From the NCBI GenBank assembly GCA_944390015.1, contig CALXOL010000009.1, forward strand, positions 1-64,000: DNA of 64,000 nucleotides. Direction: 5' to 3'. Origin of the DNA: an uncultured Spirochaetaceae bacterium (GTDB lineage Bacteria; Spirochaetota; Spirochaetia; Sphaerochaetales; Sphaerochaetaceae). The position numbers and the translations under genes were made by a program. This document shows positions 1 to 64,000 of this stretch, piece by piece; positions within the stretch are counted from its first letter, which is position 1; each line of letters opens with the position of its first letter. The notes below the pieces were generated by a model that searched no databases, was not told where the DNA came from, and saw only the letters and a program-made list of their open reading frames with translations.

Positions 1-80
1 GAATGCCTGCCCTCTGAGGCTGCTGACAAGCTGTTCTCTATTCAGATGCCATAGTTATTAAAGCAGAATTCAGGTTTCAT

Positions 81-953
81 ATGCCATTGTTCTTTTTTGT
101 TGCAGGATGGCTATATAAAGAAAAGCCAGTTGTCGTAGATATTAAAAGAAGATTTAAAACAATAATGATACCGTATTTTTGCTTTGGGTCATTAACTTTG
201 CTTTATTGGCAGCTCTTTGAGCGGCATTTTAGAAATTCTGATATGAGTTTCGTTCAGTCATTGTTTGGTCTTATTTCTGGACAATACGATTATTTAGACT
301 TTAATGTACATCTATGGTTTCTACCTTGTTTTTTTACCGTTGTAATATTCTATAACATTTTTGTAAGGCTCGGGGGGGGGTATGGCAAGATAATAGCAAC
401 CTCAGTATCTATTATAATGAGTGCGATGTATATTGTTATACCACTTCCATCTTTACCTTTGGGATTTGATAGAGCTTTCCGATTCATAGGGTTTTATGCA
501 ATAGGTACTATATTATTGCAGATTAAATTCGATGAGAAAGTTAGGAAGTTGAGAATACCTTTTGACTGGATAATAGCAGCTTTTCTTTTTATCATTAACT
601 TTTTACTTTCATATAAGGAATTAGATACAGGCATAATGTATTTTGTAGCTGCGATGATTGGTACTATTGCCACATTGGTTATTTCTATTTCTATAAACAA
701 GAATTGCATACTGGAACATCTTGGTAAAATTAGTTTAGTAATTCTTTGTATTCACGGCCCTGTTTATAGGATTGTAGTAAAGGTTGTTTCTGTTATATTG
801 AGATTTGATACTGATGCTGCAAGAGAGACCTTTGTTCTTGTTTTTATTGTCACAGCACTTACATTAGGAATTTGTGTGATTGCACAGCAAATTATAAATA
901 GGTATGTACCTTGGATGATTGGACAATCCAAAACAAATATTTCTGCAATGTAA
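81..953 (+). CDS. acyltransferase-3 family membrane protein, N-terminally truncated
   Basis: Integral membrane O-acyltransferase-like protein (Acyl_transf_3 family), expected to acetylate or acylate a surface glycan. The first residues, MPLFFFVAGW, match the family's conserved second helix, usually preceded by FH; the codons just upstream do read RFH. The late helix ILEHLGKISLVILCIHGP is also typical. About eight hydrophobic segments follow. The family normally has about 40 more N-terminal residues containing the conserved Gly-His of the first helix. Here the frame is closed by TGA at 24-26, so that part is missing or lies in another frame. A run of nine G (372-380) encodes Gly-Gly-Gly inside the gene and is a slippage hotspot. 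Either a broken remnant or a phase-variable gene; the ATG at 81 is probably not a natural start. No linked partner gene is visible. Confidence 0.6.
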   Translation: MPLFFFVAGWLYKEKPVVVDIKRRFKTIMIPYFCFGSLTLLYWQLFERHFRNSDMSFVQSLFGLISGQYDYLDFNVHLWFLPCFFTVVIFYNIFVRLGGGYGKIIATSVSIIMSAMYIVIPLPSLPLGFDRAFRFIGFYAIGTILLQIKFDEKVRKLRIPFDWIIAAFLFIINFLLSYKELDTGIMYFVAAMIGTIATLVISISINKNCILEHLGKISLVILCIHGPVYRIVVKVVSVILRFDTDAARETFVLVFIVTALTLGICVIAQQIINRYVPWMIGQSKTNISAM

Positions 954-1668
954 CCTTAGCATATCAATCTCTAAGGATAATTTACTCTTATTATCTTTTC
1001 TGGTTCTTTTATCAATTTCTTTTTCCTCCATATTTCTTTTTTTCCTGTTGTCATATAATTTGAACTGATAAATATTATCAATAAAGTTATTTGTGAATGG
1101 AGTGTAGCTCGTTGAATCAGGAATGAGACAAAATTATGGATTATCTCGGTTATTAAAGTAAAAGTAACACAACTAATTTTAAAAGAGTTAAGATTAAAAA
1201 GTATTTGTCAATATTGAAGTAAGTATCAGAATACAGATATAGAATAACTGTCCATGCTGATACATGCAGAGCCAGAGGTTGTGGGTGGAAAAACAAGTAT
1301 AGCAATTGTGAATCAGTGAAAATATGCTTTGTCCACAACAGATGTAAATCGTTCGGTGTTTAATTAGTCAGGGGTTGAGCAGAAGTGAGTTCGTGGAATT
1401 TTCATTATATCTAGCTTTTCGATGATGGTCATGTAGTAAACTTCTCTGAACATTTACAATGGCAAATGTTCGTTGATGCTTTCCCCTGGGTAGGCTGTTG
1501 AGGCGATTCATCATCTGATTTTTTTAGAGTGAGCATCATGATGCCTCTGGTATTAAGCATCTTATGTACTCGTGGGGCTTCTCTTGTGATTCTATTTTAA
1601 AGTTTAAAGCGTAAGTCTTCCTTCCTTCAGGATCGAACGCTAGTATTATTTAGCAAGAGGTAATCTTT
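954..1668. other. 715-bp region without a supportable gene
   Basis: AT-rich, apparently decayed DNA between the acyltransferase and the isomerase gene. It contains a short ROK-regulator remnant (see 1072-1110) and a perfect 8-bp inverted repeat (GAACATTT at 1448-1455, AAATGTTC at 1464-1471, 8-nt loop). Only short open frames with no family resemblance are seen. Confidence 0.6.
1072..1110 (-). pseudogene. C-terminal remnant of a ROK-family regulator
   Basis: On the minus strand this encodes a tail reading NNFIDN. A 21-nt stretch (1072-1092) is identical to the end of the intact ROK regulator gene (17563-17583), and the flanking roughly 18 nt remain clearly similar. The rest of the gene is not recognisable here. 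This suggests a second copy once lay here or that a fragment was moved. The similarity is seen directly; the history is inference. Confidence 0.55.
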
Positions 1669-2706
1669 TTATTTAAAATACCTGTTTAAATCATATGGGG
1701 AGAATATCCCCTTTGATGTGACAATCCCTGATATAAGATGGGGTGGTGTCATGTCGAAGGCAGGATAGTATCCCTTTATGTTCTCGTTTATTGGTGCCGT
1801 TCGAACTCCCATTGCTTCAAGACTTTCATCGGGGTTTCTCATCTCAATTTTAACCGTATCATGAGTAATATGATACTTATCTGGAGAGCCTGTAACAAAC
1901 ATGGGTATTCCAAAATATTTTGCTGCTATTGCAATCTGGCTTGTTCCTACCTTATTAAATACATAACCATCTCTTGCAATTACATCAGCAGCGCAAGTAA
2001 ATACATCAATCTTTTCGTTTACCATGACATATGCTGGCATGTTATCCGTTATTACAGTTGTTTCAAAGCCCATTTCTGAGCATACTGATGCCGTTAGACG
2101 TGCTCCTTGAAAGTATGGGCGGGTTTCAGGACAGAACAGCTTTATATTTTTACCTCTATTCTTACATTCTCTCAACATCATTCCAAGAATTGTTTCAGCA
2201 AAACACTGTGTCAATATTTTTCCATCATCTGGGAACATATCTACAAGATATTCAGCGGTTTTTGCAATTTCATTATACCTTATATTATTTGATTCTATTA
2301 CATGATTCCTTATTGCGATATCAACTGGTTTTCCTTCTGACATTGCCATTTCTGCAACTGGAATGCAGGATTGGCATATGGCTGACATTTTTGCTTTTGT
2401 TGTTGGCCGGGCATCTGCTATTTCTAGGGCAGCTTTTTTTATATATTCAATCTGTTGTTGCTTATTAAGATCTTTACATTCCCACGCTGCTAATGCAATT
2501 CCCATGGGTGCTGCTGTATATGGGCCTGCGCTTTGAGTGACCATATCCCTGATGGCATCTCTTACCTCCAGATAAGTTTTGCACGTAACAAAACTCTTTT
2601 TTTTAGGATATATTCTTCTATCCAGTATTCTGACTTCTCCGTTTTCATACCATGCAATGTTTTCATACCTTAATAAATAGGCAAGATTATAATCAGATCT
2701 ATCCAT
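1669..2706 (-). CDS. MtnA-like sugar-1-phosphate aldose-ketose isomerase
   Basis: Cytoplasmic isomerase of the MtnA / eIF2B-alpha-like family, which converts 5-methylthioribose 1-phosphate, 5-deoxyribose 1-phosphate or related aldose 1-phosphates to ketose 1-phosphates. Family landmarks are present: ARPT (99-102), the catalytic cysteine in ILTQCFAE (Cys168), ETRPYFQGARLTA (194-206), the catalytic aspartate in AADVIARDGYVFNKVGT (Asp241) and the following GTSQIAIAAKYFGIP. The length, 345 residues, is normal. Divergent from the regulator/transporter/aldolase/phosphorylase set, it supplies the step between phosphorolysis and aldol cleavage. A perfect TATAAT (complement of 2728-2733) and AAGGAG six bases before the ATG support the start. 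Substrate could be ribose, 5-deoxyribose or methylthioribose 1-phosphate; sequence alone does not decide. Confidence 0.85.
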   Translation of the reverse strand: MDRSDYNLAYLLRYENIAWYENGEVRILDRRIYPKKKSFVTCKTYLEVRDAIRDMVTQSAGPYTAAPMGIALAAWECKDLNKQQQIEYIKKAALEIADARPTTKAKMSAICQSCIPVAEMAMSEGKPVDIAIRNHVIESNNIRYNEIAKTAEYLVDMFPDDGKILTQCFAETILGMMLRECKNRGKNIKLFCPETRPYFQGARLTASVCSEMGFETTVITDNMPAYVMVNEKIDVFTCAADVIARDGYVFNKVGTSQIAIAAKYFGIPMFVTGSPDKYHITHDTVKIEMRNPDESLEAMGVRTAPINENIKGYYPAFDMTPPHLISGIVTSKGIFSPYDLNRYFK

Positions 2707-2739
2707 ATAATACTCCTTTTTACCTTTATTATAACATAA

Positions 2740-2811
2740 GTGGAAAATTTTGAAATGAAAATGACTAAAATTTTAATATTTTTGATTTTATTGCTAATAA
2801 TTGTGGAAAAT
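2740..2811. promoter_or_regulatory. direct repeats in divergent promoter region, candidate regulator sites
   Basis: GTGGAAAAT occurs at 2740-2748 and 2803-2811, 63 bp apart (about six helical turns), flanking the AT-rich region between the isomerase and deoR-type promoters. The first copy is next to the isomerase -10 element; the second lies just before the TTGACA of the regulator promoter. The placement suits a DeoR-family repressor bridging both promoters. Function is inferred. Confidence 0.4.
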
Positions 2812-2823
2812 AATCATTTTTAT

Positions 2824-2851
2824 TTGACATTTTGATAAATGAATTTACAAT
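2824..2851 (+). promoter_or_regulatory. sigma70-type promoter of the deoR-type operon
   Basis: TTGACA at 2824-2829, 16-bp spacer, TACAAT at 2846-2851. The predicted transcript begins near 2858, at the AGGAAAG Shine-Dalgarno, so translation must start at ATG 2869 rather than the upstream ATG at 2839. Confidence 0.6.
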
Positions 2852-2868
2852 TAAGACAGGAAAGAAAA

Positions 2869-3645
2869 ATGACAGCAAATGAAAGAAGAGCCAAAATATT
2901 AGATTATGTCAGGCATTGTACTTCTGTTTCAATACAGGAATTAAGCGGGTTTTTTGATGTTAGCGAGGAATCCATTCGCAGAGATTTAGTTATTTTAGAG
3001 AAAAATGGAAAAATAAAGAGAACTTTCGGTGGTGCTATTTCATTGGAGTCCCATGTAAGAACATCTGTACCATTTGAATTGCGATGCGGTGCTAAAAAGG
3101 CAGCTAAACGTTGTATTGCAGAAAAGTGTGTTCCTTTAATAAAAAGCGCAGATATTATTTTTTTAGATTGTAGTTCTACTTCATATTATTTAGCTCAGCG
3201 ACTTATTGATTTCAAAGATATTACAGTTATTACGAATTCTGTAGCAATTGCAAATTTAATTCAAACAGAATCTCAGGTTGATGTAATCGTATTGGGAGGG
3301 CGGTTTGACAGGAATCTATTTTGCTATACAGGGATGGATACGGTTAGGGCAATTTCTTCTTTTAAGGCGACAAAAGCATTTATTTCCTGCTCGGGTATCA
3401 GCATGGATTCTGGTTTGACAGACTCTGATGAGATGCAGTGTGAAATAAGAAGAGCTATGATTGAGAATTCTCTACAGGCGTTTCATATTGTCGATTATAC
3501 GAAATTCGGTAAAATTCGACTCTATCCTGTAGGGCAGTTGACAGAGAAATCAACGGTTATTTGTGAAAGTGTTCTTCCTGAAGAATGGCAGGAATATTTT
3601 GAAGTAATGCATGTTGCTTCAATATATGGGGACTTAACGAGTTAG
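2869..3645 (+). CDS. DeoR-family transcriptional regulator
   Basis: DNA-binding repressor with an N-terminal DeoR winged helix (ERRAKILDYVRHCTSVSIQ, then SEESIRRDLVILEKNGKIKRTFGGA) and a C-terminal DeoR sensor domain of the sugar-phosphate isomerase fold (DCSSTSYYLAQRL, TNSVAIANL, VIVLGGRFDRNLFCYTG). Such regulators usually respond to a phosphorylated sugar, here plausibly the pentose 1-phosphate or ketose 1-phosphate made by the locus. The start at 2869 is chosen because AGGAAAG lies seven bases upstream and the promoter overlaps the upstream ATG. First gene of a run continuing through two oxidoreductases, the importer, aldolase and phosphorylase; the next gene starts 16 bp downstream. Confidence 0.88.
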   Translation: MTANERRAKILDYVRHCTSVSIQELSGFFDVSEESIRRDLVILEKNGKIKRTFGGAISLESHVRTSVPFELRCGAKKAAKRCIAEKCVPLIKSADIIFLDCSSTSYYLAQRLIDFKDITVITNSVAIANLIQTESQVDVIVLGGRFDRNLFCYTGMDTVRAISSFKATKAFISCSGISMDSGLTDSDEMQCEIRRAMIENSLQAFHIVDYTKFGKIRLYPVGQLTEKSTVICESVLPEEWQEYFEVMHVASIYGDLTS

Positions 3646-3661
3646 ATGAGGAGGGGTGTTT

Positions 3662-4729
3662 ATGAGAATCGGCGTTATTGGACATGGAATGATGGGAGAG
3701 CGGCATATTGGTATTCTTAGAGGACTTGGTTTATCTGTCGATGCAGTTATGGGAAGGGATTATGACCGTGTTGCAACATTTGCGCATAATAACAACATTG
3801 CATTTGCAACAACAAAAATGGAAGATTTTATATCAAGAGGGATTGATGTTATTCATGTCTGCACGCCTCCTGAAAATCATTATGATGTAGTGAAAATGGC
3901 CCTGGAAGCTGATATGAGTGTTCTTTGCGAGAAGCCATTTGTAATTGATCCTTGCCAGGGAGAAGAACTAATAAAGCTTTCTAAAAAAACAATCACTGGT
4001 GTTGCATTTAATAATCGTTTCCATAGTGCGATTGAGCGGGCAAAAAAACGTATTGGGGAACATGAGATTGGAGAGCCTTTAATAATACATGGTTCATATT
4101 TGCAGGAGTTTCATGCTCTGCCTTCATCTTTTTCTTGGAGATATATATCGAAAGAAGGGGGGCCAATGCTTGCAACTAGTGAAATAGGATCCCATTGGAT
4201 TGATCTTTTGAGGTATATCACAGGAGTAGAAATTAAAGAGGTTTCTGCAAGTTTTGGTAAATTTTTTAATCAGCGGAAACTTGATGATGGAAAAATGTAC
4301 CCATTAAGCCATGAAGGTGGTGATAAAATTACCGTGGATTCTGATAATGCGGCAATAGTTACATTCCGATTAAGTAATGGGGGGCTTGCAAATGCAGTTT
4401 TTTCAGAACTTACTCCTGGTAGACCTAATTATATCGAGATTAATGTAACTGGTAGTAGCGGAGCTCTGTGGTGGAATTCCGAGCAGTTCACGGATCTTGT
4501 TATCGGTAAGAAGTTCAGCCCTAGAATTACAGACGTAAGCGGTTATGCAACCGATACATCATTGGCAAGTCGGAAAATGATACAGGAATTCTACAGGGAT
4601 GTATCACAGAAAAAAAGGTCAGATGATTCCCATTATGCTACTTTCGAGGATGGTCTGGAAAATGCAAAGATTTGCCAAGCAATTTATAGAAGTGCAAATA
4701 ATAACTCAAAGTGGGAGGTTGTCGTATGA
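3662..4729 (+). CDS. Gfo/Idh/MocA-family NAD(P)-dependent oxidoreductase
   Basis: Dehydrogenase of the Gfo/Idh/MocA family, acting on a hydroxyl of a sugar, cyclitol or related polyol. Rossmann motif GVIGHGMMG near residues 4-12, conserved EKP at 90-92, and a C-terminal domain with SHWIDLLRY (His178, Asp181), the family's usual catalytic His/Asp region. ATG 3662 is preferred over GTG 3656 because GAGGAGGGG lies immediately upstream. The stop overlaps the next start (ATGA). Its place between the regulator and the nucleoside-type importer implies work on the same substrate class, but no step in the simple phosphorylase-isomerase-aldolase route needs it. Substrate unknown. Confidence 0.85.
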   Translation: MRIGVIGHGMMGERHIGILRGLGLSVDAVMGRDYDRVATFAHNNNIAFATTKMEDFISRGIDVIHVCTPPENHYDVVKMALEADMSVLCEKPFVIDPCQGEELIKLSKKTITGVAFNNRFHSAIERAKKRIGEHEIGEPLIIHGSYLQEFHALPSSFSWRYISKEGGPMLATSEIGSHWIDLLRYITGVEIKEVSASFGKFFNQRKLDDGKMYPLSHEGGDKITVDSDNAAIVTFRLSNGGLANAVFSELTPGRPNYIEINVTGSSGALWWNSEQFTDLVIGKKFSPRITDVSGYATDTSLASRKMIQEFYRDVSQKKRSDDSHYATFEDGLENAKICQAIYRSANNNSKWEVVV

Positions 4730-5487
4730 AGCATCGTGTCGTATTGGTAACTGGAGCAGGAAGGGGCTCAGGCGAAGCTATTGCAAAAAAGTTTCTTAGT
4801 GCAGGAGATATCGTAGTAGCTACAGATCTAGAAGCCCCTTCTTGGGAGTATGAAAATCAAGATGAGAATCTCTTACGTTTTGCAATGGACGTGGGAAATG
4901 AAAAAGAAATCGTATCTGTGATTTCGAAGGTCAATAGCCTGACAGAAGGTATCAGCATTTTAGTAAATAATGCAGGTATAAGTAATGGCGGGGGGAGTCT
5001 TTTAAATTGCACTTCTGAACGTTTTGATAAGTTGTATGCAGTAAATTTAAGAGGCTGTTTTTTAACGATGCGAGAAGTTGCTAAAAAGCTCATTAGTGAA
5101 AAAAAAGGAGGAGCCTTTATTAATGTAGCATCGATTGCCGGAAAAAATGGATTTGCCGATACATCTTTGTATGGAGCTACGAAAGCAGGAGTTATAGGGC
5201 TTACAAGGTGTCTTGCAATTGAATTAGGTCCATATGACATAACCGTCAATGCGATTTGTCCAGGAAGTGTTGATACGCCGATGTTGGCTGGGCTATTTAA
5301 AAGAAGAGCGGAGGCGCAGAACATTACTATCGAAGAAGCAAAGCATCAGATGGCTTTAACGATTCCAATGCAAAGGTTACAGCAGCCTGAGGATCTTGGT
5401 GAATTAGTTTATTTTCTGGCATCTAAAGGTGCAAGAAATATCAGTGGGGAGAGTATAAATCTTGATGGCGGAGTTGTTAGAGATTAG
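4726..5487 (+). CDS. short-chain dehydrogenase/reductase (SDR)
   Basis: Classical SDR of 253 residues. Nucleotide-binding TGAGRGSG (9-16), NNAG (81-84), catalytic Ser136 (INVASIAG), Tyr149 and Lys153 (YGATK), and the usual C-terminal LDGGVV. Probably NAD(P)-dependent oxidation or reduction of a sugar, polyol or small aldehyde/ketone. Start at 4726 from GGGAGG and a four-base ATGA overlap with the preceding gene, indicating translational coupling. In this context it could reduce the aldehyde released by the aldolase or act with the Gfo/Idh/MocA enzyme on a modified sugar; both are guesses. Confidence 0.87.
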   Translation: MKHRVVLVTGAGRGSGEAIAKKFLSAGDIVVATDLEAPSWEYENQDENLLRFAMDVGNEKEIVSVISKVNSLTEGISILVNNAGISNGGGSLLNCTSERFDKLYAVNLRGCFLTMREVAKKLISEKKGGAFINVASIAGKNGFADTSLYGATKAGVIGLTRCLAIELGPYDITVNAICPGSVDTPMLAGLFKRRAEAQNITIEEAKHQMALTIPMQRLQQPEDLGELVYFLASKGARNISGESINLDGGVVRD

Positions 5488-5544
5488 TTTGAGTGTATTT
5501 TTAGTTTTTATTTGATGTGCTGATTGCATGTTATGGAGGTTTTT

Positions 5545-6588
5545 ATGAAAAAAGGTGTTTTATTTTTCATGGTTTTGATTCTTGCAGTTTGTGCAATATT
5601 TGCAGGAGGAACATCTGAGAGTGATGATACGTCTTCATCTACAATCAGAGCAGCACTTTTGAGTAATCCCAGAGGTACCAGCCTTTTTGTCAATCTTGGT
5701 ATTGATGGGTTTATTGAAGCTTGCGAGAAGTGGGGTATTCAAGGTGATGTAATCGAATGTAAAAATACTGCAGAATACGAAGAGAATGGAAGGGCTGCTG
5801 CCAATGAAGGATATGATCTGATCCTTGGCTCTAGTTGGGAATCAGGTTCAATTCTTAGTGAACTTGCAGAAATATATGATGACATTGCATTTGGAATCTC
5901 CGATACCATAGTAGATTCTCCAAATGTAAAGTGTATTAATTTCTGGGATGCTGAAGGCGCATATTTAGTTGGCGTAATTGCCGCTTTGACAGTTGATGGA
6001 GAAAGCCATAATTATGGAAGCATACATGTTTCAAATTCTGAAAGTTCTTTTAAGTGGAGATATGGGTTCTCTCAAGGAGTTCTTTCAATTGATCCAGAGG
6101 CAAAATTTACATACAACTATGTTAATGGTTATTCTGAAGTAAACCTTGCTTATGAAATGGCTCTTCAGCAATATGAACTTGGTTGCAAGTTTATTAACTC
6201 TTGTTGTGCCGGAGGAGATCCTGGAACTTTGCAGGCAGCGAAAGAGAAAGGATTCTATACTGCTGGTCAGGATGTAGATTTAACGACTCCTGATAATCCG
6301 TGGATTGTAACATCTCAGCTTAAAAAAGCTGATAAGGCCATAGCATACTTGGTTGATTGCTATATGAGTGGTAACTGGAATACAGAAAATGAAAATCTGG
6401 GTGTAGCAGACAATGTTATAGGAGCTGTATGGGCAACAGATGAGAGTGTGAATCCACGTCATCCGAATCTTTCTGATGAGGATATGATAATAATAAAGCA
6501 GGCGGTTGAAGATATTAGTTCTGGAAAGATTGATATGAGAAATCTTCCTGATTGGCAAACGACAGAGATTCCGTTGATTGAACTTTAA
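5545..6588 (+). CDS. BMP-family ABC transporter substrate-binding protein
   Basis: Periplasmic binding protein of the BMP/Med/PnrA family, which delivers purine nucleosides and related sugars to ABC importers. A Sec signal peptide (MKKGVLFFMVLILAVCAIFA) ends in AGGTSES, the pattern seen in spirochaete binding proteins. There is no conventional lipobox cysteine at the cleavage site, so it may be released rather than lipidated. BMP-like segments include a Gly-rich YDLILGSSWESG region and FWDAEGAYLVGVIAA. ATG 5545 is chosen because GGAGG lies just upstream. It is followed by a perfect stem-loop and then the ABC ATPase gene, so it is the first transporter gene. Ligand inferred from the linked phosphorylase. 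Confidence 0.87.
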   Translation: MKKGVLFFMVLILAVCAIFAGGTSESDDTSSSTIRAALLSNPRGTSLFVNLGIDGFIEACEKWGIQGDVIECKNTAEYEENGRAAANEGYDLILGSSWESGSILSELAEIYDDIAFGISDTIVDSPNVKCINFWDAEGAYLVGVIAALTVDGESHNYGSIHVSNSESSFKWRYGFSQGVLSIDPEAKFTYNYVNGYSEVNLAYEMALQQYELGCKFINSCCAGGDPGTLQAAKEKGFYTAGQDVDLTTPDNPWIVTSQLKKADKAIAYLVDCYMSGNWNTENENLGVADNVIGAVWATDESVNPRHPNLSDEDMIIIKQAVEDISSGKIDMRNLPDWQTTEIPLIEL

Positions 6589-6594
6589 TAAATG

Positions 6595-6618
6595 GGAGCA
6601 GGATACATTTCCTGCTCC
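6595..6618 (+). promoter_or_regulatory. stem-loop between binding-protein and ATPase genes
   Basis: Perfect 9-bp stem GGAGCAGGA (6595-6603) / TCCTGCTCC (6610-6618) with a 6-nt loop and no T-tract. The position suits an mRNA-stabilising or partial-attenuation element that keeps binding-protein message in excess over transporter message. Similar hairpins sit next to the other two binding-protein genes of the window. Confidence 0.6.
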
Positions 6619-6635
6619 GACTTCTGAAATAAAAT

Positions 6636-8150
6636 ATGCTTATAGAAATGAAGAACATAACCAAGAGGTATGGTTCCTTGGTTGCAAATGATAATGTAAG
6701 TATTACTTTAAAAAAAGGTGAGATTCTTGCTATTGTCGGTGAGAATGGAGCTGGAAAAAGTACATTAATGAAAATTCTTTATGGACTCGAATCTTATGAT
6801 AGTGGAGAGATTCTCATTAATGGAAAGCCAGTACGTTTTTCTTCTCCTTATGATGCTATAAAGAACAGTATCGGGATGGTTCAGCAGCATTTTATGCTTT
6901 TCCCTCCTTTTTCCGCAGCGGAAAATATTGTGTATGGAAATGAGCCAAGAAGGGGAATTTTCTTTGATAAAAAAGAAGCATATAGGCTTGTAGAGGAGCT
7001 TTGTAGGAAATACAATCTTTATATAGATCCTAAAATAAAGGTAAAAGATTGTTCTGTTGGCTTGCAACAACGTATTGAAATCTTAAAAGTTTTATTTCAG
7101 CAAGTAGATATAATAATTTTTGATGAACCTTCCGCCGTCCTCGCACCTCAAGAGATTGATAACTTTCTTCAAACTGTTCTGGACTTGAAAAAAGCAGGTA
7201 AAAGTATAATTCTCATTACACATAAATTAAATGAAGTGATGGCAGTCGCAGATTATGTTACTGTAATGAGAAACGGCAAAGTCGTAAAGAAAATGCCAAA
7301 GCATGAGACATCAATAGAAGAACTTTCCTATCTGATGGTAGGACATCATCTGGAAGAAAGAGAAATAGAGGAAATAGAACCAGAGGAGGAGATTCTTGCT
7401 GTCAGTAATCTAACAAAAACAAGTCCAGATGGAGTCAAATTACTTGATGATGTCAACATAAGCGTTAGACGTGGAGAAATAGTTGGAATTGCAGGAGTCT
7501 CTGGTAATGGGCAAAGTGAACTTATACAGTGTATTTCGGGCCTAGAACATGCAGATTCTGGTAAAATAGTTTTAAATGGTATTGATGTAACAAATGCATC
7601 TGTTTCTGCAATTCGTGAAGCAGGATGTGCCTGCATCCCTGAGGATAGGTATTACTGGGGTAGTGCCGCAGAAGCTTCGTTGGAAGAGAACTGCATCATG
7701 TATCATTATCAGCGAAAATCAGAATTAATGAAAAATGGTTTTCTAAATAGTAGAAATGTCTCGTTATTTTCTGAGACGATCTTGAAAGATTTTGATGTCA
7801 AGCATACAAGTTCCTCGCAGTCAATGAAGGATTTATCAGGAGGAAACGCACAGAAACTTATAGTAGGAAGAGAATATATGCAAAATACTCCTCTCTTGAT
7901 AGCTGCTGAACCTACAAGGGGAATAGATATAGGTGCAATTGAATATATCCATGGAAGGTTGCTGGAAAAGAGGCAGAAAAAAGACGCAATACTTCTTATT
8001 TCTTCAGAACTATCTGAGATTATTGAACTAAGTGATCGTATATATGTGATGTGCTCAGGCAGAATCAATGGCGAATTTTCCAGAGATGAAGCTACAAGAG
8101 AAAAGATCGGTTATTTGATGATGGGAGGTAAGAATGACGATGAAATGTAA
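6636..8150 (+). CDS. duplicated ABC transporter ATP-binding protein, nucleoside/sugar type
   Basis: Two fused nucleotide-binding domains, as in RbsA- and NupO-type importers. Domain 1: Walker A GENGAGKST (35-43), Walker B IIIFDEPSAVLAP near 160, H-loop LITHK near 193. Domain 2: a degenerate Walker A (GVSGNGQSEL near 285), LSGGNAQKLIVGRE signature near 400, and LLIAAEPTRGIDIG. A deviant second Walker A is normal for this class. At 504 residues it is full length. No strong Shine-Dalgarno precedes ATG 6636, which follows the stem-loop. The 3' end overlaps the first permease gene by 17 bp. Powers import of the BMP-protein ligand, probably a nucleoside. Confidence 0.9.
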   Translation: MLIEMKNITKRYGSLVANDNVSITLKKGEILAIVGENGAGKSTLMKILYGLESYDSGEILINGKPVRFSSPYDAIKNSIGMVQQHFMLFPPFSAAENIVYGNEPRRGIFFDKKEAYRLVEELCRKYNLYIDPKIKVKDCSVGLQQRIEILKVLFQQVDIIIFDEPSAVLAPQEIDNFLQTVLDLKKAGKSIILITHKLNEVMAVADYVTVMRNGKVVKKMPKHETSIEELSYLMVGHHLEEREIEEIEPEEEILAVSNLTKTSPDGVKLLDDVNISVRRGEIVGIAGVSGNGQSELIQCISGLEHADSGKIVLNGIDVTNASVSAIREAGCACIPEDRYYWGSAAEASLEENCIMYHYQRKSELMKNGFLNSRNVSLFSETILKDFDVKHTSSSQSMKDLSGGNAQKLIVGREYMQNTPLLIAAEPTRGIDIGAIEYIHGRLLEKRQKKDAILLISSELSEIIELSDRIYVMCSGRINGEFSRDEATREKIGYLMMGGKNDDEM

Positions 8151-9225
8151 TAGGAAATTTGTAACCGTAGCCTCTCCTTTTTTTGCAATTCTGATAGGTC
8201 TTACTTTCGGTGCAGCCGTTATGATTGCAGTCGGAACCAATCCTTTCTCTGCATATCGACAGATGTTTTCAAAGTCTTTCTTCGATATTTATTATCTTGG
8301 ACAGACTTTAGTGAAAAGTGCTCCAATTATGCTTTCCGGTGTTGCTGCTGCAATAGCTTGGAGGGCAGGATATATTAATCTTGGGATGCAGGGGCAGATG
8401 TGTGTCGGTGGCTTATGTGCTACATTGGTTGCTCTTTTCTTTCCTGTTAAGTCCTGGTGGGTAACTATATTATGTTTTTGTGTTGGTATGACAGCAGGTG
8501 CTATCTGGGCGCTTATACCGACTTATCTTGATTATAAGTTTGATGTGTCAATTATCATCTGTACGCTGATGATGAACTATGCGACGAATTTCTTAACAGA
8601 TTACTTCGTTTCTGCTCCAATTAAAGATACAGCAGGAGATGGACTAGCTATGCAGTCCCCTCAGATTGCAGAAGCGCTTAGGTTTTATAGGTTCTCTCCT
8701 AAGAATGCTATGAATACAAGTGTATTTCTCTCTATTGCCGTTGTTATCCTGATTGCCATTTTCTTGAAAAAATCTAAATTTGGGTATGAGTCTAAAATGA
8801 CAGGGCTGAACAGGGAATTTGCTAGGTATGGTGGAATTAAATCTACGAAAATCATGTTTATGACAATGGCCTTATCTGGAGCACTGTGCGGATTTGCCGC
8901 ATGTATAGAAATTTTTGGTGCAAGGTATCGCTATGTAAATGCAATGTTCACTTCTACAAGTTATTCCTGGACAGGGCTTATGGCGATGCTGATTGCAGAT
9001 TATAACCCTATAATGACGATGGTTTATTCTATTTTCCTTGCAGGCCTTGCGATAGGAGGACAGGCACTTCAAAGATCTGTTGGCCTTCCGATGCAGATAT
9101 CTGATATTATTCAGTGTAGTATTACACTTTTTGTTTCAATAAAACTCCTATTCAATTTTCAGAAACTAAAAATAAATAAGAAGCCAAATCATTTAGAACG
9201 GGATGAGGAGGTGGAACATGAATAG
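8134..9225 (+). CDS. ABC transporter permease (BPD_transp_2 type), first subunit
   Basis: Inner-membrane permease with about ten hydrophobic segments, of the branched-chain/ribose/nucleoside permease family (NupP-like). Family regions: GQTLVKSAPIMLSGVAAAIAW and AGYINLGMQGQMCVGG, the latter close to the conserved N-I-G-x-E/Q-G-Q motif. GGGAGG seven bases before ATG 8134 supports the start, inside the end of the ATPase gene. The stop overlaps the second permease by 8 bp. It pairs with that permease as the heterodimeric channel. Confidence 0.9.
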   Translation: MTMKCNRKFVTVASPFFAILIGLTFGAAVMIAVGTNPFSAYRQMFSKSFFDIYYLGQTLVKSAPIMLSGVAAAIAWRAGYINLGMQGQMCVGGLCATLVALFFPVKSWWVTILCFCVGMTAGAIWALIPTYLDYKFDVSIIICTLMMNYATNFLTDYFVSAPIKDTAGDGLAMQSPQIAEALRFYRFSPKNAMNTSVFLSIAVVILIAIFLKKSKFGYESKMTGLNREFARYGGIKSTKIMFMTMALSGALCGFAACIEIFGARYRYVNAMFTSTSYSWTGLMAMLIADYNPIMTMVYSIFLAGLAIGGQALQRSVGLPMQISDIIQCSITLFVSIKLLFNFQKLKINKKPNHLERDEEVEHE

Positions 9226-10117
9226 TTTATATTTTGCTGCTATTATAAATTCTACTTTCCGTTACGCAACGCCAGTCCTTTTTGCCGCATTAGGTAGTCT
9301 TCTTTGTTCTAGGGGCAATGTTTTTAATGTTGCTCTTGAAGGTCAGATGCTTGCAGCGGCCTTTGCCGCAATCGTTATTAATTTCTATACAAAAAATATG
9401 GTTTTGTCTATTCTTGCTGCGATTTGTGCAGGTTTGCTTGTCTCTTCTGTAGTTGCCTTATTTCAGATCAAATTAAAAGCACATGATATGGTTGTTGGAA
9501 CTACCATTAACCTATTCATTCAAAGTGCTACTGCTTTCTTAATGCAAATTGTTTTCGGCTCACGAGGTATGGTTCAAGGACATGGAATGGTATCCCTTAC
9601 GAAAATTGATTTGAATTTTTTGAGCTGGTCTCCTTTCTTATATAGGGCATTTGAGAATCTGAGCATTTTAGATTATGCTAGCTATATAATTGCAATAATC
9701 GTCTATTTCTATCTTTTTAAGACGGTACGAGGTTTCCATCTTCGTTCCGTTGGCATTAGATATAATGCAGCAAAAAGTTTAGGTATAAACTCTCAAAAAA
9801 TGCAAATGAATGTAGTTCTTATTTCAGGGATTCTCTGTGGGCTAGGTGGAGTATCGCTATGCATGGGCGGAGTTACTGTCTTTGTTGAGAATATGACTGC
9901 AGGAAGAGGTTTTATCGCAATGGGGGCTTCAAGTATGGCACAGGCACATCCAATAATGGCAATTTTCTCGAGTTTATTCTTTGGGGCAACTATTTCTTTG
10001 TCCAAAACGCTTCAAAAGGTTATCAATTCTTATTTTACAGAAACATTTCCATATATCTGCACAATTCTTGCAATTACAATTTATGGAGCGATTTCAAAAG
10101 CAAAGAAGAAAAAATAA
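9218..10117 (+). CDS. ABC transporter permease (BPD_transp_2 type), second subunit
   Basis: Second membrane subunit of the same importer (NupQ-like). The family hallmark is present near residue 25: ATPVLFAALGSLLCSRGNV followed by NVALEGQMLAAAFAA. About nine hydrophobic segments. ATG 9218 is preferred over 9203 because GAGGAGG lies at 9206-9212 and the start then overlaps the preceding gene by eight bases. The aldolase gene begins 23 bp downstream, so import and catabolism are probably on one message. Confidence 0.9.
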   Translation: MNSLYFAAIINSTFRYATPVLFAALGSLLCSRGNVFNVALEGQMLAAAFAAIVINFYTKNMVLSILAAICAGLLVSSVVALFQIKLKAHDMVVGTTINLFIQSATAFLMQIVFGSRGMVQGHGMVSLTKIDLNFLSWSPFLYRAFENLSILDYASYIIAIIVYFYLFKTVRGFHLRSVGIRYNAAKSLGINSQKMQMNVVLISGILCGLGGVSLCMGGVTVFVENMTAGRGFIAMGASSMAQAHPIMAIFSSLFFGATISLSKTLQKVINSYFTETFPYICTILAITIYGAISKAKKKK

Positions 10118-10139
10118 TAGCATAAGAAAAGGAGGAAGT

Positions 10140-10742
10140 ATGAAATATCAGAAGGTTAGGGATAGCATCGTTAATTATTCTAAACAGATGTATCAGGATA
10201 AGCTTGTTTCTGCAACAAGTGGAAATATAAGTGTAAGAGTTAATAATACTTCAGATATTTTTGCTATAACTCCTAGTTCTGAGAACTATATGACACTAAC
10301 CGCAGATCGAATTGTTATCATGAAAACCAGCGGGGAAATTGTATATTGTCCTGAAAATGGAAGACCTTCATCAGAATGGAAGATGCATGCGAAAATATTT
10401 GAGCGCAGAAGTGATGTTCAAGCAATTGTTCATACACACTCTCCATATGCGACTTCCTTTGCGGTTTTAAGAGAATATATACCTGTTATTCTGATAGAAA
10501 TGATACCATGGTTGGGAGGTTCAATTCCGGTAGCAGAATATGCTCCTGCGGGGTCATCGGAATTGGGAGATAAAACAGTGGAAGCTCTGGGAAAAAGAAA
10601 TGGTTGTATACTAGCCAATCATGGAGTTGTTGCGGTCGCTTCTGATATAAATCTTGCATATGTTCGAGCTTCTTATATTGAGGATGCGGGAAAGATTTAT
10701 CATCTTTCTCGAACTGTTGGTACGCCAATTATTCTTAATTAA
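10140..10742 (+). CDS. class II (fuculose/deoxyribulose 1-phosphate type) aldolase
   Basis: Zinc-dependent class II aldolase/adducin family, cleaving a ketose 1-phosphate to dihydroxyacetone phosphate plus an aldehyde. Catalytic glutamate in SSEWKMH (Glu79), zinc ligands His98 and His100 (HTH) and His161 (NHG), phosphate-binding TSGNIS (26-31). The Glu-His-His spacings (19 and 63) equal those of L-fuculose-1-phosphate aldolase. The 200-residue length is slightly short but complete. ATG 10140 follows AAAGGAGG; an open frame upstream is only overlap with the permease. With the MtnA-like isomerase and phosphorylase this is the cleavage step of a DHAP shunt: 5-deoxyribulose 1-phosphate would give acetaldehyde, ribulose 1-phosphate glycolaldehyde. 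Confidence 0.85.
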   Translation: MKYQKVRDSIVNYSKQMYQDKLVSATSGNISVRVNNTSDIFAITPSSENYMTLTADRIVIMKTSGEIVYCPENGRPSSEWKMHAKIFERRSDVQAIVHTHSPYATSFAVLREYIPVILIEMIPWLGGSIPVAEYAPAGSSELGDKTVEALGKRNGCILANHGVVAVASDINLAYVRASYIEDAGKIYHLSRTVGTPIILN

Positions 10743-10827
10743 CAGAGCGAAAAATAGTAAGAGACTTAAGATTAGTACGTCATTTGTTTAGCGGGTTTTT
10801 TCTCGCATTAAAAAAGAGGAGATGTTT

Positions 10828-11658
10828 ATGATTAATACCCCCAACTATGAGTATTACAAGAAAATAGCTGATTTTATCTATTCTAAAATTAATTTTGTCC
10901 CTGATGTTGGAATAATTCTCGGTACGGGCTGTTCCCGTTTTGCTGAAAGAATAGAAAAAGCTGTGATTATTTCATTTGCAGAAATACCTAATTTTCTGCT
11001 AGCTACAAATAGTTCTCATCCAGGAAAACTTATAGCTGGTGAAGTAAACGGGAAAAAAGTAATTTGTCTTAATGGAAGGTTTCATTATTACGAAGGATAT
11101 TCCTTTGAAGAATTAAGTATGCCTGTTAGAGTGTTAAAAATACTAGGGATAACAAAACTAATCATAACAAATGCCTCTGGTGCTGTTAATACAGGGTATA
11201 AGCCTGGTGATCTTATGATAATAAAGGATCATATTAAACTTTATGGAGGAAGTCCCGTTAGAGGGCAGAATATAGATGAGTTCGGACCTAGGTTTTTTGG
11301 AGTTTCAGATATGTATACCAGAGAAATGAGGAAGATTGCAATGGCATGTGCAAAGACTTGTAAATTAAGAGTTCATGAAGGCGTATATATGTATACACCA
11401 GGACCTCAGTTTGAGACACCTGCAGAAATAAAAGCAATGAGGCTGCTTGGAGTCGATGCGGTGGGTATGTCTACGGTTACAGAAGCCTTGACGGCAGCTC
11501 ACTGTAAATTAAATTTATTGGGAATTGCCTTAATTACCAATATGGCCTCGGGTGTTATTGAATTTGTTGATGAGGATGGTTCAAAAATTTCGGATGTAGT
11601 AGCAGACGTTTCAGATGATTTTTGCAATTATTTAGAAATGATTATAAAAGCTATTTGA
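10828..11658 (+). CDS. purine nucleoside phosphorylase, trimeric (PunA/PNP) type
   Basis: Phosphorolyses a purine nucleoside to base plus (deoxy)ribose 1-phosphate. Family motifs in order: GIILGTG (28-34), SHPGK phosphate loop (63-67), GRFHYYEGYS (83-92), ITNASGAVN, GPRFFGVSDMY, YTPGPQFETPAE with Glu196 aligned to the purine-binding glutamate, VGMSTVTEA, and TNMASG with Asn238 aligned to the asparagine that favours 6-oxopurines. Length 276, normal. ATG 10828 is chosen because GAGGAG ends seven bases upstream; the ATG at 10822 abuts it. It follows the aldolase after an 85-bp gap with no clear terminator. A relative specialised for 5'-deoxy- or 5'-methylthio-nucleosides cannot be excluded. Confidence 0.88.
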   Translation: MINTPNYEYYKKIADFIYSKINFVPDVGIILGTGCSRFAERIEKAVIISFAEIPNFLLATNSSHPGKLIAGEVNGKKVICLNGRFHYYEGYSFEELSMPVRVLKILGITKLIITNASGAVNTGYKPGDLMIIKDHIKLYGGSPVRGQNIDEFGPRFFGVSDMYTREMRKIAMACAKTCKLRVHEGVYMYTPGPQFETPAEIKAMRLLGVDAVGMSTVTEALTAAHCKLNLLGIALITNMASGVIEFVDEDGSKISDVVADVSDDFCNYLEMIIKAI

Positions 11659-11944
11659 ATCAGTTAAAGAAGCTGAATCCATAGGATTAATGAAAGCCAT
11701 AGAAAGAACAATTTGCATTAGAGTTATTTTAGAATGCATAGGTAGTAGTTAGAACTATGTCTTTATTGATTGCGAATAAAAATTGGATTTTCATGAAAAG
11801 GTCTGTGACTTAGAGAAGGGTATTGGTAAAAACATGAACGCTCTAGATGATATAAAGTAACCTTATTACTTTTGCAAAAGTTGTGAATATAGCTGTTAAT
11901 AAAAAAACAACAGCATGGGAGGCTTTAGTCTATGTAAGATGAAA
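11659..11944. other. 286-bp region without a gene
   Basis: AT-rich sequence following the phosphorylase gene with multiple stops in all frames. It leads directly into an IS3-type transposase remnant and may itself be decayed mobile DNA. Confidence 0.5.
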
Positions 11945-12091
11945 ATGCATTATGGTAATGAAATGTAATTTAAGACCAGAGGATAGTTAATCGTTACGAT
12001 AATGGATACATACAAATATTATAATGATGAGAGAATACAAATGAAAACAGACTATCTTCCTCCTTATATTATTAGCGGAAAGATAGCCTAG
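11945..12091 (+). pseudogene. IS3-family (IS150-like) transposase C-terminal remnant
   Basis: One frame reads MHYGNE, a stop, FKT, a second stop, then after a few codons YKYYNDERIQMK and YLPP. This is the classic end of an IS3/IS150 OrfB integrase (Y-G-x-E-F-K-T ... YIxYYNxxRI ... LPP). Two in-frame stops and the absence of the upstream DDE domain show that it is dead. It marks past insertion next to the nucleoside locus. No terminal inverted repeats were recognised. Confidence 0.6.
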
Positions 12092-12097
12092 TTTTTT
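12052..12097. terminator. hairpin terminator, possibly bidirectional
   Basis: CTATCTTCC (12052-12060) pairs with GGAAAGATAG (12077-12086) with one bulged A, followed by CCTAGTTTTTT. On the minus strand the stem is followed by a weaker T-rich stretch, so it may also end the TPR gene. It overlaps the transposase remnant. Confidence 0.5.
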
Positions 12098-12143
12098 AGA
12101 TCCATACTGAGGGAGATTTCAACATAAGTTATTTTTATTTTCT

Positions 12144-13760
12144 TTATGATGCGTTTTCGTTTTTGTCTAAATGCTCTTCTAAAAAACTAATGTACTGCTG
12201 CATCCAGTTTGCAAAGTGATTAGGAGAAAGATTTAATGATTTAAAGAAATTCCAATGTTTTTTTGCATTTTCAATATCTCCAATTTCAAAATAAATCTTT
12301 GCCAATTCAATACTTATTGATACTTTTTCTGGTATTCGGCCCCAGGAATCAATTATTCTTGATATTTTGTGTGATTGAGAGATGATAATATCTTTATATG
12401 GGGAATACATATTTTCTTTATGGACAGGAATGTAATATAAAATATGTATTTTGTCTGGTGTCGGTATTGCAAAAGAACATGGAATTATGTATTTTCTCTT
12501 TAATTCTTGGTAACATATATTTTCCCCGTAGAAGGTCTTAGTTATTATGTTGCATGGTGCGGTGCATTCATCAAGAAGTAGCATTTCTACATTGTTTATT
12601 GCTGTAAGATTTAATCCTGCCTTGTATAGTGTATCGGCATAATCATGGAAAAGATTAATATTTTTATTGATGAAAGCTTGTTTGTCTTTATGTTTTAATA
12701 TGGAGATTTTGATGTTCATCAATTCCGCATATTTATAGACTTCACAAGGATCAATGGAGCTTAATAGTTTATCTATATCGGAGAGGGCATCTCCTGCATA
12801 ATAATTTGATATGCTATCATATAAACCTTTAAAGTTAGTCTCTTTTAATAGCGGAGCAAAGGTTTCTTGATTTAAAATTCCCCAGTATTCATGAATTACT
12901 TTGAACCTTTCATAGGTTGTAAGTATTTCAAAATCTTTTACATTATTTGATATGTTTTCGAGTAGCCATTCGTAGTTAAATCGGCCATTCATCACCATTC
13001 GAAATGTCGATACTGTTAGTAATATTTTTTCTTTCTTCGATAATTGGGGAAATAGATTTTCATAAGCAGTTTTATATGTTTCAAATATTTTATTTTCATT
13101 TTTCAATTGTCTATAATAAACAGTAATTGTGTTCATTAGATTTATGTAATTAAAGATTGAATATAAAGGCCGAATAATTTTTGATAGATCGCTTATCACG
13201 GTTTCTGCTTCTTCATAATATCCATCCTGCAAAAGTGCTAAAGATAATCTTTCTGCTATTTTGAAAACTATTAAAGTGTTATTAAATTGTTTTTTAATAA
13301 TTTCCCAGGAATATCTATAGCTTCTAATTCGCTCATTTCTGTTATTGCTAACATAATAAGTAAATAAGCCATAATAAAAGTTGATTTCTACCTTTTCTGA
13401 AGCTGATGTTTTTTTGCTTTCTATTAATGCCTTTGCTTTTACTATGTATTTGTAGCTTTTCTTTAAATTCCCAAATTCATAGTAGATTTTCCTGTATAGT
13501 AAATAAACTCTTGAGTCTTTTAAGTCTTCAACCAACTTTTCTGGTATTGTTTCTTTTGCCGCATTTAAATTTCCAAGTTGCACCAGTAGCTTAGCTTTAG
13601 TTATGTCAGCTTCTTTCTTTTCACATGGATATAATTTATCATCCAATTCTGTAAGAAGATTTAGTGCTTGTAATGCCTCTCCCCGCTGAGCAAGACAGTT
13701 TATCTTTAAAAACATATATTCAATTTTTAATGTAGTTGTTTGGAAAATAGCTTTAAACAA
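12144..13760 (-). CDS. tetratricopeptide-repeat protein, C-terminal part of a frameshifted gene
   Basis: 538 codons of alpha-helical repeats; examples are INCLAQRGEALQALNLLTELD, AKLLVQLGNLNAAKET and IYFEIGDIENAKKHWNFF, typical TPR-like helices. Enzymatic motifs are absent. The only start is TTG right after an in-frame TGA, with no Shine-Dalgarno. In the next frame immediately upstream (13761 to about 14010) lies coding-like sequence with two membrane helices and a basic juxtamembrane segment leading straight into this frame, so the natural protein was probably a membrane-anchored TPR protein of about 650-680 residues. Function unknown; possibly a signalling or scaffold protein. Confidence 0.55.
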   Translation of the reverse strand: MFKAIFQTTTLKIEYMFLKINCLAQRGEALQALNLLTELDDKLYPCEKKEADITKAKLLVQLGNLNAAKETIPEKLVEDLKDSRVYLLYRKIYYEFGNLKKSYKYIVKAKALIESKKTSASEKVEINFYYGLFTYYVSNNRNERIRSYRYSWEIIKKQFNNTLIVFKIAERLSLALLQDGYYEEAETVISDLSKIIRPLYSIFNYINLMNTITVYYRQLKNENKIFETYKTAYENLFPQLSKKEKILLTVSTFRMVMNGRFNYEWLLENISNNVKDFEILTTYERFKVIHEYWGILNQETFAPLLKETNFKGLYDSISNYYAGDALSDIDKLLSSIDPCEVYKYAELMNIKISILKHKDKQAFINKNINLFHDYADTLYKAGLNLTAINNVEMLLLDECTAPCNIITKTFYGENICYQELKRKYIIPCSFAIPTPDKIHILYYIPVHKENMYSPYKDIIISQSHKISRIIDSWGRIPEKVSISIELAKIYFEIGDIENAKKHWNFFKSLNLSPNHFANWMQQYISFLEEHLDKNENAS

Positions 13761-14177
13761 TCAGCTTGAACTATATTCAGTATGGAATCTTTCTCCAACA
13801 ATATCTGCTCATTTAATTTGCGCAATATTCTATTTCTTATACCTCCGTTAAATAATGGACGTAGACTTCTGAGATAATAAATGAAGTATATAATTAAAGT
13901 TCCAATAACTACCAGAAAACTCTGAAGATTAATTATATTGAAATATTTAAAGATTAATGGGATGGTTGATATAGCAACAAAGTATTTAAGACAGAAGTAT
14001 TTTCTTCCATTTCAAAATGCGGTAAAAGGCATCCTTTTTCTGAAATTGAAGTAATCCAAACGGATAAGATGAAATCATATATTTAATGGCGTGAATGGAT
14101 TCTGGCACTTTCAAAATCTGAAAGACATAAAAGCAAAAGTTATTTCTTTCCTTTGAAGAACGCAATATAAGGTTCAT
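13761..14177 (-). pseudogene. 5' part of the TPR membrane protein gene, broken by frameshifts
   Basis: Minus-strand reading from 14177 (MNLILRSSKERNNF...) runs to a stop at 13986. A shift of one base in the GAAAA run near 13998-14001 would continue into YFCLKYFVAISTIPLIF, then a second helix (SFLVVIGTLIIYFIYYL) and RNRILRKLNEQILLEKDS. A second shift near 13740-13760 joins the TPR frame. Seen: coding-like sequence with helices but no start codon of its own. Inferred: one gene with two indels, either real decay or assembly error. Confidence 0.45.
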
Positions 14178-14413
14178 TCTATTTTCTAAATGGCATTGTG
14201 ATGAATGATTGATTCCATGATATGAACTGAATGGGGAGGGTAGGAAATAAGATATTCCTACAAAGAAATTGTCAATTTTCCTGACTTTATGGAGGAAAAC
14301 CGCCTTTGTTCGGCTGGGGCAATCTGTTGGCTAACATTTTCATATTTTGTAGAAATTGGCTAAGACTGATTAGTCTATCTCCATGACAGGCTTAAAGTTG
14401 TTTTCCTTGCTAT
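14178..14413. other. region with no supportable gene
   Basis: Non-coding or decayed sequence upstream of the frameshifted TPR gene. A minus-strand frame stays open here for some distance without a Met and could be further 5' sequence of that gene. A short palindrome AGACT-GATT-AGTCT is present. No recognisable promoter. Confidence 0.4.
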
Positions 14414-14680
14414 TTATAATTCCGCCTCTTTTGCCCCATTAATTTCATAGACCAAAATGCTTTTAAGTAACTTGGAAATGGTTTTTAAGGATATATTTAA
14501 AAACAACGCTAGTATGTACGTTTTAATGTTTAGATACTTCGTGTTGAGACAAAGGATGCAGATTATAGCAACAAGCCAAATACAACATAATATTAATATT
14601 GTCCATAAGATTAATTTCTTATTATTAGTAACATTTTTTTTCGAGTTTTTTACTCTTTTATATTTCAAAGTTTTTTTCAT
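14414..14680 (-). CDS. possible small single-pass membrane protein
   Basis: 88 codons: a strongly basic N-terminus (MKKTLKYKRVKNSKKN) followed by one or two hydrophobic helices (LILWTILILCCIWLVAIICIL, then YILALFLNISL). The pattern is protein-like but no Shine-Dalgarno precedes the start, there is no family resemblance, and the opposite strand also has a similar-sized frame. Treat as doubtful. Confidence 0.25.
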   Translation of the reverse strand: MKKTLKYKRVKNSKKNVTNNKKLILWTILILCCIWLVAIICILCLNTKYLNIKTYILALFLNISLKTISKLLKSILVYEINGAKEAEL

Positions 14681-14791
14681 GCTTTGATGATATTGTTGTG
14701 GTAATAACCTATCGAGCAGATAAATGTATAAACTTAATAAACTGTATAAGCTTGCTTTTTTTGATAAAATAGAAAAGGAAAGGAATAATAA

Positions 14792-17446
14792 ATGGACAAA
14801 GCTTGTGATGACAATTCTTTAAGGCTTGTTGGGGGAACGTATTTCAACCTTATACTAAGAGGTAAAAAAATAAAACTGGATAATGGAAGTGTTCCTAGTG
14901 AAAGCGAGATTTTTGCGGGGCTTCTTAATGTGTTTGGTGCTGATGTTAATATAGAGAATTTTAAATTATCAGAACAGAGAAGTTTTGCAGAGAAAGTATC
15001 AAACTTGAAATTATGCCGCAAGTCATCCTTTTCAAAAAGCTATCTCGGATATTCAAGATTGGAAAAGATAAAACAAGGAGAATGGGGTTCGGCTCTGACC
15101 AGAATGGAGAGTTTTCTCTCTATTTATGTAGAGAAAAATGGAATCTCTTTAATTGTTTCATCTTTGGCAGAATTGATAAAAAAAGATTCAACTATAGCAG
15201 ATGAGCAAGCGTTCGTTTATTTGGATGGAAGAGCTCCTTTATCAAAAAGAGATATAATAACTCAAAAACGCTTTCCCTTTGTTGGTTTTATTTTAGGTGC
15301 AGGGGTATTTGCTTTTCAACAAGATAATAAATGTGGGGAAGATACGATTGATCAATGGCTTCGTGTAAAAGATAAGAAAAGTCAATTTATAGCGCGTTTT
15401 GGATTTAAAAATATTACTTCTTTTGTAGATACCTTAGACCCTTATATGGAATGGCAAGAACATAAGAAGGAGCTGGAAGAAGATTCGAAAGATAGAAAAC
15501 TTGTGTATAGAATCACAGATGATGATTTTAGTGCTTTGATGAAACAAGCTGAAGATAATCCAGAACTGTATCAATTTGCGATGGATATTGAACGTAATCG
15601 CAATATTTATGTGCAAACAAATCTTTTTAAAGAAACTTTTAATAAAGTTATGGATTTGAACTATGTTATGCTTTCAGGAAACCCAGGAAGCGGTAAGACT
15701 TTGACATCAGAGATGGTTGCATTAAAAATCGCAGGACTTGGAGAATATCGTTTACATTATGCAAAAGCCTCTGAAAGTGACTTAGAGAAAATATTATCTT
15801 TGATTACTGATAAAAAAGAAATATTAAGAAAAGAATTTATATTGATAGATGATTGTATGGGGCAGGCTAGTTATGACCTAAGTCAGAAGGAAGAGAATAA
15901 TTTAAAAAAATTGGTAGCTTTTGTAAAATTTAAAGCACCAAGAAAAAAGTTACTTTTGAATTCTAGAATAAAGGTCTTGAACGATGCAAAACAACATGAT
16001 ATTTATAACTCCATTTTTGAAGAAATGATTAATACGGAGCGGATTATAGACACAAATAAGCTCACAAGGAGAGAAAAAGCATTAATACTTCGTAAACATG
16101 TTTTTGCAAGAACAGATAATGAGCATTATTTGGATCTCAGGGGTAAGCGATGCTTAAATATTATAGATCACAACCCGTATATTCCTAGAGTTATAAGTCA
16201 CGTAACTCGAAAACAAAAGAAATTCTGTAAAATAGAAGATGGGGCTTTTTATTCGGAAATAATGAATGCTTTAAATAACCCAGATTCCGTATGGAGAAAA
16301 ATATATGAAGATGATAGAGCAACCCCTCTCATTTGCCGATTATTACTAAAGTCTTTGTATTCTTTGACAAACAATACCTGCCGAGTAGAAGAATGTAAGG
16401 CAGTTTTTGAAAAATATGTTCAAATGGAAATGAAGCCTGATACCACTATTAATCTTTGGGAAAAGGCGTTATCGGCATTAAATGAGTCCATGGTAAAGAG
16501 ACTGAAGACAAATGATGGCGATTTTATTGGTTTTATAGACCCTTCCGTTCATGATTTTTTGGAGAAGTCAATTTATTATGATCACTCGTCAATAGAATAT
16601 AAGTCATTGGAAAATGGAATAATTTATAGCAAGCAAATTGTGCAGATTTTTGGATATGGAGAGTTGAGTTTTGAAATAAAAAATCAGATGGTTATAGATG
16701 GTCGATTGGCAAAACTTATGTATGATGCAGAGTATTTAAAAGAACGAGATATATTTATTCAGATTTCAACAACATGTTGTTGTCGGGATGAGTATATACC
16801 AATTGTCAGGAAAATGCTTTACCTTCCCAATAAGATGAATTATTCCAGGACTTATTTTATGAAAACAGAATGTGAATATGATTATCCTAATTTCCTATTT
16901 AGCTTAATAAAGTCAGAGAAAATGAGGGAGTATTATCTATATGGGAGAATCAACAGGGAGGTATTTTACTCTTGCATTGCAGGCATTAATATTAAAGATG
17001 CGTGTAAGATTTTAATACAATGTCTTAAGAACCCAAAGAGTTTTTCATTTCCCATTGATGAAAATGTTTTGATTAAAATAATGGAAACAGCTGCAGCTAA
17101 TTCTCTTAATGAATGGCAAGATGAAATTGATTATATAAGTATAGATGACAATATTTCTTTGGCTGAGAAAAATGATTTGCTCCAGCAAAGGGTATTGGAG
17201 AGGTGTTTAGAGGACGTTGATTATTATTCTACGGATATGCCAGAAGATGTTTATAATTCTTTTAATTTCATAATAGAGCAAACTCCAATTCCTGATTTTT
17301 CTGAAGAAATATCAGGCTATTGTGAAGATTTATTAGATGAGTATGACGATGGCTGGCATGGCGAAATAGAAGAACAGGAATGCGATGTTGGAAACAGTGA
17401 TGAAGAAATTATGGCATTATTTTCCGTTCCATTCCCCGAGAAATGA
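14792..17446 (+). CDS. nSTAND3-like NTPase, candidate defence/signalling protein
   Basis: 884-residue protein. The central P-loop NTPase has Walker A GNPGSGKT near residues 296-303 and Walker B FILIDDCMG near 349-357. It then has the arginine-containing LLLNSRIKVL segment and an all-helical extension with TRREKALILRKHVF and NPYIPRVI, the layout of the novel STAND-3 NTPases seen in bacterial conflict and regulated-cell-death proteins. The first ~260 residues match no family I recognise and would be the effector or sensor; the C-terminal ~350 residues are helical and end in an acidic tail. GGAAAGGAAT precedes the ATG. Monocistronic, ended by a terminator, in an AT-rich accessory region. Anti-phage function is inference from architecture. 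Confidence 0.65.
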   Translation: MDKACDDNSLRLVGGTYFNLILRGKKIKLDNGSVPSESEIFAGLLNVFGADVNIENFKLSEQRSFAEKVSNLKLCRKSSFSKSYLGYSRLEKIKQGEWGSALTRMESFLSIYVEKNGISLIVSSLAELIKKDSTIADEQAFVYLDGRAPLSKRDIITQKRFPFVGFILGAGVFAFQQDNKCGEDTIDQWLRVKDKKSQFIARFGFKNITSFVDTLDPYMEWQEHKKELEEDSKDRKLVYRITDDDFSALMKQAEDNPELYQFAMDIERNRNIYVQTNLFKETFNKVMDLNYVMLSGNPGSGKTLTSEMVALKIAGLGEYRLHYAKASESDLEKILSLITDKKEILRKEFILIDDCMGQASYDLSQKEENNLKKLVAFVKFKAPRKKLLLNSRIKVLNDAKQHDIYNSIFEEMINTERIIDTNKLTRREKALILRKHVFARTDNEHYLDLRGKRCLNIIDHNPYIPRVISHVTRKQKKFCKIEDGAFYSEIMNALNNPDSVWRKIYEDDRATPLICRLLLKSLYSLTNNTCRVEECKAVFEKYVQMEMKPDTTINLWEKALSALNESMVKRLKTNDGDFIGFIDPSVHDFLEKSIYYDHSSIEYKSLENGIIYSKQIVQIFGYGELSFEIKNQMVIDGRLAKLMYDAEYLKERDIFIQISTTCCCRDEYIPIVRKMLYLPNKMNYSRTYFMKTECEYDYPNFLFSLIKSEKMREYYLYGRINREVFYSCIAGINIKDACKILIQCLKNPKSFSFPIDENVLIKIMETAAANSLNEWQDEIDYISIDDNISLAEKNDLLQQRVLERCLEDVDYYSTDMPEDVYNSFNFIIEQTPIPDFSEEISGYCEDLLDEYDDGWHGEIEEQECDVGNSDEEIMALFSVPFPEK

Positions 17447-17475
17447 TTGGTCGATTTTTCATTTCTTCGTATTTT

Positions 17476-17512
17476 AAGGCTCTCGGTGTTCTGTTGCTGA
17501 GAGCTTTGTTTT
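17476..17512 (+). terminator. Rho-independent terminator after the NTPase gene
   Basis: AAGGCTCTCGG pairs with CTGAGAGCTTT (two G-U pairs), 10-nt loop, then TTTGTTTT. It lies 30 bp after the stop codon. Confidence 0.65.
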
Positions 17513-17558
17513 AGATAAGAACAGCTTCTTTTTTGCAGTTGCATTTGTCTGATGGGTG

Positions 17559-18683
17559 CTAGATATTATCAATAAAGTTATTTATCAATGGTAATGCAGC
17601 TCCTATGACAATTGCCTTTCTTCCGCAGTTGCCGCTTGTGATGTTGAAATCCGCATTTTTGAATGTTGTGATTTCAAGAATCATTGATTTCAGTTTTTTT
17701 AGATCTTCTTCTATTATGTAGTTTTGTACTAGGCCAGATAGAATGATGTCTCCTGCGATTATCATTCTGCTGTTATCAATGGTCAGAGCAAGTTCATGAA
17801 GATATTTATCCCATATTATTTCCGATTCCTTATCTCCTTTTCTTAAATCAATAAAGAATTCATCCAGGGTAGGCTGTTTTGTCATTCGTATTAAACTAGC
17901 TGCTGAACAGTAGCTGTCCACGCATCCTTTTTTCCCGCAATAACATTGCTTTCCATCTGGATGCAATGTCATGTGTTCCAGTGTTCCGCTGCTTAAATAT
18001 CCCTGATAGACCTTTCCGTTTAGGATTATTGCGTTACAGAGGTAGTTATCCAGGATGATCATAAGCGTTGATCTTGTTATTTCTCCGTGCCATATTTCCG
18101 CATGTGCTCCTGCTTCGGCATTATGATAGAAGAAACAGGGAACATCCTCTATATATTGCGTTAAATCGGATAGCGTGAAATCAGAGTATTTTAGAACCTC
18201 AGAGTACAGCATATGATTCCCATCGGGTGCGATGATTCCCGGCAATCCTATCCCAATTCCCAAAATATTACATCCGTTTATTTCCTTATTTTTCAAAAAA
18301 TTGTTTACAAAACCCCCAAATGCCCTGAAATATTTATCCGAATGGATAAAAGTAAGGTAAATCGAACTTTCAGAGATTATCTCCCCATACATGTTTATAG
18401 CTGCTATTTCTATACCGCTTGTATGCAAATCGATGCCTATTGAAATACATGCATTCTTATTGCATTTATAAATCGTAGCAGGACGGCCTCCCGTTGATTG
18501 GTAGAGGCCTTCTTTTTTTATTAACCCAGATCTTTCCAGCTCTACAAGATTCTGCGATATAGTGGGCAGGCTATAGTTCAGGCTTTTTAAGATGCTGTTC
18601 CTCGAAACACTCTTGTTTTTATAGATCTCCATAAAGATTTTTTTCTTTTTTTCCTGCTTTAATATTTTAGATGATACATTCAT
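17559..18683 (-). CDS. ROK-family transcriptional regulator
   Basis: NagC/XylR-type ROK repressor. N-terminal winged helix (SVSRNSILKSLNYSLPTISQNL, ERSGLIKK) and a ROK domain with GIGIGLPG, the EAGAHAEIW segment and a zinc motif QCYCGKKGCVDSYCS. Length 374, normal. It is divergent from the dehydrogenase/ABC/kinase operon beginning at 18887, which it most likely controls in response to the imported sugar or its phosphate. Candidate operators lie in the shared upstream region. The ATP site of sugar-kinase ROK members is not needed for regulators. A 3'-end fragment of a near-identical gene is found at 1072-1110. Confidence 0.88.
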   Translation of the reverse strand: MNVSSKILKQEKKKKIFMEIYKNKSVSRNSILKSLNYSLPTISQNLVELERSGLIKKEGLYQSTGGRPATIYKCNKNACISIGIDLHTSGIEIAAINMYGEIISESSIYLTFIHSDKYFRAFGGFVNNFLKNKEINGCNILGIGIGLPGIIAPDGNHMLYSEVLKYSDFTLSDLTQYIEDVPCFFYHNAEAGAHAEIWHGEITRSTLMIILDNYLCNAIILNGKVYQGYLSSGTLEHMTLHPDGKQCYCGKKGCVDSYCSAASLIRMTKQPTLDEFFIDLRKGDKESEIIWDKYLHELALTIDNSRMIIAGDIILSGLVQNYIIEEDLKKLKSMILEITTFKNADFNITSGNCGRKAIVIGAALPLINNFIDNI

Positions 18684-18698
18684 AATATTTATTTCCTT

Positions 18699-18736
18699 AC
18701 TTTTATAAAAGCATATAATAAAACTTATATAAAAGT
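18699..18736. promoter_or_regulatory. two tandem palindromic sites upstream of the ROK gene
   Basis: ACTTTTATAAAAGC (18699-18712, containing the perfect palindrome CTTTTATAAAAG) and ACTTATATAAAAGT (18723-18736), centre-to-centre 24 bp. They share ACTTNTATAAAAG. Position and similarity suggest operators for the adjacent ROK regulator; AT-rich context raises the chance of coincidence. Confidence 0.45.
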
Positions 18737-18855
18737 CAATGTTATAAAATTATATTAATAATAATATATTATATAAATAATTAGCTTTTTAAATTATTTG
18801 AAATTTTTTCTTGCTAAATTAAATTTTCCATGAGAATAATATAAATATATAAAAT

Positions 18856-18870
18856 AACTTTCTAAAAGTT
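18856..18870. promoter_or_regulatory. third palindromic site before the dehydrogenase gene
   Basis: AACTTT-CTA-AAAGTT, a perfect 6-3-6 inverted repeat just before the GGGAGG Shine-Dalgarno of the dehydrogenase gene. It resembles the two sites near the ROK gene (ACTT...AAAAGT), consistent with repression of both divergent transcripts. Confidence 0.45.
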
Positions 18871-18886
18871 TTGGGAGGGCTAATAA

Positions 18887-19972
18887 ATGTCGCATAACGC
18901 AGAATTACCGAAGACGATGAAAGCTCTTGTTGCGTATGGACTGGGCAATTATAAATATGAGCCTGATTATCCGACGCCAGAATGTGGAGATGATGATATT
19001 ATCATCAAGACGGAAGGATGCGGAATCTGTGCAGGTGATCTTAAATGCATGCATGGCGCAGAAAGGTTCTGGGGTAATGATAGTGTGCCTTCCTGGGTAA
19101 AGCCTCCATTCATTCCGGGGCATGAATTTTTAGGAAGAATTGTCAAGGTCGGAAAGAATGTTTCAGCCTGGAACATTGGAGATAGGGTATGTGCCGACCA
19201 GATTGTTCCTTGCGGGGAGTGCATGTTCTGTAAGAGCGGGAGATATTGGATGTGTCAGCCACATGCTACCTTTGGATTTCAAAAAGATAACAACGGTGGA
19301 ATGGCGGAGTACGTCAGATATCCCAAAACCGCGGTTATACATAGAGTGCCTGATGATATGAGCCTGGAAAAAGCGCTTCTGGTTGAGCCATATGCCTGCT
19401 CAAAGCACTGTGTGGATAGAGCTCAGATAACAAACGAAGATGTTGTTGTCATCTCTGGAGCCGGCACGCTTGGACTCGGGATGATTACATACGCAAGAAT
19501 GAAGAATCCAGCGAAACTCATAGTTCTTGACATGGTTGATGAAAGATTGGAAAAAGCCAAGGAATTTGGAGCGGATTTGGTGTGGAATCCTTCAAAGATG
19601 AATGTTGTTGATGAAATCATGAGGCTCACTGGTGGTTATGGTTGTGATATTTATATTGAGGCCACAGGACATCCTGCTTCAGTACAACAGGGACTTGATA
19701 TGATTCGCAAGCTGGGGCGATTCGTGGAATTCTCTGTTTTCGGTGAAGCGGCAACTATCGATTGGTCGATAATCGGAGACGGAAAGGAGCTTGATGTGCT
19801 TGGCTCTCACCTCTCTCCATATTGTTTCCCATTTGTTATCGAGCATATATACGATGGGACTTTAAAAACGGACGGTGTTATCAAGACTTTCTTTAAGCTT
19901 GAAGATTGGGAAAAAGCATTTGATTATGCAACGGGAAAATACGGCGATTTCAAGGTGGCCTTTAAATTCTGA
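18887..19972 (+). CDS. zinc-dependent medium-chain polyol dehydrogenase
   Basis: MDR-family alcohol dehydrogenase of 361 residues. Catalytic zinc site Cys48 (GICAGD) and His79-Glu80 (PGHE); structural zinc Cys109, 112, 115 and 123; NAD-binding VISGAGTLGLG near 188-198. The segment from GICAGDLKC through FWG to PPFIPGHEFLG is close to proteins annotated as erythritol/L-threitol dehydrogenases, so the substrate is probably a polyol such as a tetritol or pentitol. GGGAGG precedes the ATG. First gene of the catabolic operon, opposite the ROK regulator. Confidence 0.85.
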   Translation: MSHNAELPKTMKALVAYGLGNYKYEPDYPTPECGDDDIIIKTEGCGICAGDLKCMHGAERFWGNDSVPSWVKPPFIPGHEFLGRIVKVGKNVSAWNIGDRVCADQIVPCGECMFCKSGRYWMCQPHATFGFQKDNNGGMAEYVRYPKTAVIHRVPDDMSLEKALLVEPYACSKHCVDRAQITNEDVVVISGAGTLGLGMITYARMKNPAKLIVLDMVDERLEKAKEFGADLVWNPSKMNVVDEIMRLTGGYGCDIYIEATGHPASVQQGLDMIRKLGRFVEFSVFGEAATIDWSIIGDGKELDVLGSHLSPYCFPFVIEHIYDGTLKTDGVIKTFFKLEDWEKAFDYATGKYGDFKVAFKF

Positions 19973-20214
19973 GCATGGTAAGGAGGGTAAGGAAGATGCA
20001 TACGACTGAATCTTAATAGTGGAAACGGTCGTATGTGATGAGTAATCCGCATGTTGCGATTCTTTGATTATGGGCTGTAAATGGATAGGTTTTAGATAAG
20101 TTTTTACTTGTGGCTGACGGATGAAATAAAAAGGCAGGTATCCGGGAAAGTAAGAACCGATTCAACTTCTTTAATCGTATTCATTACATAGAAGTAATTA
20201 TTAGGAGGAAAAAA
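19973..20214. promoter_or_regulatory. 242-bp leader region before the binding-protein gene, with hairpin
   Basis: No gene. Contains CATACGAC (19999-20006) and GTCGTATG (20028-20035), a perfect 8-bp stem with a 21-nt loop, without a T-tract. It may be processed leader RNA, an attenuator separating the dehydrogenase from the transporter genes, or an operator. AGGAGG precedes ATG 20215. Confidence 0.4.
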
Positions 20215-21540
20215 ATGAGGAAATTTACTGTTATTCTACTTGTTGTTTTGATGGCAATGACGGCAGTATTTGCCGGTGGTTCGGCAGAGAAAGATTCTGA
20301 TGCTGTAACATTAAGGCTTTGGACTTTTCTTGACATCACGAGTACGTCAAACGGAAGAGCTGTTGTACTTAAGGAGGTTATCGACAAATTTGAAGAGACT
20401 CATCCTGGTGTTGATATCATTGTTGAAACACAGCAGTGGACAACTTTACCAAGTAAGGTATTTGCAGCGAGTGAAGCTGGCGATTGTGCGGATATCTTTA
20501 TGATTAATACAGCCAATCGCGGAGAAGCTATCAAGCGTGGTGTTTTTGAACCGCTTGAAAACTTGTTCTACAATGATTGGACCAAGGAGCAGAAACAAGA
20601 TTTAGATTCCGCAGTTTTTGAGGCTGGATTTGATGGTACATATCATTATGATATTCCTCTTTATTTCGGAGGATTCGGTATCATGTACCGAAAAGATCTC
20701 TTTGAGCAGAAAGGTATCGATCCAGAATCAATAAAAACATGGGAAGATCTTGCAGAAGCTGCACAGAAGCTTACTTATACGGATGCTAACGGACAGAAAA
20801 TCTGGGGATATGGAATCGGTTATAGCCTGGATGTCGTTGACTCCCATGGTGCTCTGCCTAATGCACTCTTTGGACAGGAAGGTGGAATGTTCACCGATGA
20901 TGGAATGCCAAATAATTGGACTGGCCCAATTGCCCAGCAGGCGCTTCAGATGGAGCTTGATCTTATAAATAAATATAAGGTGTCACCAGAAAGTTCCGCA
21001 TCTGTTACATCAGAGGATGTCTATACGGATTTTGCTGCAGGAAAATATGCTATGATCAGCGCAGGTACAGTTCGTATGCCGACGGTTCAGAGCCAGTGTT
21101 CCTTCAATCCTGACTATATCGGATTCATGGCTTACCCGAGTATCGATGGTGTGTCCGAGTCCAAGTGTTATGCTGCTGGATGGCATATCGGTGTCTGGTC
21201 GGGATCCAAGAATAAGGATATAGCGGGAGAATTCCTTGAATTCATCTGCTCTCCAGAAATGGATTCACTATGGGTAACTGAGGCTCAGCAGATTCCTATC
21301 TTAAAATCCACGCTTGAGAATAATGCTGAGTTCTTTGAAATCCCTACGAATTCATGGGTAATCGAAGCCAAAGATATTATCGATACAAAATCTTACATAC
21401 AGTCAATTAATTATGTTGTATCTGGCTTCAATGAAGACATGCAGAACGCTTTCTTATTAGCCTTTGTTGACGGCTACACCGTCGAGGAAGCTCTTAAGAC
21501 AGTTGAAAATAACTTCATAGAAAGAAACGTAGAGAGATGA
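20215..21540 (+). CDS. family-1 extracellular sugar-binding protein of an ABC importer
   Basis: Periplasmic binding protein of the SBP_bac_1 (MalE-like) family. Sec signal peptide ends in AVFAGGSAEK, the spirochaete-style junction. Body features: LRLWTFLD, EETHPGVDIIVETQQWTTLPSK, MYRKDLFEQKGID, WEDLAEAAQKLT, and the late GAWHIGVWSGSKNK-type region (here AAGWHIGVW). Length 441. AGGAGG precedes the ATG. It delivers a carbohydrate to the two permeases encoded next; a stem-loop follows its stop. The substrate is presumably what the linked dehydrogenase, flavoproteins and FGGY kinase degrade. Confidence 0.9.
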   Translation: MRKFTVILLVVLMAMTAVFAGGSAEKDSDAVTLRLWTFLDITSTSNGRAVVLKEVIDKFEETHPGVDIIVETQQWTTLPSKVFAASEAGDCADIFMINTANRGEAIKRGVFEPLENLFYNDWTKEQKQDLDSAVFEAGFDGTYHYDIPLYFGGFGIMYRKDLFEQKGIDPESIKTWEDLAEAAQKLTYTDANGQKIWGYGIGYSLDVVDSHGALPNALFGQEGGMFTDDGMPNNWTGPIAQQALQMELDLINKYKVSPESSASVTSEDVYTDFAAGKYAMISAGTVRMPTVQSQCSFNPDYIGFMAYPSIDGVSESKCYAAGWHIGVWSGSKNKDIAGEFLEFICSPEMDSLWVTEAQQIPILKSTLENNAEFFEIPTNSWVIEAKDIIDTKSYIQSINYVVSGFNEDMQNAFLLAFVDGYTVEEALKTVENNFIERNVER

Positions 21541-21560
21541 TTTTTTCTTCTCGTGGTATA

Positions 21561-21588
21561 CTTGGACGGGGGGTATTCTCCGTCCAAG
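21561..21588 (+). promoter_or_regulatory. stem-loop between binding-protein and permease genes
   Basis: Perfect 9-bp stem CTTGGACGG / CCGTCCAAG with a 10-nt loop. There is no terminal T-run, so it is better explained as a stabiliser or partial attenuator than a full terminator. Same placement as 6595-6618. Confidence 0.6.
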
Positions 21589-21609
21589 GTATTTTACTAG
21601 GACGGATAA

Positions 21610-22491
21610 ATGGATGAATTAAAGAGAAAAAAATACTTACATAAGATTTTACCTTACCTTCTTTCCTTTCCAAGTATGGTAATCATAGTTTTATTCTTGA
21701 TTATTCCTCTTGTTTATTGTTTGTATTGTAGTTTTTGGCGTTGTGACTACATGGATTTCTCGAAATTCGTCGGTTTGAAGAATTATATTGATGTTTTTTC
21801 AAAGGAAGCGACGATAACGAGTCTCCTGGTTTCCTTAAAGATATCGATTGTAAGCTTAGTCATAGCTATTATAATCGGTACATTACTTGCACTTTGGATA
21901 AACTCTGCGAATGGTAGGTTCGCATATATTCTTGAGATAATGATTCTAATCCCATGGGTAACATCGCAGGTTGTTGCGGCAATGTTATGGAAGTGGCTGC
22001 TAAAAGATGAAACGGGACTAATTAATTATATAGTACAGCAGCTTGGTCATGAGCCAATAGGATTCCTTTCTGATAAGAATATCGCAGTTGTCTCACTGAT
22101 CATCGTTATTACATGGCGTGTCATAGGTTATGTCATGGTTCAGCTTGTAGCTGGTCTTAAGGCTATTCCGAAGGAATATGATGAGGCGGCGATGATTGAT
22201 GGCGTTAATAAATGGCAGATGTTCTGGTTTGTAAGGCTTCCGCAATTAAAGACTCCGATGGCAATCTCAGCTATTATCGTCGCACTTTCCAATTTAAATA
22301 ACTTAACGGTTCCACTCACGCTAACTGGCGGTGGTCCGGGGAATGCAACCACGGTTATCTCCATTCTTGCATACAGGGAAAGCTTCTCTTACTACCATTT
22401 CGGAGAGGCAAGCGCAATGTCCATAGCTCTTTGTATCATGAATTTCATTTTGACGGTAGCGTACGTAAAGGCAGTAAAATATGAAATATAA
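21610..22491 (+). CDS. sugar ABC transporter permease, MalF/UgpA-like
   Basis: Six-helix inner-membrane permease of the binding-protein-dependent transport family (BPD_transp_1). The cytoplasmic EAA loop, which contacts the ATPase, reads EYDEAAMIDGVNKWQMFWFV. AGGA lies seven bases before the ATG. The gene overlaps the next permease by 11 bp. No ATPase gene is in the operon, so a shared MsmK/MalK-type ATPase encoded elsewhere is expected. Confidence 0.9.
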   Translation: MDELKRKKYLHKILPYLLSFPSMVIIVLFLIIPLVYCLYCSFWRCDYMDFSKFVGLKNYIDVFSKEATITSLLVSLKISIVSLVIAIIIGTLLALWINSANGRFAYILEIMILIPWVTSQVVAAMLWKWLLKDETGLINYIVQQLGHEPIGFLSDKNIAVVSLIIVITWRVIGYVMVQLVAGLKAIPKEYDEAAMIDGVNKWQMFWFVRLPQLKTPMAISAIIVALSNLNNLTVPLTLTGGGPGNATTVISILAYRESFSYYHFGEASAMSIALCIMNFILTVAYVKAVKYEI

Positions 22492-23314
22492 AATTACGGC
22501 AAAAGTTTTTTCTTTCATAGGTTTTGTATGTATTGCGGTTGTGAACCTTGTTCCTTTTGTATGGGGCTTACTGACATCGCTGAAACCAACAAGGGAAGTG
22601 GCAAAATATCCCCCTACGTTATTCGGATCTGAAATTACGCCTGAACATTATATTTCGGTACTTAGGGGATCTTTTAGCACGGCTCTGATCAATAGCGTGA
22701 TTTACTCGATTTTCGCAATTATCCTCGGTATACTTTGCGCCATACTCATTGCATATGCCCTTACAAGATATAAGTTCAGAGGTAAGAAGTTCATATTTAT
22801 GATGATTTTGTTCGGTATCCCGCTATCAATGGGGTCTGCTGCGATGGTCGTTCCTAATTATATGATGTTTTCCGCTTTGAATATGACGAATAAATTCTAT
22901 ACTCTTCCTTTGATTTATACCGCATATAATCTGCCAATGGCGATTTGGATCATGGTCGGAGGAATGCAATCTATCCCATATTCCATAGAGGAGGCTGCAA
23001 TGATAGACGGCGCTTCAAGGCGGTATATTATTTTTAGGTTGATTCCGCATTTGAGCCTACCGACAATCTCCTGTGCCGCATTGATGATTTTTATCGGTGC
23101 GTGGAATGAATATCAGGTATCATCGGTCATGGTAGCGTCAAATTCCTTATATCCGATTCAAGTCTCGATTTACAACTACATCGGATATTTCGGGCAGGAG
23201 TGGGGGCCGCTTACCGCTGCTACCACGCTTGCCGTTGTTCCTATTCTTATTGTCTTTACATGGCTTGGTAAATACCTGGTTTCTGGCCTTACTGCCGGTT
23301 CTGTAAAAGGATAA
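22481..23314 (+). CDS. sugar ABC transporter permease, MalG/UgpE-like
   Basis: Partner permease with six hydrophobic helices and the EAA loop EEAAMIDGASRRYIIFRLIP. The N-terminal LVPFVWGLLTSLKP segment is typical of MalG-like subunits. Translationally coupled to the preceding permease. Length 277, normal. Forms the channel with the MalF-like subunit for the same sugar or polyol. Confidence 0.9.
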   Translation: MKYKITAKVFSFIGFVCIAVVNLVPFVWGLLTSLKPTREVAKYPPTLFGSEITPEHYISVLRGSFSTALINSVIYSIFAIILGILCAILIAYALTRYKFRGKKFIFMMILFGIPLSMGSAAMVVPNYMMFSALNMTNKFYTLPLIYTAYNLPMAIWIMVGGMQSIPYSIEEAAMIDGASRRYIIFRLIPHLSLPTISCAALMIFIGAWNEYQVSSVMVASNSLYPIQVSIYNYIGYFGQEWGPLTAATTLAVVPILIVFTWLGKYLVSGLTAGSVKG

Positions 23315-23338
23315 ATGCTATAGGCGTAGGAGGATCTC

Positions 23339-24685
23339 ATGCGTTTTAAAGAAAAATATGATTTGATAGTTGTCGGTAGTGGCCCTGGAGGTTTTCCTGC
23401 TGCGATTATCGCAGCTAGAGCTGGTCTTGATGTGCTTGTTGTAGAAAGAAATCCATTTTTTGGAGGTCTTATGAGTTCAGGTCTTCCAGCTCTTGCCATT
23501 ATCGATAGAAGCGGAAGAAAGGTAATAAAAGGCTTCACTGAAGAATTCATGAACAGGCTTAGAAGTATTGGAGGCGCAACTCAGGATTATCGTGCTCCGA
23601 TTCAAAATTCTCTCACATATATGAATATGTCATGGGTACGCCTCATGGTTAATGAAATGTTCCTGGAGACAGGTGTTGATGCGATGATTTACGCCGAACT
23701 TAAGGATGTGAAAGTGATAGATGACAAGGTTTGCGGAGTCAGTGTTTTCTGTAGAGGCAGGGAGTATTCTTTCAGCGCTAAGGTTGTTATTGATGCGACA
23801 GGAGATGCCGATGTAGCATCAAAAGCAGGTGCTGCGACAGTTAAGGGTGAACATCTTCAACCTGCGAGCTTGACTTTTGATGTCGAGAATATAGATATCG
23901 ATAAATTTGCAAAATATGCGCAATCCCATCCTGAAACAATTAAGCTCCCTTCTTCTTTCCCCGGTATCGTTCAAGATCCATTCGAGTTCGGCCGCCATAA
24001 GACGTTTGCGACGATGTGTTTCTTCGATTTGATTGAAAAGGCACGGGCTGCAGGTGATTTTACTCTTCCAAGAAATATGATTGATTTTACCCATCAAAAA
24101 GATACGGATAGGGCATATTTCAATGTCACAAGAGCTATCAATCTTGATTCGACAAATGTCGAAGAATTCATAGAAGGGGAGCAAACTTGTGAGCATCAGA
24201 TTTTTGAGATTATGAGATTCTTAAGGAAATATTGTCCTGGATTTGAAAACTGTACATTGGGCTCTGTCATGCCATATCTTGGAATTCGAGAAAGCAGACG
24301 TATTGTTGGAAAGAAAACCATCACTAAAGATGTTTTAAAAGAACTTCCTGTCCCTGATGATACCATTGCCATGGCCGGCTACAATGTGGATATTCACGGC
24401 CAGGATTCAGAGAAAATGTCCATGCTTCCTGTCCGGCATGCAATAGGTATTCCTTTTGGATGTATCATCCCAGAAAAGATTGAGAATTTAATTATGTCTG
24501 GCCGGACGATCTCCGTAGACCAGACGATTTTCGGAATGACACGTATCATGTCTACGTGTATGGCGATAAGCGAAGCTGCCGGGGTTACAGCGGTGTTAGC
24601 TTGCAAGAATAATATAAGCCCTTCTGCTCTTAATGTTGCTGAAGTTAGGCTGTATTTGGAAAAACAAGGTGCGGTAATTAGATAA
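23339..24685 (+). CDS. FAD-dependent oxidoreductase (FAD_oxidored family)
   Basis: Flavoprotein with an N-terminal FAD-binding Rossmann fold: DLIVVGSGPGGFPAAIIAAR, acidic end VVERN, and a second nucleotide motif VVIDATGDADVASKAGA. It also has GIRESRRIVGKKTIT and MSGRTISVDQTIFG-type segments typical of the family. AGGAGG precedes ATG 23339. The product lacks a signal peptide and is cytoplasmic. It shares its domain with the gene at 26297 of the same operon, so two related flavoenzymes may act on consecutive intermediates. Reaction unknown; oxidation or reduction of a sugar-derived keto or enol compound is plausible. Confidence 0.75.
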   Translation: MRFKEKYDLIVVGSGPGGFPAAIIAARAGLDVLVVERNPFFGGLMSSGLPALAIIDRSGRKVIKGFTEEFMNRLRSIGGATQDYRAPIQNSLTYMNMSWVRLMVNEMFLETGVDAMIYAELKDVKVIDDKVCGVSVFCRGREYSFSAKVVIDATGDADVASKAGAATVKGEHLQPASLTFDVENIDIDKFAKYAQSHPETIKLPSSFPGIVQDPFEFGRHKTFATMCFFDLIEKARAAGDFTLPRNMIDFTHQKDTDRAYFNVTRAINLDSTNVEEFIEGEQTCEHQIFEIMRFLRKYCPGFENCTLGSVMPYLGIRESRRIVGKKTITKDVLKELPVPDDTIAMAGYNVDIHGQDSEKMSMLPVRHAIGIPFGCIIPEKIENLIMSGRTISVDQTIFGMTRIMSTCMAISEAAGVTAVLACKNNISPSALNVAEVRLYLEKQGAVIR

Positions 24686-24686
24686 C

Positions 24687-26300
24687 ATGGAAGAAGCTAA
24701 TACGATTTCAGCAATTAAAAATGGAGAGACCGCGCTCGGAATTGAGCTAGGATCGACGAGAATCAAGTCTGTACTTATAAATAAGGATTATGAGGTTGTT
24801 GCAACTGGTTTTTTCAACTGGGAAAACCGTTATGAAAATGAACTCTGGACTTATCATTTGAATGATGCAGTAAAAGGTCTTCAATGCAGTTTCCAGTCCT
24901 TGGTTGAAGATGTTTATAAGCGCTATGGCATAGAACTCAGTACCGTTGGTTGCATTGGGATATCGGGGATGATGCATGGAATCATTGCATTGGATGAAAA
25001 CAATAATCAGCTTAGTCCATTCCTGACCTGGAGAAATACGAATACATCACAGGCGGTTGAGGAATTAACGGATCTTTTTAATTTCAATATTCCATTGCGC
25101 TGGACAATTGCTCAGCTGTATCAATCAATACTTAACAAGGAGAGTCATGTTAAAGATATCAACTATGTATCGACGCTCTCCGGTTATATTCATCTACTTC
25201 TATCAGGAAAGAGGGTTATAGGTATCGGGGAGGCATCCGGAATGTTCCCGATAGATTCTGAGATGCTGGATTTCGACCAGGAGATGGTGAATAAGTTCGA
25301 TTCGGTGTTATCAGAGAAACGGATGAATTATAGCCTGCGGGATATATTTCCTAAAGTCATAGTAGCTGGAAAGCTTGCAGGAAAACTTACTGAAGAAGGT
25401 GCAAAGATTTTAGATGTTAGGGGGATTTTAAAACCAGGAATTCCTATGGTTGCTCCAGAGGGGGACGCAGGAACTGGAATGATTGCGACAAATTCTGTTG
25501 CCCCTAGAACTGGAAATGTTTCCGCAGGTACTTCTATTTTTTCGATGGTAGTCCTGGAAAAACGTTTATCGAGGTTATACAAAGATATAGACATGGTTAC
25601 TACACCTGATGGCAGACCGGTGGCCATGGTACATTGCAACAATGGAACAAGCGAACTTGATCAGTGGTTTTCCATATTTAAGGAATTTGCAGAAAGTATC
25701 GGATGTAAAGCCAATACATCCCAGATATATGATGCCATGTATTATGCGAGTTTGAACGGTTCTCCTAGCTGTGATGATGTTATCTTTTTTAATTACCTAT
25801 CGGGAGAACCGATAACTGGTTTGATGGAAGGGCATCCTCTTCTGGTAAGAAAATCAAATGGTAGGTTTAACTTTGCTAATTTTATGAGATCTCAGATTTA
25901 CTCTATTTTTGCAGCATTAAGTATAGGAACTGAGATTCTTATAGAAGAGAATGTCTCAATTGATAAATTAACGGGACATGGTGGGATGTTTAAAACAAAA
26001 GGAGTTGCGCAGCGATATCTGTCTGCGGCTATGAATGCTCCCGTTACCGTTATGGAGAACGCAGGAGAGGGCGGTCCTTTTGGCATGGCGCTGCTTGCTG
26101 CTTTCTATCTTTGGGGAAAGGAAAATCAGGGGCTTGAAGATTTTCTGGAAACTGAGGTCTTTTCTAAGACAGTGCGTTCTACAATTATGGCGACAAAGGA
26201 CGATATAGCGGGTTTTAAGCAGTATATGGAGAGATATCTGGCTTTAATCAATGTTGAGAAAGCAGTCGTAGAATCTTTTAAATTAAAGGAAAAAAGATGA
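24687..26300 (+). CDS. FGGY-family carbohydrate kinase
   Basis: Cytoplasmic ATP-dependent sugar/polyol kinase. N-terminal phosphate-1 motif GIELGSTRIKSV near 19-30, substrate region GISGMMHGIIALD, catalytic-aspartate region PEGDAGTGMIATN followed by GNVSAGTS (adenosine loop), and a C-terminal GHGGMFKTKGVAQRYLSAAM / GEGGPFGMALLAA pair. The 537-residue length is at the long end for xylulokinase-like members. It starts two bases after the preceding gene and ends in an ATGA overlap with the next. Likely phosphorylates the ketose made by the polyol dehydrogenase. Exact sugar not deducible. Confidence 0.85.
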   Translation: MEEANTISAIKNGETALGIELGSTRIKSVLINKDYEVVATGFFNWENRYENELWTYHLNDAVKGLQCSFQSLVEDVYKRYGIELSTVGCIGISGMMHGIIALDENNNQLSPFLTWRNTNTSQAVEELTDLFNFNIPLRWTIAQLYQSILNKESHVKDINYVSTLSGYIHLLLSGKRVIGIGEASGMFPIDSEMLDFDQEMVNKFDSVLSEKRMNYSLRDIFPKVIVAGKLAGKLTEEGAKILDVRGILKPGIPMVAPEGDAGTGMIATNSVAPRTGNVSAGTSIFSMVVLEKRLSRLYKDIDMVTTPDGRPVAMVHCNNGTSELDQWFSIFKEFAESIGCKANTSQIYDAMYYASLNGSPSCDDVIFFNYLSGEPITGLMEGHPLLVRKSNGRFNFANFMRSQIYSIFAALSIGTEILIEENVSIDKLTGHGGMFKTKGVAQRYLSAAMNAPVTVMENAGEGGPFGMALLAAFYLWGKENQGLEDFLETEVFSKTVRSTIMATKDDIAGFKQYMERYLALINVEKAVVESFKLKEKR

Positions 26301-28117
26301 GTAGAGAGAAGAATTATAGTCTAAGTTATGATGTTGTTATCGTTGGCGGAGGATTATCAGGAATTTGTGCGGCGATTGCCAGTGCAAGACACGGGGCTAA
26401 AACAGCTTTGATTCAGAATCGGTCGGTCCTTGGTGGAAATTCCAGTTCTGAGATACGTATGCATGTCGCTGGAGCAAACTGTCATTTTGGTAAAAAGGAT
26501 TTTATGGAGGCTGGTATTCTTCTTGAGCTACAGTTAGAAAATAAAAAAAGGAATATATATCATTCTTTCCCGATTTGGGATTCTGTTCTCTGGGAGAAGG
26601 TTAGGTTCCAAGATAATCTTACTCTATATTTAAATACCGTTTTGATAGATGCGGAATCTCTAAATAGTGAAATAAAGCGCATAATCTGTTATCAGATGAC
26701 AACAGAGAAAAGGTTTGAGTTTACGGCTAAGATTTATGTCGATGCAACAGGAAATGGAACCCTTGGATTCATGGCTGGGGCAGAGTTTAGAATGGGAAGT
26801 GAGGCAAGGAGTGAATTTTTAGAGCCAGATGCGCCACTTGAAGCCACTAATTATACTATGGGTAACTCCGTGATGTTCGTTGCATCTGATAAAGGAGAGC
26901 CCGTGAAATTTGAAAGACCGTTCTGGGCTTATCATTTCACAGAGGATGATTTAAAACTTAGACCTCATGGTAAGTTTACGTGGTATCATGGGGAAAACGG
27001 GATTACAGAGGAATACTGTAATGATTCCGGTTACTGGTGGATTGAACTTGGTGGTGATACTGGAGATATTATTGACCATGCGGAAGAAGTAACGGAAGAA
27101 CTAAATAAAGTCGTATATGGAATATGGGATCATCTCAAGAATGAAGGTGACCATGGTGCTGAGAACTATGCACTTGAATGGGTCGGAAGTGTTGCTGGAA
27201 TCAGGGAAAGCAGGCGCTTGGTAGGTGATTACATGTTGACCGAGCAGGATATTCTTGAGGAAAAAGTATTTGATGATGCGGTTGCCTATGGTGGTTGGCC
27301 TATGGATGAACATGCGCCGCATGGAGTTTTTGATAAAGACGTTAATCCTACCAGATTTATTAATTTCCCTGGTGTCTATACGATACCGTACCGATCATAT
27401 TATTCAAAGAATATTAGTAATTTGATGATGGCTGGAAGAGATATTAGCGTAACCAAAATGGCATTGGGATCGACTCGTGTCATGGGGACATGTGCCATAG
27501 GAGGACAGGCCGTTGGTACGGCTGCCGCAATTGCTATTAAGCATAATTGTAACCCTCGTGAGGCTGGCACTTATATCAAGGAAATCCAACAAACTCTTAT
27601 AAAGGATGATTGCTGGATTCCTGGCTTTAAAAACGAGGATGATGAGGATAAAGCTCGATTTGCAAAGATAACAGCATCAAGTTTTAACGGTCTATGTATT
27701 CCTGAAAATGTTATTAATGGAGAAACAAGAAGAATAGAGGGTAGGGAGAACTGCTGGGAATCAAATAAAAGCGCAGATAGTGAGCCTTATATAAGACTTG
27801 TATTTGAGCACATAGTATCTGTTTCTGAAGTCAGAATTATATTTGATCCTGATTTAAGTAGGGAAATTATGATTTCTATGACAGCTTCCGTACAAGAAAG
27901 GGAGGTTAAATTCATGCCTCCCCAGTTGGTAAGAGATTTCTCCGTTTTATTTAAAAGGGAAGGAGAGATAGTATTTGAAAAGGAAATAAGAGAAAATAAT
28001 CAAAGACTATGCATAGTTAAAACAGATAATGCTATTAATGTTGATGAGATTATTGTACGTGTGAAGAGTACGTATGGGAGTGAAACAGCGAGAATTTACG
28101 AGATTCGAGTTTATTGA
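26297..28117 (+). CDS. FAD-dependent oxidoreductase with extra C-terminal domain
   Basis: 606-residue relative of the flavoprotein at 23339. FAD-binding fold VVIVGGGLSGICAAIASARHG, YVDATGNGTLGFMAGAEFRMG, SVAGIRESRRLVGDYML and MMAGRDISVTKMALGSTRV are shared family segments. After about residue 440 comes an additional region with many beta-like stretches (GRENCWESNKSADSEPYIRL, VSEVRIIFD, RIYEIRVY) resembling a discoidin-like carbohydrate-binding sandwich. It has no signal peptide. Last gene of the operon. Proposed role: a second redox step on the same carbohydrate. Confidence 0.72.
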   Translation: MSREKNYSLSYDVVIVGGGLSGICAAIASARHGAKTALIQNRSVLGGNSSSEIRMHVAGANCHFGKKDFMEAGILLELQLENKKRNIYHSFPIWDSVLWEKVRFQDNLTLYLNTVLIDAESLNSEIKRIICYQMTTEKRFEFTAKIYVDATGNGTLGFMAGAEFRMGSEARSEFLEPDAPLEATNYTMGNSVMFVASDKGEPVKFERPFWAYHFTEDDLKLRPHGKFTWYHGENGITEEYCNDSGYWWIELGGDTGDIIDHAEEVTEELNKVVYGIWDHLKNEGDHGAENYALEWVGSVAGIRESRRLVGDYMLTEQDILEEKVFDDAVAYGGWPMDEHAPHGVFDKDVNPTRFINFPGVYTIPYRSYYSKNISNLMMAGRDISVTKMALGSTRVMGTCAIGGQAVGTAAAIAIKHNCNPREAGTYIKEIQQTLIKDDCWIPGFKNEDDEDKARFAKITASSFNGLCIPENVINGETRRIEGRENCWESNKSADSEPYIRLVFEHIVSVSEVRIIFDPDLSREIMISMTASVQEREVKFMPPQLVRDFSVLFKREGEIVFEKEIRENNQRLCIVKTDNAINVDEIIVRVKSTYGSETARIYEIRVY

Positions 28118-28469
28118 ATGTTGTGGCTAATGTGGTAAAGACCAAGTCTTAAGGTATCAAGTGCATCTGTTTCTGGACGGTATTTTGTGTCGGCACCTTA
28201 AGGGATGGTAAAATTCGCATTTGCCTATTTGATGAGACTTTCAAATAACTTGAAGCTATGATGCAATTATTTAAACGACTATGACAGTCATACCTCTATA
28301 GCGGCTATAGATCATAATTCGAAATCCTGCATGGGATTCGTATGAATCGTGCGTCCCTAAGCCTCATATTATAGCTTCCGCATACCTCCATCATACTGAT
28401 GCTTGATTATATAATTTGTTGATTTGGAAATATTATGTATTCATGCTATTCTAATAACGAGGGAGTTTA
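28118..28469. other. 352-bp intergenic region with inverted repeats
   Basis: No gene. Inverted repeats seen: CTTAAGGT (28148-28155) with ACCTTAAG (28195-28202); the perfect palindrome TCTATAGC-G-GCTATAGA (28295-28311); and AATCC-TGCATG-GGATT near 28323-28338. The last could act as a terminator stem, but T-tracts are lacking. The rest may be decayed mobile DNA. Confidence 0.45.
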
Positions 28470-28736
28470 ATGCCGGAATTAAGTCGTTTTTACGGAATTG
28501 TTATTAAGATGCTTTATGAAGTAGGGGCAAAACATAACAAGCCTCATATTCATGTTGAATATGGAGAATATGAAGCTTCAGTAGGGATTGACGGAGAAGT
28601 CCTTGCTGGTGTATTGCCGGAGAAACAATATAAGCTTGTGGCTGCATGGTTAGCATTGCATGAAGATGAGCTTTATGAAGCTTGGAATAATGCTGTGCAG
28701 ATGAAACCAATGAGCAAGATCATGCCTTTGATCTGA
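28470..28736 (+). CDS. DUF4160 domain protein
   Basis: 88-residue DUF4160 protein: MPELSRFYGIVIKM, then HNKPHIHVEYGEYEASVGIDG, with the conserved His-rich PHIHVEY motif, and a C-terminal WLALHEDELYEAWNNA helix. GAGGGAG precedes the ATG. It directly precedes a DUF2442 gene, a pairing common in bacteria and proposed, not proven, to be a type II toxin-antitoxin-like module. Cytoplasmic, biochemical activity unknown. Confidence 0.85.
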   Translation: MPELSRFYGIVIKMLYEVGAKHNKPHIHVEYGEYEASVGIDGEVLAGVLPEKQYKLVAAWLALHEDELYEAWNNAVQMKPMSKIMPLI

Positions 28737-28747
28737 TGGAGGTTAAG

Positions 28748-29041
28748 ATGTTTTTTGCAAATGGAATGGTATATGGTGGTACGCCAAAAGAAATGATGAA
28801 AATAGTAGCCGTAAAACCTCTTGAGAATATGACAATGATTCTAACATTCAATTCAGGAGAACAGAGGCTATATGATGCAACAGAACTTCTGAAATACCCA
28901 ATATTCCAAGTCTTGAAAGACAAAGAGGTGTTTTTGCATCCTGTACTGGATCATGGTGTCGTTACTTGGAATAACGGATCTCTCGATCTTTCACCTGAAG
29001 CGATGTATGAAAACAGTTTTCCTTATGAAAAGAGGGCATAA
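28748..29041 (+). CDS. DUF2442 domain protein
   Basis: 97-residue DUF2442 protein: VKPLENMTMILTFNSGEQRLYDATELL, then HPVLDHGVVTWNNGSLDLSPEAMY, matching the family's core. ATG 28748 is preferred because GGAGGT lies five bases upstream; ATG 28736 overlaps the DUF4160 stop but has no ribosome site. Partner of the preceding DUF4160 gene; probably a small regulatory or antitoxin-like protein. Confidence 0.83.
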   Translation: MFFANGMVYGGTPKEMMKIVAVKPLENMTMILTFNSGEQRLYDATELLKYPIFQVLKDKEVFLHPVLDHGVVTWNNGSLDLSPEAMYENSFPYEKRA

Positions 29042-29050
29042 GATTTTTAT

Positions 29051-29094
29051 GGGGCTGCTGCAAAAGTCTAGGCTTCTAAGGCAGCCTCTTTTTG
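29051..29094 (+). terminator. Rho-independent terminator of the DUF4160/DUF2442 pair
   Basis: GGGGCTGC (29051-29058) pairs with GCAGCCTC (29081-29088), one G-U pair, followed by TCTTTTTG. It begins ten bases after the stop codon. Confidence 0.6.
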
Positions 29095-30517
29095 TGTCTT
29101 CTTATGCTTGTGAGAATCTTAGGCTTGCTTATTCTTAGCCTTCTTCTGTACCTTGGATTCTGCTGATTGTGAGAAGATTTTGAGTTCAATATAAAAATGG
29201 CAATCCGTGTAAGAAAGTTGACATAAATTATAATGGAATCAGTTTGGTTATTTTAGTGTGAAGAAGGTATGACATGCACTTAATTTAGGTGTATCTAAGT
29301 TCCATAGTCAGATAAGAAAAGATGTGAAAGCATCAAGTGCTTGAATAGAATGTTGAGATTAACCACTACGAGAAGAGCAAGATGATATGTTCGTGGTGAG
29401 TGTTAGATCATTTTGTACATCTCAGGTCATGATAGCTGTAGGAATTAAAACGAAATTCTTACAAGATAGTATGTTTATAATCAGATGACAGGTGATTCCC
29501 CATGGTATCGTAGTAAATGCCAAGGGAAGTAAGCAGGGTAGAGCTAAAGAAGGAGAACTCGACTCGTAGAGAGGTGAACGAGTACCATAAGGGCAAGATG
29601 GCTTATCTTGAGGTTCCCTATGTGGTAATCGAGCAGGCGCAGTTTAGCATACTTTTTGTTTTGTTTCTGTTCAAGTTCATAAAAATCGCTCTTTCTGAAT
29701 CCATTACAATTCTCACACATATAAGGATAGAGACGCTGATTTGGTCTCTATATATTTAAATTCACCTCTCGTGAGGAGAGCAAGTGAGAGAATCTTCGGA
29801 ATATTCACATACTTTTTCTAAGCGAAAAGATGCTGATGGTTATAAAATTCCATCATCATAGACAATGCTTTAGATAATATGTTGAACTTTGAAAAATGAA
29901 TTTACTTTTTACTTGGTATTTTTCTGGCAGCGTCTGCAAGATAAAATAGTAGAAAGACAACCATACAGATAATTTACATGACTGAAAAAGCTAAAATACC
30001 TTGTTTGATGGGATAGTTTAGAGAGCTAATGTTGTAAAGGATCAATGACATGATTTTCAAAGCAAGGGCTGATGTTATGAAGTTGAGAGAGAATAATACC
30101 GCTTTATTAGATTTGACTTCTTCTTGAGTTATAAACTTGTTTTTATTTATTGTTGAGGCTATATAACCAATGTTGTATTCAGATGAATGTCAATAGAAGG
30201 TCTTTTAATAAGTCGGGGAAATGATTTCCAATTGATTGGGGATAAGCAACTACCATGAATATGGTGAACATCAGCATTGCTATACAGGTTATAGGGATAA
30301 TCATCATCTTTATTTTGCTTTATCGTTGGGGGCATTTGGGATATTCCTTTGTTTTTTATAAATATGAGCTATTTTTCCACGAATTAAATCAATTAGATTT
30401 AAATCATGGAAGTTTTCTGCTCTTTTGCATTAAAAACGTTTAAGTTTCCTTTCAAATTTCAATCGGAACGTGTTAAATCTTAAAATATCCGTTATTATTT
30501 AGAAAGGAGAACTTTGA
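29095..30517. other. 1.4-kb decayed region without a supportable gene
   Basis: Stops are frequent in all frames and the few frames of 60-80 codons resemble no family. ATGGCAATCCGTGTAAGAAA at 29193 reads MAIRVRK, like the start of some IS1634-type transposases, but the frame stops after two further codons. The last ~40 bp carry an AT-rich promoter and GAAAGGAG for the next gene. Probably degenerate mobile or island DNA. Confidence 0.45.
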
Positions 30518-32167
30518 ATGTTGAATAAAATAAGCCTTCCTATTGGAACGGCAGGTTTTGAGAGCATAAGAGAGAATGGATATTACTACATAGATAAGAC
30601 AAATCTCATAAGCGAGCTTATAAGAGATAGTTCGACATCTCTTTTATTCACTCGTCCAAGACGATTTGGAAAGACAACAGTCATGACTATGCTTTCTTCT
30701 TTCTTTGATATTCAAAAAAATAGTAAGGCTTTTTTCTCTGGACTTTCAGTAATGAACGATGATGAGGCTGTTAATAACTGGATGAATAGATTTCCAGTTA
30801 TTTATGTATCATTCAAAGATGTGAACGGACTTACTTTCTTAGATGCCATGTCGATGCTAGGTGCAGAAATGTACAGATTATTTCAAAGGTATCAGTTCCT
30901 TCAGGATTCAAAATTCCCAGAAGGAGACCGAAAACTTATCAACGATATTTTCTCAGGGAATGCATCCGCTTTGAGTTTAAAGAAGTCTTTATCTTCTTTG
31001 GTGTGGCTCTTACATGATTACTATAAGCAAAAAGTAATCATTTTGATTGATGAGTATGATGTTCCATTAGCCTCTTCTGAGCAGAATGGATATTATGATG
31101 AGATGCTCGATGTTATTCGAGGCATGTTTTCCGTTTTAAAAGATAATGAGAATGTGGAGAAGGCTGTCTTGACTGGCTGCTTGAAGATATCGAAAGAAAG
31201 CTTATTCACAGGCCTGAATAACCTGGCTTCATATTCCCTCCTTTCTAAAAAATACGCTTCTTATTTCGGCTTTACAGACGGCGAGGTCGATTCTCTTCTC
31301 TCTGATGTGGGGCTGATGAATAAGAAAGATGTGTTCTTAAATTGGTATGATGGATACCAAATCGGAGGGATTTCAATATTCTCATCTTGGGACGTCATAT
31401 CTTATGCAAACGATCTTCAGTCTGATTGCAATACTCTTCCTAGAAACTATTGGGCGAATACAAGTAGTAATAGTATAATCCGTAAGTTCATTGATCTTAC
31501 AAATGCTTCTATTGCAGATGAGTATGAAGCACTGATTTCCGGTAATGTAATCTATAAGAGGATATCTGAGAATGTTACATATAATGATCTGTATTCATCT
31601 ATAGATAATGTGTGGTCTTTGATGTTTGAAACCGGGTATCTGACTTTAGCTGGTGGATATGATGAGAATAATCCATCACCGCTGAGAATTCCAAATGAGG
31701 AGATACGGAATCTTTTCATTACTACGGTAAACAGGTGGTTTGAAGATTCCATACGGAAAGAAGACAGGACAAAACTTTTTACCGCTTTGTTCTCGGGCGA
31801 TGAGTCATCCCTTTCTGAAATGATTTCAGACTATCTTGAAGAGACCATAAGCTATTATGATTATAGTGAGGATTTCTATCATGCTTTCGTTGCAGGTCTT
31901 TTCTCTTCAGTGAATTATTATGTCAAATCCAATAGGGAGGCAGGAACGGGCAGATATGATCTTATTGTAGCCGATAGAAAGAACAAGAAGATTGCCATAT
32001 TGGAATTTAAAGCTGTGAAGAAGGATTCAGAAATAAAGAAGGCATTAAGCCGGGCATTAGTTCAAATCGATGAGAAAGCTTATGATTTTGATTTCAGGCG
32101 ATATTCTCTTCTGCGGTATGCCGTAGTATTTTATAAAAAAAGTGCGAGTGTCCTGCTAAAGAAATAA
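30518..32167 (+). CDS. AAA-ATPase_like / PDDEXK_9 protein (DUF1703 type)
   Basis: 549-residue protein of a family that is strikingly multiplied in spirochaetes and Bacteroidetes. N-terminal AAA-ATPase_like domain: ENGYYYIDKTNLI, FTRPRRFGKTTVMTML as the P-loop region near residue 50, and VIILIDEYDVPL as Walker B near 170. The C-terminal PD-(D/E)XK nuclease-like domain has AGTGRYDLIVADRKNKKIAILEFKA, giving the D...ExK catalytic signature. GAAAGGAG precedes the ATG. Role unknown; host-factor, mobile-element or defence functions have been suggested. A paralogue lies at 37169. Confidence 0.85.
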   Translation: MLNKISLPIGTAGFESIRENGYYYIDKTNLISELIRDSSTSLLFTRPRRFGKTTVMTMLSSFFDIQKNSKAFFSGLSVMNDDEAVNNWMNRFPVIYVSFKDVNGLTFLDAMSMLGAEMYRLFQRYQFLQDSKFPEGDRKLINDIFSGNASALSLKKSLSSLVWLLHDYYKQKVIILIDEYDVPLASSEQNGYYDEMLDVIRGMFSVLKDNENVEKAVLTGCLKISKESLFTGLNNLASYSLLSKKYASYFGFTDGEVDSLLSDVGLMNKKDVFLNWYDGYQIGGISIFSSWDVISYANDLQSDCNTLPRNYWANTSSNSIIRKFIDLTNASIADEYEALISGNVIYKRISENVTYNDLYSSIDNVWSLMFETGYLTLAGGYDENNPSPLRIPNEEIRNLFITTVNRWFEDSIRKEDRTKLFTALFSGDESSLSEMISDYLEETISYYDYSEDFYHAFVAGLFSSVNYYVKSNREAGTGRYDLIVADRKNKKIAILEFKAVKKDSEIKKALSRALVQIDEKAYDFDFRRYSLLRYAVVFYKKSASVLLKK

Positions 32168-32218
32168 AAGTAGTTTGATCAATAATGATTTTTTAGAGTG
32201 AAATAGGGGTAAATCAGG

Positions 32219-32230
32219 TTACTATAGTAA
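32219..32230 (+). promoter_or_regulatory. palindrome overlapping -10 of the SWIM gene
   Basis: TTACTATAGTAA, a perfect 12-bp palindrome containing TATAGT (32223-32228), four bases before ATG 32233. There is no Shine-Dalgarno, so the transcript may be leaderless, and a protein bound to the palindrome would block initiation. Confidence 0.45.
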
Positions 32231-32232
32231 TC

Positions 32233-33852
32233 ATGATTATAAATGATTCATGGCAAGAAGTATTCAGTAACAGGGTATTATCAAAGGGTTATGATTATTA
32301 CCTTTCAGGCTGTGTTCGCCATGTAAGAAAGATAGAGTATGGATATGAAGCGAATGTCCGAGGCTCTTATGAATATGATGTTTCCGTAAGTATCAAAGAT
32401 GGAGAGCTTATTGATGCTGATTGTACCTGCCCATATTCTGCGGAAGGAAACTTTTGTAAGCATGAAGCAGCTCTTCTTTATTATCTGGAAGATGAAGGGG
32501 ATGAAGAAACAGACGAAGATGGCTCTGCCTCGGATGAAATAATAGAGATATTGAATGCATTAAGTCGCGCTGAGATGAAAAACATTCTTCTTTCCCTTTC
32601 TGCTGAGAATCAAGCTGTAAGAGATAAGCTTTATGGACATAGTAAGAAACTTTTACCCATGCAGAGAAAAGATCTTCTTAGTGAGGCTCGTTCGTATTTT
32701 TCATATATGGATGATAAAGGGTATTATGATGAAAATAAGATATATAGGGCAATAAGAGATTTTTCAAAATTCTTAGATTCTAAAATTAGACCTCTTCTTG
32801 ATGATAAGCATTGGTATTCAGACGTATTCTCTCTTGTTATAGTATTGCTTAAAGAATTTCCAAGTTCTACCTTATATGATTATGGCTGGGACTCGGCTTC
32901 CGATTTAGAAAATGAATTGGATGATTTGCTCTCTTCATCTTATCTTCAGGCCCCTGATGATATCAGGATCAATATAGAAAAAGAAGCAAGAAGGCTTTAT
33001 GAAAAGGATTCAGATTGGATTATTAAGGACTTTCTCATATATACAGTCAAAGATAGAAAACTTGCGGAAAAGAAATTAAAAGCGATAAGAGAAAGAAATG
33101 ATGAAGAGTGGATGCGTCCAGTAGATGATGAACTGGCATTAATGAAAATCCTTGATTACAAAGAAAAAGACATCCTTTCCTGGATGTATGATAATATCGA
33201 AAATTACAGAATACAATCTCTTCTTTTCTCACACCTATTGGCTAATGGTAAGTGGAAGGATTGTATTGATGCTTTGCTTCTTTGTAAGAGCAAGTTTGGA
33301 TTGAATGATGATCAGAGTAAGCTATTGAAATCGCTTTATAGAGATCATGATATGTTTGATGATTTGATTGCTTTTCTCAAAGATGAAATATGCAATACCA
33401 CGCAATACGATTTAACGAATATAAAGGAACTTAAGACCTTGCTTGATGCAGATGAATGGGCGCAATTCTCTTTTGATTTGAAGAAAAGAGACAGCATATT
33501 CAAGATAAAAGGGGATTATCTGGCATATGTTGAGGATTGGAATGCTTTAATGAAATACATTGAAAACGAAAGGAGTATGCAATCTCTTGATTCAATTAAC
33601 AGATATGGCGATATTCTTATTCGGCATTTTCCAGAACGTATGCTTACAATCTACGAGAAGGTAGCTGATTCAATTGCTTCGACAATGCATGACAGAGCCG
33701 GTTATTCTTATTATGTATCATGGTTGAACAGGATGAGAAAAACAGAGGAAGGGAAAAAGAGGGCAGAAGAAAAAGCTCTCCAGATAATAGAGAAGATGTC
33801 AAATCGAAGAGCATTAAAGGATGAACTTAGAAAAGCTGGATACATATCATAG
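32233..33852 (+). CDS. SWIM zinc-finger domain protein
   Basis: 539-residue protein with an N-terminal SWIM zinc finger: DADCTCPYSAEGNFCKHEAALLYY near 60-80 gives the C-x-C-x(n)-C-x-H pattern. The preceding segment (VLSKGYDYYLSGCVRHVRKIEYGY) is also typical. After an acidic linker the remainder is helical, repeat-like, of unknown function. SWIM proteins are commonly found next to SWI2/SNF2 or other helicases and bind DNA or protein. It precedes a DUF6429 gene and the TOTE-like primase-helicase, with short spacings. No Shine-Dalgarno before ATG 32233. Confidence 0.82.
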   Translation: MIINDSWQEVFSNRVLSKGYDYYLSGCVRHVRKIEYGYEANVRGSYEYDVSVSIKDGELIDADCTCPYSAEGNFCKHEAALLYYLEDEGDEETDEDGSASDEIIEILNALSRAEMKNILLSLSAENQAVRDKLYGHSKKLLPMQRKDLLSEARSYFSYMDDKGYYDENKIYRAIRDFSKFLDSKIRPLLDDKHWYSDVFSLVIVLLKEFPSSTLYDYGWDSASDLENELDDLLSSSYLQAPDDIRINIEKEARRLYEKDSDWIIKDFLIYTVKDRKLAEKKLKAIRERNDEEWMRPVDDELALMKILDYKEKDILSWMYDNIENYRIQSLLFSHLLANGKWKDCIDALLLCKSKFGLNDDQSKLLKSLYRDHDMFDDLIAFLKDEICNTTQYDLTNIKELKTLLDADEWAQFSFDLKKRDSIFKIKGDYLAYVEDWNALMKYIENERSMQSLDSINRYGDILIRHFPERMLTIYEKVADSIASTMHDRAGYSYYVSWLNRMRKTEEGKKRAEEKALQIIEKMSNRRALKDELRKAGYIS

Positions 33853-33865
33853 CAGGAGGAAAAAG

Positions 33866-34135
33866 ATGAAAGAAAAGATTACTGCAAAAGACGCAATGAA
33901 AGATCTCATATTGATGTTGATGTATTTATCAAGGATCACGGAAGAGAAAGATTTTCAGAGTGCAAAGGATTTCTATGCGTGGAAAACATATGATTTCGAC
34001 ACTGTGGATGCTCTTGAAAACGAAGGACTTGTCTACCAGGGAAAGAAATCATGGAAAAGAGTTATTCTTGAAGAGAAGGGAATTGAAAGAGCAAAATTAT
34101 TACTTGAAAAGTATGGAATAGAGGATTGGCATTAA
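33866..34135 (+). CDS. DUF6429 family protein
   Basis: 89-residue protein beginning MKEKITAKDAMKDLILMLMYLSR and ending in a predicted winged-helix-like part (WKTYDFDTVDALENEGLVYQGKK, ILEEKGIERAKLLLEKYGI). This agrees with DUF6429, a small family frequently annotated next to SWIM-domain genes. ATG 33866 follows AGGAGG; an open frame upstream lies within the SWIM gene. Probably cotranscribed with the SWIM gene 13 bp upstream. The fold suggests a nucleic-acid-binding accessory. Confidence 0.75.
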   Translation: MKEKITAKDAMKDLILMLMYLSRITEEKDFQSAKDFYAWKTYDFDTVDALENEGLVYQGKKSWKRVILEEKGIERAKLLLEKYGIEDWH

Positions 34136-34163
34136 AGTCAGAGAAAAGTGATATTGTATCTTT

Positions 34164-37115
34164 ATGAAAGGGGAAAGTACATCTTTATTCATTGATTCCA
34201 TGTCCCTTAAGGATGATGGGGTAGTTCTTAATGAGAACGCATTAAAAGAAAGACTTTTAAAAAACGAAGAAGAGATTAGAAGTCTTTTATTTAGACTAAA
34301 TGAGCTGAGGAAAGAGAATAAAGGTCTTAAAGCTCTTGTTAGTGATGATAAAATCCCTCCATTAGCTTTAGAAAAAAGGGAAACTATAGGGGATAGTGCT
34401 GCAGACAAGGCCTCTTTCTTATTATCTTTATTTTCTCCTCGTACAGATGTATATGCTACCCGTAGATATAATAAAGAATTATCAAAGGCATCATATTTCC
34501 CCAAATGTTTTAATTTCTGGAAGGATGGATGTCTGAGAAAATCAGGTGAAAAAGGTAGGGATACATGTGGTCTCTGCGATTTAAAGAAATATGATGAATT
34601 GACATACGAGAAAATCATAAGAGGTAATTTCCTTAATACTGATGAGAATGGATCTGGTGCGATTGGAGTTTACCCTTTAAAGGATGGTAATGTCACAAGA
34701 TTTGTCGCAATAGATCTAGATGAAGGTAAGTGGCAGAGGGATGCTGCATTCATACTTTCAACTGCAAGAAGAGCTGGTATCTCCATGATTGAGGAGAGAA
34801 GTTTCAGCGGTAATGGTGCTCATCTATGGATTTTATTCTCCGAAGACGTTTCCGCTAAGAATGCTCGTCGCCTTGCTTTTGCTGTTATAGATAAAGCACG
34901 AGAGGAACATTCTGGGATGAGTCTTTCCTCATATGATAGATTGTTTCCTTCTCAGGATTCTCTCTCTGACGGTGGAATTGGTAATCTGATTCTTCTACCT
35001 TTGGTTGCTTCTGCCGCAGTGCGTGGTTCGACGCTTTTCTTAGATGAAGATGGAAATCCTTATCCGCCCGATAAACAACTTGATTATCTAGCTTCTGTAC
35101 ACCGCCATACAGAGGAAGAATTAAATGATTTGATTTCGACTCTTACTTCATCATATTTAGCTGAAGATAACTTCATACTATCCGATGATGATATTAATCC
35201 CGGCTGGAATCGAAGGATTCCTAAGATTTCTTCGTCCGATATCAACGGAGAATTAATCTTATACTTATCCTCTGGCATAAGTTTTGATAAACTTGTCATG
35301 TCTTCTAAAATGCAGGAGGCGTTAAGGCGTTTTGCTACAATCTCAAATCCTGAATACTATAAAAATCTTTCAAGAGGTGATGGATACACAAAGGTTCCAT
35401 CTAGAATTCCTCTTTATGAAGAGAATGAGCGTGTGCTTAAACTTCCACGAGGATTGCTTCAGGGAATAAAGAAACTGCTTGATATGAGAGATATAAAATA
35501 CAGGATTGAAGATCATCGCATATGTAAAACAGGACTGGATGTTTCATTCAACGGCGTATTGAGAATTGAACAGGATGCGGCATTAAAGCAAATGCTGAAT
35601 AATGATATTGGTATCCTTTCAACAGCTACGGGTTTTGGAAAAACAGTCGTTGCGCTCTCTTTGATTGCCTCTCGGAAAGAGAGAGCGATGATTATCGTCA
35701 GTTCTGAAGCTTTGCTTTCTCAATGGGAGGATGCGGCTAATTCGTTTTTGGACATAAGGACAATTCCCAGTGCTGCTAGAAAAAGAAAGGAGTTGAACCC
35801 TTCTATAGGTGTGCTTTCCGGGAGTAAGAAACGTATTTCCAGCGTTGTAGACATAGTAATGTTGCAGAGCCTTGCTTCTGCTATGGAGAGAGGAAATTTT
35901 GATTTTGCTCTTTCCTACGGCATGGTAATTGTTGATGAGTGCCATCATATTGCCGCAGAGAAATCCAGGTTCGTATTAAGCCGTTTGAATGCGAAATACG
36001 TGTATGGTCTTTCTGCAACTGTGAAAAGAAGGGATGGGCTAGAAAGAATTGTATATTCAGAATGTGGAAATATAATTTACTCCTATGATGCTGCTAAGCT
36101 TTCATACGAGAGAGGAATAAAACAGCAGTATATAACACGATTCTTGGGAACCAACATTGCTAAGGTAAACAAATTCACATCATTTTCAATGATCTTGGAT
36201 GAGCTATCAAATGATGAGGAGAGAAACAAGCAGATTGCATCAGATATCGCATCTGCCTATGAAAAAGGACGAAAAATCATTGTTTTTACCAGAAGACTTT
36301 CACAGAACAATTCTATTGGCAATGTTTTAAAGGAATTAATGATTCCACATGTCTTATTAGATGGGGGAAAAAGTAAAAGTATTATAAAAAGAACTTTGTC
36401 CGATTTGAGAGTAAAGTCCAATCCAGAGGTTCTTATTTCAACAGATATGTTACTAGGAGAGGGTGTGGATATTCCGAATCTGGACACTCTTTTTCTCTCT
36501 TCCCCATATATGCAGGAGAGGGTTATTCAACAGTGTGCGGGAAGGTTATCAAGATCTGCAGAAGGGAAAGAATCCACATTGATTTATGATTATGTGGATT
36601 ATAGAATTCCTCGGCTCAGCTATATGTACACTAAAAGGTTATCAATTTACAGGAAACTTGGGTTTATTCCATTATCTGATGAGAAGATGCCTTATGAGAA
36701 ACTTCTATATGATGATTCGGATTTCTTGGATTCTCTCCTTTCGGATATCATAAAGGCTACTGATGAAATCATACTTTCCACATCGTTCTTGCTCCCTTCT
36801 TTTGTAACGAAAAAGATATTCAAAGGTCTTTTGGCTAAATCATCTTCTCTTCGTGTGATTCTCTATGGTAGGAGTAACTTGAATGCGAAAATAGAAATTG
36901 AGAACGAGAAGCTTATCAAAGAAAGTGGGATTAATTATGTAAGTGTTGATACTCCCAGAAATTTTGTTGTAATCGATAAATGTATAAGCTGGTATGGTGA
37001 AATGAACATACTGGGACAGAGCAAGGCAAATGGAAATGAGCATAAAAGTATATTACGTATCATCGACTCTGAAACAGCAAAGTGTCTTATTGAAGGCTAT
37101 GCTGAATTGCTTTAA
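34164..37115 (+). CDS. TOTE-type primase-helicase with PLD-like C-terminus
   Basis: 983 residues. Order: N-terminal coiled coil (25-60); Cys cluster Cys115, Cys123, Cys135, Cys138; archaeo-eukaryotic primase-like domain with FVAIDLDEG (Asp184, Asp186) and ERSFSGNGAHLWILF; SF2 helicase with ATGFGKT near 487-493, IVDECHHIAA, GLSATVKRRDG, ISTDMLLGEGVDIPNLDTL and QQCAGRLSRS; then a PLD-like tail (EIILSTSFLLP, ISWYGEMNILGQSKANGNEHKSILRI). This matches primase-helicase proteins of TOTE conflict systems. In the tail the usual His of HxK is replaced (NFVVIDK), so the nuclease may be dead. TGATATTGT lies six bases before ATG, without Shine-Dalgarno. Likely acts on foreign or replicating DNA. Confidence 0.8.
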   Translation: MKGESTSLFIDSMSLKDDGVVLNENALKERLLKNEEEIRSLLFRLNELRKENKGLKALVSDDKIPPLALEKRETIGDSAADKASFLLSLFSPRTDVYATRRYNKELSKASYFPKCFNFWKDGCLRKSGEKGRDTCGLCDLKKYDELTYEKIIRGNFLNTDENGSGAIGVYPLKDGNVTRFVAIDLDEGKWQRDAAFILSTARRAGISMIEERSFSGNGAHLWILFSEDVSAKNARRLAFAVIDKAREEHSGMSLSSYDRLFPSQDSLSDGGIGNLILLPLVASAAVRGSTLFLDEDGNPYPPDKQLDYLASVHRHTEEELNDLISTLTSSYLAEDNFILSDDDINPGWNRRIPKISSSDINGELILYLSSGISFDKLVMSSKMQEALRRFATISNPEYYKNLSRGDGYTKVPSRIPLYEENERVLKLPRGLLQGIKKLLDMRDIKYRIEDHRICKTGLDVSFNGVLRIEQDAALKQMLNNDIGILSTATGFGKTVVALSLIASRKERAMIIVSSEALLSQWEDAANSFLDIRTIPSAARKRKELNPSIGVLSGSKKRISSVVDIVMLQSLASAMERGNFDFALSYGMVIVDECHHIAAEKSRFVLSRLNAKYVYGLSATVKRRDGLERIVYSECGNIIYSYDAAKLSYERGIKQQYITRFLGTNIAKVNKFTSFSMILDELSNDEERNKQIASDIASAYEKGRKIIVFTRRLSQNNSIGNVLKELMIPHVLLDGGKSKSIIKRTLSDLRVKSNPEVLISTDMLLGEGVDIPNLDTLFLSSPYMQERVIQQCAGRLSRSAEGKESTLIYDYVDYRIPRLSYMYTKRLSIYRKLGFIPLSDEKMPYEKLLYDDSDFLDSLLSDIIKATDEIILSTSFLLPSFVTKKIFKGLLAKSSSLRVILYGRSNLNAKIEIENEKLIKESGINYVSVDTPRNFVVIDKCISWYGEMNILGQSKANGNEHKSILRIIDSETAKCLIEGYAELL

Positions 37116-37156
37116 CGAAATAAGATTGAGAGGATTCAAATTTGAATGGAGTTTGC

Positions 37157-37162
37157 TATAAT
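37157..37162 (+). promoter_or_regulatory. -10 element of a leaderless candidate
   Basis: Perfect TATAAT ending six bases before ATG 37169, with TTCAAA 16 bp upstream (37135-37140). Transcription would begin at or next to the start codon; no Shine-Dalgarno is present. Confidence 0.5.
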
Positions 37163-37168
37163 ATTGTT

Positions 37169-38767
37169 ATGAAGAGACAGATATCGACAGCAACATCGGA
37201 TTTTAGACAGCTGATAAAAGCGGGATACCTTTACATAGATAAGACAATGTATGTTTATCAGATGGTGAGGGAGAGCCTCCAGAACTACTTCTTCATCTCC
37301 CGTCCTAGGCGATATGGAAAGAGTCTCTTCTGCTCAACGTTGGAATACCTATTCAAAGGGGAAAAAGATCTTTTCAAAGGACTATATATTGCGGAGAAGA
37401 CAAGCTACTCGTTCGAGAAGTACCCCGTGCTGCATTTCAACTTCTCACTTCTAAACACATCATCGTTCGAGTCCTTCCTCTCAGGATTTGAGGACATGAT
37501 AGCGGAAAAGGCAAATGAGAATGGAATAGGGCTTGAGAAGAACCTACCATCATACATGCTCATGGAGTTCCTTAAAAAGAGCAAGAAGGAGAGTGTGATA
37601 ATAATCGACGAGTTCGACTCCCCTATAATAGATAGTCTTAACGACAGTGAGAAGCTTGAAAGGATAAGGAGCGAATTCTCATCGTTCTACTCCGTGATAA
37701 AGAACACAGGTAGCAAGGTGCGCTTCTTATTCATAACTGGAGTCACGAAGCTCTCGAACATGTCCATCTTCTCCAAGATGAACAACCTTACTGATGTATC
37801 GATGAGGGCAGAGTATGCATCTGCATTCGGATACACTGAAAATGAACTTGCAAAGAATTTCAAGGAGTACATGGAGGACTATCTCTCATCAGATGATTGT
37901 CAGTATAAAGATAGGGCGGAGTTCCTTTCGGATATAAGGGACTACTACGACGGATACAGATTCTCACCTGATGTGGATGAGAAGGTGTACAATCCAGTGT
38001 CTGTCGGAATGTTCTTCACAAATTCATGCAGGTTCAACAACTACTGGGAACTTACGGGAGTCTCAACTCTTGCTGTCGAAATGGCGAAGAGGTTCAATCT
38101 AATAAATTTAACAGCCGGTGAGATAATAGTCGGTTTGGAGGCGGTCACAAGCTTCGATATCTCACTACTTGCAGAGAGCACGCTGCGCCTTTCAAGCATC
38201 TATGCACTCCTCTACTATACGGGGTATCTTACGATAAAAGATGGTGACTATGATGCACTTGTACTGCAATTTCCGAACAAGGAGATAGCAAAGACATTTA
38301 CAGCATCATTAATCACAAGATACATGGATCCATCATATGATTTGGGTTCAATAATTCATAGTACCAAAAGGGCATTGGTGAAAGGTGATGTTCCTGCATT
38401 TATTTCAAGGCTTCAGGAATACTACGAGTCATTCCCATATGATCTGCTCGATAAGGATAAAGAGAAGAGCTATCAGCTACTGTTCCATGCGTTCTTTGTA
38501 GCTTCTGGCATGGAAGTAACGGCCGAAGACCATAACCTCAGAGGTAGAGCTGACAATGTGATTAAAACGAAGAGTAACATATATATTTGTGAACTCAAAG
38601 TTGATAAGAGTGCGGACGAAGCTTTAGCTCAAATAAAGGAAAGAAGATACTATGAGAAGTACATTCCATTGTGTAGAAATGAAAACATCAAACTGCACCT
38701 TGTAGGAATAAACTTCTCATCAGAAAAGAGGGCTATAGAAGATTATAACGAGGAGATAATTCTTTAG
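37169..38767 (+). CDS. AAA-ATPase_like / PDDEXK_9 protein, second copy
   Basis: 532 residues from ATG 37169 (an upstream TTG is less likely because it precedes the -10 element). N-terminal AAA-ATPase_like domain: FRQLIKAGYLYIDKTMYVY, FISRPRRYGKSLFCSTL (P-loop), ESVIIIDEFDSPI (Walker B). C-terminal PDDEXK_9: HNLRGRADNVIKTKSNIYICELKV (D...ExK signature). It differs strongly from the copy at 30518, so not a recent tandem duplication. The first ~1.1 kb looks richer in G/C and in C/G-ending codons than the last ~450 bp, suggesting recombination between family members. Function unknown. Confidence 0.85.
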   Translation: MKRQISTATSDFRQLIKAGYLYIDKTMYVYQMVRESLQNYFFISRPRRYGKSLFCSTLEYLFKGEKDLFKGLYIAEKTSYSFEKYPVLHFNFSLLNTSSFESFLSGFEDMIAEKANENGIGLEKNLPSYMLMEFLKKSKKESVIIIDEFDSPIIDSLNDSEKLERIRSEFSSFYSVIKNTGSKVRFLFITGVTKLSNMSIFSKMNNLTDVSMRAEYASAFGYTENELAKNFKEYMEDYLSSDDCQYKDRAEFLSDIRDYYDGYRFSPDVDEKVYNPVSVGMFFTNSCRFNNYWELTGVSTLAVEMAKRFNLINLTAGEIIVGLEAVTSFDISLLAESTLRLSSIYALLYYTGYLTIKDGDYDALVLQFPNKEIAKTFTASLITRYMDPSYDLGSIIHSTKRALVKGDVPAFISRLQEYYESFPYDLLDKDKEKSYQLLFHAFFVASGMEVTAEDHNLRGRADNVIKTKSNIYICELKVDKSADEALAQIKERRYYEKYIPLCRNENIKLHLVGINFSSEKRAIEDYNEEIIL

Positions 38768-39092
38768 ATTTTTAAGAATTATGTTCTTTGATTTCATCTT
38801 CAGATAGGTAATGTTAATAAACTTATTGGTATTTGTAATGGTCTTGAATATATAATTAACTGCATCCAGCTCTTATACGGGTATTCCCAGTTATATCCAT
38901 CATAAACTTTTATGGAGTGCATTTGAAAAGGGTTGGGAAATTAGATATAAAGCTCTTCCTGTGTTGTTAGTAAAGGTATGACGTTGGTTACTGGCGAGAT
39001 TAATTCATTAACTATAAATATAGAGGCAAGAGCTTTTGTGTGACTTTTAACCAGCTTAGCTTCGGTATGGTAAAGAGTAAATTGTATTTAGC
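38768..39092. other. 325-bp region without a gene
   Basis: AT-rich convergent intergenic space between the PDDEXK gene and the TOPRIM gene. Nothing recognisable, and no clear terminator for either side. Confidence 0.5.
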
Positions 39093-39854
39093 TTAATATA
39101 TAAATTTATCTGGATGTTTGTTTATTAGGGTAAAGAATGTAGTAGGATTGTAGTCTATAATCAATAGAATGAGTGTATTAAGGACATAAATGTTTTTAGT
39201 TGTGCAGTAGTAGTCCAATTCTTTCTTATATATTTCAGTCCAATCTATTGATAGATACTCTTCTTTTGTCGGGATCCTGTTCTCTCCTGTCATAATATGC
39301 CAGGCTTTTTTTAGGTTATGAACGGCTACTTTTAAATATGTGTTATATCCATATTTCGACAAATCACCTAACGTACTTTCTTGGCTTACTAGTTCTTTAT
39401 AGCCAATGGGCGAGGCTATTCTTGTTATATAATTAAAATCTGGAAGAGCTTTCAGATGCCTATAGGATTGCATCATAGGATAGTTGATATATAACTTTCC
39501 CATGTCAGAGGATTCAATGTAGTAGGATAGCATTCTTTTTACCGTTTCAAAATCTGGGGCATCATGCTGTGCTTCGAAATCAAAAGCAAGAATTATATCG
39601 GAAAATTTACCTGACAATAGCTTCTTTTTGTCAGGGGCAATTTCCATATCGCGTAAAATAAGGGCAATTTCTGTGTTCCCAGAATCAAAGTCCTGGTAAT
39701 CCTTTCTTAGCTTTGCTGCCAATGTATGAATTGTCGTGTTATAGGAATAAATTTCATATTTGTCGAGAGGAAATGTCTTTTTCATCATGAGGCGAAGGAA
39801 TTTAGGCTCATCAGAGATGCCTTCACATATAAACAGAATTTTTCTTTTATACAT
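39093..39854 (-). CDS. TOPRIM-like protein paired with AAA15 ATPase, candidate defence effector
   Basis: 253 residues from the ATG at 39854. An N-terminal TOPRIM-like core begins KRKILFICEGISDEPKFL (Glu11), followed by IILAFDFEAQHDAPDFE (Asp92, Glu94, Asp98) and YINYPMMQSYRHL. This resembles RloB/AriB-like and other TOPRIM nucleases encoded beside OLD-type ATPases. The start at 39854 overlaps the ATPase stop by eight bases (ATGTATAA) and puts the beta-strand right at the N-terminus; the longer frame from 39917 lies wholly inside the ATPase gene. Predicted toxic nuclease or nickase released or activated by the ATPase. Function is inferred by architecture. Confidence 0.65.
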   Translation of the reverse strand: MYKRKILFICEGISDEPKFLRLMMKKTFPLDKYEIYSYNTTIHTLAAKLRKDYQDFDSGNTEIALILRDMEIAPDKKKLLSGKFSDIILAFDFEAQHDAPDFETVKRMLSYYIESSDMGKLYINYPMMQSYRHLKALPDFNYITRIASPIGYKELVSQESTLGDLSKYGYNTYLKVAVHNLKKAWHIMTGENRIPTKEEYLSIDWTEIYKKELDYYCTTKNIYVLNTLILLIIDYNPTTFFTLINKHPDKFIY

Positions 39855-40968
39855 CCAACCCGCCACCTCGGTAAATTTTCTCCAAATTGTGTCCTTCTCG
39901 AATTTCTTTTCCTCCAACTAGGTCAATATATGGTTTCAGTATTCCTTTCTTCATAATCAAATAGCAGTCGGGGCGGAGAATCTCATTGCCCATCAATGAT
40001 GTATTATGAGTTGTGAATACCGCTTGCATTTTTGTATATGTTTTTAAAATCTCAATTATTTTCAAAGACAGCTCAAAATGGTAATAGGCATCAAATTCAT
40101 CCATGAATAACAGCGATACTTCGTTGAACTTCTTCATCCAGAAAAAGAACAATTCAGCCGCACTGGTTCCGCTTGAGTAGGACTGATTGAATATCAGTTT
40201 TCCATTATCATGATTTTCGATTATAATCTGTCTATTGTCAGGCAGAGTAGCTGTGCTGAGTTTCACATCAAGGCCACAGACATTGATAAGAAAATCATTA
40301 TAATCCTTGATAAGTCCATTTCTGATGATCCAATCTTCAATTAGTGTAATACTATTGTCAAAGCCGATGAATGCGTTCTGCCTTATTGACCTGAACCACA
40401 GCATATGTGAGACAAAATCCATGATGGATTTTATTGGAGAGTCGTTTTTCAATGCACTGTTATTTGCTATGTATCTAAGAACTGATAATTTCCCGTTAAG
40501 GTATGTGAAGTTAAGGTTTTCATTTATTAAATCTTTTGTATTCAACGTTGAGAAGTCGTTTTTTAAATAGTCGTAATCATATATTGCAATATCATTTACA
40601 ATGAGTTTCTCTTTTAATAAGGAATTATCTGCTGCTTTAAAGTATTCAAATTTATAGTTATCTTTTCCATTCACAAATTCATAGGAAAAAGAAGCAGAAG
40701 ATGTTTTTTTATCGAGATTAAGAAAATTGCCATTGTTTGTAATTTCTGGATCAATAAATTTATCAGTAAGCAAAGGCACAATATTAAAAAGTGCAATTCC
40801 TAAATTGCTTTTTCCTGACCCATTAACTCCATATATTCCAAACTTTGTTATGATTCCGTCATCTACGCATTCAGTGCTGAATTTATAGTCATGCACGGCC
40901 GTGAAATCAAGAGTTACTGGATTTTTGAAATTACGGAAACCAAATACGGTAAACTTGGCAAGTTTCAT
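39847..40968 (-). CDS. AAA15/OLD-like ABC-type ATPase, candidate defence sensor
   Basis: 373-residue SMC/ABC-like ATPase of the AAA_15/AAA_21 group (RloA/AriA/AbiL-like). N-terminal beta FTVFGFRNFKNPVTLDF, Walker A GVNGSGKSNL (47-56), a signature-like SSGTSAAELFFFW near 270, Walker B SLLFMDEFDAYYHFELS near 290, and H-loop AVFTTHNTSLM. AGGAGG precedes the ATG, and TTGACA lies further upstream beside an 11-bp inverted repeat. Overlaps the TOPRIM gene, so the two are translationally coupled. Such pairs (PARIS, RloAB, some Abi systems) block phage growth; which, if any, this one is cannot be told here. Confidence 0.72.
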   Translation of the reverse strand: MKLAKFTVFGFRNFKNPVTLDFTAVHDYKFSTECVDDGIITKFGIYGVNGSGKSNLGIALFNIVPLLTDKFIDPEITNNGNFLNLDKKTSSASFSYEFVNGKDNYKFEYFKAADNSLLKEKLIVNDIAIYDYDYLKNDFSTLNTKDLINENLNFTYLNGKLSVLRYIANNSALKNDSPIKSIMDFVSHMLWFRSIRQNAFIGFDNSITLIEDWIIRNGLIKDYNDFLINVCGLDVKLSTATLPDNRQIIIENHDNGKLIFNQSYSSGTSAAELFFFWMKKFNEVSLLFMDEFDAYYHFELSLKIIEILKTYTKMQAVFTTHNTSLMGNEILRPDCYLIMKKGILKPYIDLVGGKEIREGHNLEKIYRGGGLDV

Positions 40969-41357
40969 TTTATTATCCTCCTATAATAAGAGTAAGTGTT
41001 ATATTATTCTCTTGTCAATAGTGTCCGTAACTTTATTACGGATACTATATGGGTGTCGTTTTTTACTGTTTTGCATTATACATCTCAAAAATATACTCTT
41101 CTCAGATATTGTGCTTTAAATTTAAATGTAAATATAGAGAACTAAAAAATGTTGATTTTAGAATTTTAAAAATAATTTTATATTTAATGTTTAGAATATT
41201 AAAATATTATTGCAATGCTTTTGAGGAATTTGCTTAGGATTTATTAATAGAGAATTTATATTTTTGCCAATATAATAGGGGTGTTTAGTAAATAACGATG
41301 GTTTTTCATATTCTAGGAAATCTTATCTAAATTGTATGCATGGGAGGTGCAAAAAAC
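40969..41357. other. divergent intergenic region
   Basis: 389 bp between the AAA15 gene and the UPF0303 gene, very AT-rich. It contains the inverted repeat described at 41020-41046 and, on the minus strand, TTGACA (complement of 41013-41018). The remainder shows no gene. Confidence 0.5.
41020..41046. promoter_or_regulatory. 11-5-11 inverted repeat upstream of the AAA15-TOPRIM operon
   Basis: AGTGTCCGTAA, 5-nt spacer CTTTA, TTACGGATACT; ten of eleven pairs are Watson-Crick and one is G-T. It abuts a TTGACA hexamer on the minus strand. Good candidate for a dimeric repressor site controlling the ATPase-TOPRIM pair; no regulator gene is adjacent. Confidence 0.45.
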
Positions 41358-41843
41358 ATGGATGTTGAGAGAATCTTGAATATTACGGAAGAACAGGAAA
41401 GGCTTCTGCGTTTTAAATACATTGATTTTGAGATAGTCAAAAGAATCTCGCTTAGTATTGCAGATTCTTTAGAGAAGAGGAAAGCCTCTGCTTATATTGA
41501 GGCGATTATTAATGGAAATGTTGTATTTTCTCTTGCGCTTCCTGGTGCTAGCAGGAACAATGCGGAGTGGGTTAGAAGAAAGAGCAATCTTACCTCTAGA
41601 TACTCTCAGAGTTCGCTCAGGGCATATCTATCCATGCAGAAGAATGGAAAGACCCTTGAAGGGTGTGGCATGGATGCCAGGGATTATGGACTTTCAGGCG
41701 GATCGTTCCCAATTCTACTGGAGGGTGGGCTATGCATAGGCAGCATTACCGTCTCAGGAATGACTGAGAGTGAGGATCATCAGGCTGTGGTGGATGCCAT
41801 CGCATTGGAGCTTGGCTTATCTGTCCCTTCTGTTTTATCTTGA
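41358..41843 (+). CDS. UPF0303/heme-degrading-domain (HbpS-like) protein
   Basis: 161-residue protein of the UPF0303 / Haem_degrading family. Characteristic segments: DSLEKRKASAYIEAIING, FSLALPGASRNNAEWVRRKSN, SSLRAYLSM, YGLSGGSFPILLEGG and IGSITVSGMTESEDH with the late conserved VSG...DH. ATG 41358 is chosen because GGGAGGT lies nine bases upstream, the ATG at 41340 being before it. Cytoplasmic; the family name reflects homology, and roles in redox or small-molecule metabolism near sugar regulators are common. Followed after 64 bp by a LacI-type regulator. Confidence 0.85.
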   Translation: MDVERILNITEEQERLLRFKYIDFEIVKRISLSIADSLEKRKASAYIEAIINGNVVFSLALPGASRNNAEWVRRKSNLTSRYSQSSLRAYLSMQKNGKTLEGCGMDARDYGLSGGSFPILLEGGLCIGSITVSGMTESEDHQAVVDAIALELGLSVPSVLS

Positions 41844-41907
41844 CAGGTGGTGGTAAAGCGATATCATGGAAATTGTATTGCAACCGATTGCATGAAAGGA
41901 GAGACTG

Positions 41908-42879
41908 GTGACTATCTATGATATCGCAAAAGAGGCGGGAGTCTCGGCTGCCACCGTTTCAAGGGTGATAAACAACAGGCCTGGTATAAAAGAGAGTACG
42001 AGAGAGAAGGTTCGTTCCATATTGGAAGAACATAACTTCTCCGTCAGTGCTACAGCCAGGAGTCTTGTCAGCCAGAGCAGTATGATGATAGGTATCCTGA
42101 TTTCGGATATAAGAAACCTTCATTATACTGAGGGTGCTTATATCATAGAAAAGCAGATGCTTAAAAGCGGTTACTGTTCAATCATAATGAATACCGGCAC
42201 GGCAGGTAATGAGATGGCATCTGCTATAAAAACCCTCTCTCAGCGAAGGGTTGATGGTGTTGTTCTCATAGGATCTTCTTTTGCCAATGATGATGTGCGC
42301 TCTGCCATATGCTCATACATGAAAGATACTCCTTTTGTGATTGAGAACGGAAGAATCAATCTCGATAACGTCTCTGAGATCCTGGCGGATGATAAGAAAG
42401 GTGCCTACGATGCCGCATCTTATCTTCTTGGCAGAGGAAGAAGGCATCTAGCTTTCATAAACTCCAATAATACGCCATCGAATTCACTTAAAATAGAAGG
42501 CTTTCTTAGTGCGGTAGGGGATGATGGAATCCTTATTGATGGCGTTCCTGATAGCTATGACGGAGGTTATGAGGCCACTAGGGATCTACTTCAAAAGTAC
42601 CCTGAGGTCGATGGAATAATATATGCGGTAGACATTCTTGCAGTAGGGGGATCCAGGGCGATTCTTGATATGGGCAAAAAAATAGCCGAGGACATCTCCA
42701 TATTCGGTTTCGATAACAGCCCTTATGCAGAGCTTTCTAATCCGAAACTCAGCAGCATCGATTCAAGGCTTAACGCCCTCTCTCTTGCCTCTGCGGATGC
42801 ACTGCTTTCATTAATTAGGGGGGAGAGTGTTGAAAAGAGCCAGGTCTTCCCCCCATCTCTTGTAATCAGGGAGACGTAA
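41908..42879 (+). CDS. LacI-family transcriptional regulator
   Basis: 323-residue repressor starting at GTG. The N-terminal LacI helix-turn-helix is textbook: TIYDIAKEAGVSAATVSRVI and the hinge helix FSVSATARSLVSQ. The periplasmic-binding-protein-like effector domain has IGILISDIRN, DGVVLIGSS and ISIFGFDNSPYAELSNP. GAGAG is the nearest ribosome-site-like sequence. It likely controls the UPF0303 gene and/or the convergent oxidoreductase gene, whose stop lies one base downstream. Effector sugar unknown. Confidence 0.9.
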   Translation: MTIYDIAKEAGVSAATVSRVINNRPGIKESTREKVRSILEEHNFSVSATARSLVSQSSMMIGILISDIRNLHYTEGAYIIEKQMLKSGYCSIIMNTGTAGNEMASAIKTLSQRRVDGVVLIGSSFANDDVRSAICSYMKDTPFVIENGRINLDNVSEILADDKKGAYDAASYLLGRGRRHLAFINSNNTPSNSLKIEGFLSAVGDDGILIDGVPDSYDGGYEATRDLLQKYPEVDGIIYAVDILAVGGSRAILDMGKKIAEDISIFGFDNSPYAELSNPKLSSIDSRLNALSLASADALLSLIRGESVEKSQVFPPSLVIRET

Positions 42880-42880
42880 G

Positions 42881-43870
42881 TCAGCTCTCTTCGCTTCCAA
42901 GTCTGACTTTCCATGAGGAGCGGAAGCTATCCATGATGGAGAGCACTTCAAGCGTTTTATCCCAGCTCATGCTCCTGCTCTCAATCCTGTTTTCTTTTAT
43001 CGCCTCGACTGCTTCCATCAACTCGTATTCAAAACCTGTGGAGTGGTGGCTAAGGATATGCTCTTCCTTTTTATTGACCTCTCTTCCATTGAAGGTGAAT
43101 ACCTCAACTTTCGATGGATTATTCACATTGTCAACCTCAATCCTGCCATTGGTGCCGTATATGATTCCCCTTCTGTCGGAGAGGGTGGTCCCATCGGCAA
43201 AGAGGCTTATCATGACACCGTTCTCATCCACCATGTTCATTGTCTCTTTGATGTCTGCACCATAGGCGTTCTTTACGCATATCCCGCTCTGCTGTATTAT
43301 GCGGCTGTCCTTTGTGGCCATCAAGGCGAAGTTGATCGGATATACTGATATGTCGAGCATTACGCCTCCTCCAAGCTCGGGCCTCTCTATTCTTGGTTTA
43401 GTGCTGATCGTATAGCCTAGATTCGCACTGATTGTTGTTACCTTTCCAATCGTGTTGCTGTCGATGATGGAGTCAATGAGATCTCTTACCGGCATGTATC
43501 TCGTCCAGATCGCTTCTGCTGCGAAGAGATTCTTCTTCTTTGCCAGTGCAAAGACCTCTTCGGCTTCTTTTCTGTTTACTGTGAATGATTTTTCGCATAA
43601 TACGGGTTTCCCAGCATTTAATGCTGCCATCATATGCTCTTTATGAAGGCTCGTGATCGTTGCGATGTAAACAAGATTAACATTGCTGTCGGCCAGGAGC
43701 TCCTCATAGCTTCCATAGCTTTTTTCCGCATTCCAGACCGCTTTAAAATTATCAGCCTTCTCTTTTTCTCTTGCGGCAACCGCATAGAGCCTTACACCTT
43801 CGGTATCATTTACCGTTTTCGCCATTGTCGCCGCTATATTCCCGCAGCCGAGGATTCCTATATTGAACAT
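42881..43870 (-). CDS. Gfo/Idh/MocA-family oxidoreductase
   Basis: 329-residue NAD(P)-dependent sugar/diol dehydrogenase. Rossmann motif NIGILGCGNIAATMAK, ATITSLHKEHMMAALNAGKPV followed by LCEKSF (Ser in place of the usual Pro of EKP), and a C-terminal domain with GGGVMLDISVYPINFALM. It resembles trans-1,2-dihydrobenzenediol/glucose-fructose-type dehydrogenases. On the minus strand TTGAAC, 16 bp, TAAAAT, then six bases to the ATG suggests a leaderless start; no Shine-Dalgarno is seen. Convergent with the LacI-type regulator; substrate unknown. Confidence 0.85.
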   Translation of the reverse strand: MFNIGILGCGNIAATMAKTVNDTEGVRLYAVAAREKEKADNFKAVWNAEKSYGSYEELLADSNVNLVYIATITSLHKEHMMAALNAGKPVLCEKSFTVNRKEAEEVFALAKKKNLFAAEAIWTRYMPVRDLIDSIIDSNTIGKVTTISANLGYTISTKPRIERPELGGGVMLDISVYPINFALMATKDSRIIQQSGICVKNAYGADIKETMNMVDENGVMISLFADGTTLSDRRGIIYGTNGRIEVDNVNNPSKVEVFTFNGREVNKKEEHILSHHSTGFEYELMEAVEAIKENRIESRSMSWDKTLEVLSIMDSFRSSWKVRLGSEES

Positions 43871-44036
43871 GAGTTAATTTTAATATTTTTTCCGTAGTGT
43901 TCAATAGTTTTATTTCGGGAAAAAGATGGCGGAAGCCAGATAGCATAAATCTTTGCCCCAAGAGATGATAATTGACTATGTTTATACTAATATGATATAA
44001 GAACTTTTAGCCTAGGGGTAAGATGAAGAGATAGGA

Positions 44037-45296
44037 ATGAGAAAAATATTTATTGTTCTTTGTTTTTTAATTCTTTCTTTATCTTTATTATGTGCAGAGG
44101 ATTATGAGGAGCCAATCACCCTTAGGACCGAGATAAACGGGGTAAGCGGCTATCCAGATTTCGGTTTTGGACTCTTTCCTGTAGCTACAAGTTTCCAGTA
44201 TTTCCGTTCTGATTTGAACATATTTGATGGCGCTCAATTCGATTCCAAGATTTATTTCTATCTCACATACGGTTTTTCATCCGTCAATGATAGCGGAAGA
44301 GAGTGGGATACCGGGCGTCCGAGTTGGAACATGACCAAGTGGGAGCAGAACAATATCAATGAAGAGGCAGGTTATAATAAGTTTGCAACCGGCAGAGCGT
44401 TTCGCCAGTATGGTGCATTCGAGATCTGGTTCGGCCAGCCGTTCTTTGAAAACCCTGTAGAAGGGGCGGACAGGAAAAACCTTTTTGAGTTCCGTGTGGG
44501 TCTTAACGTACGCTATACGGCTACGACCGAGAGCCTGAGCCTTGGTGCGGGTGAAAATCCGACATTCGTTGGCATTGATGGGAATCCTACTGGAATTTTC
44601 GCCCACAGCACCCCTGATAACCCTATTATCGCATACCCATGGCTGAATGGGGACCGACGTGTTCTCTCCACATACCTCTATGCCTCCCTTTATTTCTATC
44701 CATATAGGAAGGTGAGGGAGAGCGTGCAGGATGGTGTATACGGTTATCTGACATTCGAGTATAGTCCTGCTTGGTTCTTTAACAAATTCAGCCCCTCTGG
44801 CTATGTCGCCTCGGATTATTATAGATTCTACGCATATCTTGAAGAGAAGCTCGTCCTGATGGAGGAGAAGCAGGATAACGGATGGAACTGGCTATCAATC
44901 TATTTTGGACACAGTAATACGTTCAATCATGTTGGGGGCGATGTCGTTCCTTATTACAAGATTCCGTCAAATTATCTTGCAAACCAGATCTCAGACAGGT
45001 TCTGGCTTCATTTCATGGGGCCTAACTTCATAACCTCAGACTGTTTCTCTTATGTTGAGCTGTCTCTAAATAACAACCTGTATTTCGGTGGAACCGTTAA
45101 TTCAACAGAGCCTTATGAGGGCATCTCCTATTCCGGTTCATTGGATCTGAAGCTGCATCTAAGGCTCTTTGGCTTCATACGCTTTGAGTACTCATGTTCA
45201 TATGCTTTCGCACGTGGAATAAATGCTTCTGATGATAGCGCCGCATATCCCAGATGGTCGCAGGGTGCGACACTGAATTTCTACGTTTCGATATAG
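44037..45296 (+). CDS. putative outer-membrane beta-barrel protein 1
   Basis: 419 residues with a Sec signal peptide (MRKIFIVLCFLILSLSLLCA, then EDYEE). The rest is rich in alternating aromatic/polar beta-strand-like stretches (FLFRVGLNVRYTATTES-like and YLYASLYFYPYRKV-type segments) and ends in ATLNFYVSI. No family is recognised. First of four consecutive genes of the same style, tightly spaced. Predicted exported outer-membrane or periplasmic protein, possibly spirochaete-specific. A weak ATAGGA precedes the ATG. Confidence 0.6.
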   Translation: MRKIFIVLCFLILSLSLLCAEDYEEPITLRTEINGVSGYPDFGFGLFPVATSFQYFRSDLNIFDGAQFDSKIYFYLTYGFSSVNDSGREWDTGRPSWNMTKWEQNNINEEAGYNKFATGRAFRQYGAFEIWFGQPFFENPVEGADRKNLFEFRVGLNVRYTATTESLSLGAGENPTFVGIDGNPTGIFAHSTPDNPIIAYPWLNGDRRVLSTYLYASLYFYPYRKVRESVQDGVYGYLTFEYSPAWFFNKFSPSGYVASDYYRFYAYLEEKLVLMEEKQDNGWNWLSIYFGHSNTFNHVGGDVVPYYKIPSNYLANQISDRFWLHFMGPNFITSDCFSYVELSLNNNLYFGGTVNSTEPYEGISYSGSLDLKLHLRLFGFIRFEYSCSYAFARGINASDDSAAYPRWSQGATLNFYVSI

Positions 45297-45305
45297 GAGG
45301 GTGGG

Positions 45306-46478
45306 GTGAAAAGGTTTTTTTTAATTCTGATTCTTATTTCTTCTCTTATACTTCCTATATACAGCATTGGATTCGGCTATCATGTGTTTAAGGTACGCAC
45401 GGCTCCTGAGTTCAGTATGAACGGGTGGCGTTTCCCCACATCCGTGGTATACCAGTTCAATTTCCCCGTTCCAGATTTCATCCCGGAAAGCTCGACATCT
45501 TTTGCCTTCCGCCTCGATAACGGACTGGATTACAGAACGCTCAGGCAGAATCCTGAAACCGGTAATATATTGTCAAAAGAAGATAAGGATTATCCCGTAC
45601 GGGACTATATGAGCCTTTTTGATGAGTTCAGTCTGATCTTCAGCCAGGGCTTTGCCCATTGGAGCGTCACAGATACCGATATCCTGACACTCTATATCTC
45701 TGCAGGTGGAAGATTTGAGAACGCATATGAGAGTACATCATATTTCTCGGATCCAGAGCATAGGGATGGCGTGTTCCATAAGGTGGAAGGGGATAAAATC
45801 GTAAATAGGGGGCCTTTCGGCTCTGGATTTTTAAAAGGAACTCCTGAGCTTTCTGGATCACGGTCCGTATTCGATATCTCCATAGAGGCAGGATTCGATG
45901 TCAATCTCATGTACGATGATGTGACGACAAAGAACGGAATAAAGCTTTCATCAAAGCTGAGATACAGCCCCAAAGAGATTAACTTCTTCACAGATACCTC
46001 CGATTATCTTCTCTTTAAGAGCTGTGCGGATCTTGCATGGACGCTCTTTACCCTTCCATTCGTAGATGATCTCTCATCGCTTAGCATGATGCTGACGAAT
46101 TCAACTACCTATCGTTATCTTGAGGGGGAGCGCATACCGTATTACGTGCAGGGTGGTGATATCTGGGAAGCAAAAGCCTTGCCGAGGGAGCATGTTATTA
46201 CAAGCAGTTTCGCCCTTACGCTTTTTGGTCCACAGTTTTTTGCCGAGGATGTATATCCGTACGTTTCTGCCTTCTTTGATCTCGCATATGGGTGGGGCGG
46301 GGTTTTGAATTCTGATGAGATAAGAGTGGGAGATTTCTCTGCAAGCTATGGCATACGGACCCAGATGGTTCTTTTTAATGTCGCCAGAGTATATTATGAT
46401 TTAGGTGTCGTAGCCTCCGATGGAAATCTCGGAGAGGTTGATATAGTTCAGCGATTCGGTTTCGCTGTGGGGATTTAA
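45306..46478 (+). CDS. putative outer-membrane beta-barrel protein 2
   Basis: 390 residues starting at GTG 45306 (GGAGGGTGGG upstream), nine bases after the previous stop. Signal peptide MKRFFLILILISSLILPIYS is followed by many amphipathic strand-like segments (FGYHVFKVRTAPEF, DFSASYGIRTQMVLFNVARV, IVQRFGFAVGI at the end). Similar in style and possibly in repeats (DVYPYVSAFFDLAYGWGGVLNS against CFSYVELSLNNNLYFGGTVNS of protein 1), suggesting the first two are distant paralogues. Function unknown. Confidence 0.6.
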   Translation: MKRFFLILILISSLILPIYSIGFGYHVFKVRTAPEFSMNGWRFPTSVVYQFNFPVPDFIPESSTSFAFRLDNGLDYRTLRQNPETGNILSKEDKDYPVRDYMSLFDEFSLIFSQGFAHWSVTDTDILTLYISAGGRFENAYESTSYFSDPEHRDGVFHKVEGDKIVNRGPFGSGFLKGTPELSGSRSVFDISIEAGFDVNLMYDDVTTKNGIKLSSKLRYSPKEINFFTDTSDYLLFKSCADLAWTLFTLPFVDDLSSLSMMLTNSTTYRYLEGERIPYYVQGGDIWEAKALPREHVITSSFALTLFGPQFFAEDVYPYVSAFFDLAYGWGGVLNSDEIRVGDFSASYGIRTQMVLFNVARVYYDLGVVASDGNLGEVDIVQRFGFAVGI

Positions 46479-46481
46479 CGG

Positions 46482-47171
46482 ATGAAGAGATTTGTTGTTT
46501 TTATATGCATACTGCTTTCTCTTTCCTCACTTCTTTTTTCTGCTGAGGTGAGTTTTGATTTCCTTGCATTCAGAAGCAGCGAGAGCAACATCTACTCAAA
46601 TCCATTACCGATGAACGGGAGCAACAGCTACTTACAGTACCTGGTGGAGCATCCGTTCCTCGATAGAACCGATTATGGTGCGAAATTGAACGTGAACCTT
46701 TTCTTTGTACCAGCATCAAGAGCCGGGCTCTCATTCTCTTTTGCGTACGGGGTTGTTGCAAAGGCGACTGAGCATGTGCCCGTCGTCAAGGGGGAAGGGG
46801 ATTTTAATTCTTCTACTCCTGTGGATTGGGAATATGAAGAGAGGGACGCATACCCTGATCAGATAGATAAGATATCTTTCTCGATAGGCCCTGTTTTCCG
46901 TTTTAATTACTCAGTAGTTGAATTAGGTGGAGCTGTGCGTTTTGCCATCTCCTCATTCGATTATTTTGAGACTTTCACGGTCGGTTTGGAACTGCAGCCT
47001 TATATAAGGGCATATTTCAAGCCATGGGTATATGCGAGTGCGGGACTCTCATTTACAGCGCACCTCTTCCATTTCATAAAAGATGAGTCAATGCTTTATG
47101 AGCCGAATTATACGTTCGTATCATTAACTCCTTTCATCGGCTTTGGCTTTAGATTCGGGGGAGTGCAATGA
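46482..47171 (+). CDS. putative outer-membrane beta-barrel protein 3
   Basis: 229 residues with signal peptide MKRFVVFICILLSLSSLLFSA. Predicted small barrel: LNVNLFFVPASRAGLSFSFAYGVV, VGLELQPYIRAYFKPWVYASAGL, FIGFGFRFGGVQ at the C-terminus. Its start lies three bases after the previous stop and its end overlaps the next gene as ATGA, so the four genes form one operon. The pattern resembles OmpX/OmpW-like or opacity-type barrels but no specific family can be named. Confidence 0.6.
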   Translation: MKRFVVFICILLSLSSLLFSAEVSFDFLAFRSSESNIYSNPLPMNGSNSYLQYLVEHPFLDRTDYGAKLNVNLFFVPASRAGLSFSFAYGVVAKATEHVPVVKGEGDFNSSTPVDWEYEERDAYPDQIDKISFSIGPVFRFNYSVVELGGAVRFAISSFDYFETFTVGLELQPYIRAYFKPWVYASAGLSFTAHLFHFIKDESMLYEPNYTFVSLTPFIGFGFRFGGVQ

Positions 47172-47818
47172 GAAGAGTGCTCTTTTTCTTCCTCTTTGTA
47201 TTATCTCTTTCTTTTCTGGGTGCGGTGCCGATGGAGTTCTATCTTGGCGGAAGATTCATAGCAGAGCGTGATTTCATCTCAAAAGAGACGGGCGGCAGCT
47301 TTCCTACGATGAACAGCAATCCTGAGTATTATGTTGGAAACATCAGTCGCCTCGGTGGAGGCATTGAGATGACATATTTCCCGTATGCACCGATTAAACT
47401 TGGACTTACCGCCGGCTATCAGATGCTCTTTCCGATAGGATACCAGCTGGTCAGTGTATCAACAGGGGAAAGCGGCGATGTTAAGACATATGTGAACTAT
47501 TCGTATTTTGCAAAGCATAATATCACGCTTGCCCTGGCATATTCTCTTATGACAGCAGAGAGCGTCGGGCTTTATGCGGATGCAGGTGCCTTATTCGTCA
47601 TCCATACGATTCCAGATGTAAGCAGACCCAACAATAAGGGTGATGTGAACTACTCATCTTTCTCTGAGTACGGTGTGTATGGGGATCTCGGGGTGCTTCT
47701 CATTCACGATGATGCGTATTATAAGATCGGAGCACGTTTCCAAGGGCTGCTTAGCCACGAAAGTCCTGGGATATCGGCGGCAATAACTGTCTCCGGCGGT
47801 TATCGTTTCGCTTTCTAG
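47168..47818 (+). CDS. putative outer-membrane beta-barrel protein 4
   Basis: 216 residues with signal peptide MRRVLFFFLFVLSLSFLGA. Strand-like segments alternate through the body (GGGIEMTYFPYAPIKLGLTAGY, HNITLALAYSLMTAESVGLYA, YYKIGARFQGLL) and the protein ends in GGYRFAF, a terminal aromatic resembling a BAM beta-signal. ATGA overlap with the previous gene. Last of the four-gene barrel set; the MATE exporter gene begins 66 bp downstream. Function unknown. Confidence 0.6.
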   Translation: MRRVLFFFLFVLSLSFLGAVPMEFYLGGRFIAERDFISKETGGSFPTMNSNPEYYVGNISRLGGGIEMTYFPYAPIKLGLTAGYQMLFPIGYQLVSVSTGESGDVKTYVNYSYFAKHNITLALAYSLMTAESVGLYADAGALFVIHTIPDVSRPNNKGDVNYSSFSEYGVYGDLGVLLIHDDAYYKIGARFQGLLSHESPGISAAITVSGGYRFAF

Positions 47819-47884
47819 TGCCATATAGTTCACATTTTTCCTATTCCGTCTTATCTTATGATTTGGTTTAGATTGGGAGGATGA

Positions 47885-49270
47885 ATGGAGGACAGGAAGT
47901 TCCTTGGCCAGGAGAAGATTGGCTCATTGCTCTTTAAGCTTGCACTGCCTACGGTAGTCGCACAGCTGGTTAACATGCTTTACAACATCGTAGACCGAAT
48001 ATATATCGGACATATCGAGGGAACGGGTGCCCTGGCCCTTACAGGGGTTGGTGTGTGCCTCCCTCTGATTCTCATCGTCTCGGCATTTGCAGCCCTTATA
48101 AGCAGTGGCGGTGGCCCCAGGGCTTCCATCATGATGGGGCATAATGATTATGACAGGGCTGAGAGAATCCTGGGAAACAGCTTTGTCATGCAGATGATAA
48201 TATCGGTTGTTATTACAGTCATACTGCTTCTCTTCAATGAGGATATCCTCCTACTTTTCGGTGCAAGTGAGAATACGATCGGTTATGCCACCACTTACAT
48301 GAATATATATGCGCTCGGAACTGTTTTCGTACAGCTAACTCTCGGAATGAACTCATTCATAACCGCACAGGGGTTTGCAAAGACCAGCATGCTCTCCGTA
48401 ATCATAGGAGCGTTGATAAACATCATTTTAGACCCAGTGTTCATCTTCGTCTTCGATATGGGAGTCGCAGGTGCGGCAATTGCCACGGTTCTTTCTCAGG
48501 CGGCAAGTACAATCTGGGTGCTTTCGTTCCTGAGCGGAAAGAAAACCAGCCTGAGGCTGAGAAAGAGACACTTGCGCCTCGACTATTCTATTTGCGTATC
48601 CGTCCTATCCCTGGGGCTCGCATCGTTTATAATGCAGGCAAGTGAGAGCATTATAAACATCTGCTTTAACTCAAATCTGCTCAGATACGGTGGAGACCTT
48701 GCCGTAGGGGCTATGACTATCCTCTCTTCTGTCATGCAGTTTGCGATGCTCCCGCTTCAAGGTCTTGGACAGGGGGCTCAGCCGATTATAAGCTATAATT
48801 TCGGTGCTGGGCTAAAGGAGAGGGTTAAGACTGCCTTCAAATACCTTTTAATCGTGGATTTCGCATTCTCGACGCTTTTGTTTTTATTGGTTCAGTTCTT
48901 CCCATCTGCTTTTGCCAGGATGTTCACCGATGACCCGACTCTCATCGACTATGCATCCTCTGCCTTGAGGATCTTCATGGGGTCAACGGGCATTTTCGGT
49001 ATTCAGATGGCATGCCAGGCGACATTCACCAGCATTGGAAACGCAAAGAGCAGCAGTTTCATCGCCATCCTCAGAAAGTTGATACTGCTTGTCCCACTTA
49101 TCTACATAATGCCTCTTCTGGTTACGTCCAATCCAACCAAGGGGATATATCTGGCTGAACCGATTGCGGATTTCCTATCCGTGATGTTTACGATAATCAT
49201 CTTCTCCTTCCAGTTCAGGAAAGCACTCAGGCTGATGGATGCAAGAAATGAAGGTAAGGCAGAAGCATGA
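47885..49270 (+). CDS. MATE-family efflux transporter
   Basis: 461-residue inner-membrane Na+/H+-coupled multidrug/metabolite exporter with twelve predicted helices in two homologous halves. Family motifs: GSLLFKLALPTVVAQLVNMLYNIVDRIYIG at the N-terminus, AFAALISSGGGPRASI, and the second-half LPLQGLGQGAQPIISYNFGA. GGGAGG precedes the ATG. It starts 66 bp after the barrel genes and 12 bp before butyrate kinase. Substrate unknown. Confidence 0.92.
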   Translation: MEDRKFLGQEKIGSLLFKLALPTVVAQLVNMLYNIVDRIYIGHIEGTGALALTGVGVCLPLILIVSAFAALISSGGGPRASIMMGHNDYDRAERILGNSFVMQMIISVVITVILLLFNEDILLLFGASENTIGYATTYMNIYALGTVFVQLTLGMNSFITAQGFAKTSMLSVIIGALINIILDPVFIFVFDMGVAGAAIATVLSQAASTIWVLSFLSGKKTSLRLRKRHLRLDYSICVSVLSLGLASFIMQASESIINICFNSNLLRYGGDLAVGAMTILSSVMQFAMLPLQGLGQGAQPIISYNFGAGLKERVKTAFKYLLIVDFAFSTLLFLLVQFFPSAFARMFTDDPTLIDYASSALRIFMGSTGIFGIQMACQATFTSIGNAKSSSFIAILRKLILLVPLIYIMPLLVTSNPTKGIYLAEPIADFLSVMFTIIIFSFQFRKALRLMDARNEGKAEA

Positions 49271-49282
49271 TGGAGGGCTCTG

Positions 49283-50404
49283 ATGAGACTATTGGTTATT
49301 AATCCGGGATCTACAAGTACTAAGGTCAGCGTGTTTGAGGATGAAAGGAATATTTTCACCGAGAGCGTTTTCCATGACGCTCCTGAGCTTCTTAGATATA
49401 GGACAACTAACGATCAGCTTCCTTTCCGCGAAAGCGTTGTTCTCTCACTTCTTTCAAAACATAATATCAGAATTGAAGATATCGATGTTTTCATCGGGCG
49501 TGGAGGGTGCGCATATTCCCAAGAAGAGGGAGTGATGGAGATAGACCGATCCCTTTACGAGGATACTCGGGATGATAAAGGTGGCAGTGATCATCCTGCG
49601 AAACTTGGAGTAATGATGGCATATGACTGGGCTTTGAAGTATGGCCGCCCGGCATATACGATAAATCCTACTAATGTGGATGAGCTTACTCCTCTTGCGC
49701 GCATTACAGGGCTTAAAGGTGTTTATAGAAGAGCTCAGTCCCACGTGCTGAACCAGAAAGGGATTGCAAGAAAGCATTCCAGGATGATGAAAATCCGTTA
49801 TGAGGATGCATCCTACATCGTATGCCATATAGATGGTGGTATTACAATATCCGCTCATTTTAAAGGCAGGATGATCGATGGAACCGAGGGGGCTGGGGGA
49901 GATGGACCGTTCACACCAACAAGGCTTGGAAGCATCCCGATAATGGAGACTGCGAAATACCTTGAGACGCATAAGTGTGAGGAGCTTGAGGCGATGTGCT
50001 CCAGATCCGGTGGCTTTGTAAGCCACTTTGGTTCATCTGATTCAGATAAGATACATGAGGCTGTTGAAAATGGTGATGAACATGCATCCCTTGTATGGAA
50101 GGCCATGATCTATCAGATTGCAAAGTCCATCGGAGCCATGGCAACAGTCCTGAAGGGGAAGGTCGATGCTATCCTGCTTACGGGAGGGCTTGTCCGTTTT
50201 TCTGATATAGTAGATGGGATAAAGGAGCGTGCCGGCTGGATCGCGCCCATATACGTATACCCGGGAGAGGTTGAGCAGGAGGAGATGGCTGGCGAGGTTT
50301 TGAAGGTTATTCGAGGGGAGAAAAAGGCTGGAAAATACACGGGGCGACCTGTTTTCTCAGGTTTTCCATGGGATGAAAATCCTGATTGCACCGCTGATTG
50401 CTAA
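49283..50404 (+). CDS. buk: butyrate kinase
   Basis: 373-residue acyl kinase of the ASKHA superfamily converting butyryl phosphate + ADP to butyrate + ATP (or the reverse). N-terminal LVINPGSTSTKVSVFEDE is the phosphate-1 motif; IGRGGCAYSQEEGVMEID, SDHPAKLGVMMAYDWA, INPTNVDELTPLARITGLKGVYRR, HIDGGITISAHFKGRMID and LTGGLVRF are characteristic of Buk rather than acetate kinase. GGAGG precedes ATG 49283. No phosphotransbutyrylase gene is adjacent, so the partner is elsewhere. Indicates butyrate or branched-chain fatty-acid fermentation. Confidence 0.9.
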   Translation: MRLLVINPGSTSTKVSVFEDERNIFTESVFHDAPELLRYRTTNDQLPFRESVVLSLLSKHNIRIEDIDVFIGRGGCAYSQEEGVMEIDRSLYEDTRDDKGGSDHPAKLGVMMAYDWALKYGRPAYTINPTNVDELTPLARITGLKGVYRRAQSHVLNQKGIARKHSRMMKIRYEDASYIVCHIDGGITISAHFKGRMIDGTEGAGGDGPFTPTRLGSIPIMETAKYLETHKCEELEAMCSRSGGFVSHFGSSDSDKIHEAVENGDEHASLVWKAMIYQIAKSIGAMATVLKGKVDAILLTGGLVRFSDIVDGIKERAGWIAPIYVYPGEVEQEEMAGEVLKVIRGEKKAGKYTGRPVFSGFPWDENPDCTADC

Positions 50405-50416
50405 ACAAAAATATCT

Positions 50417-50460
50417 GGGCATCTTAAAGCGTTCACACTCTTTAGATGCCTTTTCTTTTT
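50417..50460 (+). terminator. Rho-independent terminator after butyrate kinase
   Basis: GGCATCTTAAAG pairs with CTTTAGATGCC (one bulged T), 8-nt loop, followed by TTTTCTTTTT. Confidence 0.7.
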
Positions 50461-50563
50461 ACTATAATCGTAGCAATAATGCATAAAAAACTGTTTTTCA
50501 TATTTTTATGTCTCTCACAAAAGTGAAGTATCATGTTAGAATGTTCTTGTACGAGGTGTTTTT

Positions 50564-52099
50564 TTGGAAAATAAATGCGCTATTGAGATGAGAAATATTA
50601 CCAAGCGCTTCGGGCAGGTAGTAGCGAATGACAGCATCAACCTGAAACTGTACAGGGGTGAGATCCTCGCACTGCTGGGAGAGAATGGAAGTGGAAAGAC
50701 CACTTTAATGAACATGCTCTCTGGAATCTATCAGCCGGATGCGGGTGAGATATTCAAGGATGAAGAGCAGATTTACATCCACTCCCCGAGGGAAGCGTAT
50801 GAATATGGAATCGGAATGATTCATCAGCACTATAAGCTGATTGAGGTTTTTTCTGCGACACAGAACATCATACTCGGTCTTAATGACGGGAAAATGGATC
50901 TCTCTGCTGCTGAGAAGAAGGTAAAGGAGATCTGCGACCGATACGGATTCGAAATAGACCCATCAAAGAAAGTATATGACATGTCTGTTTCCCAGAAGCA
51001 GACTATCGAGATTGTCAAAATGCTATATAGGGGTGCTGATATCCTCATTCTTGATGAGCCAACGGCCGTCCTCACTCCGCAGGAGACCAATAAGTTATTC
51101 AAGGTCTTGAAGAACATGAAGATGGATGGCAAGGCGATTGTAATAATTACACATAAGCTTCACGAGGTAATGGATGTCTCAGATAAGGTCGCCGTACTCA
51201 GGAAAGGGCAGTACATCGGAACGGTCAATACCTCAGAGACTAATCCTCAGGCCCTTACCGATATGATGGTAGGGCATGCCGTAAGTCTTAATATCGACCG
51301 CCCGAAATATGCCGAGCCGAAGAAGAAGCTCATAGTAGAGGGCCTTACCTGCATTGATGCGGAGGGGATAAAGAAACTTGATTCAGTCTCCTTTTGCGCA
51401 TACACAGGGGAAATCCTTGGTGTCGCCGGCATATCCGGCTCTGGACAGAAGGAGCTTTTAGAGGCGATGACAGGACTTTATCCGGTAAAAGAGGGGAGTA
51501 TCCGCTTCATAAACGATAGTGGCTCTGAGGTGGAGCTTGTTGGCCTTACCCCGAAGAGAATCAGGGCAACCGGTGTCGGCATGGCATTCGTGCCCGAGGA
51601 CAGGCTTGGTATGGGGCTTGTAGGCTCGATGGGAATGACGGGGAACATGATGCTCCGCTCATGGAAGAATGGCAGGGGAGCGCTCTTAAAGAAAAAAGAA
51701 CCAGAGGAGCTTGCAAACAGGGTCTGGAAGGATCTGGATGTCGTCACGCCCGGTGTGAATTATCCAGTGCGCCGTCTTTCCGGTGGAAACGTGCAGAAAG
51801 TTCTTGTCGGCCGTGAGATTGCAAGTCAGCCAGAAGTGCTTCTTACCGCATATGCCGTGCGTGGTCTTGATATCAACACATCATATACGATTTACAACCT
51901 GCTCACTGAGCAGAAAATGAATGGTGTCGCCGTCGTCTATGTAGGAGAGGATCTTGATGTCCTGCTTGAGCTGGCAGATCGTATTCTCGTCCTCTGCGGA
52001 GGGCAGGTTGCCGGAGTCGTGGATGCGCGCAATACAACGAAGGAGGAGGTTGGTCTTATGATGACGCAGTTCAATACCTCGGGAGGTGCTCATGAGTGA
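50564..52099 (+). CDS. duplicated ABC transporter ATP-binding protein, BMP-type importer
   Basis: 511-residue double-domain ATPase starting at TTG, with GAGGTG upstream. Domain 1: GENGSGKTTLMNMLSG (Walker A near 37-45), ADILILDEPTAVLTPQ, IITHKLHEV. Domain 2: GISGSGQKELLEAMTG (degenerate Walker A), LSGGNVQKVLVGREIASQPE, then LLTAYAVRGLDI where the usual A-x-P-T-R-G-L-D has Tyr-Ala-Val in place of x-Pro-Thr. Homologous to the ATPase at 6636 but clearly a separate transporter. Overlaps the first permease gene by 8 bp. Imports the ligand of the binding protein at 54244. Confidence 0.9.
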   Translation: MENKCAIEMRNITKRFGQVVANDSINLKLYRGEILALLGENGSGKTTLMNMLSGIYQPDAGEIFKDEEQIYIHSPREAYEYGIGMIHQHYKLIEVFSATQNIILGLNDGKMDLSAAEKKVKEICDRYGFEIDPSKKVYDMSVSQKQTIEIVKMLYRGADILILDEPTAVLTPQETNKLFKVLKNMKMDGKAIVIITHKLHEVMDVSDKVAVLRKGQYIGTVNTSETNPQALTDMMVGHAVSLNIDRPKYAEPKKKLIVEGLTCIDAEGIKKLDSVSFCAYTGEILGVAGISGSGQKELLEAMTGLYPVKEGSIRFINDSGSEVELVGLTPKRIRATGVGMAFVPEDRLGMGLVGSMGMTGNMMLRSWKNGRGALLKKKEPEELANRVWKDLDVVTPGVNYPVRRLSGGNVQKVLVGREIASQPEVLLTAYAVRGLDINTSYTIYNLLTEQKMNGVAVVYVGEDLDVLLELADRILVLCGGQVAGVVDARNTTKEEVGLMMTQFNTSGGAHE

Positions 52100-53180
52100 G
52101 ACGAAAACTCCTTTGATCAGACTTGCAAAAAGAGCGGAGATGTCGAAGGGTAGGATATACCTTATCCGCATCTGCTCAATCATAATAGCCTTGATTCTTG
52201 GATGTCTGCCGATGGTCTTGACGGGAACTAATCCGTTTGCCGCTTATAGCGTCATAATCCAGGGATCGTTATCACGTCCTGTATATCTTAAACAGACGAT
52301 AAGAACGGCTATTCCGCTTTTAGGTTGTGCAATAGCAATCGCTCCTTGTTTTAAGATGAGGTTCTGGAATATCGGCGCTGAAGGGCAGATTACAATGGGC
52401 GCTGTGTTCTCAACTTATTTCGCACTCTTTTATGCCGATAAGATCCCACATGCACCGCTTTTAATCATAATGTTCCTCTCTGGAGCCTTAGCTGGAGCTC
52501 TATGGGCCCTCATTCCAGCATTCTTCAAAGCAAAGTGGAATACGAATGAGACGCTTTTCACTCTTATGATGAACTACATAGCCATAGGAATCGTCGCTTG
52601 GCTCCAAGGTGGACCTTGGGAGGGAAGAAAAGGCTCCCAGCTTATTCCGATGTTCTCCGATAACGCACGCCTTCCGATGGTGCTTGGAGTTAACTGCGGT
52701 TGGATTATCGCCCTTGTTCTGGTAGTGTTCCTTTATATTTACATGAATAAGACGAAGCAGGGGTATGAGATAGCGGTAATCGGAGACTCTGTGAATACCG
52801 CAAGATATGCGGGAATGAACGTAGGCTGGATCATGATGCGTACCATGTTGATTTCCGGAGCAATAAGCGGAATAGTCGGGACCATAATCGTATCCGGTGC
52901 GAATTTCACGCTCTATAAGGGGGTTGCAAACGGGGTAGGATTCACATCCATCACCGTAGCATGGCTTTCCCAGCTTAATTCTTTTGCCATGATTGCGATA
53001 TCCATGATTCTCGCAGTTCTGGAAAAAGGAGCGAACACCCTTCAGACGAGGATGCAGGTTCCAGCCTCCATTGCTGATATCATAACTGGCATACTTCTCT
53101 TCTGTATGCTCAGCAGTGAGTTCTTCATAAACTATAAGCTTATTTTCAGGCATAAGGATAAGAAGGAGGCCATGGCATGA
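52092..53180 (+). CDS. ABC transporter permease (BPD_transp_2), first subunit
   Basis: Inner-membrane permease, about ten hydrophobic segments, related to the permease at 8134. QTIRTAIPLLGCAIAIAPCFK and FWNIGAEGQITMGAVF show the conserved N-I-G-A-E-G-Q motif. ATG 52092 is preferred over GTG 52086 because GGGAGG lies at 52081-52086. Coupled to the ATPase (8-bp overlap) and to the next permease (ATGA-type overlap). Confidence 0.9.
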   Translation: MSETKTPLIRLAKRAEMSKGRIYLIRICSIIIALILGCLPMVLTGTNPFAAYSVIIQGSLSRPVYLKQTIRTAIPLLGCAIAIAPCFKMRFWNIGAEGQITMGAVFSTYFALFYADKIPHAPLLIIMFLSGALAGALWALIPAFFKAKWNTNETLFTLMMNYIAIGIVAWLQGGPWEGRKGSQLIPMFSDNARLPMVLGVNCGWIIALVLVVFLYIYMNKTKQGYEIAVIGDSVNTARYAGMNVGWIMMRTMLISGAISGIVGTIIVSGANFTLYKGVANGVGFTSITVAWLSQLNSFAMIAISMILAVLEKGANTLQTRMQVPASIADIITGILLFCMLSSEFFINYKLIFRHKDKKEAMA

Positions 53181-54160
53181 GTACTTTAATCACATTGATC
53201 GTCGCGGCAGTTACCTTCGGTACTGTTCTTATGTACGGAACCCTTGGTGAGATTCTAACGGAGAAGACAGGAAATCTTAATCTCGGTGTGGAAGGCATCA
53301 TGTATATGGGTGGTGCATTCGGTCTTGCAGGTGCTTTCTACTACGAAAAAGCCGCAGGAGCCGCAGCCTCCGGACCGCTTGCAATCTCAATTGCAATCCT
53401 CTCCGCATTCGTTGCAGGAATGGCTGCATCCGCGATTTACAGTTTCCTTACCATCACGCTCAGGGCGAATCAGAATGTAACGGGCCTTGCACTTTCGATA
53501 TTCGGAACTGGAATCGGACAGTTCGTCGGAGAGTTCATGAGGGTAAGCGAAGGTGGCTATGTAGCACTGAGCAATCATCTTAAAGATGCGTTCAATGCGA
53601 CTGTTTTCCCATCCTTTTTTATAAACATCCCTGTTGTGGGAAGGATATTCTTCTCTCATACGGTGTTCTTCTATCTTGCCGTGATTCTGGCCGTACTGAT
53701 GTATCTCTTCTTTAAGAAGACCAGGACTGGTATGTATTTGACGGCGGTAGGAGAGTCCCCTTCGACAAGTGATGCAGCTGGAATCAATGTTACAAAATAT
53801 AAGTATCTTGGAACTACCATTGGTGGTGGAATCTCCGCAATCGGCGGTATGGTGTATATCATGACCACTGCGGGATGCGTATGGAACCATGAGGGACTCT
53901 CCGGTGTCGGCTGGCTTGCCGTGGCACTTGTAATCTTCTGTATCTGGAGACCGCTGAACGCCATCTGGGGCTCTGTTCTCTTCGGGGCGATGATGATCAT
54001 GTACCTCAGAGTATCCATTCCGTTCATTCCTACGGAAATCTATAAGATACTGCCATATATAGTAACGGTTATCGTTCTTGTCCTGACAAGCATGAAAAAC
54101 AGCAGGGATAAGCAGCCGCCTGCATCCCTAGGGCTGAATTATTTCAGGGAAGAACGGTAA
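53177..54160 (+). CDS. ABC transporter permease (BPD_transp_2), second subunit
   Basis: 327-residue permease with eight to ten hydrophobic segments. GTLGEILTEKTGNLNLGVEGIMYMGGAFG is the family hallmark of the second nucleoside/sugar permease (N-L-G-V-E-G). AAGGAGG precedes the ATG. The binding-protein gene follows after an 83-bp gap holding a perfect stem-loop. Confidence 0.9.
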   Translation: MSTLITLIVAAVTFGTVLMYGTLGEILTEKTGNLNLGVEGIMYMGGAFGLAGAFYYEKAAGAAASGPLAISIAILSAFVAGMAASAIYSFLTITLRANQNVTGLALSIFGTGIGQFVGEFMRVSEGGYVALSNHLKDAFNATVFPSFFINIPVVGRIFFSHTVFFYLAVILAVLMYLFFKKTRTGMYLTAVGESPSTSDAAGINVTKYKYLGTTIGGGISAIGGMVYIMTTAGCVWNHEGLSGVGWLAVALVIFCIWRPLNAIWGSVLFGAMMIMYLRVSIPFIPTEIYKILPYIVTVIVLVLTSMKNSRDKQPPASLGLNYFREER

Positions 54161-54172
54161 GGAAAGCGGTAT

Positions 54173-54232
54173 TAGCAGATGACTATGATGCTTGCATCTG
54201 CTAGAATTCAGTTAGATTCTGGTCTTAGACCA
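54173..54232 (+). promoter_or_regulatory. stem-loop and palindrome before the binding-protein gene
   Basis: Perfect 9-bp stem TAGCAGATG (54173-54181) / CATCTGCTA (54195-54203), 13-nt loop, then the 6-1-6 palindrome TGGTCT-T-AGACCA (54220-54232) just before GGGAGGAG. The hairpin could protect the 5' end of a processed, abundant binding-protein message; the small palindrome could be an operator. Confidence 0.5.
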
Positions 54233-54243
54233 AGGGAGGAGAC

Positions 54244-55464
54244 ATGAAGAAAATTTCTTTTGTTCTAATCGTGCTCATGTTGGTTTCTTCTTTCATCTTT
54301 GCTGGTGGAAGCGCAGAGACCGCAGCCGCTTCTGATCCTAATACAGTAAGAGTCGGACTCTTGTGTATCGGAGATGAGAACGATCAGGGGTACACCTACA
54401 ACTTCATCAGAGGACGCGATGAAGCTACAGAGATGCTCGCAGCAGAAGGCATCACCGTAGATTGGGTTACAAAGTACAACATCGGAGAGGATGCCACATG
54501 TACGGATGCGAACATCGAAGCTGCTGAGGAAGGATGCCAGATCATCATCAACAACAGCTATGGTTTCGAGCCTTTCATGCTTGAAGTGGTAGATGACTAT
54601 CCTGAGATTGAGTTCATCAGCTGCACTAACTGCGCATCCGCATTCGACGGAAGAGATAACACCCACAATGCATTCGCCAACATCTATGAGGGAAGGTACA
54701 TCGCAGGTGTCGTAGCAGGTATGAAGCTTCAGCAGATGATTGATGAAGGTCAGATCAAACCTGAAGAGGCAATAATCGGTTACGTAGGTGCATACTCCTT
54801 CGCAGAGGTTATCTCTGGATTCACAGCATACTATCTCGGTGCAAAGTCCGTATGTCCATCTGTAACGATGAAGGTATCATTCGTAGGATCATGGTCGGAT
54901 GCTACAGCTGAATCCGATGCCGCACTCGCTCTTGCAGACCAGGGTTGTGTGATGATCAGCCAGCATTCTGACAACACCACACCGGCAACAGCAGCACAGT
55001 CACGCGGTGTATTCCACACAGGATACAACAACGACATGACATCAATCGCACCGAATGCATCACTCATTTCAACAAGAATCGACTGGGCAATCTACTTCTA
55101 TGAGGCAATCAAGGCATATGTAAACGGAGAAGAGATTCCTCAGGACTGGTGCAAGGGAATGGGAGATGGAGCAGTCGTTATGACAACACTCAACGAAGCA
55201 ATCGCAGCTCCTGGAACAGCAGAGAAGATCGCAGAGGTTGAGGCAGGTCTTGCAGACGGATCCATCCAGGTATTTGATACAAGCACATTCACAGTAGCAG
55301 GCGAAGAGCTTACACATGCATTCGCACTCGATACTGACGGAGACTTCACAGCTGATTCTGAAGAGGCCGTTTATGACGGCGCATTCCATGAATCAGTATT
55401 CCAGTCAGCTCCGTACTTCACAGTGCAGATTGACGGAATCGAATGGCTCAACGCAGCATATTGA
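54244..55464 (+). CDS. BMP-family substrate-binding protein, highly expressed type
   Basis: 406-residue periplasmic binding protein. Signal peptide MKKISFVLIVLMLVSSFIFA followed by GGSAETAAAS. BMP features: VRVGLLCIGDENDQGYTYN, EEGCQIIINNSYGFEP, YEGRYIAGVVAGMKLQ, IGYVGAYSFAEVISGFTAYYLG, QHSDNTTPATAAQSRGVFHTGY. The last includes the binding-site Asp/His region of the family. Third-position C and restricted codon use (ATC, GCA, AAC, TTC) differ from neighbours, suggesting strong expression. Placed last in the transporter operon, unlike the first BMP locus, and followed by a strong terminator. Ligand probably a nucleoside or sugar; no catabolic gene is linked. Confidence 0.9.
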   Translation: MKKISFVLIVLMLVSSFIFAGGSAETAAASDPNTVRVGLLCIGDENDQGYTYNFIRGRDEATEMLAAEGITVDWVTKYNIGEDATCTDANIEAAEEGCQIIINNSYGFEPFMLEVVDDYPEIEFISCTNCASAFDGRDNTHNAFANIYEGRYIAGVVAGMKLQQMIDEGQIKPEEAIIGYVGAYSFAEVISGFTAYYLGAKSVCPSVTMKVSFVGSWSDATAESDAALALADQGCVMISQHSDNTTPATAAQSRGVFHTGYNNDMTSIAPNASLISTRIDWAIYFYEAIKAYVNGEEIPQDWCKGMGDGAVVMTTLNEAIAAPGTAEKIAEVEAGLADGSIQVFDTSTFTVAGEELTHAFALDTDGDFTADSEEAVYDGAFHESVFQSAPYFTVQIDGIEWLNAAY

Positions 55465-55482
55465 TTTCTTAAATCCTAAGAG

Positions 55483-55519
55483 AAGAGGTAGACCATTTGC
55501 GGCCTACCTCTTTTTTTCT
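55483..55519 (+). terminator. Rho-independent terminator after the BMP operon
   Basis: Perfect 9-bp stem AAGAGGTAG / CTACCTCTT, 12-nt loop, followed by a run of T (TTTTTTTCTT). Strong. Confidence 0.8.
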
Positions 55520-55822
55520 TCCAGAACTCTTGAGAGAAGAAAAGACGTGAAATGGGGTAGGTTGTAGCTGCTAGCAATACCCGATGTTCTAGTTTTGTAA
55601 GTTCATCAATTTTTAGTTTAAATATTTTTATCGATTATTTGTTTATATTATAAATAGTTATATTAAAATACCAGGAAAAATAATAGCGAATAATCAGGAT
55701 AAATACGGATTTTCATGAGGCAATATTCAAAGAAAATTAGGAATTTCATGTGGAAGTATTTAAAGTTTTATTGAGCTAACTCTTGCTAAATATCATAGAA
55801 GAGTATAATATCTACACTATAG
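55520..55822. other. AT-rich upstream region of the copper operon
   Basis: No gene. Contains a perfect TATAAT at 55804-55809, with only a weak -35 (TTGCTA, 15-bp spacer). The remainder is AT-rich. Confidence 0.5.
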
Positions 55823-55844
55823 ATACCCCACAGGGGTGGGGTAT
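55823..55844. promoter_or_regulatory. CsoR-type copper operator
   Basis: Perfect inverted repeat ATACCCCAC-AGGG-GTGGGGTAT, placed just downstream of the TATAAT element and before the copA GGAGG. It matches the G/C-core, T/A-flanked pattern of CsoR operators (TACCCC...GGGGTA). CsoR is encoded at the end of the same operon, so derepression by Cu(I) is expected. Confidence 0.85.
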
Positions 55845-55854
55845 TGGAGGATAG

Positions 55855-58422
55855 ATGAAACACGAGCAATACGATGTGACGGGTATGACCTGTGCGGCAT
55901 GTTCAGCAAGGGTTGAAAAAAGCGTGAAGCATCTGGAAGGTGTCAGAGCTGTTTCCGTCAATCTTTTAAAAAACAGCATGGTCGTTGACTATGATGAGAG
56001 AGCATGCAACAGCAGCGAGATTGTCGCGGCTGTTGAGAATGCCGGATATGGTGCAGCTCCTAAAACTGAGGAGAGGGAGAAGGGTAAAGAGAGCCGAAAC
56101 AGTGCCTCTTTAGATGCCAGGAAGGAATATGAGGTGATGAGAAAGCGTGTCATCCTCTCGTTTGTCTTCACAATCCCACTATTTTACATCTCAATGGGGC
56201 ATATGATGGGATGGCCTCTTCCTTCTATTTTCCTTGGCCTGGAGAATTCCATGATATATGCCTTCACCCTTTTCCTTCTTCTGCTTCCTGTGGTTATCAT
56301 AAACTCGAAGTACTTCAAGAATGGATTCAAGACACTATTACATGGCTCTCCTAACATGGATAGCCTCATAGCATTGGGCTCCGGAGCATCACTCGTCTAT
56401 GGTATATATGCTCTATATAAAATTGCTTTTGGCTTCGGGCACGGTGATATGGCGATGGTAAGCCAATTCACTCATGACCTCTACTTTGAAGGTGCGGGAA
56501 CCATTTTGACTTTAATAACACTCGGGAAGTTTTTTGAAGCCAGGGCGAAGGGGAAGACAACGGATGCGATAAGCAAGCTTCTCGATCTTGCACCAAAGAG
56601 TGCGACAGTAATTAGGGAGGGCTCTGAAGTCGTTGTTCCTGTCGAGGATGTTGAAAAAGGTGATGTCCTTATAGTGAAAGCAGGGGAGAGTGTCCCCGTA
56701 GACGGAGTGATCATAGAAGGACATGCCTCGATTGATGAGTCTGCTATCACGGGGGAGAGCATCCCTGTTGATAAGCAGATCAATGACAAGGTAATCGGAG
56801 CAACCATAAACAGAAGCGGGTATTTCAAAATGCAGGCGACGAAGGTCGGCGATGAGACGGCGCTTGCAAGCATCATACGTCTTGTAGATGAGGCTACGAG
56901 TTCCAAAGCCCCTATTGCAAAACTTGCAGACAGGGTCGCAGGCGTATTCGTACCTGTCGTGATAGTAATCGCACTGTCTGCGGCAATTATATGGCTCATT
57001 GTTGGCGCATCTTTTGAATTTGCACTTACGATAGCGGTATCCGTTCTTGTGGTATCATGTCCATGTGCGCTAGGCCTTGCAACTCCGACTGCGATAATGG
57101 TCGGCACCGGCCGCGGGGCTAGCAATGGAATACTTATTAAGAGCGCAGAGGCTCTTGAGACGGCACACTCTGTAAAAACCGTTGTCCTTGATAAGACGGG
57201 TACGATAACGGAGGGAAAGCCCAAGGTAACGGATATTGAATGTCTTGGAAAATGTTCCCTTGATTACCTATTAACGATTGCAGGCTCACTTGAGAAACTA
57301 TCTGAGCATCCGCTTTCAAAGGCGATAGTTGAGGAGGCTGAAAGGAAAAAGTGCTCTTACCTTCCCGTATCGGACTTCACGCAGATTCCCGGTGGCGGAA
57401 TAAAAGGAATCATCGATGGAAAGACCTGTCTTGCTGGAAACATGAGGATGATGCATGCCTTCGCACTCTCGGATGAAAAGATGGATGAGCTTCAAGATCG
57501 TGCCGCAGAGGATGGGAAGACACCGCTGTTTTTCGCCGTGGAGGGACGCCTTATCGGTATGATTGCAGTCTCAGATACCATAAAGAGTACGAGCAGGGAT
57601 GCTATAAGCAGTCTCAAAGAAATGGGAATCGAGGTCGTAATGCTTACTGGAGATCATAAGAAGACGGCGGAGGCGATCAGACGGAAGGTTGGTGTTGACC
57701 GTGTAATTGCCGAGGTGCTGCCCGAGGATAAGGAAGCTGAGATCAGGAAAATCCAAAAGAGCGGTAGAACCGTTGCCATGGTAGGGGATGGGATAAATGA
57801 TGCACCAGCCCTCGCACGCTCTGATGTGGGAATCGCAATAGGAGCTGGTACGGATGTGGCAATGGAATCGGCTGACATTGTTCTGATGAAGAGCGATCTG
57901 ATGGATGTCGTCACTGCGATTGAACTGAGCAAGGCTACGATCAAGAACATCAAGGAGAATCTTTTCTGGGCGTTCTTCTATAATGTTATCGGAATTCCGA
58001 TTGCAGCAGGCTGTTATTATGCCGCGTTTGGACTTAAAATGAATCCAATGGTGGCAGCCCTTGCGATGAGCTTCAGCTCTGTATTCGTAGTAAGCAACGC
58101 ACTCCGTCTGCGCTTCTTTAAACCAAGTCTTCACTCTGGTGCCTCCAGAAGTGAATCGTGCTGCGATGATGATAAAGAAAACAATATTTTAGAAGGAGAT
58201 ATTAAGATGAAGAAGGAATTATCAATTGAAGGAATGATGTGCCAGAACTGTGTAAGGCATGTTGAAAAGGCTCTTAAGGCGGTTGATGGCGTAGAGGATG
58301 TGGTGGTAAGTCTTGAGGATAAGAAGGCAACAGTTACGGCTTCTGAGAATGTGACTGAGGCAATTCTTGAATCTGCCGTTACGGAAGAAGGCTACAAGGT
58401 AGTGGGCATTAAGAGCTTATGA
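55855..58422 (+). CDS. copA: Cu(I)-translocating P-type ATPase with C-terminal CopZ domain
   Basis: 855-residue P1B ATPase exporting Cu(I). N-terminal HMA domain with MTCAACSARVEKS (Cys13, Cys16); eight helices; actuator TGES (ITGESIPVDK); Cys402-Pro-Cys404 transport motif in VSCPCALGLATPT; phosphorylation DKTGTIT (Asp446); SEHPLSKA; GDGINDAPALARSD. After the last helices a linker (DDDKENNILEGDIK) leads to a second HMA with MMCQNC (Cys796, Cys799) at residues 785-855, equivalent to the CopZ chaperone. The linker DNA contains an intact AAGGAGAT and ATG for that domain. CsoR gene overlaps the stop as ATGA. Controlled by the CsoR operator upstream. Confidence 0.92.
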   Translation: MKHEQYDVTGMTCAACSARVEKSVKHLEGVRAVSVNLLKNSMVVDYDERACNSSEIVAAVENAGYGAAPKTEEREKGKESRNSASLDARKEYEVMRKRVILSFVFTIPLFYISMGHMMGWPLPSIFLGLENSMIYAFTLFLLLLPVVIINSKYFKNGFKTLLHGSPNMDSLIALGSGASLVYGIYALYKIAFGFGHGDMAMVSQFTHDLYFEGAGTILTLITLGKFFEARAKGKTTDAISKLLDLAPKSATVIREGSEVVVPVEDVEKGDVLIVKAGESVPVDGVIIEGHASIDESAITGESIPVDKQINDKVIGATINRSGYFKMQATKVGDETALASIIRLVDEATSSKAPIAKLADRVAGVFVPVVIVIALSAAIIWLIVGASFEFALTIAVSVLVVSCPCALGLATPTAIMVGTGRGASNGILIKSAEALETAHSVKTVVLDKTGTITEGKPKVTDIECLGKCSLDYLLTIAGSLEKLSEHPLSKAIVEEAERKKCSYLPVSDFTQIPGGGIKGIIDGKTCLAGNMRMMHAFALSDEKMDELQDRAAEDGKTPLFFAVEGRLIGMIAVSDTIKSTSRDAISSLKEMGIEVVMLTGDHKKTAEAIRRKVGVDRVIAEVLPEDKEAEIRKIQKSGRTVAMVGDGINDAPALARSDVGIAIGAGTDVAMESADIVLMKSDLMDVVTAIELSKATIKNIKENLFWAFFYNVIGIPIAAGCYYAAFGLKMNPMVAALAMSFSSVFVVSNALRLRFFKPSLHSGASRSESCCDDDKENNILEGDIKMKKELSIEGMMCQNCVRHVEKALKAVDGVEDVVVSLEDKKATVTASENVTEAILESAVTEEGYKVVGIKSL
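58207..58422 (+). CDS. copZ: internal in-frame start giving free CopZ-like copper chaperone
   Basis: In-frame ATG at 58207 (residue 785 of CopA) preceded by AGAAGGAGAT, a near-perfect Shine-Dalgarno eight bases upstream. The 71-residue product MKKELSIEGMMCQNC... would be a complete HMA copper chaperone with the usual Cys-x-x-Cys. The layout looks like ancestral copA-copZ genes whose intervening stop codon was lost while the copZ ribosome site was kept. Both a fused and a free form are then expected. Separate translation is inferred, not shown. Confidence 0.6.
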   Translation: MKKELSIEGMMCQNCVRHVEKALKAVDGVEDVVVSLEDKKATVTASENVTEAILESAVTEEGYKVVGIKSL

Positions 58423-58682
58423 AGGCAGAAAGGGAGAGGATTTCCAGATCTATAAAGATCGCACGTGGGCAATTGGATGGCGTTCTCAAGATGATAGATG
58501 AGGACCGATACTGCGTTGATATATCGAACCAGATACTTGCTACCATTGCGATTTTGAAGAAGACAAACCAGGAGATACTTCATGCGCATATCAGAAGCTG
58601 TGTGCGTGAAGGACTCCATAGCACGGAGCCTAATGAGAAGCTGGAAGAGGCGCTAACTCTTCTTGATAAACTCGTACAGTGA
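58419..58682 (+). CDS. csoR: copper-sensing repressor CsoR
   Basis: 87-residue CsoR/FrmR-family all-helical repressor. Copper ligands Cys32 (YCVDISNQI), His57 and Cys61 (HAHIRSC) are in the canonical C-H-C arrangement, distinguishing it from FrmR and CstR. IARGQLDGVLKMIDEDRYC is the conserved helix-1 region. ATGA overlap with copA. It should bind the palindrome at 55823-55844 and release it on Cu(I) binding. Confidence 0.9.
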   Translation: MKAERERISRSIKIARGQLDGVLKMIDEDRYCVDISNQILATIAILKKTNQEILHAHIRSCVREGLHSTEPNEKLEEALTLLDKLVQ

Positions 58683-58754
58683 AGGAGATGCCGTTCTGCA
58701 TGTTTTGCAGTGCGGCTTCTTTCTTTTTTATGGGTTTTGATTTATATTATATCT

Positions 58755-58764
58755 GACATATGTC
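58755..58764. promoter_or_regulatory. palindrome upstream of the DUF134-NifX gene
   Basis: GACATATGTC, a perfect 10-bp palindrome directly after an AT-rich TATATTATAT stretch and just before the GGAGG of the GTG start at 58780. Candidate autoregulatory site for the DUF134 helix-turn-helix protein. Confidence 0.35.
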
Positions 58765-58779
58765 GAAAATGGAGGCTTT

Positions 58780-59508
58780 GTGTCGAGACCAAAGAGAGTC
58801 AGAAGCATCTCGGATGAGCCGGATTTCACATCGTTTTCTCCTGATGGGACAAAAGCGATGGGGTCTGTGGTGTTACATCTGGATGAATGGGAATGCATTA
58901 AGAACATGGATCTCAATGGGCTTTCGCATGCCCAGTGTGCCTCCCTTATGGGACTTTCAAGACCAAGTGTGAGCGCAATCTATGCCCAGGCACGCAGGAA
59001 GATCGCAGATGCGATAGTCAATGGAAAGAAGCTGAGCATAAGCGGTGGTGATTGCAGACTTTGCACTTCATTTTCAGACTGTGGAAAACTGGATATAAAC
59101 GAGAAAGGAGAGAAAGTAATGAGAATAGCGGTTACTTATGATAATGGTGATGTGTTCCAGCATTTTGGGCACACCGAGTATTTCAAGATCTATGATGTTG
59201 AAGATGGAAAAGTCGTAAAGGCTGAGGTAGTCAGCACGAACGGACAGGGACATGGGGCTCTGGCAACTCTTCTTTCTTCCTCTGCGATAGACACTTTGAT
59301 CTGTGGTGGTATCGGGATGGGTGCAAAGAATGCACTCTCTGAGGTTGGCATAACACTCCTATCCGGTGTGAGCGGAAACACTGATGATGCGGTTGCCGCA
59401 TATCTTGATGGAACTCTCGTTGCATCAGCTGATGCTAACTGTGACCATCATGATCATCACCATGGCCTCTCTCATGGTTGCGGCGGTAACTGTCATTGCC
59501 ACGGCTAA
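58780..59508 (+). CDS. DUF134 helix-turn-helix protein fused to NifX/NifB-type FeMo-cofactor domain
   Basis: 242 residues from GTG 58780 (GGAGG upstream). Residues 1-105: DUF134, a winged/HTH family: MSRPKRVRSISDEPDF, LDEWECIKNMDLNGLSHAQCASLMGLSRPSVSAIYAQARRKIADAI, with a Cys pair CRLC. Residues 114-242: dinitrogenase iron-molybdenum cofactor (NifX/NafY-like) domain MRIAVTYDNGDVFQHFGHTEYF, LICGGIGMGAKNAL, and a His/Cys-rich tail (HHDHHHGLSHGCGGNCHCHG) able to bind metals. Nitrogenase genes are absent, and this family also occurs in non-fixers, with unknown metal- or cluster-related roles. An internal ribosome site and ATG lie at the joint. Confidence 0.82.
   Translation: MSRPKRVRSISDEPDFTSFSPDGTKAMGSVVLHLDEWECIKNMDLNGLSHAQCASLMGLSRPSVSAIYAQARRKIADAIVNGKKLSISGGDCRLCTSFSDCGKLDINEKGEKVMRIAVTYDNGDVFQHFGHTEYFKIYDVEDGKVVKAEVVSTNGQGHGALATLLSSSAIDTLICGGIGMGAKNALSEVGITLLSGVSGNTDDAVAAYLDGTLVASADANCDHHDHHHGLSHGCGGNCHCHG
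59119..59508 (+). CDS. internal in-frame start giving free NifX-like protein
   Basis: In-frame ATG at codon 114 of the fusion, preceded by AAAGGAG with eight bases spacing. It begins exactly at the NifX-like domain (MRIAVTYDNGD). The short linker DINEKGEKV is the translation of what looks like a former intergenic ribosome site. Probable alternative product of 129 residues; not shown experimentally. Confidence 0.55.
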   Translation: MRIAVTYDNGDVFQHFGHTEYFKIYDVEDGKVVKAEVVSTNGQGHGALATLLSSSAIDTLICGGIGMGAKNALSEVGITLLSGVSGNTDDAVAAYLDGTLVASADANCDHHDHHHGLSHGCGGNCHCHG

Positions 59509-59588
59509 GTGGTAGAATTTGTCTTTTCCTTGCACTGCCGGTCTTTTTTCTGACAAGGCAGACATGTACAATACAGGTGGAGGAAAAA

Positions 59589-60194
59589 ATGAAAAAACTG
59601 TTTTCACTTTGTCTTTTGCTCTGTCTTGTCATGTCCCTTCCTCTTTTTGCTGAGGATGTCGCATATGATGCGCAGGCGCTCGATTTCATCGAGGAGAATA
59701 TTGAGGAGGCCTTCATTACAGGAAAGACTTCCTATTTAATCGAAGGTAGGATGGTAAGTGAGCCGACCGATGTGTACAATCATCTTGAGCTTGTCTCTTA
59801 CCATGTTGAGTCAGATGGAGAGTCTGTAATCCTTACTGGCACCGTAGGGGAGGAATGGGTTACCCCAGTTTCTAAAGTCCTTAAAACTTATACTAGGGAG
59901 GATGGTAGCGCTCTCTCTGCTGATGATTTTACAGATAATCTTGGAAAGAAGGTTACTCTTAAGACAAAAGGCGAGGAGGGGACGAATTTCGCACTCAGAG
60001 TTCCATCCGATACTGTAGTAAGGGTTGAGACCGCATGGGGAGATGTGCTCTATACAAATGCCTCTGATGCCCCTCATGGTGATGGTGATTACCTTGTCTG
60101 CAATAATGTGGATGGAAGTGCGGATCTCTCTGATGTCTGGGTCGTCAATGGTGAGATTTTTCCTAAGACCTATGATATGACATACGCGCTTTGA
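59589..60194 (+). CDS. secreted protein of unknown function
   Basis: 201 residues. Signal peptide MKKLFSLCLLLCLVMSLPLFA followed by EDVAYDAQALDFIEENIEEAF. The mature part alternates strand-like segments (ESVILTGTVGEEWVTPVSKVL, KKVTLKTKGEEGTNFALRVPSD, DGDYLVCNNVDGSADLSDVWVVNGEIFPKTY); no cysteine pair or enzyme motif stands out. ATG 59589 follows GGTGGAGG; TACAAT lies further upstream as a -10. Probably periplasmic. Not a recognised family. Confidence 0.7.
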   Translation: MKKLFSLCLLLCLVMSLPLFAEDVAYDAQALDFIEENIEEAFITGKTSYLIEGRMVSEPTDVYNHLELVSYHVESDGESVILTGTVGEEWVTPVSKVLKTYTREDGSALSADDFTDNLGKKVTLKTKGEEGTNFALRVPSDTVVRVETAWGDVLYTNASDAPHGDGDYLVCNNVDGSADLSDVWVVNGEIFPKTYDMTYAL

Positions 60195-60226
60195 ATACTT
60201 CTTTTTACGATGTGACATTTCTGCTT

Positions 60227-60254
60227 GCAATAATGGAAAACTATTGCTTTCTTT
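60227..60254 (+). terminator. weak Rho-independent terminator
   Basis: GCAATA (60227-60232) pairs with TATTGC (60242-60247), 9-nt loop, followed by TTTCTTT. Short stem, so moderate support. Confidence 0.4.
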
Positions 60255-60282
60255 AGTATCATAGGATTTCGTGGAGGCGGGA

Positions 60283-61455
60283 ATGTCACTCTCTTCTTTT
60301 CTTAATATCAAAGACGGCAATAAATCCCTTGTTTATAGGATTTATTATATATTTCTCTGTTCTGGTGCGATGAGTACCCTTCTTGGTGCGATGCTTCCTG
60401 CGATGCAGGCGGAGTATTCTATGAGTTATGCCCTACGCGGTTATGTGCTCTCCTCACACCAGATTGGAAACTTCTTCGCTGTTTTCCTCTCCGGATTCAT
60501 CCCATATGCAATCGGGAGGAAAAAGAGTACTCTTATCCTGGGGTCTCTAATAGTCCTAGGTCTTCTGCTCATGACTGCAACGGGCAATCCATTTATCCTG
60601 ATAGTGGCTTTCGCATTCACAGGTATGGGACGTGGTACGCTTAGCAATATCACGAACGTCGTGGTCTCGGAGAACACGGGTAATAAGGCCGCTGGGCTTA
60701 ACATACTTCACGCATCATTCGCAATCGGAGCGTTCATCTCTCCTTTTGTCGCGGTATTTGCAACTGCTATCGAGTGGAGGATAGCCGCATGGGTCTTTGC
60801 CTTCCTTATGCTTACCGCCCTCATTTTTGTTGGAGGAAGCACTCTTTCAAACACTCCAATGAAGAAGGAGAAGACGAGCTCAGAGATTCCGTTCCAGAAG
60901 AGCTTCTCTTTCTGGCTTAATACGTTCATCATGTTCTTCTATCTTGCAGGGGAGGCCTCCCTTACAGGATGGCTTGTGACTTACTTTAATGATACGGGGC
61001 TTATGAGTACATCACTCTCGCAGAGCATGCAGTCATTCTTATGGGTGATGATACTCCTGGGCAGACTCTGTTGCGCCTCCCTTTCATCAAAGATGGATAA
61101 GAGCGTTCTCATTCTTGCAATGGGAGCTATGATGACTCTTTGCTTTGTACTTATGATCAGCGCTCAGTCAACTGCGTTGGTAGTCATCGGCCTTCTTGGT
61201 CTTGGTTTCTCCATGAGCGGAATCTATCCTACGACGCTCTCAACAATGGACAGCCGCTACAATAGTTCCACTGTCGCAACTGGTACGTGCATAGCCACTG
61301 CAACGGTCGGTGGCATCCTTATGCCTATAATCATCGGAGAAGTGGCTGAGGTAAGCGGAATAAGAGGAGGGGTTGCGACAATCTCTGTGGCTTTGGCCAT
61401 AATGGTTATCCTAATGGTGATTAAGCTTATCAGGAGCAGGAGAAATCTTCTCTGA
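60283..61455 (+). CDS. MFS transporter
   Basis: 390-residue major facilitator with about twelve helices. AMLPAMQAEYSMSYALRGYVLSSHQIGN, then FIPYAIGRKKSTLILG (motif-A-like loop between helices 2 and 3), GMGRGTLSNITN and the second-half LGRLCCASLSSKMDKS and LGFSMSGIYPTTLS. This resembles the FHS/FucP-like sugar-porter branch. ATG 60283 is chosen since GGAGG lies upstream; GTG 60271 is before it. The next gene is a sugar kinase, so a carbohydrate substrate is plausible. Confidence 0.85.
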   Translation: MSLSSFLNIKDGNKSLVYRIYYIFLCSGAMSTLLGAMLPAMQAEYSMSYALRGYVLSSHQIGNFFAVFLSGFIPYAIGRKKSTLILGSLIVLGLLLMTATGNPFILIVAFAFTGMGRGTLSNITNVVVSENTGNKAAGLNILHASFAIGAFISPFVAVFATAIEWRIAAWVFAFLMLTALIFVGGSTLSNTPMKKEKTSSEIPFQKSFSFWLNTFIMFFYLAGEASLTGWLVTYFNDTGLMSTSLSQSMQSFLWVMILLGRLCCASLSSKMDKSVLILAMGAMMTLCFVLMISAQSTALVVIGLLGLGFSMSGIYPTTLSTMDSRYNSSTVATGTCIATATVGGILMPIIIGEVAEVSGIRGGVATISVALAIMVILMVIKLIRSRRNLL

Positions 61456-61508
61456 CTGTGTTTTTTCTTTTGAGATTTCTTTTTTCCTTTACAGATGAGT
61501 AATTTGTA

Positions 61509-62888
61509 ATGGAAAATAGAGTTATGAAGTATTTGGCATTTGATATTGGAGCAAGAGAGGTTAAGTACGCTCTTGCAGAAAGAGTAGGCAATCATCTTGG
61601 CCTTACCAAGGTTCAGTCGTTCAGGAACAATGTGAAAAAGGAAGGGGCTCATCTTCTCTGGGAATTGGATGGGATCTTCTCCTCTGTTTTGAATGCTATA
61701 AGGGAAAGCGGACCGGTGGATTCTATCCTGATAGATTCATTTGCTTCCGACTATGTCCTTCTCGATGAGAGGGATGATGTCATAGGTGGGGCTGTCAGCT
61801 ATCTTGATGAGCGGACTGAGCGTATTACCGAGCTACCGAATGAGGCATGGATTTTCAATCGCACCGGTTTCCATAGCAGGCGTAATTCCACTCTCTACCA
61901 GCTCCTTGCTCAGAAAGAGGAGGAGAGTGAGCTTTTGGAGAGGGCGGTAAGTCTGCTTTTCCTCCCTGATTATTTTAATTTCCTCCTTACCGGGGTAAAA
62001 AAGACCAGTCTATCAATGGCGGCTACGAGCTCCCTGGTTAATGCTGAGAGCCTTGACTGGGATGATGAGATGATTTCAGAGCTTGGCTTGAAGAGAAGCA
62101 TGTTTCCTCCAATTGCACAGGATGGAGAGACACTTGGAATGCTCTCTGAGAAAATAGAGAAGGAGGTTGGCTTCTCCTCTTCTGTTATCGTCTCAGCTCA
62201 TGATACAAGCCTTGCATACATGGCATCAGAGCTTGATGATGATACCATCATGCTCTCAGTGGGTGGCTTTGCCAGATTGGGTACATATGTTTCCGGCTAT
62301 AATCTCTCAGATGAGGTCATGCACGGTAATTATACCAATTCAGTCGCACCAGGGGGAAGGTGCACAATCACGAAGTACCTTATGGGTACGATGCTGATTC
62401 AGCGCCTCAAGGAAGGTATGAAGGAAGGAACCAGCTATGACGAGATCATGAGGAAGGCAAGAGCGATTCACTATCCTGATGAGATTGACATAGGGGCTCT
62501 GGAGTATGAGCACTCTGATGTGCTTGAGAGCATCAACAGGTGTTTAGAGAAGAAAGGATTGGAAAGTATTGAGGATCTCTTCGAGGCATCATCCTTGGTT
62601 TATTCGAGTCTTGCCGCTTATTACGAGAAGGAGATAGAGGCAATGGAGGAGGTGCTTTCTAGGAGATTCTCCAGGATTTTCCTCGTAGGAGGTGCGTCAA
62701 AAGACCTTTATCTTGCTCTTCTTTTGGCACTCAAGAGCAAAAGAGAAGTCATTACAGGTCCAGTTGATGCTGCACTAAGCGGTAATCTGATCTTTCAGAT
62801 GATCCAGAGTAAAGAGGTCGATGAAGAAGAAAAGGATGCTCTTATAAAGAAGGCTCTTGGAAGGATGACAATTAAACGGATGGATTAA
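61509..62888 (+). CDS. FGGY-family sugar kinase, rhamnulokinase-like
   Basis: 459-residue ASKHA kinase. MKYLAFDIGAREVKYALAE carries the phosphate-1 loop; SILIDSFASDYVLLDERDDVIGGAVSYLDERT, FNRTGFHSRRNSTLYQLLA and LLFLPDYFNFLLTGVKKTS resemble RhaB-type members; SAHDTSLAYMA contains the catalytic-aspartate region, and IFLVGGASKDLYLALLLA the C-terminal GG motif. No clear Shine-Dalgarno exists for ATG 61509 or for ATG 61524, either of which could be used. Convergent with the hydrolase (4-bp tail overlap). Probably phosphorylates the sugar taken up by the adjacent MFS carrier. Confidence 0.8.
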   Translation: MENRVMKYLAFDIGAREVKYALAERVGNHLGLTKVQSFRNNVKKEGAHLLWELDGIFSSVLNAIRESGPVDSILIDSFASDYVLLDERDDVIGGAVSYLDERTERITELPNEAWIFNRTGFHSRRNSTLYQLLAQKEEESELLERAVSLLFLPDYFNFLLTGVKKTSLSMAATSSLVNAESLDWDDEMISELGLKRSMFPPIAQDGETLGMLSEKIEKEVGFSSSVIVSAHDTSLAYMASELDDDTIMLSVGGFARLGTYVSGYNLSDEVMHGNYTNSVAPGGRCTITKYLMGTMLIQRLKEGMKEGTSYDEIMRKARAIHYPDEIDIGALEYEHSDVLESINRCLEKKGLESIEDLFEASSLVYSSLAAYYEKEIEAMEEVLSRRFSRIFLVGGASKDLYLALLLALKSKREVITGPVDAALSGNLIFQMIQSKEVDEEEKDALIKKALGRMTIKRMD

Positions 62889-63808
62889 GCTTTCATATGC
62901 TTTTCAATAAACGAAAGGCATTTCGATGTGTATTCATCCGCATATTTGGTTATGCTCATAGCATGAGCAACACCATTTGTTATCCACAACTCTTTTGAGC
63001 ACCTTGCTTTCTCATAACATGTATTTACCATCCATGTAGGTACGAACATATCCTCATCCCCGTGTATGAAAAGCATGGGGATGTGTGTTTTTGCAACCTC
63101 TGAGGATGGCACGACGTCTGCAAATGAGAATTTTAGGCGTATGCGGCACCAGAGGTTGACGATGTCAAGAATTGGATGGGCAGGCAGATGAAACATATCT
63201 TTAAGTTGGCATTTGAACTCATCGTAGACGCTGGAGTAACCGCAGTCCTCGATTATTGCGACGACGGAAGATGGATTTCTGCCGCTTGCCATCATAACGG
63301 TCGCACCTCCCATTGATACCCCGTGCAGCGCTATCTGGGCATTCTCATCCTGCCCTTTGATGTAAGAGACCCATCTAATGAGATCATCAGACTCCCAAAG
63401 CCCCATGCTGAGCCATTTCCCTTCACTTTTACCGTGACCGCGTACATCCGGGATCAGCACGTTGTAACCCTTATTTGCCATGAAGCGGTAGAGTATGCCG
63501 TTGTTTGTCGCTCCCCCTTTATATCCATGTACCGTGATAAGGTATTTATGCGATGAAGAGGAGAAGAGGTAAGCGTGCAGATTCATTGTATCAGCACTTT
63601 TTATATATACGTCACTGCATTTCTCTTCGAGGAATCTCCTGTTCTCCTCTTCCTCTGCAAGATACTGCTTGCTGACAGAGTCATCGGTGAGTTTATTCGA
63701 GTTGTCATAGCTTGTGGAGAGTGCGAAGCGTAAAAAGAATTCCCCTATGGCTATCGATAGGAGAGCGATGGCCAGAATTACTGCAAGTATTATCAAGATT
63801 ATCGTCAT
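62885..63808 (-). CDS. membrane-anchored alpha/beta hydrolase
   Basis: 307 residues from ATG 63808, with an N-terminal signal anchor (MTIILIILAVILAIALLSIA) and a serine hydrolase fold: YLITVHGYKGG oxyanion region, DVRGHGKSEG, nucleophile elbow GVSMGGATVMMAS (G-x-S-x-G), catalytic Asp in LFIHGDEDMFVP and His in NGVAHAMS. Similar to the YqiK/BAAT-like or 'cinnamoyl ester hydrolase-like' peptidase S9/S15-type hydrolases. The longer frame from 63856 lacks a ribosome site and runs into the promoter of the divergent Fur gene. Substrate unknown. Confidence 0.8.
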   Translation of the reverse strand: MTIILIILAVILAIALLSIAIGEFFLRFALSTSYDNSNKLTDDSVSKQYLAEEEENRRFLEEKCSDVYIKSADTMNLHAYLFSSSSHKYLITVHGYKGGATNNGILYRFMANKGYNVLIPDVRGHGKSEGKWLSMGLWESDDLIRWVSYIKGQDENAQIALHGVSMGGATVMMASGRNPSSVVAIIEDCGYSSVYDEFKCQLKDMFHLPAHPILDIVNLWCRIRLKFSFADVVPSSEVAKTHIPMLFIHGDEDMFVPTWMVNTCYEKARCSKELWITNGVAHAMSITKYADEYTSKCLSFIEKHMKA

Positions 63809-63857
63809 ATCAGGATAGTACCTTTTTCTTTCTAAAAGGTTAATAGCGAATGGCATC

Positions 63858-63885
63858 TTGACTTAAAACCAAATCTGAGAATAAT
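63858..63885 (+). promoter_or_regulatory. promoter of the Fur-family gene
   Basis: TTGACT (63858-63863), 16-bp spacer, AATAAT (63880-63885). The -10 lies inside the Fur-like box and ten bases before the GTG start; no Shine-Dalgarno is present. Confidence 0.5.
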
Positions 63886-63890
63886 TCTCA
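63876..63890. promoter_or_regulatory. Fur/PerR/Zur-type operator, perfect 7-1-7
   Basis: TGAGAAT-A-ATTCTCA, a perfect 7-1-7 inverted repeat of the kind bound by Fur-superfamily dimers, overlapping the -10 of the Fur-family gene. Autoregulation is likely, and the divergent hydrolase may also be affected. Confidence 0.8.
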
Positions 63891-63894
63891 ATTT

Positions 63895-64000
63895 GTGAAA
63901 GAGTACAATACCAGACAGAAAGAACTCATACTGTGTTTTCTCAGAGAACATAACCATGACAGCTATACAGCCAGTCAGCTCAGCACACTACTTCCAGATG
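63895..64000 (+). CDS. Fur-family transcriptional regulator, 5' part (cut by window end)
   Basis: GTG-started frame with 35 codons visible: VKEYNTRQKELILCFLREHN, then HDSYTASQLSTLLPD. This is the start of the winged helix of Fur/PerR/Zur proteins (T-x-Q-R/K-x-x-I-L-x-x-L, then the S/T-A recognition region). The metal-binding part lies outside the window, so Fur, Zur and PerR cannot be distinguished. The perfect Fur-type box just upstream supports the call and autoregulation. Confidence 0.75.
   Translation, partial: MKEYNTRQKELILCFLREHNHDSYTASQLSTLLPD

Follow-up and report, generated by a model that had tools for sequence, protein, structure and literature searches.

The gene cluster at 1,669–11,658 of the window (the whole 64,000-nucleotide stretch of DNA analyzed here) appears to encode a DHAP shunt that is fed by an importer, needs no kinase and acts on 5'-deoxynucleosides (5'-deoxyadenosine, methylthioadenosine or their deaminated inosine forms), a reading that we consider somewhat probable. 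For its substrates, direction and regulation we infer the following route. Nucleosides would be taken up by a BMP-type ABC importer, and the adenine form would be turned into the hypoxanthine form by a deaminase, here perhaps a candidate amidohydrolase encoded elsewhere in the genome (contig C2). A trimeric-type purine nucleoside phosphorylase (PNP) would split the nucleoside into base and 5-deoxyribose 1-phosphate, which the isomerase would convert to 5-deoxyribulose 1-phosphate and the aldolase would cleave to DHAP and acetaldehyde (or methylthioacetaldehyde), with the DeoR regulator probably sensing a phosphorylated sugar. Importer and enzymes would serve one pathway. Nearly all cells form 5'-deoxyadenosine and methylthioadenosine as by-products when they use SAM, and 5'-deoxyadenosine has a toxic effect on the enzymes producing it. 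If the cluster imports such by-products, they would be shared nutrients in microbial communities. A bolder reading, possible but held more tentatively, is that a BMP importer subfamily dedicated to 5'-deoxynucleosides goes together with a one-operon, deamination-first, kinase-free DHAP shunt, in which the trimeric PNP has had its 5' pocket re-tuned through losing the histidine that binds the 5'-hydroxyl. The combination would occur in Spirochaetota, Chloroflexota, Mycoplasmatota and Bacillota; it would let anaerobes live on SAM by-products released by their neighbours.

Gene content of the cluster

Profile searches confirmed all ten genes at the coordinates of Table 1, with the expected families, and the gene families and catalytic residues of the original prediction stand. 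From DeoR to PNP the genes overlap or are separated by at most 79 bases (with the aldolase start set at 10,140, downstream of an AGGAGG site), which is consistent with one transcription unit; the isomerase gene is divergent from this run. The sequence TTGACA-16-TACAAT at 2,824–2,851, a consensus match only, precedes the likely DeoR start codon (ATG, 2,869), and the control region as a whole holds 43 matches against 38.4 in shuffles, about the same number. Isomerase, importer, aldolase and PNP are found together again in other genomes, and a chance grouping of the cluster genes was therefore rejected. The importer had also been described as fused to the shunt; the two are neighbours but not fused.

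Table 1. Features of the cluster, with positions in the window.
Feature	Position	Strand	Support
MtnA/DrdI-like pentose-1-phosphate isomerase, IF-2B fold (Cys168, Asp241)	1669..2706	-	PF01008, 148 bits
Divergent control region isomerase/DeoR	2707..2868	.	Promoter-consensus match
DeoR-family regulator; likely start 2869	2839..3645	+	PF00455, PF08220
Gfo/Idh/MocA oxidoreductase, accessory	3656..4729	+	PF01408, PF02894
Short-chain dehydrogenase (SDR), accessory	4711..5487	+	PF13561
BMP-type substrate-binding lipoprotein, predicted nucleoside binder	5524..6588	+	PF02608
ABC transporter ATPase, tandem domains	6636..8150	+	PF00005, two stretches
ABC permease 1	8134..9225	+	PF02653 (BPD_transp_2)
ABC permease 2	9203..10117	+	PF02653 (BPD_transp_2)
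Class II aldolase, DrdA/FucA-like (Glu79, His98, His100, His161)	10140..10742	+	PF00596
Trimeric-type purine nucleoside phosphorylase (PNP)	10822..11658	+	NCBIfam PRK08202 above cut-off

The isomerase belongs to the MtnA/DrdI family, and its catalytic Cys and Asp are invariant in 16/16 aligned isomerases, that of the window included. Seven plasmid records named mtnA are 29–34% identical to it. The aldolase is of the DrdA/Ald2 class II type by its family, by its metal and Glu residues, which were confirmed in the sequence, and by its best PDB match, DrdA (6btd). Among the 25 NCBIfam models listed of 30, none exceeds its cut-off with the aldolase, and the mtnB model scores 71 bits (cut-off 137). 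Sequence comparison supports a resemblance of both proteins to known enzymes of the DHAP shunt and of 5-deoxyribose disposal.

A rival reading is a methionine-salvage branch, in which methylthioadenosine or methylthioinosine would be the substrate, sulfur the aim, and methylthioacetaldehyde would be converted to methanethiol. The isomerase does pass the cut-off of PRK05720, one NCBIfam subfamily model for methylthioribose-1-phosphate isomerase, and the PNP pocket could presumably take a methylthio as well as a methyl group. However, the isomerase falls below the cut-off of TIGR00512, the MtnA equivalog model, and the same genome bears a separate MtnA, grouping with a named Bacillus MtnA on the isomerase tree, as well as a third IF-2B paralog with a putative MTAP-like phosphorylase. 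Sulfur genes make up 0/10 of the cluster, no mtnB-, mtnC- or mtnD-type model being above cut-off among those listed for its ten genes. We regard this branch as quite improbable.

The phosphorylase pocket and the likely substrate

Positions in the PNPs were related to human numbering by known sequence motifs. The window PNP has Gly253 at the position of human His257, while it retains Glu198 and Asn240 (human Glu201 and Asn243). The His257 equivalent is present in 20/21 other PNPs of the order (the exception being L185), including the second trimeric-type PNP of the same genome, and in only 5/34 PNPs of shunt clusters (L058, L060, L089, L097, and L111). The Glu201 and Asn243 equivalents are conserved in all 34 and all 21. 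The cluster set consists of the window PNP, 30 rows near an isomerase and three from genomes without one (L186, L189, and L190), none dropped; among the 30, L045 and L056 come from the same genome, L109 and L120 are only 27–29% alike, and L058 and L060 lie on the opposite strand. The comparison set consists of the genome's own second PNP and 20 (L166–L185) taken from a longer list. His257 contacts the 5'-hydroxyl (PMC12648331), and Glu201 and Asn243 recognize 6-oxopurines (PMC9916683). The absent histidine suggests that the window PNP acts on 5'-deoxy substrates, and a phosphorylase of this type could be the source of 5-deoxypentose 1-phosphate. Absence of this histidine from a trimeric-type PNP may also serve as a residue-level marker separating by-product phosphorylases from ordinary purine salvage, two kinds to which the family models used give the same name.

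The genes around isomerase relatives were surveyed in 98 loci (100 annotated, L034–L133, minus two duplicates; those that are named represent the best 80 of 581 confirmed relatives), a partner being any match within 9 kb of the isomerase on either strand in BLAST with one or two examples each. A methylthioribose-kinase-type kinase was found in 16/98 loci (the one scanned scores 387 bits with TIGR01767, cut-off 275), PNP and/or deaminase in 38/98, and both in 0/98 (Fisher p = 0.00016, uncorrected for kinship). None of kinase, PNP, deaminase and aldolase was found near the isomerase in 39/98 loci, or in 17 of the 57 with at least 4 kb on both sides. Without an isomerase, two genomes (G129 and G133) carry aldolase, PNP and deaminase together, and G025 carries a PNP. 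The original prediction called the shunt complete, but 34 of the 38 PNP/deaminase loci (34/98 overall) have a deaminase and the window cluster lacks one. Three amidohydrolases that were scanned reach 310–329 bits with the 5'-deoxyadenosine-deaminase model PRK07228 (cut-off 522), and other models score higher.

The mutual exclusion of kinase and PNP/deaminase points to 5-deoxypentose 1-phosphates, and 5'-deoxynucleosides therefore fit better than inosine or guanosine. Were the latter imported, ribose 1-phosphate would pass through ribulose 1-phosphate to DHAP and glycolaldehyde, replacing phosphopentomutase. Several observations are in line with this: deoB was not found in the genome (by the deoB model only, which matches in 7/14 controls), the window cluster is without a deaminase, two genomes have the importer subfamily but no isomerase, BMP proteins of known ligand bind ordinary nucleosides (PMC13325309), and a Solobacterium cluster (L126) carries two uridine-phosphorylase-like genes, which would suit ordinary nucleosides. 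Against them stand the histidine lost from the cluster PNP and kept by the genome's other PNP, the nearest aldolase structure being DrdA, and the exchange of PNP with a family of kinases of which the one tested, DrdK, is described as accepting 5-deoxyribose and methylthioribose and rejecting ribose (PMC6079011). We consider ordinary nucleosides rather unlikely. The originally predicted shunt for imported nucleosides thus gains from the isomerase, aldolase, phosphorylase, importer and DeoR, while inosine and guanosine as its main substrates lose ground to the absent histidine, the swap of kinase for phosphorylase and the neighbouring deaminase of relatives.

Importer linkage and accessory genes

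The BMP lipoprotein, ATPase and two permeases form a BMP ABC importer in one run. PDB matches of the BMP protein include Lbp, 6yab-type lipoproteins, BmpA and TmpC, all distant (best E-value 3e-19), and an Asp and a Lys aligned with those of Lbp are probably pocket residues. Such an importer lies beside the isomerase in 10/98 other loci from four phyla, which takes the association beyond one genome; all ten have PNP or deaminase and none has the kinase. Within the order, the BMP subfamily (at least 64% identity) occurs in 7/139 genomes and adjoins the isomerase in 7/7. In two other genomes (G181 and G282) the importer subfamily is present but no isomerase is found at E 1e-20, their contigs being short and most importer neighbours out of view, and strict importer-isomerase linkage was rejected on these. 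A single origin of the link was rejected as well, since the importer label needs seven changes on the isomerase tree (a quick tree), at least six of them forced by starred branches. On the BMP tree, 14/14 isomerase-linked proteins group apart from 23 others with support of 100, in a quick tree with long-branch warnings, the 14 having been found via BLAST to two of them and the 23 coming from one family.

A loose neighbourhood would consist of a general nucleoside importer next to shunt enzymes doing separate housekeeping on endogenous 5'-deoxyadenosine. The divergent isomerase gene, the seven label changes and the importers without isomerase agree with it. The importer label, however, clusters on the isomerase tree more than in 500/500 shuffles, importer and shunt genes co-occur across the four phyla, and L034–L036 repeat the window's order of permeases followed by aldolase and PNP, and such a neighbourhood seems very improbable.

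The two oxidoreductases had been taken as the shunt's own, a claim that did not survive the survey: a Gfo/Idh/MocA gene is near the isomerase in 0/98 other loci and SDR-like genes in 8/98, at 26–32% identity. Both are missing from the related clusters L034–L036 and L040. Gfo/Idh/MocA matches at E 1e-50 occur in 5/139 genomes of the order, the window's own included, and on the stretches fetched from the other four (G025, G075, G013, and G016; two short contigs) no shunt gene lies with them. A role as core parts of the shunt was rejected, and the pair is a local addition, perhaps for the aldehyde or another sugar. No NCBIfam model is above cut-off for the SDR among 25 listed of 225. An ABC ATPase lies near the Gfo/Idh/MocA relative in G025, G013, and G016. 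The window DeoR shares only 27–35% identity with its counterparts in related clusters.

Relation to described pathways

The chemistry is known, and it looks as if the importer-plus-phosphorylase arrangement is new as a variant. The drdK-drdI-drdA pathway of 5-deoxyribose disposal in Bacillus thuringiensis (Beaudoin et al., 2018; PMC6079011) uses the same families of isomerase and aldolase as the window, and its product logic is the same. That work also mentions clusters in which a phosphorylase stands in for the kinase and in which putative sugar transporters are encoded; there the phosphorylase is 5'-methylthioadenosine-phosphorylase-like, whereas the window has an inosine-type trimeric PNP and a BMP ABC importer, and its relatives add a deaminase. 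The DHAP shunt of E. coli (mtnK-mtnA-ald2), which uses external 5'-deoxynucleosides, likewise has a DeoR-family regulator and a linked putative transporter gene, but is entered by nucleosidase and kinase and has a single putative permease (PMC10986504; PMC12632272); an operon with a putative permease and the DeoR-type repressor MtnR was published in 2025 (PMC12632272). With transporter genes in such clusters known since 2018 (PMC6079011) and the permease-MtnR operon since 2025 (PMC12632272), the arrangement is not undescribed in the broad sense first supposed. For the form with deaminase, PNP and BMP importer, no published description was found by title and abstract, subscription papers lying mostly outside the search. 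In Methanocaldococcus jannaschii, deaminase, MtiP and isomerase lead from 5'-deoxyinosine by phosphorolysis to 5-deoxyribose 1-phosphate and on to the isomerase, like the route proposed here; that route differs in being archaeal, with promiscuous enzymes, no importer named in the section describing it and an aldolase step only proposed (PMC6302742). PnrA/TmpC, BmpA and pneumococcal PnrA are of the BMP family like the window protein, but bind ordinary nucleosides (PMC13325309). Brachyspira relatives (L117, L118, and L124) bear this isomerase family with a kinase, and PNP, deaminase and BMP importer were not found near the isomerase there; in a 2009 annotation the kinase-isomerase pair of B. hyodysenteriae was assigned to methionine salvage (PMC2650404). 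R. rubrum growing on MTA raises MetNIQ-type transporters, of a family other than the BMP importer (PMC4958253).

Gene cluster and its enzymes

The original prediction of ten genes was borne out by family matches at the coordinates in the table, within a draft genome of 2.19 Mb, and the catalytic residues it named for the isomerase (Cys168/Asp241) and the aldolase were confirmed in the window sequences. From DeoR to the purine nucleoside phosphorylase (PNP) the genes form a single run, in which neighbors overlap or lie at most 79 bases apart, while the isomerase is transcribed divergently. The hairpin in the BMP-ATPase intergenic region might possibly favor higher levels of the binding protein.

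Coordinates of the cluster and of related features
Feature	Location	Content
Ten-gene cluster	window 1669-11658	isomerase, DeoR, Gfo/Idh/MocA, SDR, BMP, ABC ATPase, two permeases, class II aldolase, PNP
Hairpin	window 6595-6618	9 pairs
Second small unit, contig C2	L134:10219-12879	MtnA, 106-aa ORF, 5'-deoxyadenosine-deaminase-like amidohydrolase; opposite putative ABC-importer-like genes
Unit on contig C3	L135:8661-10373	phosphorylase (PF01048 match) adjoining the third, divergent IF-2B paralog
Solobacterium cluster	L126:8616-11904	two uridine-phosphorylase-like genes, together with importer, aldolase, isomerase and PNP

All 16 of 16 aligned isomerase sequences share the two catalytic residues, Cys168 and Asp241. 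Among NCBIfam models, the isomerase passes the threshold of one MtnA subfamily model and falls short of that of the MtnA equivalog model, and it shares 29-34% identity with seven plasmid records named mtnA. Its clade (51-76% identity) spans Bacillota, Chloroflexota, Mycoplasmatota and Spirochaetota. The same genome carries two more paralogs, one each on C2 and C3, and the C2 paralog groups with a named Bacillus MtnA in an isomerase tree. In our reading, the 106-aa ORF on C2 is cupin-like and the C3 phosphorylase MTAP-like. The best match of the aldolase among solved structures is 6btd, which is DrdA, a 5-deoxyribulose-1-phosphate aldolase (PMC6079011, excerpt), and Glu79 of the window aldolase aligns with the catalytic Glu76 of DrdA.

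Phosphorylase and probable substrate

The cluster PNP is of the trimeric type (PRK08202 above cut-off). The second trimeric-type PNP of the genome keeps the His of the motif NHEEV, a residue that binds the 5'-hydroxyl (PMC12648331, excerpt), and the cluster PNP has Gly at this position. His is present in 20 of the 21 other PNPs of the order (that of the same genome and 20, L166-L185, taken from a longer list) vs. 5 of the 34 PNPs of these clusters (the window, 30 near an isomerase, and L186, L189 and L190 from genomes without it). The two residues for 6-oxopurine recognition, Glu and Asn (PMC9916683, excerpt), are retained in 55/55 PNP rows. Because the 5'-hydroxyl His is rare in the clusters and Glu and Asn are kept, we read the cluster PNP as a putative enzyme for 6-oxopurine nucleosides with a 5' group other than hydroxyl.

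PNPs at least 53% identical to this one occur in 10 of the 139 genomes of the order, a threshold at which the identity step is small (53 vs. 52%) and the score step larger (308 vs. 269 bits). Seven of the ten are among the 27 genomes bearing the isomerase clade (Fisher p 0.0004, kinship ignored). Left out of both counts are G077 and G080, where a PNP of only 45% identity has an isomerase (51-52% identity) less than 1 kb away.

The best reading of the substrate is that 5'-deoxynucleosides would yield the free base, DHAP and either acetaldehyde or methylthioacetaldehyde. Ordinary inosine and guanosine are possible substrates, since deoB was not found in the genome, BMP proteins of known ligand bind ordinary nucleosides (PMC13325309, excerpt), and one of the Bacillota clusters contains uridine-phosphorylase-like genes. 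The Solobacterium cluster may use pyrimidine nucleosides as well.

Partners of the isomerase

We surveyed neighbors within 9 kb at 98 distinct isomerase loci, including 80 named loci that were the best of 581 relatives. In this sample the isomerase lies near a PNP (27/98), a deaminase (34/98), an aldolase (34/98), an MtnK-type kinase (16/98) or a BMP importer with both permeases (10/98), and the kinase never occurs with PNP or deaminase (0/16 vs. 38/82 loci). The L113 kinase, the single one scanned, is above the TIGR01767 cut-off, and DrdK takes 5-deoxyribose and methylthioribose while refusing ribose (PMC6079011, excerpt). Therefore, one isomerase seems to be fed by two alternative sources of 5-deoxypentose 1-phosphate. 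Three amidohydrolases scanned (two from clusters, one from C2) matched 5'-deoxyadenosine-deaminase-type models, all below cut-offs. Kinase, PNP, deaminase and aldolase are all absent within 9 kb in 39 of the 98 loci; 12 of these (L064, L068, L069, L072, L083, L085, L086, L088, L096, L106, L107, L127) have an AMP-binding acyl-CoA-ligase-like gene within that distance, a call for which the L106 gene was scanned. An aldolase-PNP-deaminase cluster (L189/L190) is also found in G129 and G133, genomes of 73 and 93% completeness with no isomerase at E 1e-20.

In the related clusters L034 and L035, a deaminase and an MFS gene follow the PNP, whereas the window cluster is without both; a deaminase candidate adjoins MtnA on C2. 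Compared with L034-L036, the window DeoR lies on the opposite strand with only 27-29% identity, and Gfo/Idh/MocA and SDR are inserted. Gfo/Idh/MocA matches at E 1e-50 occur in 5/139 genomes, own included, and no shunt genes were seen on the fetched stretches of the other four, which tells against the original proposal of a shunt with oxidoreductases of its own. Of the 98 surveyed loci, 8 have SDR-like genes (26-32% identity) close to the isomerase, so an SDR of some kind may contribute to the pathway.

Importer and novelty

Clusters with kinase or phosphorylase have already been published for six phyla, four of them drawn with putative sugar transporters (PMC6079011, excerpt). An E. coli operon has a putative permease and the DeoR-type MtnR (PMC12632272, excerpt), and M. 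jannaschii a deaminase-MtiP-isomerase route (PMC6302742, excerpt). The suggestion that such a shunt may be undescribed thus fails for transporter genes and the DeoR regulator, going by these excerpts, and seems to hold for the PNP/deaminase/BMP-importer variant, which is what looks new: no description of it was met in the literature searched, judged mostly by titles and abstracts.

The gene association recurs elsewhere, with importer and isomerase together in 10 of 98 other loci (including the best 80 of 581): four in the window's family, two in Mycoplasmatota, one in Chloroflexota and three in Bacillota, 10/10 with PNP or deaminase and 0/10 with kinase. The BMP subfamily (at least 64% identity) occurs in 7/139 genomes of the order, beside the isomerase in 7/7 (one of these seven is truncated at a contig end). 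Identity then drops to about 30% (up to 37% over shorter stretches) in the next-closest BMP proteins. Across the phylum sample it occurs in 4/392 genomes at E 1e-38 or better. In two of these four, G181 and G282 (BMP 40% identical), an isomerase search at E 1e-20 found nothing, with a query that matched 95/139 order genomes at E 1e-40; these two count against a strict linkage. All 14 isomerase-linked BMPs grouped apart from 23 others in a BMP tree, a result biased by the former having been found by similarity and the latter all coming from one family. In-frame stops, one per gene, occur in several BMP homologues from the genus of the window (G067, G053, G039, G066 and others), which are perhaps pseudogenes or errors.

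Follow-up and report, generated by a model that had tools for sequence, protein, structure and literature searches.

The window analyzed here, a 64,000-nucleotide stretch of contig CALXOL010000009.1, derives from an uncultured Spirochaetaceae bacterium, a gut-type spirochaete. Positions 30518-38767 contain five tightly packed genes, all on one strand. All five genes claimed for this interval by the first-pass annotation were recovered in the open reading frame list and are supported by a Pfam scan. They are given here with two neighbors on the opposite strand; the SWIM, DUF6429 and primase-helicase genes are referred to below as the cassette.

30518..32167, plus strand: AAA-ATPase_like and PDDEXK_9 (DUF1703) protein, upstream copy (Pfam 4e-44 and 3e-16); probably outside the cassette.
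32233..33852, plus strand: SWIM zinc finger followed by an approximately 430-residue TPR-like α-solenoid (PF04434 5.7e-5, residues 52-85).
33866..34135, plus strand: DUF6429, 89-residue predicted winged-helix protein (PF20008 1.5e-18).
34164..37115, plus strand: primase-helicase, 983 residues (AEP-TOTE, PF22548, 7.9e-60; ResIII 7e-19; Helicase_C).
37169..38767, plus strand: AAA-ATPase_like and PDDEXK_9 (DUF1703) protein, downstream copy, optional neighbor (Pfam 5.7e-49 and 1.8e-15).
39093..39917, minus strand: 274-residue partner of the AAA_21 gene, neighbor outside the cassette (without Pfam match; TOPRIM-like by eye).
39847..40968, minus strand: AAA_21 ATPase, neighbor outside the cassette (PF13304 1e-13).

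Two of these starts differ from those of the listed reading frames. DUF6429, listed at 33821-34135, probably begins at ATG 33866 rather than at 33821, AGGAGG being present at 33855, and the downstream AAA gene probably begins at ATG 37169 rather than TTG 37142. The gaps within the cassette are then 13 bp between the SWIM stop and DUF6429, and 28 bp between DUF6429 and the primase. AEP-TOTE and DUF6429 each occur once in the 2.19-Mb genome, and their adjacency therefore cannot be put down to abundant copies; AAA-ATPase_like is matched four times genome-wide, two of the matches being fragments. Promoters and terminators did not exceed the frequency found for shuffled sequence.

The surroundings of the five genes are heterogeneous. 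Approximately 1.4 kb with little coding potential precedes 30518, beside two small adjoining genes, DUF4160-DUF2442 (28470-29041), and together these look like a decayed island edge. An AT-rich block at 12144-17446 (GC 0.28-0.33) holds a TPR-like gene of 538 residues and an 884-residue nSTAND3 NTPase, possibly another conflict gene. The two minus-strand genes at 39093-40968 form a probable ATPase/TOPRIM-like defense pair, the stretch FICEGISDE...AFDFEAQHD in the 274-residue partner having been judged TOPRIM-like by eye. AAA_21-RloB pairs resembling it flank the primase at L045, L048, and L050, and pairs of this type co-localize with the primase-helicase family in several congeners.

The 983-residue protein comprises a Prim-Pol (archaeo-eukaryotic primase) domain at residues 82-322, an XPB-like SF2 helicase at approximately 463-815, and a PLD/HKD-fold domain in its C-terminal 165 residues. 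The Pfam ResIII and Helicase_C matches span 466-797, C-terminal to Prim-Pol, and AEP-TOTE scores 203 bits against a cut-off of 27 bits. Conservation was judged over more than 100 homologs. Asp184/Asp186, His220, the Walker A Gly-Lys-Thr (492-494), and the DECH box (591-594) are kept in all or nearly all homologs having those positions, as are the zinc-type cysteines 115, 123, 135, and 138 in nearly all. The primase Asp184/186 and helicase Walker A residues singled out earlier are thus present and conserved, and, on this alignment, the catalytic motifs of both enzymes are intact. Profile searches match XPB-II (1e-35) and PDB entries 7nqd/7nqf (2.6e-24), which we take to be structures of CRISPR-associated Prim-Pol (CAPP); for the helicase part, the nearest structures are those of XPB-II/RAD25. 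The NCBIfam model NF040561 (CAPP type A1) matches at 1.7e-18 and 66.5 bits, under its equivalog cut-off of 200 bits, and the PADLOC PrimPol model at 3.5e-53.

Pfam PLD models do not match the C-terminal domain of the window protein, though they do match relatives; when the window protein is built into a profile, NucT, Nuc, and mitochondrial cardiolipin hydrolase are retrieved at 3e-4 to 1e-3. The HKD motif reads PRNFVVID in the window, with the His and Lys of HxK replaced by Pro and Asn and the Asp kept, and no member of the window's spirochaete clade retains both His and Lys. Most of the Desulfobacterota relatives, and several others, keep HxKxxxxD (e.g., HQKFAVID). Lacking the catalytic His and Lys, the domain is probably not a nuclease, and the idea of an active PLD nuclease in this protein was rejected on the same ground. 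The initial description as AEP primase, SF2 helicase, and PLD-like protein thus holds for the primase, the helicase, and the PLD fold, but not for a nuclease-bearing PLD domain. Whether loss of the HKD motif goes with an AAA/PDDEXK_9 gene next door was also considered and not upheld: the tree looks suggestive by eye, the motif being degenerate or missing in five of six adjacent cases, but these are confounded by lineage.

A DUF559-type nuclease replaces the HKD domain in primase-helicases of Planctomycetes, Akkermansia, Lentisphaerae, and others (L139 and L157 by Pfam scan; L140, L145, L149, L158, and L174 by alignment). Since DUF559 occupies the HKD position in these relatives, the nuclease arm of the family is, as judged from domain content, modular: HKD, DUF559, or lost.

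The zinc motif of the SWIM protein, CxCx8CxH, lies at residues 64-77 and its ligands are invariant in seven homologs; the Pfam match is weak (5.7e-5). The structural model (pLDDT 85.7) is all-helical from residue 102 on, and Foldseek retrieves, for the most part, generic helical-repeat proteins, those with TPRs among them, so that the predicted fold is a zinc module joined to a TPR-like solenoid. The family was absent from the viral contigs searched. The DUF6429 model (pLDDT 83.6) runs helix-strand-helix-wing-helix. Its Foldseek matches are weak (E 0.04 or worse), several of them, the top one included, being winged helices, and a winged-helix fold is predicted. On these models, both proteins are likely to be DNA-binding.

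The SWIM-DUF6429-primase order recurs in one congener, the sister species G010 (L045:7375-12235), in which the primase is split by frameshifts. There the trio is flanked upstream by an AAA_21-RloB pair and a cadmium transporter, and downstream by an α/β hydrolase; it lies on contig C29, and the best match to the window's left-flank oxidoreductase on C3. Between this genome and that of the window (G000), RpoB is 93% identical, the primase 61%, DUF6429 57%, and SWIM 38%. Because the order is kept despite protein divergence and a changed site, the comparison favors joint movement of the three genes as a unit. An empty-site comparison yielded no comparable site, the left-flank FAD oxidoreductase being without a clear congener ortholog (48-52% identity).

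The primase is present in 8 of 48 genomes of the genus, and the trio in two of those eight, among the matches listed. Outside the genus, in other phyla, neither SWIM nor DUF6429 lies beside the primase at any of 80 named loci. Within the genus, G058 has DUF6429 approximately 5 kb from the primase and SWIM elsewhere, G022 has both on different contigs, and lone SWIM copies lie near glycosidases; a lone DUF6429, 56% identical, occurs in Fusobacterium. The suggestion of a SWIM/DUF6429 accessory set is therefore borne out as a recurring order, at another site with other flanks in one congener, but not as a general association. In several congeners (L035:2721-6239, L037, L039), DUF6429 directly follows a topoisomerase I gene and is followed by a flavodoxin gene, possibly a separate, housekeeping context.

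Relatives of the primase-helicase were found on 146 plasmids, 49 of them conjugative, and full-length relatives on IMG/VR contigs. Plasmid copies sit by toxin-antitoxin genes and accessory cargo, without a fixed replication operon. In two tallies, the first neighbors of 85-86 relatives varied widely and held many conflict genes, and none of them was a constant partner; neighbors include AbiEi/ii, RloB, SLFN_AlbA_2, DUF4143 ATPases, restriction enzymes, integrases, and one type I-C CRISPR-cas operon, and Phage_integrase genes lie downstream in three relatives. Primase identity does not track RpoB (50% at RpoB 72% between G000 and G058; 50% at RpoB 86% between G000 and G001), which points to lateral transfer of the primase. 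These data support lateral mobility of the family and a role in defense or mobile elements; the conflict or mobile-element setting supposed at the outset is in keeping with the PADLOC match, the plasmid copies, and the conflict-gene-rich neighbors. In the window, a scan of the genes at 28-41 kb revealed neither a relaxase nor an integrase or rep gene. One further genome, G040 (L047/L287), is filed in the same genus, yet its RpoB shares only 70% identity with that of the other genomes, which suggests a mis-binned contig or a misplaced genome.

The two AAA/PDDEXK_9 proteins are 26% identical and belong to different deep subfamilies in the DUF1703 tree, which rules them out as a duplicated or dedicated pair. 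Both carry the motifs of the DUF1703 family (PMC1913061, PMC6387759), RPRR[FY]GK[ST], DE[YF]D, and D..E[FL]K, as RPRRFGKT, DEYD, and D..EFK in the upstream copy, and RPRRYGKS, DEFD, and D..ELK in the downstream copy. Family expansions have been reported (PMC6387759), and the flanking proteins are typical of a family that expands and moves laterally, with nothing unusual about them. The upstream protein has its nearest relative (52%) in G001, encoded on another contig and unlinked to the primase; the downstream protein is also nearest to a G001 copy, but to the one located after the primase there (L044; 48.8% identity). The downstream gene is accordingly treated as an optional neighbor of the cassette, and the upstream gene, to judge by its relatives, is probably outside it.

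The name TOTE denotes TPR, OB, TBP, and Effector (PMC12458937). The window protein resembles TOTE systems in its AEP-TOTE effector-type primase domain. It differs in that TBP (PF00352) was sought across the entire genome, which is 95% complete, without a match at E<=1, and that Pfam scans of the neighbors at 12-44 kb found no OB or cold-shock domain and one sub-threshold TPR approximately 20 kb away. The locus had been described as TOTE-like; with the effector-type domain alone in common and no TPR-OB gene among the scanned neighbors, assignment to a TOTE system was abandoned, the missing TBP being the ground for rejecting membership.

A closer likeness is to CAPP_A type 3 (CAPP-Helicase), in which Prim-Pol is followed by a helicase, an architecture that most non-CRISPR members have, on mobile elements (PMC8211822). 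The window protein likewise has a helicase C-terminal to its Prim-Pol, and its sequence clearly resembles the CAPP structures and the CAPP model, the latter match lying under the model's cut-off; it adds a degenerate HKD domain and the SWIM and DUF6429 partners. Cas1-Cas2, other cas genes, and CRISPR were not seen among the window ORFs scanned. By domain order and sequence, the protein is probably a non-CRISPR relative of CAPP_A type 3, the closest described architecture. In G001 (L044:1909-12601), a primase-helicase is divergent from a type I-C CRISPR-cas operon (cas3-cas5-cas8c-cas7-cas4-cas1) approximately 210 bp away, an arrangement that recalls CAPP primases. HKD/PLD-fused primase-helicases of Desulfobacterota, Bacteroidota, and Clostridia (L100-L131) have the same three-domain layout as the window protein and are 32-35% identical to it; many keep HxKxxxxD, a motif lost from the spirochaete clade to which the window protein belongs, and the two that were scanned exceed the PLDc_2 cut-off.

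How many of the five genes belong together can be weighed from these comparisons. A single five-gene system, with both AAA/PDDEXK_9 nucleases as effectors, would account for six genomes, the window genome included, having such a gene no more than approximately 0.7 kb from the primase, and for G150 and G152, in which the adjacent copy is the sole one in the genome. In four genomes of Clostridia, two of them with a single copy, the gene next to the primase is of an unrelated DUF1703 subfamily. The adjacency exceeds what uniform placement predicts, the rough expectation being approximately 0.08 in the 12 genomes counted, a figure that ignores clustering of mobile genes in islands and rests on genomes partly chosen for having the adjacency. 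However, one genome carries as many as 50 DUF1703 copies, and the five genes occur together in no relative; given also the divergence of the two window copies and the closer relationship of the upstream one to a non-adjacent paralog, the first-pass grouping of both in one set is not upheld, and such a system is very improbable. At the other extreme, there may be no functional unit at all, mobile genes having piled up in an island hot spot and the order shared by two species reflecting common descent or coincidence. The 80 loci lacking either partner, the lone SWIM and DUF6429 copies, and the lack of a fixed partner in both neighbor tallies are as expected from such accretion. Against it, the order has persisted although the site changed and the proteins diverged far more than RpoB, and the gene gaps are short; we consider it unlikely.

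As to function, a bona fide TOTE conflict system would explain the strong AEP-TOTE score, but is hardly credible without TBP and a TPR-OB gene as the published definition has them (PMC12458937). A TBP-less counterpart, in which the SWIM-solenoid and winged-helix proteins would replace TPR-OB/TBP as the DNA-sensing arm for the same family of effectors, the effector nuclease being dead and cleavage falling to whichever DUF1703 nuclease adjoins it, is improbable. Weightier, though still rather unlikely, is a module for replicating or maintaining an integrated mobile element, in which the primase-helicase would prime and unwind the element's own DNA with SWIM and DUF6429 as regulator and accessory. 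The many plasmids bearing a close architecture, conjugative ones among them, the downstream integrases, and the IMG/VR relatives favor this, as does the primase-polymerase gene of a Thermus element, which affected plasmid maintenance (PMC9751324); the absence of mobility and replication genes from the scanned interval and the cargo-like, rather than operonic, setting of the plasmid copies do not. Defense and mobile-element replication are indistinguishable by context alone.

We tentatively prefer a laterally mobile SWIM-DUF6429-primase cassette, situated in a defense or mobile island and acting on foreign DNA with DNA-binding accessories, a reading against which we count the occurrence of the trio in two genomes, among the matches listed, and the separation of SWIM and DUF6429 in other congeners. 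In such a cassette, the helicase would load on foreign or stalled DNA and expose a single strand, which Prim-Pol would then prime or copy, interfering with the invader or its replication. The dead HKD domain, SWIM, and DUF6429 would be DNA-binding, sensing, or regulatory parts, SWIM perhaps as a scaffold-borne zinc head that binds DNA and DUF6429 as a repressor or DNA adaptor. Cleavage, if any, would be supplied in trans, optionally by a neighboring DUF1703 nuclease.

No established function for helicase-fused primases of this family was found in the literature consulted, and these proteins occur on many plasmids and in defense islands across many phyla. The Pfam label TOTE on their primase domain should not be taken as membership of a TOTE system, and their C-terminal nuclease appears swappable, being HKD, DUF559, or lost. 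The compact cassette described here, with its two predicted DNA-binding partners, provides a testable unit.
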